In this document: positions 1-36,132 of the stretch, piece after piece
How positions within the stretch are numbered: position 1 is the stretch's first letter
Layout: each line of letters opens with the position of its first letter
Assembly (NCBI GenBank): GCA_019429445.1
Contig: JAHYIW010000028.1
Coordinates: 1-36,132, forward strand
Direction of reading: 5' to 3'
DNA length: 36,132 nt
Origin: Desulfuromonadaceae bacterium
GTDB lineage: Bacteria; Desulfobacterota; Desulfuromonadia; Desulfuromonadales; JAHYIW01
Position numbers and translations under genes: made by a program
Notes under the pieces: generated by a model
Seen by the model: the letters and a program-made list of their open reading frames with translations, nothing else
The model's database searches: none
Told to the model about the DNA's origin: nothing

Positions 1-1390
1 GGGATGCCGCCTTCATGGATCCCGCCACGATGGTGTATTGCCCCGGAGCGGGCGTTGAACCGGCAACATAGCTGCCGAACCGCCCCGCGCCTTCCAGGAC
101 ATCGGTGATCTGCGCGTTGTAGAGCGGGTTGGCGCTGAAGCTCTCCAGAACAAAGCTGAAGCGGATGCGCGCCGTTCCCAGAGGCACACCGGTCGCCGGG
201 TCATATTCGTACACCGGCACGCCGGCGCGCTTGGCCAGGCCGATGCGTTCCAGCGGAACCTGCAGGGCGATCTGGTTGGAACTGCTTTTGACCGGTCCCA
301 TGCCGTCATCGAAGAAGGCATCCCCGATATTGTCAATCGGCCCGCTGTAACCCGTCTTGACGCGGACGGCAAAGCTCATGTCGGTGGTCACGTTGGGGGC
401 CAGACTGAAGGCGGTGGAGGCCGCCGCCACTTCGATCGCCGCGGCATCGTCGCCGTTGGTGCGGTACTGGAAAGGCGGGTCGCCGGGGAGCCGGTAGAGC
501 TTGATTGCATTGGGCAGGCTGGTGGCCAGACTGCCCGGCACGTAGCCGACGCCCGCGGGGATCACATCCCGGATGATAAAAACAGTTTTCGGCGCCCCGT
601 CGATCAGGATCGGGGTGCCCATCGGGCCGGCCATCGGGCTGGGCGCGGCCGGGCTGTTCCCGGTGTTGGTGGCCACCAGGTGGTAGTTGACGGTCATGCC
701 GGGATAGACGCTCCCGGCCTGGTCGGCCCGCTTGGTCAGCAGCACGGAGGCCACGCTGCCGGTGCGGATGGTGTCCGTATTGATAGCCGCAACAGGCGCC
801 GCACTCGTGGTGGTTGCGGTCAGGCGGAGCTGGGCGCTCGCGTTCCCTGCGTCCAAAGGGATCAGACCGATCACCAGCAGCGAAGCGTACTGACCAGCCG
901 GAAGCGACAAACCGGGAACACCGAGCGGCAGGGCCGTTTCGTCAGGATCGGCCACGCCGTTGCCGTTGAGGTCCAGGACCAGCTTGAGATTCGTCAGGTC
1001 GTAGCCGTCGCCGGGGAGGTTGATCAGGGTGAAATTATAGGTGGAAGCGACGTTCCCCGTGTTGGTGAGGACGTGGGGCAGAGCGATCCAGGCGCCGATC
1101 GGGCGGTTCGCCGTCCAGTCGGGCGTCAGAGCCAGGGCTTCCACAGCCGCGACTTCAACGCTGACGGTATTGGAGCTGATTGTTTCCGGCAGCTTGTGGC
1201 CGGCGGGGATGTAGGTCGCCTCCGCCCGGTTATTGATCACAAACCCGGCGGGCGGCGCTGCCGCATATGCGGGCAGGGCAAACGCCCAGGCCGCCAGCAG
1301 CACGGCCAGCATCAGGCACATCGCCAAGGCTGGATTGAACCGCCGCTTGCGAAACCGATCATCTCGGGTATGTGAGGACTTTATTTCCAT
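1..1390 (-). CDS. Secreted DUF11-type repeat surface protein (3' end outside window)
   Basis: An uninterrupted minus-strand frame runs from an ATG at 1390 to the left edge, giving at least 463 residues with no stop. The N-terminus has basic residues (RFRKRRF), a hydrophobic stretch (about residues 23-38) and an A-x-A-like end (PAYAAAP), which reads as a Sec signal peptide. The mature part is rich in Thr, Asn, Gly and Pro. It repeats the DUF11 (TIGR01451-type) signature, for example 'LTNTGNVAS' and 'VATNTGNSP', alternating with 'DLNGNGVADPDE', a Ca-binding-type loop. DUF11 domains are immunoglobulin-like modules of cell-surface and extracellular proteins. No good Shine-Dalgarno precedes the ATG; a second in-frame ATG at codon 24 is less likely because it would cut into the signal peptide. 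It follows the repeat/DUF559 block downstream of the 951-aa relative. Function beyond a surface structural role is unknown. Confidence 0.8.
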   Translation of the reverse strand, partial: MEIKSSHTRDDRFRKRRFNPALAMCLMLAVLLAAWAFALPAYAAAPPAGFVINNRAEATYIPAGHKLPETISSNTVSVEVAAVEALALTPDWTANRPIGAWIALPHVLTNTGNVASTYNFTLINLPGDGYDLTNLKLVLDLNGNGVADPDETALPLGVPGLSLPAGQYASLLVIGLIPLDAGNASAQLRLTATTTSAAPVAAINTDTIRTGSVASVLLTKRADQAGSVYPGMTVNYHLVATNTGNSPAAPSPMAGPMGTPILIDGAPKTVFIIRDVIPAGVGYVPGSLATSLPNAIKLYRLPGDPPFQYRTNGDDAAAIEVAAASTAFSLAPNVTTDMSFAVRVKTGYSGPIDNIGDAFFDDGMGPVKSSSNQIALQVPLERIGLAKRAGVPVYEYDPATGVPLGTARIRFSFVLESFSANPLYNAQITDVLEGAGRFGSYVAGSTPAPGQYTIVAGSMKAAS

Positions 1391-1476
1391 AATTTTTAAA
1401 ACGGCAACCTCACCGCAGAATGCGATCTGAGCAGTTAAACTGCAACTTCACTTAAACCGCATTCACCGTAAATCCC

Positions 1477-1872
1477 TTCACCCACCCCCCAACCCCCTCC
1501 CGTCAAGGGAGGGGGAAAGGGACTTAGTTTACGCTACCTGCCAGCAACTCCCCCTTTTTTTCCCTCCCCCCCTGCGGGGGAGGGTTAGGGTGGGGGGGTA
1601 ATTTGCTGCTTCACCCACCCCCCCAACCCTCTCCCGTCAAGGGAGGGGGAAGTTTCTTCAAGCGGGAGGGAACCGCTGTGTGTCTCCCCCTGTCTTTTTC
1701 CCTCCCCCCCTGCGGGGGAGGGTTAGGGTGGGGGGGTAATTTGCTGCTTCACCCACCCCCCAACCCCCTCCCGTCAAGGGAGGGGGGAGTTTCTTCAAGC
1801 GGGAGGGAACCGCTGTGTGTCTCCCCCTGTCTTTTTCCCTCCCCCCTGCGGGGGAGGGTTAGGGTGGGGGGT
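1477..1872. repeat. Tandem GC-hairpin / G-quadruplex repeat units A, B and C
   Basis: Three tandem units lie at 1477-1609, 1610-1747 and 1748-1872. Each begins TTCACCCACCCCCC and contains hairpin 1; in unit A the arms are 1493-1501 and 1507-1515, 9 bp and perfect. A 40-55 bp spacer follows, then hairpin 2 (in unit A arms 1562-1570 and 1576-1584, 9 bp and perfect). Units A and B close with TAATTTGCTGC. The right half of each unit reads G5-A-G3-TTA-G3-T-G6 or G7 on the plus strand. The left half reads G3-A-G5-TT-G6-T-G3 (or a close variant) on the minus strand. Both are classical intramolecular G-quadruplex patterns. Unit A has one spacer type (ACGCTACCTGCCAGCAACTC); units B and C share another (TTCTTCAAGCGGGAGGGAAC). 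Unit C lacks the closing TAATTTGCTGC, and the DUF559 stop codon lies 3 bp beyond it. Confidence 0.9.
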
Positions 1873-1874
1873 AC

Positions 1875-2219
1875 TCACCTCAGGCACTCCCGCCTGATAA
1901 CCTCCAGCACACCCTCAATATTTTCCATTACGTCGTTGTTCCAAAATCGTAATACAATAAATCCGTTGGCGCGCAGACAGTCATCTCTCTTTTGATCGTA
2001 TTCATTCTTTTCCGCATGCTGTCCGCCGTCAAGCTCTATAACAATCCTTTTGTCAAAGGATATGAAGTCCACAATGTATGCTGCAACCGGCTGCTGTCGG
2101 CGAAACTTGATGCCTTCCAGTTGACTGTTTCTCAAATACCGCCATAAGAGACGCTCTGTGTCCGTGCTATTGTTTCTCAATTCTCTGGCAAATGCCTTAA
2201 GGGGACTCTGTGGTTTCAT
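1875..2219 (-). CDS. DUF559 (Vsr-like, PD-(D/E)XK superfamily) nuclease embedded in repeats
   Basis: This 114-residue protein has the DUF559 layout: an N-terminal helix (ARELRNNSTDTERLLWRYLR), then an F-R-R-Q core, D51 in 'VDF', the 'IELDGGQH' motif (E62, D64, H68), and 'GFIVLRFWNNDV' with W93. DUF559 belongs to the very-short-patch-repair endonuclease-like superfamily; the D51/E62/D64/H68 set matches the expected metal-binding and catalytic positions, so the enzyme appears intact. The frame could extend upstream to 2255, but those 12 codons are repeat sequence; the ATG at 2219 is preferred. A G-rich stretch of the repeat (GGGGGAAG) just upstream could serve as its ribosome-binding site. Base composition is visibly more AT-rich than the flanking genes, which suggests separate origin. 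Its substrate and biological role are not established. Confidence 0.85.
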   Translation of the reverse strand: MKPQSPLKAFARELRNNSTDTERLLWRYLRNSQLEGIKFRRQQPVAAYIVDFISFDKRIVIELDGGQHAEKNEYDQKRDDCLRANGFIVLRFWNNDVMENIEGVLEVIRRECLR

Positions 2220-2226
2220 TGCTTTC

Positions 2227-2532
2227 TTCCCCCACCCCTTAATCCCCTCCCGCAAGGGGAGGGGAAAGGGACTTGGTTTACGCTGCCTGCCAGCAACTCC
2301 CCCTTTTTTTCCCTCCCCCCTTGCGGGGGAGGGTTAGGGTGGGGGGTAATTTGCTGCTTCCCCCACCCCTTAATCCCCTCCCGTCAAGGGGAGGGGAAAG
2401 GGACTTGGTTTACGCTGCCTGCCAGCAACTCCCCCTGTCTTTTTCCCTCCCCCCTTGCGGGGGAGGGTTAGGGTGGGGGGTAATTTGCTGCTTCACCCAC
2501 CCCCCAACCCCCTCCCGTCAAGGGAGGGGGGC
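2227..2532. repeat. Tandem GC-hairpin / G-quadruplex repeat units D, E and partial F
   Basis: This continues the array on the other side of the DUF559 gene. Unit D is 2227-2357 and unit E is 2358-2491. Unit F (2492-2532) consists only of the left half with hairpin 1. D and E carry the same spacer type as unit A (GCTGCCTGCCAGCAACTC). Their left halves differ slightly (CCCCACCCCTTAATCCCCTC). Plus-strand four-G-tract motifs lie at 2325-2346 and 2459-2480. The array ends 16 bp before the stop codon of the upstream 951-aa gene, so in leftward transcripts it is the immediate 3' UTR of that gene. The hairpins could stabilise or terminate that mRNA, though no clear run of U follows them in the leftward direction. 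Confidence 0.88.
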
Positions 2533-2547
2533 TTTTCTCTCATCGCA

Positions 2548-5403
2548 CTACTGCCGGACCTTGACGCTGAAGGTCGCGGTCGCGCTGCTGGCAGGCGTCA
2601 GGGTGATGCCCGAGCAACTGAAGGTCGGGGCAGCGTATGCTGCCGTTCCCATGGTACAGGCGGGATTGGGAGTACCGGTAGCAACAGGGTACTGATCGGT
2701 GTACGCCGGCAAGCTGTCCTCAATGGTCAAGTTGTTAATATCTCCATTTCCTTGATTGGTGGCAGTCACCTGATACATGATGCATTCCCCCGGTTTGGCG
2801 TTGAGCTTGTTGGTGGTATAAAGAACATCAGCGGTACCGTCGCAATCAGCGTCAAGCGCCTGAGTTTTCTCCAGACGCACTTGACCGGTCAGCACGGTGG
2901 TGGTGTTGGTAATCGTGTTGCTGATAGTTCCGCAACCATCGGTTAGGTACCATGACACCACATCAACGGACCCGGCGGCTGCACCGGCCGGCGCAAACAC
3001 CTTGACCAGTCCCTTAAAGGTTTCACCCGGAGTGAATAAGTTGTCGTCGCCGTCTTGATATGTCATCGTGGGGCCTGAAAGGGGAATGTCTCCCGCGTCG
3101 ATCTGACCATTTCCGTTGACGTCAATATACATGACGAAGGTCCACCCCTGGCTCGCCAGGGATTGGGTTGTGGTGAAGGTGACCGTGTTTGGGTCGGCGG
3201 TGCAGGTGGTGTTGCCGGAGTTGGTCATGGCCTGTGAATAGACCACGGTGCCGCCCGCATAGATCTGACCGACGTTGTTGGGTGCCACTGAAATGCTCGG
3301 GACTAAATTTACGTCCACGGCATCCCACTTCCTATCATAAGCGCCGGTCGCCGCGGATTTGATCTGGAAGTAAACAGAGGTCTCGCCAGGCAGGGAGTCG
3401 GCGGGTACCGTCACCACGGCACAGACGGTGGTCTCGGCGCCGGCCGCCACGGGGCCAACATTGCTAATCGTCGAGCCGATAATGGAGCAGTTCTTTGCGC
3501 CGCTGATATCGGCGTGGAACTGCAGCGTCCAGCCAGCCGGGAGGTTGGTGGTCGGACTGAAGGCGGTGGAGCCGGAGTAGGTAAGGGCGTAGGTGTCAGG
3601 TATGCCGCCCTCGTTACGCACGAAAAGGGGGATGACAACAGATTTGCCTGGTTGAACCGAATAGCTTTTGGTGGCTGCAGCACCGATGGCATCCTGATTG
3701 ACGTTGGGATCAGCCGTGCCGGCACTGTTGGCCAGGTCCACCGTCGGCTCTTTCAGGCTGCCGACGCGGTCGTAGGTCGTGTTTGTTTTGGTGATATCAC
3801 CGACGGAGGTCGCCTTCTTCTCGAAGTCAAAAGGACCAGACGGGCAGCCGCCGCTACAGGCGCTTAGCGGCAGCGTAATTTTCATAAAGACAGTGAGGGA
3901 CTCACCGGGCGCCAGGGGGCCGGTGTCAGGGATGCCATCGCCGTTGGTGTCGAGTAGAGGCGCGCCGGTCGCCGTCCTTAAGAGCTGGTAGGAAGTGCCT
4001 ACGGGCCAGCTACTCGCAGGAGCCTGTGTGGCCGTAATATTGAAGGTATCGGTCGTGGTGCCGGTGTTCCAGACGACGTTGGGGAAAAATATTGGCTGAC
4101 CCAGGGTTGCTGCGGCCTCGTAAAGCAGGTCCGGGTTATCGGGAGAGTCTGTGTCTGTATTCACCGGTCGGGTGTTGACGCCGTCCGTCGGGACACCGCT
4201 TGCGTTCGTGCCGTCGTTCAGGACGACGCTGTAGCCGGGCAGGACGTTGTAGTACGACAGGTTGGTCTGGAAGGTGGCATCCGTGCTGTTGTCAGTTTCA
4301 TCGCCCGGTGTGGCGTCGATTCCGTACATGGCGGTGTTGGTCGTGGTGCTGACTCCGACCACGGCGGTATTTTCCACCAGGACCTGGAAGCTGATGCTGC
4401 TGGTCGTGTTGGCGCCGATATCGGCGATGGTGGCCGAAATGTTGGTAACGGTATCGGGATCGCTCCCCGTGGTACTTACAGAGTAACGTGCGGTCATGTC
4501 GCCACTGGTTTGGGCATTACCCGAAGCGTCCGTAAGCACCGTGTCGCCGCCGGCGCTCCACCTGCCGCTACCCGCAACATACTTGTAACCGGCTGTCGCG
4601 CCGGATCCGATCACGTCGTACAGAGCCAGATTTCCTGCTGTGCTGCCGACGTTCGTAAAGGCCAGCGTGTAGGTAAGCGTTACGCCGGTCGGCCCCTGAG
4701 TCGCGCTGATTCCCTTGGTGACCTGGAAGGCGGCGGCGGCCGTGACGGTCAGGGTGTCGGTGTTGGTCTTGACGTTGTCGCCAGTTTCACCGAAAGTCCC
4801 ATTTCCATTGCCGTCGTAAAGCGCCAGGGTGCTCCCCGTGGCGGTCACGGTGATCTGATCCGCACCAGTACTTCCTGACGGAACGGTCATGGCGACCACG
4901 AAGTCGTACGTGCCTCCCGGCGGCAGGCTGGGGGTGGTGAAGGTGCTGCCGAGGCCGGTTGCCAGCGGCACCGTGCCGTCGGGCACGCCGTCGCTGTTGG
5001 CGTCGAGAAAAATGTTGACGGTGGCGAAGTCGCTGTCTTCCGCACCGAAGTCGCTGGTTGACAGTACGAACGAGTCGTTGCCGTTACCGGTGTTGGTGAG
5101 GGTGTGGGGCATATAGACCGTATTGCCGACGGCGGCGGTCTTGGTGTTGTCCGTCACCAGGGTAAGGCTGCCGACCTGCAGCACGGTGGTTTCCACCAGG
5201 TTGGACGTGGTGGTCTGGGTCTGACCGCTGGCGTCGGTGTAGTTGGCGATGGCCTGGTTGCCGATGATCGACCCCGCGAGCGGTGTCGCCGCCATAACGG
5301 ATGCGGTCGCCGACAGGGACAGCAGCGCGAAAATGGCCAGGGCGCACCATTGCACGCCCGGGCCAGGCCGGCTAATAAAGGTTAATAGTTTGAAGTGTCT
5401 CAT
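2548..5403 (-). CDS. Large secreted DUF11-repeat surface protein
   Basis: The product is 951 residues. The ATG at 5403 is preceded by AAGGAG at good spacing. A signal peptide is visible at about residues 18-39 (hydrophobic, ending SVMAAT). The rest is a chain of beta-rich modules with DUF11-type cores, such as 'PHTLTNTGNGNDSF', 'LTYTLAFTNVGSTAGN', 'QAMTNSGNTTC' and 'MYQVTATNQGNGDINN'. Aspartate-rich calcium-type loops alternate with them: DANSDGVPDG, DTNGDGIPDTG, DVNGNGQIDAGD and DADCDGTAD. The C-terminus (ATFSVKVRQ) is the last strand of a DUF11 module; no LPXTG, PEP-CTERM or autotransporter barrel is visible, so anchoring is unclear. It lies between the 182-aa relative upstream and the repeat/nuclease block downstream, same strand. 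Likely an extracellular adhesin or surface-layer component; the exact role is unknown. Confidence 0.85.
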   Translation of the reverse strand: MRHFKLLTFISRPGPGVQWCALAIFALLSLSATASVMAATPLAGSIIGNQAIANYTDASGQTQTTTSNLVETTVLQVGSLTLVTDNTKTAAVGNTVYMPHTLTNTGNGNDSFVLSTSDFGAEDSDFATVNIFLDANSDGVPDGTVPLATGLGSTFTTPSLPPGGTYDFVVAMTVPSGSTGADQITVTATGSTLALYDGNGNGTFGETGDNVKTNTDTLTVTAAAAFQVTKGISATQGPTGVTLTYTLAFTNVGSTAGNLALYDVIGSGATAGYKYVAGSGRWSAGGDTVLTDASGNAQTSGDMTARYSVSTTGSDPDTVTNISATIADIGANTTSSISFQVLVENTAVVGVSTTTNTAMYGIDATPGDETDNSTDATFQTNLSYYNVLPGYSVVLNDGTNASGVPTDGVNTRPVNTDTDSPDNPDLLYEAAATLGQPIFFPNVVWNTGTTTDTFNITATQAPASSWPVGTSYQLLRTATGAPLLDTNGDGIPDTGPLAPGESLTVFMKITLPLSACSGGCPSGPFDFEKKATSVGDITKTNTTYDRVGSLKEPTVDLANSAGTADPNVNQDAIGAAATKSYSVQPGKSVVIPLFVRNEGGIPDTYALTYSGSTAFSPTTNLPAGWTLQFHADISGAKNCSIIGSTISNVGPVAAGAETTVCAVVTVPADSLPGETSVYFQIKSAATGAYDRKWDAVDVNLVPSISVAPNNVGQIYAGGTVVYSQAMTNSGNTTCTADPNTVTFTTTQSLASQGWTFVMYIDVNGNGQIDAGDIPLSGPTMTYQDGDDNLFTPGETFKGLVKVFAPAGAAAGSVDVVSWYLTDGCGTISNTITNTTTVLTGQVRLEKTQALDADCDGTADVLYTTNKLNAKPGECIMYQVTATNQGNGDINNLTIEDSLPAYTDQYPVATGTPNPACTMGTAAYAAPTFSCSGITLTPASSATATFSVKVRQ

Positions 5404-5534
5404 TTTTCTGCTCCTTTGTGGTTGTTGTGGTTAACATATCGATAATAATTGAAACTATTGCCTTGCGGCGCCTCTATTTCGTTGTCTGTAACGGTGGCCC
5501 GTTATCACGTCAGATGCCATTCATGGTCCCCCCC

Positions 5535-6083
5535 CTAACGGGCGCCTTCAGCCTGCTGCGGGGCGGGCTGTGCGGTTGCTTGAGAGACTTTTGCGCGGGC
5601 ACGGGCCGCGAAGTCCTTGCCGGGATCTATGGCTTTGACTTCCCAGCGCAAAAATCGATATTCACTGGCGGGGATAATCTCCGTGACGCTCTTGCCGTCC
5701 TTCTCCACCGTCCTCTTGAGAGGCTCAGGGGCGAACTCCTTGCCGTCCGCAGAGGCCAGGGCGCCGGCCGGCCGGGCGCTGTTCGCGACATAGTCCAGAC
5801 CCTCCGGGATCGGCAGGGTGGCCGTCAGCTGGCGCATGGGTACTTTGCCGCTGTTCGTATACACCGCCCGGTATTCCACGAGGTCGCCGGGCTTGACCCT
5901 GGTCGCTTCGGTCAGCGCCTCCTGCCCCTGGCTGTTCACCTCGACATTTTTAAGGGTCAGGATGACCTGCAGGGGGTCTCCCGTCTGGGCAGCCGCATCC
6001 TGTGACGCCCCTGCCATCGCCAGGGCGAGCAGCACTGCCGTAGCTGCGAAGACGGTTTTTACTGTTGCCGTTACTGATCTCAT
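5535..6083 (-). CDS. Small secreted DUF11-type protein
   Basis: The product is 182 residues from the ATG at 6083, which has AAGGAG at ideal spacing. An ATG 18 bp further upstream overlaps that Shine-Dalgarno and is rejected. A signal peptide spans about residues 1-33 (VFAATAVLLALAMAGASQDA then AAAQT). A single DUF11-like module follows: 'VILTLKNVEV', 'VKPGDLVEYRAVYTNSGK' and 'ATLPIPEGLDYVANS', then 'EYRFLRWEVKAIDPG'. The C-terminal tail is Ala/Gln-rich (ATAQPAPQQAEGAR). It is the first gene of the leftward surface-protein cluster, 131 bp before the 951-aa protein. It may be a partner or assembly subunit of the larger proteins; this is inference from position only. Confidence 0.82.
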   Translation of the reverse strand: MRSVTATVKTVFAATAVLLALAMAGASQDAAAQTGDPLQVILTLKNVEVNSQGQEALTEATRVKPGDLVEYRAVYTNSGKVPMRQLTATLPIPEGLDYVANSARPAGALASADGKEFAPEPLKRTVEKDGKSVTEIIPASEYRFLRWEVKAIDPGKDFAARARAKVSQATAQPAPQQAEGAR

Positions 6084-6230
6084 TACATCTTCTCCTTTCA
6101 TTGTTTTATTTTGATGAGGTTAATATTTCGTTGCTTCACGCCGACGCGCCGTCCGACCGCGCCTGTTGCCAGGTGTGTCTGCAGGCACCCCGATGCGCAC
6201 CCCTTGATTTTCCTAACCTTCCTGTCGATC

Positions 6231-6633
6231 TCATTCCTCACGCCGATTGCCGATATCCTCCTTGCATTTGCGGCAAATGCCTGTGCGGTTGAGAGTAATC
6301 TCGCAGATGGTATTTCTCCATATTATCACTCTTCTTGATGCTAATGTGATTTAACAGGGAGGAAACAGATAAATAGTCGGTGACAATACCGCAGACATAG
6401 CAGTAGAAGTGATGAGCAGGGATACAGGATGAGGCGCGTACCGGTTCTATATGCAATTCTTTTACCTTGCCAACTTTCACCAGTTCGCCGAGGAAATTGC
6501 AGAGAGTCGCCATCGAAATTCCGGGGTGTTGACGAGAAACACACCTGTAAATTTCTTCTCCCAAGGAGTGGGCGCGGCGGTTAGAGATGTATCTAAAAAT
6601 GGCCTGACGCTGAGGGGTTAACTTGAGCCCCAC
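6231..6633 (-). pseudogene. Fur/PerR-family metalloregulator with C-terminal frameshift
   Basis: The N-terminal part matches the Fur superfamily: 'GLKLTPQRQAIFRYI', 'AHSLGEEIYRCV', 'PGISMATLCNFLGELVKVGKV' (winged helix) and 'HHFYCYVCGIVTDY' (first zinc CxxC). In the zero frame the protein then turns to unrelated sequence and stops at 6238. In the +1 frame, from about 6302 to a TGA at 6231, it reads E-I-T-L-N-R-T-G-I-C-R-K-C-K, the expected second CxxC and family C-terminus. One base out of phase near 6303-6310 therefore separates the halves. The only in-frame start is a GTG at 6633 without a Shine-Dalgarno. Family-like codons (NLRSELAS) continue upstream of it, so the original start may also be lost. 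It is probably a decayed gene; sequencing error or recoding is possible. It lies directly upstream of the DUF11 cluster. Confidence 0.75.
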
Positions 6634-6815
6634 AGAGGCGAGTTCTGAACGTAGATTTCGAATAAAATATACCCTGTAGTGACCCTGTAAATTAAAATCA
6701 TTATAATTTGTGAGTAATGATTCTTAGGCAAAAATCCTATCATATGGATCGGTTTATTGCAATAGTCAGTGATTGAAATCGATTGCGGAGGCCCTGTTGG
6801 CCTTATCGAACGCCT
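6634..6815. other. Intergenic, AT-rich, no gene recognised
   Basis: This stretch separates the Fur-like pseudogene from the palindromic element. Its first 50 bp still encode Fur-like residues in frame without an ATG. The rest is AT-rich and probably held the regulator's promoter. No RNA gene was recognised. Confidence 0.5.
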
Positions 6816-6984
6816 CTAGCAGTTTGTCGGACTATCTATGAGCCGGCTGCAAATCCAGCTGTTTGGCCCATATTTCAGCTCCTTTTTGGTCCATAGCTAC
6901 GGCTATGCCCCTGCAAATGAGCTAAAATTTGTTCTCAAATATCCAAATTTTCGCTTCGGCCCGTATAGTCCGACAGGCTGCTAG
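6816..6984. mobile_element. MITE-like long inverted-repeat element
   Basis: The ends are a 20-bp inverted repeat matching at 18 positions: CTAGCAGTTTGTCGGACTAT at 6816-6835 and the complement of ATAGTCCGACAGGCTGCTAG at 6965-6984. The interior folds on itself too. ATTTCAGCTC pairs with GAGCTAAAAT with one mismatch, and the centre is a perfect CATAGC-TACG-GCTATG hairpin. No reading frame is carried. The element lies next to a transposase remnant but shares no obvious end sequence with it. The structure is that of a non-autonomous palindromic repeat; I see one copy only, so mobility is inferred. Confidence 0.65.
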
Positions 6985-7004
6985 CAGGCCGTTGGAAAAG
7001 AGGT

Positions 7005-7511
7005 TTACGGGTCTTTGATCGATCCTCGGATCGATTTTACAAGCTGGATTTTCCTGCTGAGCTGGTTTTTGTAGTCTTTGAAAATCCGTTTTGTGTCTCC
7101 GTGCCGGGCCCTATGGGGAGTCGCCAGACTGCGCAGGGTGGCGACGAATTCTTCCGTGTCGTAGCCCTTATCCGCACCGACCGTGCCCCGCCTTGTCCCG
7201 GGGATGTCCTGAACCATCTCTGCAGCGGCCTCCCGCTCAGCGGTTCCGGTGGCCAAGGTAAACCGAGTATCCACCATCAAGCCGTTTCGGTTCTCCATCA
7301 GGACATGACCCATGTAGCAAAGCTTCGATTCTTTTCCTTTCCCTTTGCGAAACAACCGGGATTCCGGATCGGTAGTCGAGGCACGGGTGTCGTTCTTGAA
7401 AGTTTTGCCGTGGAAATCAACGCTGTTGTTCCTTCCCGACCGGTTTCCCGGTCCCTTGTCACGAAACGGCAAGCTTTTGATCCATGTCCTCTGGCGAGAA
7501 TCCGTATTCAT
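7005..7511 (-). pseudogene. IS5-type DDE transposase remnant
   Basis: The 168-codon frame contains the IS5-family core: 'NNSVDFHGKTFKNDTRAST', 'TDPESRLFRKGKGKESKLCY', 'MGHVLMENRNGLMVDTRFT', 'ATGTAEREAAAEM' and 'VGADKGYDTEEFVATLR'. The last includes the central catalytic Asp region. The N-terminal third (helix-turn-helix and first catalytic Asp) is missing. After 'ATPHRAR' the sequence leaves the family consensus, so the C-terminal catalytic Glu region is missing too. Family homology seems to begin near 7478; the first few codons of the open frame are unrelated. It is therefore an internal fragment and cannot be active. No terminal inverted repeats or target duplications were identified. Confidence 0.75.
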
Positions 7512-7545
7512 AGATCAGGGCGCGAACAATTGGTGATTCCGACAT
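7459..7545 (-). CDS. 28-codon gene stub running into the transposase remnant
   Basis: An ATG at 7545 follows a purine-rich AGGAAAGGTAGG ribosome-binding region. It opens a frame starting MSESPIVRALIYEYGFSP and continuing EDMDQKLAVS before a TGA at 7459. Composition and the good initiation site suggest the 5' end of a real gene cut off by the IS fragment, which occupies a different frame from about 7478. The sequence loosely resembles N-termini of proteins with a type I restriction HsdR-like N-terminal domain, but it is too short to assign. It may not be expressed. Confidence 0.3.
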   Translation of the reverse strand: MSESPIVRALIYEYGFSPEDMDQKLAVS

Positions 7546-7828
7546 TATTCGGACCTACCTTTCCTGATTATTTGGTACCATTTGCGATATCATCATCTTA
7601 TTTGAGGAGAAAAAGAGGAATCACGAAAATAAAGCCTGGAGGATTTAGTCCAGGGCGTCTCTGACTGGGCTGAAGTGAATCGTCGTCGAACCAATGTCCT
7701 CAACACTCGGTCTTTTCCGACTTTCGTTGTCACTCTCCGGCTGATTTAAAAATTGCCGCGTCGCGCATCCCAAGGCGTCCCGCGCTTAAATTTTTACTTT
7801 GCTCTTATCGGAGTTCTGGAAATCAAGA
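7546..7828. other. Intergenic region without recognisable gene
   Basis: No coding potential was recognised on either strand; the 187-aa plus-strand open frame here is antisense to the transposase remnant. A small hairpin with CCTGGA/TCCAGG arms lies near 7637-7656. An imperfect AT/GC palindrome lies around 7745-7800 (TTTAAAAATT ... TTAAATTTTT). Taken with the IS remnant and gene stub, the region looks like the scar of past insertions and deletions. Confidence 0.4.
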
Positions 7829-7857
7829 TTGACCGCATGTGACTAAAGGTATATGTT
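7829..7857 (+). promoter_or_regulatory. Possible sigma-70 promoter for lpxL-trmL
   Basis: TTGACC at 7829-7834 and TATGTT at 7852-7857 are separated by 17 bp. It would give a leader of about 150 nt before lpxL, which contains small hairpins and no gene. Confidence 0.35.
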
Positions 7858-8015
7858 CCACACTTTCATCTTCGAATATGATGCTTCCAAAAGAGTGCCG
7901 TCAATTTTAAAAATACGGCATCAACGATCTTGTCTGAACAAGGAAACGCGTCCGCCACCAGCTCTTTACTGGTCGCCGCGCGACCTTCTGTTCCCACCAA
8001 TGACGCGGATTTTTC

Positions 8016-8921
8016 ATGGCAAACAATGCAACGCGATTTTTTCTTGAATATTACGCTTACCTTGGCGCCAACGCACTGATCAATCTTCTGCCACGCAAGG
8101 CAGCTTTTGCGCTGGGCCGATTGCTGGGGCTGCTCAGCCTGCAAGTGATGAAAAAAAGGGTTAATCTGGCCAAGGATAATTTGCGTCGCGCATTCCCTGA
8201 AAAATCCTCAACAGAAATCGGGACACTGCTGCGCGAACATTTTATGCATCTCGGCGTGAGCGCCATCGAAATGTTGCGCCTGACCCGCCTGCAACCGGGC
8301 ATGCCGGTCGAGGCCGAGGTTCAGGTGATCGGCGAAGAGCATCTCAAGGAAGCCTTTGCTCTGCACAAGGGGGTTATTTTTCTTTCCGCGCACCTTGGTT
8401 TCTGGGAAATTGCTTCGGTACACTTCCCCAATCTCGGTTATTCTGTCGACTTTGTGGCGCGCAAACTGAAAAATCCGCGACTTGACGTGCTGCTTCAGGA
8501 AACCCGCTCAAAGCACGGCTGCCGCTTCATCGACCGACATCGCGGCGCGCGCAAAATTGTCAAAGCGCTGGCGGAAAACCGCATGGTCGGCATTCTCCTT
8601 GATCAACATACCACCCCGTCGGAGGCGACCAGGGTCAACTTCTTTAATCGACCTTGCTGGGCAACACCCATTGTGACACAAATTGCGATGAAGCGCGGAA
8701 TACCGGTGGTCCCCACCTTTGTGACCCGCACCCGCAGTGACGATTACATCCTTGAAATTCAGCCTCCGTTGATCCTCGCAGGAAACAGTGACGATCCCGA
8801 ACAGCTCCGCATCAATACCCAGTTGTTGACTGATATTATTGAAGCCGCTATTCGCAAAAATATTCCCCAGTGGTTCTGGGTTCACCAGCGTTGGCGGCCC
8901 ATGGGACCTGACCCGGAATGA
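8016..8921 (+). CDS. lpxL: LpxL/HtrB-family lipid A (lysophospholipid) acyltransferase
   Basis: The product is 301 residues, the usual length of the LpxL/HtrB/MsbB family. These inner-membrane enzymes move an acyl chain from acyl-ACP onto the Kdo2-lipid IVA precursor in late lipid A synthesis. The diagnostic H-x4-E motif is 'HLGFWE' (H126, E131) in 'IFLSAHLGFWEIA'. Other family signatures are 'GILLDQHTTP', 'FFNRPCWATP', 'RGIPVVPTFVTR' and the C-terminal 'PQWFWVHQRWRP'. A hydrophobic N-terminal segment (about residues 17-44) would tether it to the membrane. The Shine-Dalgarno before the ATG is weak, but no better in-frame start exists. The stop overlaps the trmL start as ATGA, so the two are translationally coupled. 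Which acyl position it modifies cannot be told from sequence. Confidence 0.9.
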   Translation: MANNATRFFLEYYAYLGANALINLLPRKAAFALGRLLGLLSLQVMKKRVNLAKDNLRRAFPEKSSTEIGTLLREHFMHLGVSAIEMLRLTRLQPGMPVEAEVQVIGEEHLKEAFALHKGVIFLSAHLGFWEIASVHFPNLGYSVDFVARKLKNPRLDVLLQETRSKHGCRFIDRHRGARKIVKALAENRMVGILLDQHTTPSEATRVNFFNRPCWATPIVTQIAMKRGIPVVPTFVTRTRSDDYILEIQPPLILAGNSDDPEQLRINTQLLTDIIEAAIRKNIPQWFWVHQRWRPMGPDPE

Positions 8922-9391
8922 ACGTTGCCTGCCCCTTTCATATTGTCTTGATCGAGCCTGAAATCCCCCCCAATACCGGCTCCATTGCGCGTCTGTGCGC
9001 GGCGACCGGAACGCACCTTCATCTAATCGGAAAACTGGGGTTTTCTATCGACGACAAACACCTGAAACGCGCCGGGCTGGATTACTGGCACGCGGTTACG
9101 GTGCAGCGGTGGGATGATTTTGCAACGTTGCGGGCGACATTTCCTGAGGGGCACTTCTGGTATGCGTCAAAGAAAGCCGAGCGCATCTATACCGAAGTCA
9201 ACTATCAGCGGGGGGATTTTCTGGTTTTTGGCAAGGAATCGTACGGACTGCCTGATGCACTACTGGCAGAAAATGCAAAGTATTCAATCCGCATACCGAT
9301 CATGCATCCGGCGGTACGCAGTCTCAATCTGGCAACAGCAAGCGGTATTGTGCTTTACGAAGCGTTACGCCAGACCGACGCGCTGGTCTGA
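8918..9391 (+). CDS. trmL: tRNA (cytidine(34)-2'-O)-methyltransferase TrmL
   Basis: The product is 157 residues, a compact SPOUT methyltransferase of the TrmL (YibK) type. TrmL methylates the ribose of wobble nucleotide 34 in certain tRNA-Leu using S-adenosylmethionine. The family signatures are complete: N-terminal 'IVLIEPEIPPNTGSIARLC', 'LGFSIDDKHLKRAGLDYW', the cofactor knot 'FLVFGKESYGLP' and 'IRIPIMHPAVRSLNLATA'. It shares ATGA with the end of lpxL. It ends 8 bp before the convergent end of the 131-aa minus-strand gene, with no obvious terminator between. Confidence 0.93.
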   Translation: MNVACPFHIVLIEPEIPPNTGSIARLCAATGTHLHLIGKLGFSIDDKHLKRAGLDYWHAVTVQRWDDFATLRATFPEGHFWYASKKAERIYTEVNYQRGDFLVFGKESYGLPDALLAENAKYSIRIPIMHPAVRSLNLATASGIVLYEALRQTDALV

Positions 9392-9399
9392 GGACAGCG

Positions 9400-9795
9400 C
9401 TAACAGCCACACCCACAGTTGTGACAGACTCTCTTGTTGCTCCCCTCCGGTTCAATCATTTCAGGTGCAAACGCAACCCGGGTCACCCCCCGCCGAATAT
9501 CTTCAAACAGGTCGCGGTTATCGCTCGGGCCGAGGATATGCCCCAGACAGAGATTTGCAATATTGTCCTGTGGCGAGCGTAGCCGGACGGCATTGAGTAA
9601 ATCACCATAACCTCTGACGCGTGTACATTGCTCCGGCTGGCAGATAAACTCGACACGCACCGCCAGCGCTTCCAGCTGCGCGCTGAGCTTTTCAACAAAT
9701 CGTGCCAGCGCCTCTTCATCGACCGGATAGCTCCAGTCAGGGTTCTCAAAGTCACGGCGATAAAGCACAACGGTAATTTCTTTGCCGGGACTCAT
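9400..9795 (-). CDS. Uncharacterised 131-aa protein with C-terminal CHNCGCGC
   Basis: I do not recognise a named family. The protein is soluble, without signal peptide or membrane segment. It begins 'MSPGKEITVVLYRRDFENPDW' (ferredoxin-like beta-alpha-beta is plausible). It has a C-x4-C pair in 'FICQPEQCTRVRGYGD' and ends with the cysteine cluster CHNCGCGC preceded by a basic SNKRV. That tail could bind zinc or a metal cluster. The ATG overlaps the stop of the PDZ gene (ATGA), so it is the last gene of the dut-DUF493-YciO-PDZ operon. Its association with these genes does not reveal a function. Confidence 0.75.
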   Translation of the reverse strand: MSPGKEITVVLYRRDFENPDWSYPVDEEALARFVEKLSAQLEALAVRVEFICQPEQCTRVRGYGDLLNAVRLRSPQDNIANLCLGHILGPSDNRDLFEDIRRGVTRVAFAPEMIEPEGSNKRVCHNCGCGC

Positions 9796-10208
9796 TCGCT
9801 TACGCCACCACTTTCGAGCTGCATCGATTGAACGCCCGGCAGATCATTCTGGGGACGCGTGAGCAGTTTTCGCGTCATCATCACTCGCTGTTCCCCGGCA
9901 ACCCCCGGTCGCCGATAAAATAATTCGATGGTACTCCCCGTCGGCCCATGCAGATGGTGACGAATTATATCCTCAAAGGCCATTCCCTTTAGCGCAGAAA
10001 CCCCGATCCGGTCGATCAGATCACCGGGCAGCAGTCCGGCGTTGGCGGCAGGTGTGCCGTCTACAACCCTGATGATAACCAGTTCGCCGCCGCTGGTCGG
10101 AGTGACCTGCACCCCGACCCCGGCAAGCTGCTTTTCAGCCGCATAAACATCAATAAAATTAAGCAATAAAATGCTTAAAAAACAAAAAGATACGCATAAT
10201 TTTCTCAT
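9792..10208 (-). CDS. Exported PDZ-domain protein
   Basis: The product is 138 residues from the ATG at 10208, which overlaps the stop of the YciO-family gene as ATGA. A TTG 15 bp upstream is possible but less likely. A signal peptide or N-terminal anchor (FCFLSILLLNFIDVYA, about residues 8-23) is followed by one PDZ domain with the carboxylate-binding loop 'LAGVGVQV', then 'IIRVVDGTPAANAGLLPGDL' and 'GPTGSTIELFYRRPG'. There is no protease domain, so it is probably a periplasmic binding or scaffold protein rather than a DegP-type enzyme. It is translationally coupled to both neighbours. Confidence 0.82.
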   Translation of the reverse strand: MRKLCVSFCFLSILLLNFIDVYAAEKQLAGVGVQVTPTSGGELVIIRVVDGTPAANAGLLPGDLIDRIGVSALKGMAFEDIIRHHLHGPTGSTIELFYRRPGVAGEQRVMMTRKLLTRPQNDLPGVQSMQLESGGVSE

Positions 10209-10819
10209 AAATTTTCGAGCCAATCAACCGGCCCGCTGCCGACCCGCAATACTTCAGGAAAATCATCAAGCAAGCTGATGATCGTCGATGGCTCCCCATG
10301 CGTAATGCCGCCATCAACGACCAGCTCAAGCATTGCGCCGAGTTCGTCATGAATATCGTCAGGCTCAACGATTGGGCTGCTACCAGCAAGATTCACACTG
10401 GTTGTCACCAGAGGATGCCCCAACTCACGAACAATGTCCAATGCGATCGGGCTGCCTGGAATCCGGATTCCGACAGTTTTCTGCTTTGTCATTAACAGCG
10501 CGGGCACAGTGCGGGTAGCGCGCAAGACAAAGGTATAGGGGCCAGGCAGATGCCGTTTCATAATTTTGAAAGCAAAGTTACTGACCTGTGCGTAATGGGT
10601 TACATCGGCAATATCGGCGCAGACAAACGAAAATGGTTTGCGAGCGTCCCGCTGTTTGATCTGATATATCTTCTTGATCGCCTTTTGATTGAAGATATCG
10701 CACCCGAGACCATAGATCGTATCGGTCGGATAAGCAATAACCCCACCCTTTTGCAACACCTCGACAATCTGTTTGATCAAGCGTGGTTGCGGGTTTTCCG
10801 GGTTCAGACGCACCAACAT
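10205..10819 (-). CDS. YrdC/Sua5/YciO-family L-threonylcarbamoyladenylate synthase-like protein
   Basis: The product is 204 residues, matching the YciO subgroup in length. The family fold binds ATP and makes threonylcarbamoyl-AMP from threonine, bicarbonate and ATP, the first step of t6A37 tRNA modification. Visible signatures are 'GGVIAYPTDTIYGLGCDIFN', 'IYQIKQRDARKPFSFVCADI', 'PGPYTFVLRAT', 'VGIRIPGSPIAL' and 'PLVTTSVNLAGSSP'. YciO-type members may differ from TsaC in activity, so the precise reaction is less certain than the fold. A GGAG Shine-Dalgarno precedes the ATG, 11 bp after the DUF493 gene. The stop overlaps the PDZ start. Confidence 0.88.
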   Translation of the reverse strand: MLVRLNPENPQPRLIKQIVEVLQKGGVIAYPTDTIYGLGCDIFNQKAIKKIYQIKQRDARKPFSFVCADIADVTHYAQVSNFAFKIMKRHLPGPYTFVLRATRTVPALLMTKQKTVGIRIPGSPIALDIVRELGHPLVTTSVNLAGSSPIVEPDDIHDELGAMLELVVDGGITHGEPSTIISLLDDFPEVLRVGSGPVDWLENL

Positions 10820-10830
10820 AACAACTCCGT

Positions 10831-11115
10831 TTAAAGCACATATTTAAGGGTGGCAATCTGTTTCAGTGCGGCATAGATTGAGTGAATTTGTTCGACACTG
10901 GCGACCTGCACCAGCACCGTGATACACTGATAGCTGCCCTGCGCACTGGAACGAGACGTCATGGCATCAGGGGCGAGCGGAACAACGCTATTGATCGCCG
11001 CATGAACAGCGTCAGCAAAGACCGGATCGGACGTCGGGCCGAAAGCCTTAACACCGTAATCACACGGGAATTCGAGTAATTGATTTAAATCAGTGCAGAC
11101 GGGCTTACTCACCAT
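10831..11115 (-). CDS. DUF493 (YbeD-like, UPF0250) protein
   Basis: The product is 94 residues. The family core is clear: '[15 protein letters not shown]' near the N-terminus and a C-terminal ferredoxin-like ACT fold ending '[16 protein letters not shown]'. E. coli YbeD has this fold, but a biochemical role is not firmly established. The chosen ATG at 11115 has GGGAG just upstream and overlaps the last 11 bp of dut. Longer frames would extend into dut and are rejected. It is co-transcribed with dut. Confidence 0.85.
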
Positions 11116-11557
11116 TAACTCCCGTATGCCCGAAACCACCACCATTGCGACCGGTTTCATCGAGTTCATCTGCCCACACCGCTGCAACCTGCACGATCGG
11201 GGCGATCACCAGCTGCGCAATACGATCACCGCTAACAATCGTCACCGCTTCCTGACCGAGGTTGATCAGAATCACCCCCAACTCACCGCGGTAATCGGCA
11301 TCAATCGTTCCCGGAGCATTCGGCACCGACACCCCCTGTTGCAAGGCCAGACCGGAACGCGGTCGCACCTGCCCCTCAAAACCGGGCGGAATGGCCACGG
11401 CCAGTCCCGTCGGAACCAGGGCACGTTCTCCCGGCTGCAAGGTCAGCGGTCCATCGGTCACCGCACACAGATCCATTCCCGCCGCGTCATTCGTCATGTA
11501 GCGTGGCAGAAGAGCCTCTGCACGCAGTCTTTTGATTTTCAACAGTGGTTTCTTCAT
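11105..11557 (-). CDS. dut: Deoxyuridine 5'-triphosphate nucleotidohydrolase (dUTPase)
   Basis: The product is 150 residues, a normal trimeric dUTPase. It hydrolyses dUTP to dUMP and pyrophosphate, keeping uracil out of DNA and feeding thymidylate synthesis. All five family motifs are present in order: I 'AAGMDLCA', II '[11 protein letters not shown]', III '[13 protein letters not shown]', IV 'GDRIAQLVI' and V '[11 protein letters not shown]'. The ATG at 11557 begins '[12 protein letters not shown]'; longer frames run back through the pnp terminator and are rejected. A sigma-70-like promoter (11583-11611) lies just upstream, so the gene begins an operon separate from pnp. Confidence 0.94.
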
Positions 11558-11582
11558 CTTGACAACCCAGTTCTGAAAAGCA

Positions 11583-11611
11583 ATCTTAACGTTTTCGCGC
11601 AGGTGCGTCAA
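11583..11611 (-). promoter_or_regulatory. Sigma-70-like promoter for the dut operon
   Basis: On the minus strand TTGACG (11611-11606) and TAAGAT (11588-11583) are separated by exactly 17 bp. It lies between the pnp terminator and the dut start, giving a leader of about 20 nt. Confidence 0.6.
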
Positions 11612-11625
11612 ACATAAGTCGTTGA

Positions 11626-11660
11626 CGAAAAAAGGGTGACGGAAAATTCCCGTCACCCTT
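11626..11660 (-). terminator. Rho-independent terminator after pnp
   Basis: A perfect 11-bp stem (11632-11642 with 11650-11660, AAGGGTGACGG) and a 7-nt loop are followed on the minus strand by a run of six T at 11633-11628. It lies 24 bp beyond the pnp stop. Confidence 0.92.
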
Positions 11661-11683
11661 GATTCTCTCTGGTTCTGTCGGGA

Positions 11684-13783
11684 TCACCCTGCTTCGGGCA
11701 GCGTCTGTCCCATGGCTTCTTTACGAGACAACTTGATCTTGCCGCTACGATCAACACCGATGCACTTGACGAGAATGACATCCCCTTCCTTGACAACATC
11801 GGAAACATTGCGGACCCGTTCCTTGTCGAGTTCGGAGATATGTACCAGGCCATCGGTGCCGGGGATAATTTCGACAAATGCGCCGAATTCCATGATTTTT
11901 TTGACTACTCCCTGATAGAGCTTGCCAACTTCCGGCTCTTCAACCAGATCACGGATCATCTTGATGGCCTTCTTGCAGGCTTCGCCATCGGCGGACGCGA
12001 TGTTGACGCGGCCATCGTCTTCGATGTCAATCGTACAACTGGTCGCCTCGATAATGCCACGGATGTTCTTGCCACCAGTACCGATGACCATCCGCACCTG
12101 ATCAGGCTTGACGCGAATGGTTGTGATGCGTGGCGCATAGGCAGACAGATCGGTGCGCGGAGCAGCAATCGCTTTTGCCATTTCACCCAGAATGTGTATC
12201 CGTCCTTCGCGGGCCTGAGCCAACGCCAGTTTCATAATGGCCCGGTCAACCCCGGTGATCTTGATATCCATCTGCAATGCCGCGATGCCGAGAGCGGTAC
12301 CGGTAACCTTGAAGTCCATATCACCGAGATGATCTTCGTCACCAAGGATGTCGGAGAGAACGGCAACGTCGTCTCCTTCCTTGATCAAGCCCATGGCGAT
12401 TCCGGCAACCGCTTCCTTGACCGGCACACCGCCATCCATCAGCGCCAGAGACGAACCGCAAACACTGGCCATCGAGGAAGACCCGTTCGATTCGAGGGTA
12501 TCGGAAACGATCCGCAGCGTGTACGGAAAGTCATCATAGCTCGGCAGGATCGAGGCTACGGAACGCTCGGCGAGCATCCCGTGACCAATTTCACGTCGTC
12601 CCGGAAAGAGGCGCATGCTGGTTTCCCCAACGCAGAACGGAGGGAAGTTGTAATGGAGGAGGAATTTTTTGAATTCCATCCCCTGAATGTTGTCCATGCG
12701 TTGCTCGTCACCGGAGGTGCCGAGGGTGGCAGCGACCAGCGCCTGCGTCTCACCACGCGTGAAGAGTGCACTACCGTGGGCGCGGGGTAGAACGCCAACT
12801 TCACAGCTGATCGGACGAATCGCTTTCACATCTCGACCATCAATCCGCACATTGTCTTTAAGGATCATCTGACGCACAACGCGCTTGGCCACCGCGCTGA
12901 GAATCGAGGAGATTTCTCCACCGCGACCCTCGAATTCTTCCGCCAGGGCTTCCTTGACTTCGGCCTTGATCGCGTCAACGGCGGCGTAGCGTTCCTGCTT
13001 GGTCTGGATCTTGTTGGCAGCTGCCAGTTTCGCTTCGGACAGGGCGGTGACTTTCGCTTCCAGTGCAGTGTCGACCGCCGGCAGGGCGAACTCACGTTTC
13101 TGGTTACCAACCAGTTGCTGCAGTTCGGTCTGAATGTCAATCAACGGTTGCAGCGACTCGTGCCCGAAGAAGATTGCTTCGAGCATATCATCTTCAGAAA
13201 AAAGGTGGGCTTCGCCTTCCACCATCATTACCGCGTCTTTGGAGCCGGAGACGATGATTTCAATGTCACTTTGCGCAATCTGCTCACGCGTCGGATTGGC
13301 AATCAATTGACCTGCAACCCGGCCGACGCGCACAGCGGCAATCGGCCCACTGAACGGGATATCGGAAATCACTACCGAAGCCGACGCGGCAACCATCGAC
13401 AGGGTATCAGGGTCATTGACCAGGTCAGCTGAAATAACTGTTGGCATGATCTGGGTTTCAAACATGTAGCCCTTGGGAAAGAGCGGACGCATCGGTCGGT
13501 CGATCAGACGACAGATCAACGTTTCGCGTTCTGTCGTGCCGCGTTCGCGGCGAAAGAAAGAACCCGGGATCTTGCCAGCGGCGTAAAATTTTTCCTGATA
13601 GTTGACCGTGAGCGGGAAGAAGTCCTGCCCGTCGCGCATCTTGTGTGCGGAAACAACGGTGCACAGCACCTTGGTGTCACCGTAACTCAGGACGACTGCG
13701 CCGTCGGCCTGGCGGGCCATCTTGCCCGTTTCAATCGTCAACGGTTGCCCGTTGAATTCAACTTCAACCTTGTGATAAGCCAT
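11684..13783 (-). CDS. pnp: Polyribonucleotide nucleotidyltransferase (PNPase)
   Basis: The product is 699 residues, standard for PNPase, the phosphorolytic 3'-5' exoribonuclease of the RNA degradosome. It has two RNase PH-like domains, a KH domain and an S1 domain. Visible signatures are '[20 protein letters not shown]', '[20 protein letters not shown]', '[15 protein letters not shown]', '[14 protein letters not shown]', '[13 protein letters not shown]', '[20 protein letters not shown]' and '[16 protein letters not shown]'. The KH segment contains '[14 protein letters not shown]' and the S1 segment '[18 protein letters not shown]'. The ATG at 13783 has AAGGAG upstream. The gene follows rpsO, the usual bacterial order, with a terminator and a ~220-bp leader between. 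It ends at its own terminator. Confidence 0.97.
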
Positions 13784-13876
13784 TTTTTTCTCCTTGTCCC
13801 GAGCGATTGGCATCGCTACGGGGTTTCCTGTTACGACTGGATACATGAAGCAGAGGGAATGCCGCTACAAACGGCG

Positions 13877-13949
13877 AAGGAGGGTGGCCTGAGACAGACG
13901 CTGAAACCGTTCGGGGACGATTCAGAAACTCTCTCCGGACATCCTCCTT
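13877..13949 (-). promoter_or_regulatory. Possible long hairpin in the pnp leader
   Basis: AAGGAGG at 13877-13883 can pair with CCTCCTT at 13943-13949, with further partial pairing inside. E. coli pnp has an RNase III-cut leader stem through which PNPase represses itself. A similar role here is inferred only from position. Confidence 0.3.
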
Positions 13950-13954
13950 ATGCT

Positions 13955-14000
13955 GAAAAAACCGAAGGCAGCAAACTTCTGTCAGGAAGTAACTGCTGCC
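13955..14000 (-). terminator. Rho-independent terminator after rpsO
   Basis: Arms with GGCAGCA/TGCTGCC and an inner AACTTC/GAAGT (13967-14000) form an interrupted stem, followed on the minus strand by TTCGG and six T (13961-13956). It probably terminates part of the rpsO transcripts, leaving some read-through into pnp. Confidence 0.75.
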
Positions 14001-14006
14001 CAGGTT

Positions 14007-14273
14007 TTATCGACGAATACCCAGTCTGGTGATTACTTCGCGGTAACGATCGACGTTCTTCTTTTTCAGGTAATCGAGTAGTCGACGACGCTGACCAACG
14101 ATTTTCAGCAGACCACGACGGGAATGATGATCCTTCTTGTGCGTACGAAAATGCTCGGTCAGATAAGTAATCCGCGCGGACAGAATTGCGATTTGCACTT
14201 CAGGAGAACCGGTGTCGCTCTCGTGGGTCTTGAATTCACTAATAAGTTCTTGCTTGCGTTCAGTGGCTAACAC
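14007..14273 (-). CDS. rpsO: 30S ribosomal protein S15
   Basis: The product is 88 residues, the standard S15 length. S15 binds the central domain of 16S rRNA early in 30S assembly. Visible signatures are '[20 protein letters not shown]', '[20 protein letters not shown]' and '[19 protein letters not shown]'. The start is a GTG at 14273 (V-L-A-T-E-R-K) preceded by AAAGGAGGTGG at good spacing. An ATG 18 bp upstream overlaps that Shine-Dalgarno and is rejected. It follows truB and precedes pnp, the classical order. Confidence 0.97.
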
Positions 14274-14334
14274 GTTGCCACCTCCTTTCATGATGTTTAT
14301 TTACCGCCGCAAAACAGCGATCGGCAGGGTTCGT

Positions 14335-14363
14335 TATCTATCACAATTAAGCACCGCTGTAAA
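14335..14363 (-). promoter_or_regulatory. Candidate rpsO promoter
   Basis: On the minus strand TTTACA (14363-14358) and TAGATA (14340-14335) are spaced by 17 bp, immediately after the truB stop. The leader before the GTG would be about 55 nt, long enough for S15 autoregulation. Confidence 0.5.
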
Positions 14364-14365
14364 GA

Positions 14366-15310
14366 TCAAAATGTGCCTGTAGCGCGGGGAAAAACCTTTA
14401 TAAGTTCGAAATCTCCACGTGTTTCACGGGTACGCTCCGGAGCAAAACGAGCCACTGCAACCAATTCATCGTGGCAGGCCAGTGCCAGGCGCGTTCCGGG
14501 GCCGCATTGCGGCATGCTGACAAGATCGTCACGTGTCGGCGGGACCCCCTCATTGACCTTCTGCAGACCATTTTCGTTGATCTGACCGACAACCCATCCA
14601 CGCAAAGCCTCAAGTGGCGCAATCAGAGGGGGGACTCCGCCAGACTCCAGTTGCTCGCGCAACGCTTCAAGTCCGATCGCTTCCGCACTGGTGAACGGGC
14701 CGGAACTCAGGCGCCGCAGTTCAGTTAAATGCGCCCCGACGCCGAGTTTTTCGCCAAGATCGGCACAGAGTGTGCGGATGTACGTCCCTTTGGAACAGTC
14801 AACGTCAATCACCGCTCGCGGCAGATCACACGAGATCACATCCAGACGGGAAATCGTTACCGTTCGCGGCGGGCGCTCAACTTCAATCCCTTTTCGCGCC
14901 AGTTTATGCAGAGCCACCCCGTTCTGCTTGATTGCCGAGTACATCGGCGGAATCTGCTGAATCGTGCCAACAAAACTTTCCGCAGCGCGCCGAACACGGT
15001 ATTCATCAAGGCCATCAAGGGGAAAGGATTCAAGTGTTTTCCCCTCGCGATCAAGCGTGTCTGTTGTCGTGCCAAACTGCAACTCGCCACGATAACTTTT
15101 ATGGTCGCTGACCATGAATTCGAGGAGCCGGGTCACCTTCCCCACCGCCACCACCAGGACACCAGTGGCGAGTGGATCAAGTGTTCCGGCGTGACCGATG
15201 CGCCGCGTATTCAGTAAACGACGAAGCCGACTGACAACACTGTGCGAGGTCATTCCAGCCGGTTTGTCAATGATCAGCAGCCCTTCAGGGGGAGCGTTAA
15301 AGGAGTTCAT
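14366..15310 (-). CDS. truB: tRNA pseudouridine(55) synthase TruB
   Basis: The product is 314 residues from the ATG at 15310. TruB converts U55 of the tRNA T-loop to pseudouridine. The catalytic Asp is D45 in 'GHAGTLDPLATGVL'. Other signatures are 'GLLIIDKPAGMTSHSVV', 'YRGELQFGTTTDTLDREG', 'QIPPMYSAIKQNGVALHKLA' and 'CSKGTYIRTLCADLGE'. A C-terminal PUA-like segment extends to 'FELIKVFPRATGTF'. The start lies 14 bp inside the end of nrnA, with no clear Shine-Dalgarno, so translation is probably coupled to nrnA. Confidence 0.95.
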   Translation of the reverse strand: MNSFNAPPEGLLIIDKPAGMTSHSVVSRLRRLLNTRRIGHAGTLDPLATGVLVVAVGKVTRLLEFMVSDHKSYRGELQFGTTTDTLDREGKTLESFPLDGLDEYRVRRAAESFVGTIQQIPPMYSAIKQNGVALHKLARKGIEVERPPRTVTISRLDVISCDLPRAVIDVDCSKGTYIRTLCADLGEKLGVGAHLTELRRLSSGPFTSAEAIGLEALREQLESGGVPPLIAPLEALRGWVVGQINENGLQKVNEGVPPTRDDLVSMPQCGPGTRLALACHDELVAVARFAPERTRETRGDFELIKVFPRATGTF

Positions 15311-16253
15311 CAAGACGTGCAAAAACCTTGGTCTGGACTGCATTGAGGGACCCGGTGACGGTGGCGCCGGCAGCATTGTAGTGGCCACCACCACCAAGTT
15401 CACGGGCCAGTGCGCCAACATCTATCCGCCCTTTGGAGCGAAACCCGGCCTTGAATTGATCGTTATCCAGTTGCCGAAAATAAATGGCCACTTCGACCCC
15501 TTCAATGGCGCGGGGATAGTTGACGAAGCCGTCGGTGTGTTCAGGGCCGGAGCCCGTCGACTGCATCATTTCAAGTGTCGTTGCGACTGAAGCATAACGG
15601 CCGCAGGGCGATACGCACAGCGTCGCTAACGCTTGTGCCAGCAACTGGAGGCGTTCTTTCGGCTGGGTTTCGTAAAGGGCACTGGCAACTTCCCAGGTAT
15701 CAATCCCCTTGGCAACAAGTTCACCGGCGATGGAAAAAGCTTCGGCATTGGCATTGGAATAGCGAAACGAGCCGGTATCAGAGAGGATCGCCACGTAAAG
15801 ACAGGTGGCGACGTCAAGCGAAACCGGCATTTTCCCGGCAACAATAAGCCGGTAGATGATAACTGCGGTTGCCGCCGCGGCAGTATCCAGACAATAAACA
15901 TCACCAAAATCTTCAGAATAGGGATGGTGATCGATGTTGACCAGTACCGTGCAGCAGTCACGCAGATGACTTCCGGCGCGGCGTAATTCCCCGGCATCAA
16001 GGATGAATCCGACATCGAACGGTTCCGTTTTGCCAATCTCGTCACACAGCTGCGAACTCCCTGGCAAGAAAGAAAATGCTTTGGGGAGACCGTCACGATT
16101 ATAAGCGACAACATCTTTTCCTGCGTCGCGCAACAGGTTCGTCAGCGCCACTGTTGACCCGATTGCATCACCGTCCGGACCTTCGTGAGAAGCAACCAGG
16201 AACCGATGGTTGTTTTCAATCAGCTGTAGGATCGTTTGCATCGTTTGCATCAT
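15297..16253 (-). CDS. nrnA: DHH/DHHA1 bifunctional oligoribonuclease / PAP phosphatase
   Basis: The product is 318 residues, typical of NrnA. It degrades short RNA oligomers and dephosphorylates 3'-phosphoadenosine 5'-phosphate. DHH motifs are 'FLVASHEGPDGDAIGS', 'GFILDAGELRRAG' and 'LVNIDHHPYSEDFG'. 'VAILSDTGSFRYSNANAE' and the DHHA1 'LARELGGGGHYNAAGA' follow. ATGs at 16253, 16250 and 16241 all fit; none has a strong Shine-Dalgarno, and I use the first. All overlap the C-terminal codons of rbfA, so translation is probably coupled. The rbfA-nrnA-truB order is common in bacteria that lack Orn. Confidence 0.93.
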   Translation of the reverse strand: MMQTMQTILQLIENNHRFLVASHEGPDGDAIGSTVALTNLLRDAGKDVVAYNRDGLPKAFSFLPGSSQLCDEIGKTEPFDVGFILDAGELRRAGSHLRDCCTVLVNIDHHPYSEDFGDVYCLDTAAAATAVIIYRLIVAGKMPVSLDVATCLYVAILSDTGSFRYSNANAEAFSIAGELVAKGIDTWEVASALYETQPKERLQLLAQALATLCVSPCGRYASVATTLEMMQSTGSGPEHTDGFVNYPRAIEGVEVAIYFRQLDNDQFKAGFRSKGRIDVGALARELGGGGHYNAAGATVTGSLNAVQTKVFARLDELL

Positions 16254-16605
16254 TTTCGTCGTTGTCACGGTGAATTTCCTTGAGGATATTTTCGATACGG
16301 TTGCCGTATTCGAGGGATTGGTCATATTCAAAGTGCAGCTCAGGAGCAAACTTCATCCGGAGCTCCCGTCCAAGGTGGCGACGAAGAAAAGGAACCGAAT
16401 GTTTCAAGCCTTCAAGAGACGCAATTTTACTTTCCTCGGCACCGATCACGGTGACAAAGATCTTGGCATGACGCAGATCGTCGGTAATATCAACACCAGT
16501 AATCGTCACAAACCCGATACGCGGATCTTTCAGCCCTTTCAAAATCAGTGCGGAAATTTCCCGTTGAATCATATCGGCAATTTTTTGTGCACGGGGGGCC
16601 CCCAT
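16216..16605 (-). CDS. rbfA: 30S ribosome-binding factor RbfA
   Basis: The product is 129 residues, a KH-like factor for late 30S maturation and processing of the 16S rRNA 5' end. Signatures are 'AQKIADMIQREISALILKGL', 'DPRIGFVTITGVDITDDLRH', 'AKIFVTVIG' and 'LHFEYDQSLEYGNRIENIL'. The ATG at 16605 has AAAGGATG upstream and lies 4 bp after the ylxP stop. The C-terminal tail (DNDENDANDANDPTAD) is acidic and is encoded by the segment that also starts nrnA. A 9-bp direct duplication (GATGCAAAC twice) lies in this overlap. Confidence 0.95.
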   Translation of the reverse strand: MGAPRAQKIADMIQREISALILKGLKDPRIGFVTITGVDITDDLRHAKIFVTVIGAEESKIASLEGLKHSVPFLRRHLGRELRMKFAPELHFEYDQSLEYGNRIENILKEIHRDNDENDANDANDPTAD

Positions 16606-16609
16606 AATG

Positions 16610-16903
16610 TCATCCTTTGTAGTGAATAAACTCGCTCTTTGTGGCGCAGATATCAAGTTCGCCCGAGCGCAGGATTTCAACTTCAATCTTTTGAAACAGC
16701 GCGGTAATTGCGGGCTCATCATGTTCGACCACAGCAAAGCCAAGCATGGTGCGTTGCCAGAGATCATGAAACTCAACTTCGGCGCAAGAGACAGGAAAAC
16801 GCTCACGACAACGGCCGAGCAACCGTTTGACAACTGAGCGTTTTCCCTTGAGGTTTTCGGGCCCATGCAGATGCAGCTCCAGGCGCAAAACCCCGACAAC
16901 CAT
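16610..16903 (-). CDS. ylxP: DUF503 family protein YlxP
   Basis: The product is 97 residues. It matches DUF503/YlxP: 'VVGVLRLELHLHGPENLKGK', 'RSVVKRLLGRCRERFPVSCA', 'EVEFHDLWQRTMLGFAVV' and a C-terminal 'KIEVEILRSGELDICAT'. The function is unknown, but the gene is almost always between infB and rbfA, as here. It starts 2 bp after the infB stop and ends 4 bp before rbfA. Confidence 0.9.
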   Translation of the reverse strand: MVVGVLRLELHLHGPENLKGKRSVVKRLLGRCRERFPVSCAEVEFHDLWQRTMLGFAVVEHDEPAITALFQKIEVEILRSGELDICATKSEFIHYKG

Positions 16904-16905
16904 CT

Positions 16906-19749
16906 TTACAGTTTTGCCTTGACTTCTTCTATTTCAAAAAATTCAACGATATCACCAACCTTAATGTCATTGTAATTTTCGAGGCCAATACCGCACTCGT
17001 AATTGGTGGCAACTTCGCGGGCATCATCCTTGAATCGTTTCAGAGATGACAGTTTCCCGGTCCAGATAACAACATTGTCACGTAACAACCGTGCATGGGC
17101 ATTGCGGATGACTTTGCCGTCAATCACATAAGAACCGGCAATCGTCCCCACTTTCGAAACACTGAATGTGTCACGCACTGTAGCGCGGCCCAGATAGCGT
17201 TCTTCAAGTTTCGGAGCCAGCAGCCCTTCCATGGCATCACGCACGTCGGCAACGGCATCATAAATGATGTTGTAGAGACGAATATCGACCCCTTCTGTTT
17301 CGGCCAGAGAGTTCGCCTTCACTTCAGGGCGAACGTTGAAACCAAGCACAATGGCATCTGATGCCGCGGCCAGAGTCACGTCACTTTCGGTAATCCCGCC
17401 GACTGCGGTATGAATCACCACCAGGCGACAGGCGTCAGTTGACAGCTTCGCCAGAGATTCGCTGACGGCTTCAAGTGACCCCTGAACATCAGCCTTGATA
17501 ACAACCTTGAGTTCCTTGACATCGCCCAGTTGAATTCGCGCGTAAAGCTGATCGAGCGATATCTTGCTGTGCTTGGCCAGTTCCAGTTCGCGAATTTTTT
17601 GTTGACGGTGCTGCGCAACATCGCGTGCCGTCTTCTCGTCATCAAGCGCATTGAGGGTGTCTCCGGCATCAGGGACACCGGTCAGGCCGGTGACTTCAAC
17701 CGGACAAGACGGTCCAGCTTCCTGAAGCGGATTGCCGCGATCATCCAGCATCGTACGCACACGACCAAAATAGGCTCCGCCGACGATCGGATCGCCGACC
17801 TTCAACGTTCCTTCCTGAACCAGAATGGTCGAAACCGGCCCGCGACCCCGGTCAAGACGGGCCTCGACAATTGTGCCACTGGCGCGTTTTTTGGGGTTCG
17901 CCTTTAATTCAAGAACTTCAGCCTGGAGCAGGATCATCTCCAGCAATCCTTCCAGATTGGTTCTCATTTTAGCGGAAACTTCGGCAAATATTGTCTCGCC
18001 CCCCCACTCCTCCGGGACCAAGCCAAATTCATTCATCTCCTGCTTCACCCGATCCGGGTTCGCATTCGGTTTGTCGATTTTATTCACCGCGACAATAATC
18101 GGCACTCCAGCTGCCTTGGCGTGGTTGATGGCTTCTCTGGTCTGGGGCATTACCCCGTCATCCGCAGCAACAACAACGATAACAATATCTGTCACCTGCG
18201 CACCGCGGGCACGCATGGCGGTAAACGCCTCGTGACCTGGCGTGTCAAGGAATGTAATTTTACGCCCGTCAAGCTCAACCGAATAGGCACCGATATGCTG
18301 GGTGATTCCACCGGCCTCGCCATCGGTCACATTGGTGAGGCGGATAGCATCAAGCAGACTGGTTTTGCCGTGGTCAACATGCCCCATGATCGTCACTACC
18401 GCAGGGCGCTCTTCCATGTCCTCGATCTTTTCTTCCTCGACCCCCTTGATGCTCGAATGCTCGATAATACTTACTTCATCAAAGGCCACATTCTCAACTT
18501 CATAATTAAATTCAGACGCCAGCAAGGCGGCAGTTTCGTAATCGAGAGGGTGGTTAATCGTCACCATCGAACCTTGACGTATCAATTCACGGATCAACTC
18601 GTTGGCCTTAACCCCCATCCGCTTGGCCAGTTCGCCAACGGTAATCGATTCGGAAATCTTGATAACCCGCTTGATCGCCTTGGAAACAGTAATCTCGGTT
18701 TTCTTGGTCTGTTTGGGTGATCGGCGCGCTTTACGGTGACGATCACCGCGATCCGGCTCATATACCTCACGACGTGTCTTGCGGGGGCCACCCTCAAAAT
18801 CAACACCGGGAGCACCCTTTGCTTTACTCTTCCTCTTTTTCGAACGTTTACTGTCCTTCCCCTCAAGCTCATCGGTCGGAACCGGCATATTAGAGGGAGG
18901 GCCGGCAGGTCTGCCACCAGGGCCGGCAGGTCTGCCACCAGGGCCGGCAGGTCTGCCACCAGGACCGGCAGGTCTGCCACCAGGGCCGGCAGGTCTGCCA
19001 CCAGGGCCGGCAGGTCTGCCACCGGGACCGGCGGGTCTGCCACCAGGACCGGCGGGTCTGCCACCAGGGCCGGCAGGTCTGCCTCCAGGACCGGCAGGTC
19101 TGCCTCCAGCGGAACGTTCATGACGTTGCGGAGGCGGTGTCGGTTGCGGCAATTCGACCCGTCCAAGGATTTTTGCATGAGAGGAAGAGGGTCGCTCTTT
19201 GGCCTTTGCAGCGGGAGTTTTGGTTGCGCCCGGATCCGTTTTCTGCGTTTTCGGTACCGTTTCCGAAACTTCAACAGCAGTCTGAACATCCGCTGGCGGT
19301 GTCTTGATTTCAACCACAGGTTCAGAAACAGGGGCGTCTCCGACCGATTTCTTGACGGGCTTTTTCTCGGTAGCAGCGTCCTTAGCCGGAATCGTCGTCA
19401 GCGTTTCATCAATTGACGTTCTTTCTGCCGCGGACTCATCAGCGGTCACTGGTGTTGCTGCTTCTTTCGGTGCGGCAGCTACCGGTGTCTCAACAATTGC
19501 TTCATCCGGCGGCGGAACTTCGCGCCGACGTCGACGAATGATCCCTGAATTGATACGCTGTTCTTCTACTTTTTCGACCTTTTCCACGCTGTGTGCCAAG
19601 ATCTCTTCCTTGACGCGCTTCACGTCATCAACCTCCAAAGAACTCGCCGAGGTTTTGGCGGGGATATCCAGTGTTGCCAGTTTTTCCAGCAACTCCTTGT
19701 TTTCAATCCCCAGTTCTTGCGCCAGCTGTTGTACTTTGATCTTGCCCAT
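16906..19749 (-). CDS. infB: Translation initiation factor IF-2
   Basis: The product is 947 residues. IF-2 is the GTPase that brings fMet-tRNA to the 30S subunit and promotes 50S joining. The start is '[20 protein letters not shown]' (IF2_N). A long disordered N-terminal region follows, including ten identical GGRPAGP units (about residues 215-284). A second IF2_N-like segment is '[18 protein letters not shown]'. G-domain motifs are '[11 protein letters not shown]' (about residues 453-463), 'DTPGHEAF' and 'NKID'. Domains II-IV follow, ending '[11 protein letters not shown]'. The ATG shares one base with the ylxRQ stop (TAATG). Confidence 0.97.
18898..19107 (-). repeat. Ten tandem 21-bp repeats in infB (GGRPAGP heptapeptide)
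   Basis: Ten consecutive 21-bp units encode exactly GGRPAGP each. Units differ only at synonymous positions (for example GGC/GGT and CCA/CCG/CCT changes). They lie in the flexible N-terminal region of IF-2. The same stretch is open in other frames, giving spurious antisense frames. Confidence 0.95.
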
Positions 19750-20390
19750 TAATGTACCTCAAACTCCCGAAATCGCGTAACTTCACTCAATATACTTGCC
19801 GTTAAATCATCAGACTTCAGACCGACGGCACTGGTTTGTGACTTTCCACAAAGCGCTCCAAGCGCCACTTTTTCCATTAATCGAAGCACCGCGATTTTGT
19901 CTGCGCGTGCTACGAGTTTTTTTTCTGTGGCGGCTGATGCGTCAACGGTAATGATCAGCAAGCCAAGCCGTTTTCCGTGGCGCAAGGCATCGTCCACCTG
20001 ATTTGCGCCGATCAATAATCGCCCCGCTTTACGCGCCATACCGAGCAGATTAATCAGTCGCTGCTCGATGATACGCCCGATCGTCGCCTGCAACTCGACC
20101 GAATCGACCGTCAGTATAGCATCGCGAAAGGCCCGCTGGAATCCTTTACGACTCGCTGCCTGCGCAACACATTTGGCCGTGCAGCAGGTATATGCCCCTC
20201 GCCCCGGAAGCTTCTGGCGATAATCAACCACCAGTTCCCGCGTCGGCGACAGCACATAACGGAGCATCGTTTGCTTGTCGGCTGAAGTGCGACAGGCAAG
20301 GCACATGCGTTGTGGCGGATGCTGACGTTCTGACAACCGGTTATTCCCCGCTGGCACTTCCGTCGCTTGCTGCAACCGGCTCATCAGCAT
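19749..20390 (-). CDS. YlxR (DUF448) - YlxQ (L7Ae-like) fusion RNA-binding protein
   Basis: The product is up to 213 residues. Residues about 24-95 are a DUF448/YlxR module: '[18 protein letters not shown]', 'MLRYVLSP', '[19 protein letters not shown]'. Residues about 105-200 are an L7Ae/YlxQ-like module ('[20 protein letters not shown]', '[18 protein letters not shown]'). In Bacillus these are two genes, ylxR and ylxQ; here they form one frame. Both domains bind structured RNA. The start is uncertain: ATGs at 20390 and 20384 overlap the end of nusA by ~50 bp and lack a Shine-Dalgarno. A GTG at 20357 or TTG at 20336 are alternatives. Confidence 0.88.
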
Positions 20391-21885
20391 TTAGCGCAAC
20401 ACCGGCCTGATCAACACTTTCAGCCAGAACATCGAGTTTCCACAATGCGCGAAGAAGTTCGGTGCGGTTCATGTTGCTGCGCCCTGAAACCTTGTGGACT
20501 TTTGCCAGCTCATAGAGTTCATCGCGACCGTAGCCGGAGTACAACGATGGGTTGAACAACACCAGTGACGCATCATCGGCAGTGACTTCCTGCGCGTCAT
20601 TGTTATTGTCATTGCCATTGTCATTGTCAACCTCGGCAGTGGCGGTCTCGCCCGTAACCGCTTCTTCGACCGGGATAACGCCCATTTCCAGCAGTGCTTC
20701 GAGCATTTCTTCGCGATTCATACCACTGCGCCCCGGCAGCTTGTGCTCTTTCGCCAGTGCATACAACGCGTCGCGCGTATAACTGGCGTAGGGAACAGTG
20801 TCCTGGGTCTCAACGGCGGCTTCTTCTCCAGCCTCTACTTCTGCTTCTGCTTCCGCTGCTCGCGTTTCACTCTTGATATCAATCTTCCAGCCGGTCAGGC
20901 GCGCAGCCAGGCGCACATTCTGCCCCCGTTTGCCGATTGCCAACGACAACTGATCGTCCGGCACGATAACTTCCATCGTTTTTTCATCATTATCGACATA
21001 AACTCGCGCCACCTCGGCCGGAGCCAATGCTGAACAGGCAAAGCGTGCCGCATCGTGCGACCAGGGAATAATGTCGATCTTTTCGCCACGCAGTTCGCTA
21101 ACAACATTTTGCACGCGCGACCCGCGCATCCCCACGCATGCGCCGACCGGATCAACGTCAGGGTCGTGAGAAACCACCGCGATCTTGGCCCGGCTGCCCG
21201 GCTCGCGAGAAACCGAGATAATTTCAACGATCCCCTCGGAAATTTCCGGCACCTCAAATTTGAACATTTCCGTGACCATCCCCGGATGTGTCCGCGATAG
21301 CACCAGTTGCGGACCCTTGGGAGATATTTTCACATCGGAAAGATAGGCCCGGATGCGATCGCCCTGACGGTAATTTTCACGCGGAACCTGCTCTCGATTC
21401 GGTAAAATCGCTTCGGCACGACCCAGATCGATGATCAGGTCGCCATGCTCATAGCGTCGCACAATGCCGTTAAACAGCTCTCCAACGCGATCCTTGAATT
21501 CATTAAAAACCCCCTCACGCTCAGCTTCGCGAACTTTCTGAATGATCACCTGCTTGGCGGTCTGCGCAGCGATGCGACTGAAATGTGTTGCATCGAGTTT
21601 CATCCCGAGGGAATCGCCAACCTCGACATCGGGGTCAATCTCACGTGCTTCCTCAAGGTCGATCTCCTTGTAGGAGTCGAGCACTTCAGCAACGACGGTA
21701 ACAAACTCAAAGAGTTCTACTTCCCCCATATCGTCATTAAAGTGCGCTTCGAGATCGCGCGTATTACGATATTTTTTATTTGCCGCAGTAAGAACAGCCG
21801 ACTCTAAAGCTTCGACCAGTACCGAACGATCGATACCCTTATCTTTGACAACCTGATCAATAATGTGGTTAAGGTTGACCACCAT
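20341..21885 (-). CDS. nusA: Transcription termination/antitermination factor NusA
   Basis: The product is 514 residues from the ATG at 21885, preceded by AGGGGG. NusA binds RNA polymerase and modulates pausing, intrinsic termination and antitermination. The N-terminal domain is '[20 protein letters not shown]'. An S1 domain spans roughly residues 135-200 ('[19 protein letters not shown]'). Two KH domains follow, with '[18 protein letters not shown]' and '[19 protein letters not shown]'. The C-terminus adds two Rho-N-like modules: '[20 protein letters not shown]' (about residues 358-405) and '[19 protein letters not shown]' (about 438-485). They are separated by an acidic linker with Asp/Asn repeats. 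The start overlaps rimP by 17 bp. Confidence 0.96.
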
Positions 21886-22420
21886 TCTCTGAATCCCCCT
21901 GTAACGTTCTTGACGGTGTGCGCTGACGCGACATTCCGGTTGAAAAATCCTCTTCGAGACGGGCAGACTCGATCTCACTCAACGACAGTGTAACGATCCC
22001 GCCCTGCTTATCCTGCTGCTCAACACTGACGACACCGTCTTCAAGGCCAAGCAGTTTGCCGCTAAAAGTTTTGCGGTTATAGCCACGACCGTCCGGATCG
22101 ATCCCCTGCTGAGTCAGTATTTTGACCAGTTGACCGGTAAAGCGGACGTAATCGGCAGCTTTTTTCAGTGGACGATCCAGGCCAGGAGAAGAAACCTCCA
22201 GACGATAAGCCGGGGCGATCGGATCTTCGACCTCAAACAGTGCACTGATTTCGTAACTTGTTTCAGCGCAGTCGTCAAGATTGACTCCGCCGTCTTTATC
22301 GATAAAAATCCGCAAGGCCCAACTGTGCCCTTCGCGGGCAAACTCCAGATCGACCAGTTCCAGTTCCTTTTCTGCCAGTATCGGGAAAATCAATTGTTCT
22401 ATTTTTTGCAGATCAACCAT
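21869..22420 (-). CDS. rimP: Ribosome maturation factor RimP
   Basis: The product is 183 residues. RimP helps assemble the 30S subunit. Signatures are '[20 protein letters not shown]', '[19 protein letters not shown]', '[20 protein letters not shown]' and '[10 protein letters not shown]'. A C-terminal SH3-like domain follows. The ATG at 22420 has AAGAG upstream. A longer frame to 22483 would run through the upstream terminator hairpin and is rejected. It is the first gene of the nusA-infB operon. Confidence 0.94.
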
Positions 22421-22438
22421 CAAACTCTTACGTCCCAA

Positions 22439-22470
22439 ACAAAAAAAAGTGAGCTGAAAAGCCCACTTTG
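22439..22470 (-). terminator. Intrinsic terminator (putative attenuator) in the rimP-nusA leader
   Basis: On the minus strand the stem AAAGTGGGCT / AGCTCACTTT (22469-22460 with 22455-22446, one G-U pair) has a four-base loop and is followed by eight T (22448-22441). It lies about 20 bp before the rimP ATG and about 25 bp downstream of a strong promoter. It would therefore terminate the operon's own leader unless read through. Confidence 0.85.
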
Positions 22471-22494
22471 TACGGTAGCACAAAGATTAGCGGA

Positions 22495-22523
22495 TTTATA
22501 ACACAGCCGCCCCGATGATGCAA
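22495..22523 (-). promoter_or_regulatory. Strong sigma-70-like promoter for rimP-nusA-infB
   Basis: On the minus strand TTGCAT (22523-22518) and TATAAA (22500-22495) are separated by exactly 17 bp. Transcription would start near 22488, giving a leader of about 65 nt that contains the terminator at 22439-22470. Confidence 0.7.
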
Positions 22524-22580
22524 GGAAAAATACGTGCGGCAAGACGATCAACCCATGAAAGTACGAACGACTTTGACAAG

Positions 22581-23282
22581 CTACGGTCCGCGCTCGGCCA
22601 ACCAGATAGCATGCAGATCACCCTGATTATCTTGCTCCGGCACGCGACACTGCTGCACGATAAAACCAACCTTACGCAATCGTTCGCGAAAATTGCGCGA
22701 TGGCCCCGCCGACCATACCGCCAAAATCCCCGCCGGGCGCAACGCCGTATAGGCCTCTGTCAGTCCGTCGGTGGTGTAAAGCCAGTCGTTCTTTTGACTG
22801 GTAAAGCCGTTGGGACCATTATCGACATCAAGCATAATCGCATCGAACCCCTGACGCTCTCCCCGGATCAGCTTGGCGACATCCCCGACCTTCACCGTTG
22901 TCCGTGCATCTTGCAAGGGATGGCCGGCGTGATCGCCGAGTGGACCACGATTCCAGGTGACAATCGCTGGCACCAGCTCTGCCACCACCACCTCGGCGGT
23001 GGGCCCGAGATGACGTAACGCTGCTGCCAGGGTAAACCCCATCCCCAAACCACCAACCAGCACCCGTGGCCGGGGACGTTTCCTGATCTTGCGGCAGGCC
23101 AGCTCGGCCAGAGCATCTTCTGATTGATGCGCCCAAGTATTCATCAACACCCCGCTCCCGGCTACGCTGATGGAGAATTCCGCTTCGCGCTGATAGAGCT
23201 GCATGTCGGCCCCGTCCCCCGGAATTTTAGCCGTTTCAACAAGCTCCCATCCTTCGAGGGCGTCATCAGTTGAAGCTGTCAT
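22581..23282 (-). CDS. Spermidine-synthase-like SAM-binding protein
   Basis: The product is 233 residues with a Rossmann methyltransferase core. Motif I is 'RVLVGGLGMGFTLAAALRHL', followed by 'AEVVVAELVPAIVTWN' and 'GFDAIMLDVDNGPNGFTSQK'. A beta-rich N-terminal strand segment ('MQLYQREAEFSISVAGSGVL') resembles spermidine synthase. The true polyamine synthases have further active-site residues that I cannot confirm here, so the substrate is unassigned. Its ATG shares one base with the stop of the MBL-fold gene (TGATG). It ends about 60 bp before the rimP promoter. Confidence 0.82.
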   Translation of the reverse strand: MTASTDDALEGWELVETAKIPGDGADMQLYQREAEFSISVAGSGVLMNTWAHQSEDALAELACRKIRKRPRPRVLVGGLGMGFTLAAALRHLGPTAEVVVAELVPAIVTWNRGPLGDHAGHPLQDARTTVKVGDVAKLIRGERQGFDAIMLDVDNGPNGFTSQKNDWLYTTDGLTEAYTALRPAGILAVWSAGPSRNFRERLRKVGFIVQQCRVPEQDNQGDLHAIWLAERGP

Positions 23283-24124
23283 CAGATCACAATTTCCTGA
23301 TCTTGAGCTACCGCGTAGCAGATCATTTTACTGCCGGTGCGAGCGATAATTTCATGACAGTCGGCCACAATCGCATCAATTTCAGCATCAGTCCGATCCT
23401 GATTGTGATGAAAAATACCAAATTGCTTCACCCCGGCCTCCATCGCCAACTGCAAAGCCTTGCGATATCGGGAGTGCCCCCACCCTCTGGTGCGCGTCTC
23501 ATACTCCTTGTCAGTGTATTCAGCGTCATGAATGAGGAGATCAGCACCTCTGGAAAATTCGAGGTAGTCGACGTATGATTTTCCGTCGGGATGTACAAAT
23601 TCAAGTTCATTATCTGTCAGAAAAACAAAATTCTTGTCATCTTCGGTCAAGCGATAACCGAATCCGCCGTTGGGATGACTGAGCAGAATTGCATCCACAT
23701 CAATCCCGCCGATCTGAATCGGCACCCCACTCAGATCATTGAAGATAATGTCAGCAGAAACACCATCAAGATCGACCGGAAAGTAAGGCGCTTCCATCGT
23801 GCGTTCAATAATTTGCCGAACGGTCTCCTGCGCATGAATCGATCCGTGAATCGAAATGCGGGTTTTCTTGAAGTAGAGCGGTTTAAAAAAAGGGAAGCCG
23901 AGCAAATGATCCCAGTGCGCGTGGGTGAAAATCAGGTCAAATTCGCTGCACCCCTCCGCCATCGCCTTGTTTCCCAAACGGCGGATGCCGGTACCGGCAT
24001 CGATTACAATGATCCGTCCGTCCTGACCAGTGATTTCCAGGCAGGTAGAATCTCCCCCAAACTTGACATGATCCCGTCCCGAAACAGGGATCGATCCGCG
24101 TGAGCCCCAGCAGCGAATTTTCAT
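23282..24124 (-). CDS. Metallo-beta-lactamase-fold hydrolase
   Basis: The product is 280 residues. The N-terminus is 'MKIRCWGSRGSIPVSGRDHV' and then 'IIVIDAGTGIRRLG'. The metal-binding motif is 'THAHWDHLLGFPFF' (HxHxDH). Later ligands appear in 'ILLSHPNGGFGYRL', 'LLIHDAEYTDKEY' and 'FGIFHHNQDRTDAEI'. The layout is that of the RNase Z/phosphodiesterase-like branch, so cleavage of a phosphodiester is the likely chemistry. The natural substrate is unknown. It is translationally coupled to the spermidine-synthase-like gene. Confidence 0.87.
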   Translation of the reverse strand: MKIRCWGSRGSIPVSGRDHVKFGGDSTCLEITGQDGRIIVIDAGTGIRRLGNKAMAEGCSEFDLIFTHAHWDHLLGFPFFKPLYFKKTRISIHGSIHAQETVRQIIERTMEAPYFPVDLDGVSADIIFNDLSGVPIQIGGIDVDAILLSHPNGGFGYRLTEDDKNFVFLTDNELEFVHPDGKSYVDYLEFSRGADLLIHDAEYTDKEYETRTRGWGHSRYRKALQLAMEAGVKQFGIFHHNQDRTDAEIDAIVADCHEIIARTGSKMICYAVAQDQEIVI

Positions 24125-24244
24125 AACACCACTCTCTTTTCAGTCAGACACACATGACAGGGTTAAACCCGATCAAATATTCGCAAATAACAATAATTAT
24201 TTCAAGGTATTATCACAGCGATGGCGGCAGTGAAGCGTTTCAGC

Positions 24245-24739
24245 TTAGCGCTCCAGCGGGTCAACCATCCCGCCCAAAGCAAGAACCAGCCGCCACTCTT
24301 CAAGCGTGACAGGCTGCACCGACAGCCGATTCCCTTTACGCAGCACGCCCATTGCGGCCAGATCGGGATGAGCCCGTAAATCGTTACGGGTCAGTTTTCG
24401 TGTCAGTGGAATGACATATTGCACATCAACCATCACCCAGATCGGATTTTGAACTGTTGCCCTGGGGTCAAAATGCTTTTCGCGAGGGTCAAGCGCAGTA
24501 TGGTCCGGATAGCCGGTGCTGACGATTTTGGCAACTCCGACAATCGCCGGATCTTTGATATTGCTATGATAAAAAAGCACACCGTCGCCCGGCTGCATGA
24601 CATCACGCATGAAATTACGTGCCTGATAGTTACGAACGCCGTCCCAGCAATCGGTGCCGTCAGGGCATTGTCTCAAATCAGCAAACGAAAAACAGTGTGG
24701 CTCCGATTTCATCAACCAGTAGTGACGTGGTCTGTTCAT
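24245..24739 (-). CDS. EVE-domain protein
   Basis: The product is 164 residues, a single EVE domain of the PUA/YTH-like fold. Signatures are 'HYWLMKSEPHCFSFADL', 'CWDGVRNYQARNFMRDVMQP', 'GDGVLFYHSNIKDPAIVGVA', 'DPRATVQNPIWVMVDVQYV' and 'GNRLSVQPVTLEEWRLV'. EVE domains recognise modified nucleobases in DNA or RNA. The Shine-Dalgarno is AAGGTG. The gene is 120 bp upstream of the MBL-fold gene. The intervening AT-rich stretch holds no other gene. Confidence 0.9.
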   Translation of the reverse strand: MNRPRHYWLMKSEPHCFSFADLRQCPDGTDCWDGVRNYQARNFMRDVMQPGDGVLFYHSNIKDPAIVGVAKIVSTGYPDHTALDPREKHFDPRATVQNPIWVMVDVQYVIPLTRKLTRNDLRAHPDLAAMGVLRKGNRLSVQPVTLEEWRLVLALGGMVDPLER

Positions 24740-24811
24740 TTTTCACCTTTTTTACATTTATTGATTTCGGTCAAGGATAACAAACTTTATCGAGACTAGA
24801 TTAACTTAAAA

Positions 24812-24968
24812 TTGATGGCGTCGCAAAAAGTCCGCCCTACGGCGTTACGCTGGTTTTTCAGGACCTCGACCTACCTGATGTAGGCCTTCGCCCCTGAAAA
24901 AACACCAAGCCTTGTAGGACGAAATTTTTGCTTAGCCATCTCATTCTTTTTTGCGAGTGCATCAAAAT
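24812..24968. mobile_element. MITE-like palindromic element upstream of hcp
   Basis: The ends are inverted copies: ATTGATGGCGTCGCAAAAA at the left and the complement of TTTTTGCGAGTGCATCAAAA at the right. The inner arms also pair (GGTTTTTCAGG with CCTGAAAAAACACC). The centre is a CCTAC-CTGAT-GTAGG hairpin. The element as a whole folds into one long imperfect hairpin and carries no gene. Its right end abuts a possible -35 of hcp. Only one copy is in this window, so mobility is inferred. Confidence 0.65.
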
Positions 24969-25018
24969 TGCTTCAAGTAAAAACCAGTGCTTAAAATCGA
25001 CAAATGTTCGTCCAATCG

Positions 25019-25046
25019 TTGTAATTCAACCACGATCGGATAAAAT
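25019..25046 (+). promoter_or_regulatory. Candidate hcp promoter
   Basis: TTGTAA (25019-25024) and TAAAAT (25041-25046) are spaced by 16 bp, about 35 bp before hcp. A second candidate is TTGCTT at 24968-24973 with TAAAAT at 24992-24997 (18 bp), whose -35 overlaps the end of the palindromic element. Confidence 0.4.
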
Positions 25047-25081
25047 TCTGATTCGATCAAACCAACCAAAGGAGATGAATC

Positions 25082-26701
25082 ATGTTTTGTTACCAATGTG
25101 AGCAAACGGCCAAAGGCACCGGCTGTGACAAAATCGGCGTTTGCGGCAAACAACCGGAAGTTTCCGATCTGCAGGATCTGCTGGTTTTTGCCCTCAAAGG
25201 GATCGGTTTCTGGGCAAACATCGCCCGCGCCAAGGGGGCCAGTGACAACGCCATCGACCGCTTTGTGATCGAGGGCTTGTTTACCACCGTCACCAATGTT
25301 GATTTTTCAGATGCAGCGATTGCCAAAATCATTCGTGAAGCCGTCGCCATGCGTGACAAAGCCAAGGCGCTGGCCGGTGGATATGCCGGGGCCATCCCGG
25401 AAGCTGCCAGCGATTGGCAGCCCGGCACAACGATTGCCGACATGGCAGCGCAAGGTGCCCGCCAGGGGGTGATCAATAAAACGATTGATCCCGACCTCAA
25501 TTCGGTGCAGAACATCATCCTGCTCGGCCTCAAAGGATATGCCGCTTATGCTGATCATGCCTTGATCCTCGGTCGTGAGAGCGAGGAAGTCTATGCCTTC
25601 ACTCACAAGGCACTCGCCGCCCAGCTCGACCCGACCCTCGACCTTAACGCACTGGTCGGTCTGGCACTTGAAACCGGTCGTATCAACCTGCTGACAATGG
25701 AACTGCTCAACACGGCTCACACCGATAGCTACGGTCATCCGGTACCGACTCCGGTACAACTCGGCACCAAGGCGGGTAAAGCCATCCTGGTCTCCGGCCA
25801 CGATCTGAAGATGCTCGAAGAGCTGCTCAAGCAAACCGAGGGCAAAGGGATCAATATCTACACCCACGGTGAGATGCTCCCCGCCCATGGTTATCCGGGA
25901 TTGAAGAAATATAACCATCTGGCCGGCAACTATGGTGGTGCCTGGCAGGATCAAGCCAAGGAATTTCCGGCATTTCCGGGAGCAATCATCTTTAATACCA
26001 ACTGTATCCAGAAACCGGCCGACAGCTATAAAGACCGCCTCTTCACCTGGGGCCTGGTGCAGTGGCCTGATGTCAAACATATCGACGGCTGGGATTTCTC
26101 GGAGGTGATCAAAACAGCCGAGGCGGGCGCGGGCTTCGCCGATAATCCGGGGCAGGAAATTCTCACCGGATTTGGTCACAACGCGGTCCTCAACGTGGCG
26201 GACAAGGTGATTGCCGCGGTAAAGAGCGGCGATATCCGCCACTTTTTCCTGGTCGGCGGTTGCGACGGTGCAAAATCAGGGCGTAACTACTATACTGATT
26301 TTGCCGAGCAGGCCCCGAAAGATACCGTTATTCTCACGCTGGCATGTGGTAAATATCGTTTCAACAAACTCGATCTCGGCGACATCGGCGGTATTCCACG
26401 CTTGCTTGACGTCGGCCAGTGTAACGATGCCTACTCTGCGGTGCAGATTGCCGTTGCTTTGGCCGGTGCCTTTGAATGCGGCGTCAACGATCTGCCGTTG
26501 AGTATGGTCCTCTCCTGGTACGAGCAAAAGGCGGTGGCAATCCTCCTCACCCTGCTGCACCTCGGGATCAAAGACATCCGTCTCGGACCCACACTCCCGG
26601 CGTTCATCACCCCCAACGTGCTCAACTTCCTGGTGGAGAACTACAACATTCAGCCCATCGGTGAAAGTGCCGCAGCGGATCTGAAAGCGATTCTCGGTTA
26701 A
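25082..26701 (+). CDS. hcp: Hybrid cluster protein (hydroxylamine reductase)
   Basis: The product is 539 residues, the usual Hcp length. The N-terminal Cys motif is C3-x2-C6-x8-C15-x5-C21 (CYQC...GC...VC), the [4Fe-4S] pattern of the class from anaerobes. Hybrid-cluster ligand regions are visible: 'ILVSGHDLKMLEELL', 'YTHGEMLPAHGYPGLKKY', 'FNTNCIQKP', 'FLVGGCDGAKSGRNYY', 'VILTLACGKYRFNKL' and 'LLDVGQCNDAYSAVQIA'. Hcp reduces hydroxylamine in vitro and acts as a nitric oxide reductase and in S-nitrosylation in E. coli. An ideal AAAGGAG precedes the ATG. No hcr reductase gene follows; the transcript ends at a strong terminator. It is the only plus-strand gene in the right two thirds. Confidence 0.97.
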   Translation: MFCYQCEQTAKGTGCDKIGVCGKQPEVSDLQDLLVFALKGIGFWANIARAKGASDNAIDRFVIEGLFTTVTNVDFSDAAIAKIIREAVAMRDKAKALAGGYAGAIPEAASDWQPGTTIADMAAQGARQGVINKTIDPDLNSVQNIILLGLKGYAAYADHALILGRESEEVYAFTHKALAAQLDPTLDLNALVGLALETGRINLLTMELLNTAHTDSYGHPVPTPVQLGTKAGKAILVSGHDLKMLEELLKQTEGKGINIYTHGEMLPAHGYPGLKKYNHLAGNYGGAWQDQAKEFPAFPGAIIFNTNCIQKPADSYKDRLFTWGLVQWPDVKHIDGWDFSEVIKTAEAGAGFADNPGQEILTGFGHNAVLNVADKVIAAVKSGDIRHFFLVGGCDGAKSGRNYYTDFAEQAPKDTVILTLACGKYRFNKLDLGDIGGIPRLLDVGQCNDAYSAVQIAVALAGAFECGVNDLPLSMVLSWYEQKAVAILLTLLHLGIKDIRLGPTLPAFITPNVLNFLVENYNIQPIGESAAADLKAILG

Positions 26702-26723
26702 TTGAGCTGACCTGACACACGAC

Positions 26724-26767
26724 AAAACGGGCGCGACCATAACGTAACGGTCGCGCCCGTTTTTTTT
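26724..26767 (+). terminator. Strong terminator after hcp
   Basis: A perfect 12-bp GC stem (26727-26738 with 26749-26760), a 10-nt loop and seven following T. The A run on the other side (26724-26727) gives only four U on the minus strand, so it may also weakly end the cus operon, whose last stop is 43 bp away. Confidence 0.93.
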
Positions 26768-26809
26768 ACACTGACATAGACGATAGATGTTTGTCAGCTC
26801 TTGCTGCGC

Positions 26810-27286
26810 TTAGTTGGGATGATACATGAACTTGAACTGGCGTTTCTTGCCATCGACCAGTTTACTCCCGACTTCCAGGGTGTACATCGTCCCGCCACTG
26901 AGGGTAATATCGGCTCCAAACTGTCCTTCCATCGGCATCAACCGTACCGGTTCACTCTTGTCGCCACTACGTTTAATCACCCGCACCGCGACCGATCCGC
27001 TGTCGATCACTGCACCGGTTGTTTGGTTAACAAACATGACCATAAGGTGATGGGTTTGCTCCATTCCCATCTTCGACATAACCTTGCTGACATCCTTGAG
27101 GTGCGCAGTGGCGGCAACCCCGTCAACAACGACTTGCGGCAGCATAATCATGTCAGCCGACATTTTCATACCTTCCATACCCTTCATGTCTGCGTGGTTC
27201 ATCCCTTCATGGTTCATCGCTTGCGCGGCCAGCGGCAGAGCAATCAGCAGTGCCAGGGTAATAACGATTTTGCGCATGTTCTTCAT
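26810..27286 (-). CDS. Met/His-rich periplasmic protein of the Cus operon
   Basis: The product is 158 residues from the ATG at 27286, with GGAGGAA at good spacing. A signal peptide spans residues 1-23 (IVITLALLIALPLAAQA). The mature N-terminus is a dense Met/His stretch with MNHEGMNHADMKGMEGMKMS, the kind of motif that binds Cu(I) or Ag(I). It is followed by a beta-rich domain ('LKDVSKVMSKMGMEQTHHL', 'LVDGKKRQFKFMYHPN'). It is not a CusF OB-fold by its visible motifs. Coming 42 bp after cusA in the same operon, it is probably a periplasmic metal chaperone or sponge; this is inference. Confidence 0.82.
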   Translation of the reverse strand: MKNMRKIVITLALLIALPLAAQAMNHEGMNHADMKGMEGMKMSADMIMLPQVVVDGVAATAHLKDVSKVMSKMGMEQTHHLMVMFVNQTTGAVIDSGSVAVRVIKRSGDKSEPVRLMPMEGQFGADITLSGGTMYTLEVGSKLVDGKKRQFKFMYHPN

Positions 27287-27327
27287 GATGTTTCCTCCGT
27301 GGTTTGTGTTGTCAGGTCGCTCCTGAT

Positions 27328-30300
27328 TCATTCGTGAATCTCCTGCATTGACGTCGGTTCAAGCTCTCTTTTCAGTGTCATGCCGCGCCACATAAAATAA
27401 ATAACCGGAAAAACAAGGAGCTCCATCAGCCCTGAGGTAATCACCCCGCCGACCATTGGCGCGGCAATCCGTTTCATGACATCGGCCCCGGCGCCGTGAC
27501 TCCACATGATTGGCACCAAACCCGCGATGATGACGCAGATGGTCATGATTTTGGGGCGAATCCGTTTGACGGCACCGTGATGAATCGCCTGGGTGAGGTC
27601 GCCAAAGTTCTGCATCCGGCCATTTTTCACCCACAGATCATAGGCCAGATCGAGGTAGAGGAGCATCACCACCCCGGTTTCGGCCGATATACCGGCCAGG
27701 GCGATGACCCCGACCCAGACCGCTACCGAGGTGTTGTAGCCAAGCAGGTAGAGGAACCAGAAGCAGCCGACCAGCGACAGTGGTAGGGCGAGAAAGATGA
27801 TCCCGGTTTTGATCAGGCTCCGGGTATTCGTATAAATAATAACCAGGATCACCAGCAGGGTCAGCGGAATGACCACTTTCAGCTTGGCCGCCGCCGCCTG
27901 CATGTATTCATACGAACCACTCCAGACAATATTGTAGCCGACCGGCAGGGTGATTTTCTCTGCGATGATCTTTTGGGCGTGGGCAACATAGGTGCCGACA
28001 TCAGTCCCTTTGAGATCGACATAGATCCAGGCGGTGCGCCGCGCGTTTTCGCTCTTGATCCCCGGCGGCCCTTTTTTGATGTGGATCGTGGCCACCTGCG
28101 ATATCGGGATATGCTTGCCCCCGGCAATCGGGACCAGCACCCGTTGCAACGCCTGCAAGTCGTTGCGATAGTCGCGCTGATAACGAATATTGACAGCATA
28201 GCGCTCCAGCCCCTCGACTGTCTGGGTGACGTTCATCCCGCCGATGGCACTCTTGATGATATCCTGAACATCGCCAACCGTCAGGCCGTAACGCGCCACC
28301 GCTTCCCGATCGATAGCGTAATCCAGATAGTTGCCACCGACCACCCGTTCGGAAAACGCACTCAATGTTCCGGGAATGTCTCTGACAATCGCCTCGATCT
28401 CTTCACCAAGCGCGGACAGGACTTCCAGGTCATCGCCCATGATCTTGATGCCGACCGGCGTTTTGATGCCGGTCGCCAGCATATCGATCCGGGTCTTGAT
28501 CGGCATGGTCCAGGCGTTGGTCAAACCGGGGAACTGAATAGCCTCGTTCAACGCGGTCTTCAATTCCTCAATGGTGATGGTCGACTCTTCGGGCCAGATC
28601 CAGCGCAGCGGTTTTTTGAACAGTTCCCAGGAATCGGACCAGCTGCTGTAGAAACGCTCTCTGGGGAGCGTGCGCCATGCGTCTTCCGACTTGAGCATGA
28701 TGGTCGTTTCGAGCATTGACAACGGCGCCGGATCGGTGGCGGTTTCAGCCCGGCCGACCTTGCCGAAGACATGATGCACCTCGGGAAACTGCCTGATGAT
28801 GCGGTCGGTCTGCTGCAACAACTCCTTGGCCTTGGTGATTGAAATCCCCGGCAAAGTGGTTGGCATGTAGAGCAGATCCCCCTCATAGAGCGGTGGCATG
28901 AATTCGCTGCCCATCTGCTTCAGCGGAATGATGCTGGTCAGGGTAATCGCCAGCGCGACAACCAGTACCGGCCAGCGCCACTTGAGAACAAAATCGACCA
29001 CCGGATGATAAAGACGGATCATGATCCGGTTGATCGGGTTTTTGGCTTCATCAGGGATTTTTCCCCGGATGAACCACCCCATCAACACCGGCACCAGGGT
29101 GACTGACAGCAGCGCTGCGCCGGCCATGGCGTAGGTCTTGGTGTAGGCCAACGGCTTGAACATCCGCCCCGACTGTTCCCCGAGGGCAAAAACCGGCAAG
29201 AACGAAACGGTGATAACCAGCAGTGAATAAAAGAGCGCGGGCCCTACCTCTTTTGAGGAATTGGCAATGATCTCCCAGTGCGGCAGCTTGCCGCGGTCGC
29301 GTTCGAGATGCTTGTGGCCATTCTCGATCATGATGATCGCCGCGTCGATCATCGCGCCGATGGCGATGGCAATGCCGCCAAGGCTCATGATGTTGGCATT
29401 GATCCCCTGAAAATACATAATGATGAACGCAAACAGAATCGCAATCGGCAAGGTGACGATCGCCACCAGGGCACTGGAAAAATGGAACAGGAAGATGGCC
29501 GTGACGATGGCCACAATGATACTTTCCTCGATCAGCTTCTCGGTAAGCGTATCAACCGCGCGTTCGATCAGCCCGGAGCGGTCATAGACCGTCTTGATGG
29601 TGACGCCTTCAGGAAGCCCCGCCTTGAGCTGCTCCAGTTTGGTTTTGACCGCCGCGATGGTATCGAGGGCGTTCTCACCGACCCGCATGATGACCACCCC
29701 GCCGACCACTTCGCCCTCACCATCCAGTTCGGCCAGCCCCCGCCGCAACTCGGGACCGATGGACACCCGGGCCAGATCGCGTACCTGGATCGGCGTACCA
29801 CGGCTGTCGGTACCGACGACGACGCTCTCGATGTCCTGAATCGATTGCAGGTAACCCAGCCCCCGCACCATGAATTCGGTCTCGGCCATTTCGATCAACC
29901 GTCCGCCGACATCATTGTTGGAGCGCTGGACCGCTTTTTTGATCTGCGGAATGGTGAGATGGTAGGCCAGCAACCGGTCCGGATCGACTTCGATCTGGTA
30001 CTGTTTGACATAGCCACCGATTGCAGCAACTTCCGCAACCCCCTTGACGCTGGTCAACTCGTAGCGCAGAAACCAGTCTTGTAGCGAACGCAGTTCCTGC
30101 AAATTGTGCCGGTCACTTTCCAGAACATATTCATAGACCCAGCCGACGCCGGTCGCATCCGGGCCAAGACTTGGCGTCACTCCGGCAGGGAGGCGTCCGG
30201 CAGCATAATTGAGATATTCGAGCACCCGCGAACGGGCCCAGTAGAGATCGGTGCCGTCGTCAAAAATAATATACACGAACGACAGGCCGAAGAAGGAATA

Positions 30301-30552
30301 GCCGCGTACCGTTTTTGCGCCGGGAACGGCCAGCATCTGGGTGGTCAGCGGGTAGGTGATCTGGTCTTCAACAACCTGTGGGGCTTGTCCCGGAAACTCG
30401 GTAAAGATGATCACCTGCACATCGGAAAGATCGGGAATGGCATCGATCGGCGTGTTGAGCATGGCATAGGTGCCACCGACAACGATGAACACTGTCAACA
30501 TGACCACCAAAAACTTATTATAGATCGACCAATCGATGATTTTCTCTAGCAT
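27328..30552 (-). CDS. cusA: CusA/CzcA-family RND efflux pump (Cu/Ag type)
   Basis: The product is 1074 residues, a heavy-metal RND pump driven by the proton gradient. It begins 'MLEKIIDWSIYNKFLVVML' with TM1. Family signatures are 'DAIPDLSDVQVIIFTEFPGQ', 'GYSFFGLSFVYIIFDDGTDL', 'GAMIDAAIIMIENGHKHLER' and 'EFMPPLYEGDLLYMP'. 'TMPIKTRIDMLATGIKTPVG' and 'ALAGISAETGVVMLLYLDLA' follow. The Cu/Ag subtype is suggested by the methionines in 'NAWTMPIKTRIDMLATGI'. AAGGGACTG precedes the ATG. It follows cusB by 42 bp. Confidence 0.95.
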   Translation of the reverse strand: MLEKIIDWSIYNKFLVVMLTVFIVVGGTYAMLNTPIDAIPDLSDVQVIIFTEFPGQAPQVVEDQITYPLTTQMLAVPGAKTVRGYSFFGLSFVYIIFDDGTDLYWARSRVLEYLNYAAGRLPAGVTPSLGPDATGVGWVYEYVLESDRHNLQELRSLQDWFLRYELTSVKGVAEVAAIGGYVKQYQIEVDPDRLLAYHLTIPQIKKAVQRSNNDVGGRLIEMAETEFMVRGLGYLQSIQDIESVVVGTDSRGTPIQVRDLARVSIGPELRRGLAELDGEGEVVGGVVIMRVGENALDTIAAVKTKLEQLKAGLPEGVTIKTVYDRSGLIERAVDTLTEKLIEESIIVAIVTAIFLFHFSSALVAIVTLPIAILFAFIIMYFQGINANIMSLGGIAIAIGAMIDAAIIMIENGHKHLERDRGKLPHWEIIANSSKEVGPALFYSLLVITVSFLPVFALGEQSGRMFKPLAYTKTYAMAGAALLSVTLVPVLMGWFIRGKIPDEAKNPINRIMIRLYHPVVDFVLKWRWPVLVVALAITLTSIIPLKQMGSEFMPPLYEGDLLYMPTTLPGISITKAKELLQQTDRIIRQFPEVHHVFGKVGRAETATDPAPLSMLETTIMLKSEDAWRTLPRERFYSSWSDSWELFKKPLRWIWPEESTITIEELKTALNEAIQFPGLTNAWTMPIKTRIDMLATGIKTPVGIKIMGDDLEVLSALGEEIEAIVRDIPGTLSAFSERVVGGNYLDYAIDREAVARYGLTVGDVQDIIKSAIGGMNVTQTVEGLERYAVNIRYQRDYRNDLQALQRVLVPIAGGKHIPISQVATIHIKKGPPGIKSENARRTAWIYVDLKGTDVGTYVAHAQKIIAEKITLPVGYNIVWSGSYEYMQAAAAKLKVVIPLTLLVILVIIYTNTRSLIKTGIIFLALPLSLVGCFWFLYLLGYNTSVAVWVGVIALAGISAETGVVMLLYLDLAYDLWVKNGRMQNFGDLTQAIHHGAVKRIRPKIMTICVIIAGLVPIMWSHGAGADVMKRIAAPMVGGVITSGLMELLVFPVIYFMWRGMTLKRELEPTSMQEIHE

Positions 30553-30594
30553 ATCAGTCCCTTATCCGCAAAAAATATTTCACCCTCTGCGGGG

Positions 30595-32082
30595 TTATTT
30601 GAAAAGATCATCAAGTTTTTCAGCTGACGTGTTGGCGGGCTTATCGTCCGAAAACAGATCATCAGCGGTGGCGTCAGCCCCCTGCCCCGAGCCGGTCTGT
30701 GGTGGTGGGTCCTTGCGTTTCAGCATTTTGGCGATGGCTTCACGCAGCTTGCTCTCCGAATCGAGCATGAACTGGGCGCTGGTAACGACCTGTTCTCCCT
30801 CAAGCAACCCTTGCACGATCTCGATATTTCCCGCTTCGCCCTGCAATCCGGTTTTGACTTGACGCGGTTCAAACTTGCCGTCGCCCAGAGCCACAAACAC
30901 GGTCTGTTTCTCTCCGGAATGCAGCACCGCTTCGACCGGAATGGTCAGGGCGCCCGCCACGCTCTCCGATTCGAGCCGCACATTGACGTACATATCCGGT
31001 TTCAGGATAAAGTCAGGGTTTTTGAGTTCGAAGCGGGCCTTGACGGTGCGCGTCTTCGGTTCAACATACGGATAGATATAACTGATGACACTTTCGACCG
31101 GCTCACTGCCGACATAGGGCAAGATAATCTTCCCCTGCTGACCAACCTTGACCCAGGGCATCTCATATTCATAGATATCGGCATACACCCAGACCTGAGA
31201 AATATCGGAGAGGACCAGCAGCTCCATACCGCTTTTGATAAACTGCCCTTCCTTGACCATTTTCATCGTCACAATGCCGTCGTAGGGCGCGTAAAGGGTC
31301 AAGTTTTTAACCACCTCGCCACTTTTTTCGAGCCGGTTAATCTGTCGGCTGCTGATATCCCAAAGCGCAAGACGTCGCCGCGAGGCGTCAAGCAGGCGGT
31401 CGGCACTCTCGGCAATCGAAGGGAAAGGTGACCGCGAAAGGGATAATTTATTGTTGAGGGCGAGCAGAAACTCTTCCTGCGCACTGACCAGCTGCGGGCT
31501 GTAGATGTCGAGCAGCTTCGCGCCTTGTTTCACGAATTGCCCGGTTTCGTTGACATAGAGTCGTTCTACCCAGCCGTCGATTTTACTGTTAATGGAAAAC
31601 TGCCTTGATTCATCATACGTCACCGTGCCGACCGTCCGAATCGTCCGCGTCAGGTCGTTGCGGGTCACCGGGGCGACGCGCACCCCCATATTCTGCGACG
31701 TCACCGGATCGATGGAAATAACCGTACCGGTCGCGGTCTCATCTTCGTAAACCGGGACAAGATCCATCCCCATGGGAGATTTGCCCGGCTCATCGCGGAT
31801 ATAGGTCGGATCCATCGGTGCCGCCCAGTACTTGATCTTGCGCTCACCGGTCGGCTTGGCTGCTGCTGCTGCGCCGGTCGCTTTCACCGGGGTCAGATCC
31901 ATGCCGCAGATCGGGCACTGCCCCGGTTCATCGGTGATGATCATCGGATGCATGCCACAGGTGTACTGCTGCTCGGCGGCATAAGCAGTCCCAACGTGCT
32001 GATGAGCAGGGGGCAGCGAGGCACTGCCGAGGACCAGTGCCGTTCCAAGGAGTAACGATAAAATCAATAAACGTGGACGCAT
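30595..32082 (-). CDS. cusB: CusB-like RND periplasmic adaptor with N-terminal metal-binding domain
   Basis: The product is 495 residues. It starts with a signal peptide, then a heavy-metal-binding domain 'YTCGMHPMIITDEPGQCPIC' followed by 'GMDLTPV'. A degenerate second copy follows at about residues 84-112 ('KYWAAPMDPTYIRDEPGKSP', 'MGMDLVPVYE'), which lacks the cysteines but keeps the methionines. The membrane-fusion core is recognisable: 'GVRVAPVTRNDLTRTIRTVG', 'GWVERLYVNETGQFVKQGAK', 'LYAPYDGIVTMKMVKEGQFI' and 'ISQVWVYADIYEYEMPWVK'. An Asp-rich C-terminal tail ends 'SAEKLDDLFK'. The ATG shares one base with the cusC stop and has AAGGAG upstream. Confidence 0.94.
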   Translation of the reverse strand: MRPRLLILSLLLGTALVLGSASLPPAHQHVGTAYAAEQQYTCGMHPMIITDEPGQCPICGMDLTPVKATGAAAAAKPTGERKIKYWAAPMDPTYIRDEPGKSPMGMDLVPVYEDETATGTVISIDPVTSQNMGVRVAPVTRNDLTRTIRTVGTVTYDESRQFSINSKIDGWVERLYVNETGQFVKQGAKLLDIYSPQLVSAQEEFLLALNNKLSLSRSPFPSIAESADRLLDASRRRLALWDISSRQINRLEKSGEVVKNLTLYAPYDGIVTMKMVKEGQFIKSGMELLVLSDISQVWVYADIYEYEMPWVKVGQQGKIILPYVGSEPVESVISYIYPYVEPKTRTVKARFELKNPDFILKPDMYVNVRLESESVAGALTIPVEAVLHSGEKQTVFVALGDGKFEPRQVKTGLQGEAGNIEIVQGLLEGEQVVTSAQFMLDSESKLREAIAKMLKRKDPPPQTGSGQGADATADDLFSDDKPANTSAEKLDDLFK

Positions 32083-33368
32083 TACAGCTCCTTATTGGTG
32101 GACAAATCGAGATTGCCACCGACGGTGGCTTCGAGCTGGGCGAGGGTGCGCAGGTAGTCGGCCGTGGCACGATGGAGCCCGAGTTGATAACGGTCAAGGG
32201 TCAACAGGCTGTCAAGCAGACCGATAAAGGTCAAATCTCCGACCTGATAGGCGATCAATCCGACATCGATAACCTGTTGGGCCTGGGGAATGATGCCACT
32301 GCGGTAGAGCTCGATCTGGGTCAGATTCTTTTCAATTTGCGCCTGATAATCGCGCACGGTCGCCCGTAAACTGTTTTCAAAATCTGTCCGTTGACGACGC
32401 GCCAGCGCTGCTCCATCTTCCGCTTCGGCGACTGCCGCAACCCGTTTTTTGCGATAAATCGGCAGATTGATACTTACCCCGGTGCTGATGAAATCGGTGC
32501 CGGAAACGCGGTCCCCTGGAGCCTCATCGCGGAAACGATAGCCAACCCAAAGATTGAAGTCAGGGTAAGAATCAAGGGACGCGAAACGCCGTTTAGCACC
32601 GTAGCTGTCGATCAATGCCTGATATGCGGCAAACAGCGGACGCTGCTGACGGGCAACCGCGTAGAGCGCGGCGGCGTCGATCTCGACCGGGTGGATGGCC
32701 AGTTGTTCAGGCACGTCAATATCGCCCTCATCCGTCCCGATCAGCCTGCGCAGTTCTGCCGCAAGAGACGCCTGTTGTTGTTGCAAGGCATAACGCCGGT
32801 CAAGAAATCGTGATTGTTCGAGCTGTGCTTTGAGTACATCCTGTTGCCGACCGCTGCCGACCGCATAACGGGTTTCCGTCAACCTGGCAATATCGCCGAG
32901 CAGGAGCAGGGTGCGCTCGGTGACATCAATCGCGCGCTCGACATAGTAACGCTGGTACCAGACTGATTTAATCTTGCCCGCCAGCTGCAAACGGGCATCT
33001 TCATAAACGCCCTGGTACCACAGCGCCTGGTGCCGCGCCGCTTCTCCCTTTGCGGCCAGCTTGCCGGGGAACGGAAAAGCCTGATCAATGCGTAAATCGT
33101 TACCGGTCATCGGTGTCTCGTCGCTGGCCAGCGAGTCGATCGGATAGCTGGAAAACGCAAATGAAAGCTTGGGATCCGCGAAACTCTCTGCCTGGTCAAC
33201 TTTTTTCCCGAACATCTGCCAGCGCGCCTTGGCGGCCTGTAATTCAGGATTGCTGAGCAGTGCACTTTCGACCAGATCATCAAGTGAACGAGCCGCGAGT
33301 GCCGGTGTCGTGATGAGAAACAGCAACCCGATAACCAAAACATGTATGCTCTTCTTAACGTGATTCAT
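32082..33368 (-). CDS. CusC-like outer-membrane efflux protein (TolC family)
   Basis: The product is 428 residues from the ATG at 33368. A signal peptide spans about residues 1-25 (VLVIGLLFLITTPALAA). The mature protein is a TolC-type helical barrel with two repeats of long helices: 'SLDDLVESALLSNPELQAAK', 'RLTETRYAVGSGRQQDVLKA' and 'GLIAYQVGDLTFIGLLDSLL'. No lipobox Cys is visible. A longer frame up to 33434 has no better initiation site. It is the first gene of the cus operon and forms the outer-membrane channel for CusA-CusB. Confidence 0.9.
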   Translation of the reverse strand: MNHVKKSIHVLVIGLLFLITTPALAARSLDDLVESALLSNPELQAAKARWQMFGKKVDQAESFADPKLSFAFSSYPIDSLASDETPMTGNDLRIDQAFPFPGKLAAKGEAARHQALWYQGVYEDARLQLAGKIKSVWYQRYYVERAIDVTERTLLLLGDIARLTETRYAVGSGRQQDVLKAQLEQSRFLDRRYALQQQQASLAAELRRLIGTDEGDIDVPEQLAIHPVEIDAAALYAVARQQRPLFAAYQALIDSYGAKRRFASLDSYPDFNLWVGYRFRDEAPGDRVSGTDFISTGVSINLPIYRKKRVAAVAEAEDGAALARRQRTDFENSLRATVRDYQAQIEKNLTQIELYRSGIIPQAQQVIDVGLIAYQVGDLTFIGLLDSLLTLDRYQLGLHRATADYLRTLAQLEATVGGNLDLSTNKEL

Positions 33369-33477
33369 AACGCGACGTATCCCCTGGTTTTGATCATCTT
33401 CCTCTAACGTGTAACATGGGCATCTATACAGCACGCCCTGTGCCGATCAAAAAATGCATTTATTTTCAGTAGATTAG

Positions 33478-33523
33478 ATCATAGCGCAGATACACCATTG
33501 ATCAATGTAAACAATAGTCTACA
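33478..33523 (-). promoter_or_regulatory. Cus operon promoter with two operator-like dyads
   Basis: On the minus strand TTGATC (33505-33500) and TATGAT (33483-33478) are 16 bp apart. A perfect 12-bp palindrome, CATTGATCAATG, spans 33496-33507 over the -35. Next to it (33506-33523) is a 7-bp inverted repeat, TGTAAAC-AATA-GTCTACA, with one mismatch. These could be sites for a metal-responsive regulator; no regulator gene of the CueR, CusR or CopY type is in the window. Confidence 0.5.
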
Positions 33524-33541
33524 ACTCTTTTGATGAATATT

Positions 33542-33832
33542 CTACACCTGCGCTCTGCTGCCGCATGCCGGACAATAGTGCCAAAAGGGGTAGAGACGCA
33601 GCCCGCAACCACACTGCAGCTTCCTTTCGCGAATGACACGAGCTCTCTTCATCAGCAGTAAAATCACCACCATGAGCAGGTTAAGACTGAGCAGGACATA
33701 ACCGGGGAGCCCCAGAGTCAGCAAGGTGTGCAACGTACAACGACCGCAACTGAGCGACCACACATTATAACCGGTGACACTCACCCCGACCACCAGGGCG
33801 CAAAGAAGAATCAACCGGGAGCGGCGCTTCAT
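33542..33832 (-). CDS. Small membrane protein with C-terminal zinc ribbon
   Basis: The product is 96 residues from the ATG at 33832, with GAAGG just upstream. Two hydrophobic segments lie at about residues 6-24 (LILLCALVVGVSVTGYNVW) and 44-61 (GYVLLSLNLLMVVILLLM). Between them is a Cys pair in 'LSCGRCTLHTL'. The C-terminus is a zinc ribbon: 'LQCGCGLRLYPFWHYCPACG'. It starts 4 bp after the preceding zinc-ribbon gene and ends the DUF2318-ABC operon. No named family recognised. Confidence 0.75.
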   Translation of the reverse strand: MKRRSRLILLCALVVGVSVTGYNVWSLSCGRCTLHTLLTLGLPGYVLLSLNLLMVVILLLMKRARVIRERKLQCGCGLRLYPFWHYCPACGSRAQV

Positions 33833-33836
33833 GCCT

Positions 33837-34094
33837 TCACCGCCAGTCGCGGACAGTACGCGGCGCCCCGCAGACGACGCAGTAACGATAGAAGACCGGT
33901 AGATGCTTGCCGCAGACACAGGTCGTGCGCAGCAGTTCCTTGCAGCGGGGGCACAGCAACCAGTCAGCATCGACAGTGAAGTCACAGCCAGGACATTTTC
34001 CTGACGGAGGTTCAGTCACTTCGTTGCGGCGATCAAGTTCTTGCCCGATGGCAATGACCAGCAATGCAAGTATCAGCAGAAAAATCAGCAGCAT
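33837..34094 (-). CDS. Small membrane-anchored double zinc-ribbon protein
   Basis: The product is 85 residues. An N-terminal membrane anchor (LLIFLLILALLVIAIG) is followed by two zinc-ribbon units. The first is 'GKCPGCDFTVDADWLLCPRC' and the second 'TTCVCGKHLPVFYRYCVVCG', each with paired CxxC/CxC motifs. The layout is like DZANK zinc ribbons. It starts 18 bp after the ABC ATPase stop and is probably co-transcribed. A role in metal sensing or in assembly of the adjacent transporter is possible but unproven. Confidence 0.75.
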   Translation of the reverse strand: MLLIFLLILALLVIAIGQELDRRNEVTEPPSGKCPGCDFTVDADWLLCPRCKELLRTTCVCGKHLPVFYRYCVVCGAPRTVRDWR

Positions 34095-34112
34095 CAGGGC
34101 ACCGGTTCACAT

Positions 34113-34814
34113 TCAGGAGGCGAGACAGTGCTGCCCGGCAACACGATCATCGGTCAGTTTGCCATCATGCAGATGAATCGTCCGGTTGAAATAATCGAGG
34201 TTCTCAAGGTTATGCGTGACCATGACAATCGTCTGGCCCTGGGCATTGAGTCCCGCGAAAAGCGCCATGATCTCGCGACTGGTTGCTGAATCGAGGCTGC
34301 CGGTCGGCTCATCGGCGAGTATCAACGGTGGTTTATTCACCAATGCCCGGGCAATTGCCACCCGCTCCTGTTCCCCTCCGGAAAGTTGACTGGGCAGATG
34401 GTGCATGCGGTGTCCGAGACCGACCTGCGCCAGGGCTTCTTCCGCCAGGGCGTACTTTTCTGCCTTGGGCAACGCCTTGACTGTCAACGGCAGCAGCACA
34501 TTTTCAATCGCGTTGAGATATTCAATCAGGTTGAATGACTGGAAAACGAAACCGATATATTCACGACGAAAATCGGCCAGCCGCTCCCCCGGCAGTTGAT
34601 AAAGATCAATCTCATCGATCACCACTGAACCGGATGTCGGCTGCGATAATCCGCCAAGAATTGTCAAAAAGGTACTCTTGCCGGAACCAGAGGCACCGAC
34701 GACCCCCAGAAAAGATCCTTCAGCGACACTGAGATCGATGCCACTCAAGGCCGCGACACAATCTGCTTCGCTGGTATATTGCTTGGTTAGCGCATTTATC
34801 TCGATAAGGGACAT
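34113..34814 (-). CDS. ABC transporter ATP-binding protein (MacB/LolD type)
   Basis: The product is 233 residues from the ATG at 34814, with GAAGGAG upstream. All ABC motifs are intact: Walker A 'GASGSGKST', Q-loop '[14 protein letters not shown]', signature '[17 protein letters not shown]', Walker B '[12 protein letters not shown]' and H-loop '[14 protein letters not shown]'. It belongs to the MacB/LolD/FtsE-like group that partners with FtsX-type permeases, and its partner is the preceding gene, 14 bp upstream. Such systems are usually mechanotransducers rather than classical importers. Confidence 0.92.
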
Positions 34815-34828
34815 ATCAGCTCCTTCAT

Positions 34829-35986
34829 TTAAAGTGCCCGCAGGGCTTCGGTCGGGTCCATTCGACCGGCGTGAAGAGCGGGGTAGATGGTTGCCAGACA
34901 ACCAACCCCCATCGCCATGACGATCGCCCCGACTGCCAGCAACGGATGCCACATCCAGGCATGTGAACCTTCACCAACGAATGGTAAAACCAGCCAGGTC
35001 ACGGTCATGCCGAGCAGATATCCGAGCACGCCGGAAAAAAAACTGATCGACAGGGATTCAATCAAAATCAACCGCATCACATCACTGCGACGAAAACCCA
35101 GTGCCCGAAAAATTCCGATCTCCCGCGTGCGTTCGTTGACCGAACTCATCATCGTCACAAAAACAACAAGACCGCCAGTCAGGACAATGACACCCCCAAC
35201 CGCAAAGGAAAAAAGTCGAAACTGCTGCAAAGCGTGCATCCGGGTCTTCACCACCTGCTGAATGGCATTGACCTCGGCATCGGGCAGCACGGAACTGATC
35301 TGTTTGACCATATCTTCGACCGGACAATCACCGCACAAAGCGGCAACCTCAACCAACGAAACAATCCCCTCTTTCCCTGACAGCGACTGAGCCGCGCCGA
35401 TGGTTGACAGCAGCAGATGATCGTCCTGTGATCCGGTTTCATTGAGAATGCCGGTCACGGTAAAGTGCCGGTCGCCGATATCAAGGCCATCCCCCTGCCG
35501 CAACCCCAGCCTTTTGGCAACGGCGTTGCCAGCGACCAGTTCGTCTTCGCTACGCAGAACACGCCCTGCAACGGACCACCAGCGCTTGAGCTTAAACTCA
35601 CTTTCCGGGCGGATCCCCATCAGCAGGACTCTTTCCCCTTTTGCCTGAACCGCACTGAGCGATTTGGGCGCAACCAGAGCAATATTGCGACTGTTTGGAA
35701 TCGTACTTAACTTGCTCAGATCGGCCTCACGAATTTCTTCCTGATCGACGGTAATCCCGCCCAGGTTGATTGCGCCGTAAGACAATGATAGTTTGTCAAT
35801 GCGTGGCGAGATAATAATGTTGGCCCCAAAATTTTCCATCTTGTGCTGTGCCTCGGCAGTGAGTGCAGAGGTCAGAGAAAAAAGGGTCACGACCGTACCC
35901 ACCCCGAGGAGCAGGCCGATCAGCAGAAAAACAGCCCTCCCCTTGCGCCGTCGGAGATTATTCAGAGCAATCGTAGCGAGTGTCAT
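34829..35986 (-). CDS. FtsX/MacB-type ABC permease
   Basis: The product is 385 residues. One TM segment near the N-terminus (about residues 18-40, AVFLLIGLLLGVGTVVTLF) is followed by a ~220-residue periplasmic MacB_PCD-like domain. Three C-terminal TM segments complete the FtsX topology ('FAVGGVIVLTGGLVVFVTMM', 'VNERTREIGIFRALGFRRSD', 'GVLGYLLGMTVTWLVLPF'). The periplasmic domain contains a CxxC (C218-G-D-C221), unusual for this family. That is compatible with redox or metal work in the periplasm. It follows the DUF2318 gene by 10 bp and pairs with the ATPase. Confidence 0.9.
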   Translation of the reverse strand: MTLATIALNNLRRRKGRAVFLLIGLLLGVGTVVTLFSLTSALTAEAQHKMENFGANIIISPRIDKLSLSYGAINLGGITVDQEEIREADLSKLSTIPNSRNIALVAPKSLSAVQAKGERVLLMGIRPESEFKLKRWWSVAGRVLRSEDELVAGNAVAKRLGLRQGDGLDIGDRHFTVTGILNETGSQDDHLLLSTIGAAQSLSGKEGIVSLVEVAALCGDCPVEDMVKQISSVLPDAEVNAIQQVVKTRMHALQQFRLFSFAVGGVIVLTGGLVVFVTMMSSVNERTREIGIFRALGFRRSDVMRLILIESLSISFFSGVLGYLLGMTVTWLVLPFVGEGSHAWMWHPLLAVGAIVMAMGVGCLATIYPALHAGRMDPTEALRAL

Positions 35987-35996
35987 GGGGGTACCT

Positions 35997-36132
35997 CTAG
36001 CGTGGCAAAGGAGTGAAATAGTGACGGCCCTGCTCCAGAGCGGCCAACTGAATAACGACGCTGTCGGCGGTTATCTTCCTCTCCAGCGGGACGGGATTGC
36101 ATCCGCCCTTGACTTCATTGATGCGATTAACG
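35997..36132 (-). CDS. DUF2318 membrane protein, C-terminal end (5' end outside window)
   Basis: The last 45 codons of a leftward gene enter from the right edge and stop at 35997. The visible sequence 'VNRINEVKGGCNPVPL', then 'ITADSVVIQLAALEQG' and 'YFTPLPR', matches the GGCNPxP C-terminus of DUF2318 proteins. These are membrane proteins with a periplasmic Cys-rich metal-binding domain, found beside P19/FTR1 iron uptake genes. It is 10 bp upstream of the FtsX-type permease. Assignment rests on a short segment. Confidence 0.6.
   Translation of the reverse strand, partial: VNRINEVKGGCNPVPLERKITADSVVIQLAALEQGRHYFTPLPR

Follow-up and report, generated by a model that had tools for sequence, protein, structure and literature searches.

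Inverted hairpin repeats of a predicted triplex type accompany DUF559 nuclease genes: a candidate mobile element

At positions 1477-2532 of the window (i.e. the whole 36,132-nucleotide stretch of Desulfuromonadaceae DNA analysed here) a single gene for a DUF559 protein lies amid five and a half repeat units, which raises the question of whether gene and repeats belong together. The coordinates of the features bore out the arrangement described in a sequence-only reading of the locus (Table 1). Units A, B and C are followed by the gene, by units D and E and by the half unit F. The stop codon lies ~3 bp from the end of unit C and the ATG 8 bp from unit D. The linker TAATTTGCTGC is present four times (after A, B, D and E), and between C and D the gene takes its place. 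The gene is also low in GC (46.1%), compared with 54.9% in the window as a whole and 60.0% and 65.3% in the two neighbouring stretches. The repeat unit had been described as a hairpin. Hairpins are indeed present, but each full unit is an inverted pair of two, laid out as third strand, hairpin, spacer, inverted hairpin and third strand, with one spacer type in A, D and E and another in B and C. The 36-kb window contains ten pyrimidine-arm hairpins, every one within 1493-2530. As single strands, the five full units fold better than their dinucleotide shuffles (z -2.9 to -4.8), with 0, 0, 0, 1 and 2 of 200 shuffles folding as well. A known RNA family at 1300-2700 was considered and rejected: there were 122 Rfam matches at E up to 1, all listed ones below the curated score of the family and mostly microRNA models on GC-rich hairpins, which we took as chance.

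Table 1. Positions of the DUF559 gene, repeat units, third strands and linkers in the window.
Feature	Position	Strand	Description
Unit A	1480..1598	+	hairpin 1493-1515, spacer type 1, inverted hairpin 1562-1584; third strand at each end
Linker TAATTTGCTGC, A-B	1599..1609	+	further copies 1737-1747 (B-C), 2347-2357 (D-E), 2481-2491 (E-F)
Unit B	1613..1736	+	spacer type 2
Unit C	1750..1872	+	spacer type 2
Gene-facing third strand, downstream side of DUF559 gene	1859..1872		TTAGGGTGGGGGG on + strand
DUF559 gene	1875..2219	-	114 aa; PF04480 145 bits; Vsr/homing-type PD-(D/E)XK nuclease
Gene-facing third strand, upstream side of DUF559 gene	2228..2242		C-rich on + strand; score 1.0
Unit D	2228..2346	+	spacer type 1; adjoins 5′ end of DUF559 gene
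Unit E	2358..2480	+	spacer type 1
Half unit F	2494..2530	+	third strand and single hairpin 2508-2530

A search of 297 genomes of the phylum with PF04480 gave a match at E 0.001 in 107. Taking the listed matches as far as ~E 5e-23 yielded a phylum sample of 104 genes, each with flanks of up to 10 kb, selected independently of the repeats; the sample excluded weaker matches, which were mainly fragments or portions of large proteins. Hairpins were called where they were perfect, with a pyrimidine 5′ arm of 8 (at least 5 C) and a loop of 3-10. Within 100 bp of the DUF559 domain there were 6.37 hairpins per kb on the preceding side and 7.54 on the following side, falling to 0.07-0.19 per kb beyond 500 bp. 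Flanks of the full 300 bp were available for 97 DUF559 genes: 60 had a hairpin in each flank, 26 in a single flank and 11 in neither, against 13, 59 and 772 of 844 other genes of the same loci (Fisher P 9e-56, odds ratio about 100 for both sides). Short control genes (n = 281) had hairpins on both sides once and on one side 19 times. A second set comprised the best 80 of 546 relatives from named genomes; these are relatives of one DUF559 clade, mostly from metagenome bins, and their record titles include Proteobacteria, Chloroflexi, Spirochaetes, Omnitrophota and Nitrospirae. Among 76 of these genes, hairpins were found on both sides of 48, on one side of 18 and on neither side of 10, whilst 512 controls gave 1 with both and 22 with one. 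Purine-first hairpins totalled only 6 in the phylum set and 4 in the second set. Direct repeats across the gene, at a score of 25, were found for 23/97 DUF559 genes and 16/949 controls; since the elements are mostly inverted, this test was replaced by the hairpin test. In both sets, such hairpins flank DUF559 genes far more often than they flank the other genes of the same loci. The outcome named beforehand as counting against such a pairing, no enrichment or equal frequency beside other genes, did not arise. The proposal that the pairing resembles that of REP repeats with RAYT proteins is supported by this enrichment, and the match of repeat type, the co-mobility and the in-gene copies described below go beyond it.

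The architecture was examined wherever both sides of the gene had a hairpin (126 genes). The order hairpin, G-rich strand, gene, C-rich strand, hairpin is more frequent than any other, with 62/126 pairs having it exactly; 5 pairs have the opposite tag order and the remainder are mixed or sub-threshold, including 17 tagless on both sides. The loops on either side of the gene are reverse complements in 35 pairs, identical in 7 and different in 84. Hairpins lie at a median of 45 bp from the domain on the upstream side and 32 bp on the downstream side. The G-rich edges had been read as possible G-quadruplexes. We consider a quadruplex possible but an intrastrand triplex third strand the better fit, as the triplex rule accounts for both the sequence of the edge and its co-variation. 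Each G-rich strand was compared with its own purine arm under the antiparallel purine-motif rule (G on G; A or T on A). Gene-facing elements (n = 295) scored a mean of 0.854, with 220 at 0.85 or above, against a mean of 0.729 when third strands were swapped among loci (200 shuffles; sd 0.006, maximum 0.744). For the side facing away from the gene the mean was 0.537 and 40/293 reached at least 0.85. Both gene-facing elements of the window follow the rule with a score of 1.0, the downstream one matching its own hairpin arm at 9/9 tested positions. The upstream one may also serve as the ribosome-binding site of the DUF559 gene. The window hairpins are bordered by a C-rich strand ending TAA or TTAAT, and neither a GTAG nor a CGTC tag of the REP/RAYT type was found at their foot; in the other loci, too, the tag that usually faces the gene is C-rich.

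A sequence of this kind is already known from E. coli as the intrastrand triplex motif TMECO, earlier called BoxC and PIT element (Holder 2015, PMC4666352). According to the portion of that paper available to us, it consists of CCCTCNCCC, a loop, GGGNGAGGG, a 3-nt loop and GGGNGAGGG, occurs in inverted pairs too (23 copies and five inverted pairs in E. coli K-12) and forms a stable triplex in vitro. The same portion describes such repeats as widespread across bacteria and linked to instability. It ties the motif to no transposons, phages or plasmids, finds no common function among the neighbours and, for a repeat noticed in E. coli in the 1990s, leaves purpose and spread open. The words "nuclease", "endonuclease" and "ycjD" are absent from its main text. 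Neither a report of the DUF559-repeat pairing nor a named protein partner for the BoxC/PIT motif was found in the literature searched; subscription journals and bioRxiv fell mostly outside that scope and a prior report is possible. Judged by its sequence, the repeat unit of the window is a BoxC/PIT-type intrastrand triplex motif, with a triplex predicted to form.

Repeat type follows the clade of the protein. For the 169 of 184 genes having at least one arm, arm distance tracks DUF559 protein distance (Mantel r = 0.424), with none of 1000 permutations as high (maximum 0.108). In genomes with several DUF559 genes, the arm differed at 1.22 of 7 positions from that of the nearest relative elsewhere and at 3.21 from those of genome mates (n = 50: 43 better, 5 worse, 2 ties; Wilcoxon P = 1.6e-7). 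This match is partly expected if the gene and its ends are inherited as one piece; dispersed copies bear on action in trans. A tag-plus-arm pattern (C-type) occurs at 1,194 sites in 92/297 genomes, and its reversal at 1 site. C-type sites were present in 46/67 genomes in which DUF559 matched strongly (mean 13.5) and in 46/230 others (mean 1.25), the latter including 40 with a weak match. Within this group of 230, at least five sites were found in 20 genomes. Several genomes with no strong match (G057, G199, G156, G232, G083 and others) carry 16 to 31 C-type sites; in these the gene may have been lost, may have been missed in a draft, or may be replaced by another protein. Genomes were assigned by eye to the FYRQ and FRRQ types of DUF559. 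A second hairpin, CCCCCTTT/AAAGGGGG (T-type), occurs in 19/19 FYRQ-type DUF559 genomes (mean 64), 21/48 other DUF559 genomes (10.8) and 44/230 remaining genomes (2.3), against 45 sites counted from the listing for its reversed control, 35 of them in three genomes. T-type sites outnumber C-type sites in 10/10 FYRQ-only genomes and in 8/36 FRRQ-only genomes, with 13 ties. In one genome (G278) two tandem DUF559 genes, 91% identical, have T-type elements adjoining (L098:9385-10287).

These figures bear on the idea that such hairpins are simply common everywhere, a general intergenic feature met by chance beside DUF559. What is available of PMC4666352 does describe the repeats as widespread in bacteria. 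At the level of association the idea is contradicted by the same-locus controls (13/844 and 1/512), by the scarcity of purine-first hairpins and by the single reversed site against 1,194, and we give it a negligible probability.

We then compared what related copies share. Among 112 gene pairs with at least 70% identity, many have in common just the gene and ~40-80 bp on each side and nothing of the 2.6 kb flank; others are plainly vertical. In 47 pairs at 75% or more, a set that keeps at least six syntenic, tandem or several-hundred-base-sharing pairs, similarity stops at the outer edge of the hairpin (median 0 nt upstream, +2 nt downstream). Two copies in G258 are identical over 364 bases and diverge 21 nt past the hairpin into unrelated downstream DNA, in which 51 of the next 200 bases agree; both lie at draft contig ends. 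Two paralogues in G237 have the unit alone in common. The association of DUF559 genes with hairpins is thus, by computation, specific and accompanied by co-mobility. A comparison of empty and filled sites had been proposed, and one site could be set out. G104 has no DUF559 gene at the site occupied in G133 (225 against 901 bp between common flanks) and carries a copy 91% identical elsewhere in its genome, but the site has diverged and is not a base-exact empty one. Among the loci compared, we found no base-exact empty site, target duplication or movement event, and no close pair of filled and empty alleles. The locus on L118 has its flanks on different contigs in G133. For the window, a genome of the same order (G304) has a relative of the 951-aa gene next door at 43% identity, with <100 bp to the next gene (by eye) and no hairpin found there, against ~1.16 kb in the window. 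The only other same-genus genome in that search (G297) gave no match to the neighbour, hence there is no genus-level empty site. Four A. brasilense plasmids have one locus in common and are therefore uninformative on movement. Separately, a repeat of ~158 bp with TGTTCAAAAA and TTTTTCAACA ends lies ~120 bp downstream of DUF559 on L118 (10150-10307); it has dozens of copies in G133 and G104 and looks like a separate MITE-like family.

A nuclease that guards against or removes unstable triplex repeats, as part of housekeeping or repair, might adjoin them through regulation or selection and never move. Vsr is a repair enzyme (PMC1189080, in the part available), PMC12907096 (likewise in part) connects a DUF559 protein of Caulobacter with DNA damage and mismatch repair, and instability is associated with the repeats in the available part of PMC4666352. 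An enzyme acting genome-wide, however, needs no inverted copies on both sides within ~30-50 bp, and such co-selection does not require that relatives share just the gene plus hairpins. We consider it improbable.

Copies were also found inside other genes. Of 184 DUF559 genes, 11 lie in a frame open for at least 100 codons on each side, though some such frames arise by chance in GC-rich DNA. ValS (L179), PriA (L210), PrmA (L176, two stretches) and HsdR (L085) are recognised by family models on either side of DUF559; at the ValS copy the hairpin rule found no hairpin. In IspE (L192) and HsdS (L159, L171) the model matches one side and the other was read by eye. Alignment of HsdS of G155 and G248 with same-order relatives that lack the interruption, among them G204 from the same genus, revealed an insert of ~200 aa between conserved stretches, the relative picking up again only a few residues from where the right hairpin ends. 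HsdR of G286 contains a DUF559 unit and, apart from it, a gene-less hairpin pair; each of them keeps the frame and neither is present in two relatives. An in-frame stop falls within the DUF559 domain in 7/184.

Several in-frame copies lie in restriction-modification or DNA methylase genes (L085, L088, L104, L159, L171, L051, L058), the host in L051 and L058 being a DUF1156-type methylase as read by eye. Their position within restriction-modification genes would suit a defence or toxin-like cargo of a hotspot, in which the function of DUF559 is unrelated and the repeats merely attract insertions. PADLOC was run on three DUF559 proteins (those of the window and L142, and YcjD of E. coli) and gave only a weak DpdF fragment (16.1 bits) for the window protein, with no defence-family match across most of any of them; moreover, other genes of the same loci lack the pattern (13/844 and 1/512). 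A cargo of this kind is very unlikely. Cargo of phages or plasmids was also considered and is not the main habitat, the window protein matching 1/50,697 phage records (E up to 1e-10) and 31/72,556 plasmid records (E up to 1e-15), some of them chromosome-sized.

The structure model of the window protein (pLDDT 89.8) is closest to 3hrl, a solved DUF559 relative (Z 17.4), to I-Bth0305I (3r3p; Z 13.3, rmsd 2.3 over 91 aligned residues) and to Vsr (Z 10.7), in keeping with a Vsr-like catalytic fold. TnsA, at Z 7.2, is within the noise band, and absence of a family from these lists was not counted as exclusion. Residues E22, D51, E62, D64 and D75 are invariant in both DUF559 alignments and H68 in one, and nearly so in the other; given the usual make-up of Vsr-type sites, these six are putative catalytic residues. 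To our knowledge no nuclease of this fold joins DNA unaided. YcjD and Vsr have already been grouped in the PD-(D/E)XK superfamily (PMC1189080, available part).

The nearest characterised folds, a homing endonuclease (I-Bth0305I) and Vsr, suggest a different history, in which the repeats spread by other means and DUF559 targets them, copying its gene into existing arrays by break repair. On L117 (8394-10631, minus strand) DUF559 forms the central domain of an intein, whose C-terminal model scores 25.7 bits (cut-off 15.6), whose host looks like a DNA methylase and whose hairpins lie upstream only; this is a hint, from an independent direction, of homing-type activity of DUF559. Homing into repeats would also fit the window gene replacing a linker between two complete units, and the many genomes with repeats and no DUF559. 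It sits less well with repeat type tracking DUF559 clade across genomes, which dispersed copies do too, and with the HsdS, HsdR and PriA copies, which have gene and repeats where relatives have neither, although two steps are possible. We regard homing into repeats as unlikely, if the least so of the alternatives.

Within its own 2.9-Mb genome the unit of the window is confined to this locus, at the sensitivity of a BLAST search and a tag search. All 8 BLAST matches of the unit lie here, as do all 5 one-mismatch sites of the tag pattern (up to 2 mismatches allowed); two 2-mismatch sites lie elsewhere, against 3 sites for the reversed control. The T-type hairpin occurs at 3 sites. The second DUF559 gene of the genome, on C11, lies between hairpins of another type (CCCCTCC/GGAGGGG) in which an additional palindrome separates the arm from the outer strand. 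Its elements score only 0.71 and 0.43 in the triplex test, and the triplex rule is therefore not universal.

In E. coli K-12 the DUF559 protein is YcjD (ycjD, 1,351,407-1,351,760). Table 1 of PMC4666352, in the part available, places BoxC no. 9 at 1,351,204-1,351,239, which puts the motif 167 bp downstream of ycjD. A decayed hairpin overlaps the ycjD stop, and no BoxC was found on the other side of the gene. At least 80% of the ycjD region is held by 3,362/5,426 E. coli genomes. The sapF-fabI interval contains ycjD and BoxC in some strains and a TetR gene with an efflux module in others (L227, L228, L229; PMC12817139, available part). E. coli was therefore rejected as a clean empty site, as the two loci without ycjD that were examined (L228, L229) carry the TetR gene and efflux module there. 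Between alx and sstT (NC_000913; L262 against L263 and L264), two shorter aligned strains lack 75 bp comprising one hairpin of a BoxC pair, third strands and spacer; CCCTCTCCC direct repeats bound the stretch and the difference may be a deletion by slippage. At a second site, in one strain (L267), another gene occupies the place.

As a whole, these data are best explained by the locus being a copy of a mobile element made up of a DUF559 nuclease and triplex hairpin ends, to which we assign a probability of roughly 0.6. The locus would be one such copy, its gene bounded by inverted triplex-forming hairpins, and dispersed hairpin pairs (BoxC/PIT/TM repeats) would be gene-less derivatives. The repeat may fold to a hairpin or triplex whilst the DNA is single-stranded or extruded; DUF559 would recognise the folded repeat and nick or cut there; and host repair or replication would copy the ends elsewhere, either together with the gene or alone. 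In the genome of the window the unit would then have multiplied in tandem. The pairing, the usual order, the match of type to clade, the co-mobility to the outer hairpin edges and the in-gene copies are computed; action of DUF559 on the triplex, cleavage, transposition and the route of copying we infer. We also lean, by a small margin over even odds, towards the wider proposal that DUF559 genes are the missing autonomous partners of BoxC/PIT repeats, forming a new mobile class in which a Vsr-like nuclease reads triplex hairpin ends, moves itself and gene-less pairs, and persists in frame in essential genes since its ends are translatable. Several points count against the mobile-element reading: 11/97 and 10/76 DUF559 genes have no hairpin by our rule, no base-exact empty site, target duplication or movement event was found among the compared loci, the C11 triplex scores are weak, the window unit is not dispersed, and the BoxC of ycjD is one-sided. 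Further against it count the match of repeat type to protein being partly expected from inheritance as one piece, the 20 genomes with five or more C-type sites but no strong DUF559 match, and the fold not being known to join DNA by itself.

REP/REPIN repeats and their RAYT proteins are the closest parallel. They comprise short palindromes tagged on the outside, arranged in inverted pairs and dispersed between genes, together with a single gene that encodes a DNA-cutting protein and has inverted copies on its two sides (in part after PMC2817692 and PMC3733652). Here too inverted repeats flank the gene (60/97 and 48/76) with tags facing it (62/126, opposite in 5), and the repeat type is cognate to its partner. 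The protein, however, is PF04480 with a Vsr-like PD-(D/E)XK fold and not an HUH/Y1 tyrosine transposase, the tag is a C-rich triplex third strand rather than GTAG/CGTC, and copies occur in frame inside genes. With a protein other than the one that defines RAYTs, the system works like REP/RAYT yet falls outside that class. BoxC/PIT/TMECO repeats are the same kind of sequence in inverted pairs, but the available part of PMC4666352 reports no protein partner or link to mobile elements, whereas a partner is proposed here. Our analysis also widens the motif to arm types such as CCCCCTTT. I-Bth0305I and Vsr share the fold (Z 13.3 and 10.7) and the conserved acidic and histidine positions; the DUF559 protein, at only about 114 aa, is without an added DNA-binding domain, and we know of no case in which I-Bth0305I or Vsr is flanked by hairpin repeats of its own. 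Rickettsia palindromic elements are palindromic repeats inserted in frame in genes; they differ in sequence from the DUF559 element and are not known to contain a nuclease gene. IS200/IS605 elements are likewise small, with hairpin ends and a single small enzyme (in part after PMC6006769), but that enzyme is an HUH Y1 transposase, a motif that the DUF559 protein lacks.

What is new here is the joining of a repeat and a protein treated apart in the literature seen, although the pairing may have been reported elsewhere. The DUF559 family is large, its function is unknown and E. coli K-12 itself has a member, YcjD; its link to BoxC gives the repeats a testable origin and the enzyme a testable substrate. 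If the proposal holds, the element may represent a class of mobile DNA that dispenses with the usual transposase chemistries. The proposal would also account for proline-rich in-frame inserts in bacterial proteins and provide a natural enzyme that may read triplex DNA.

Lastly, two observations concern the surrounding genes of the window. The frames flanking the locus (314-1336 and 2548-5403, minus strand) encode related surface-type proteins with 30% identity over 14-359, the second being of DUF11/DUF7927 type. Further away, an IF-2-like ORF (16906-19749, minus strand) contains a run of GGRPAGP repeats.
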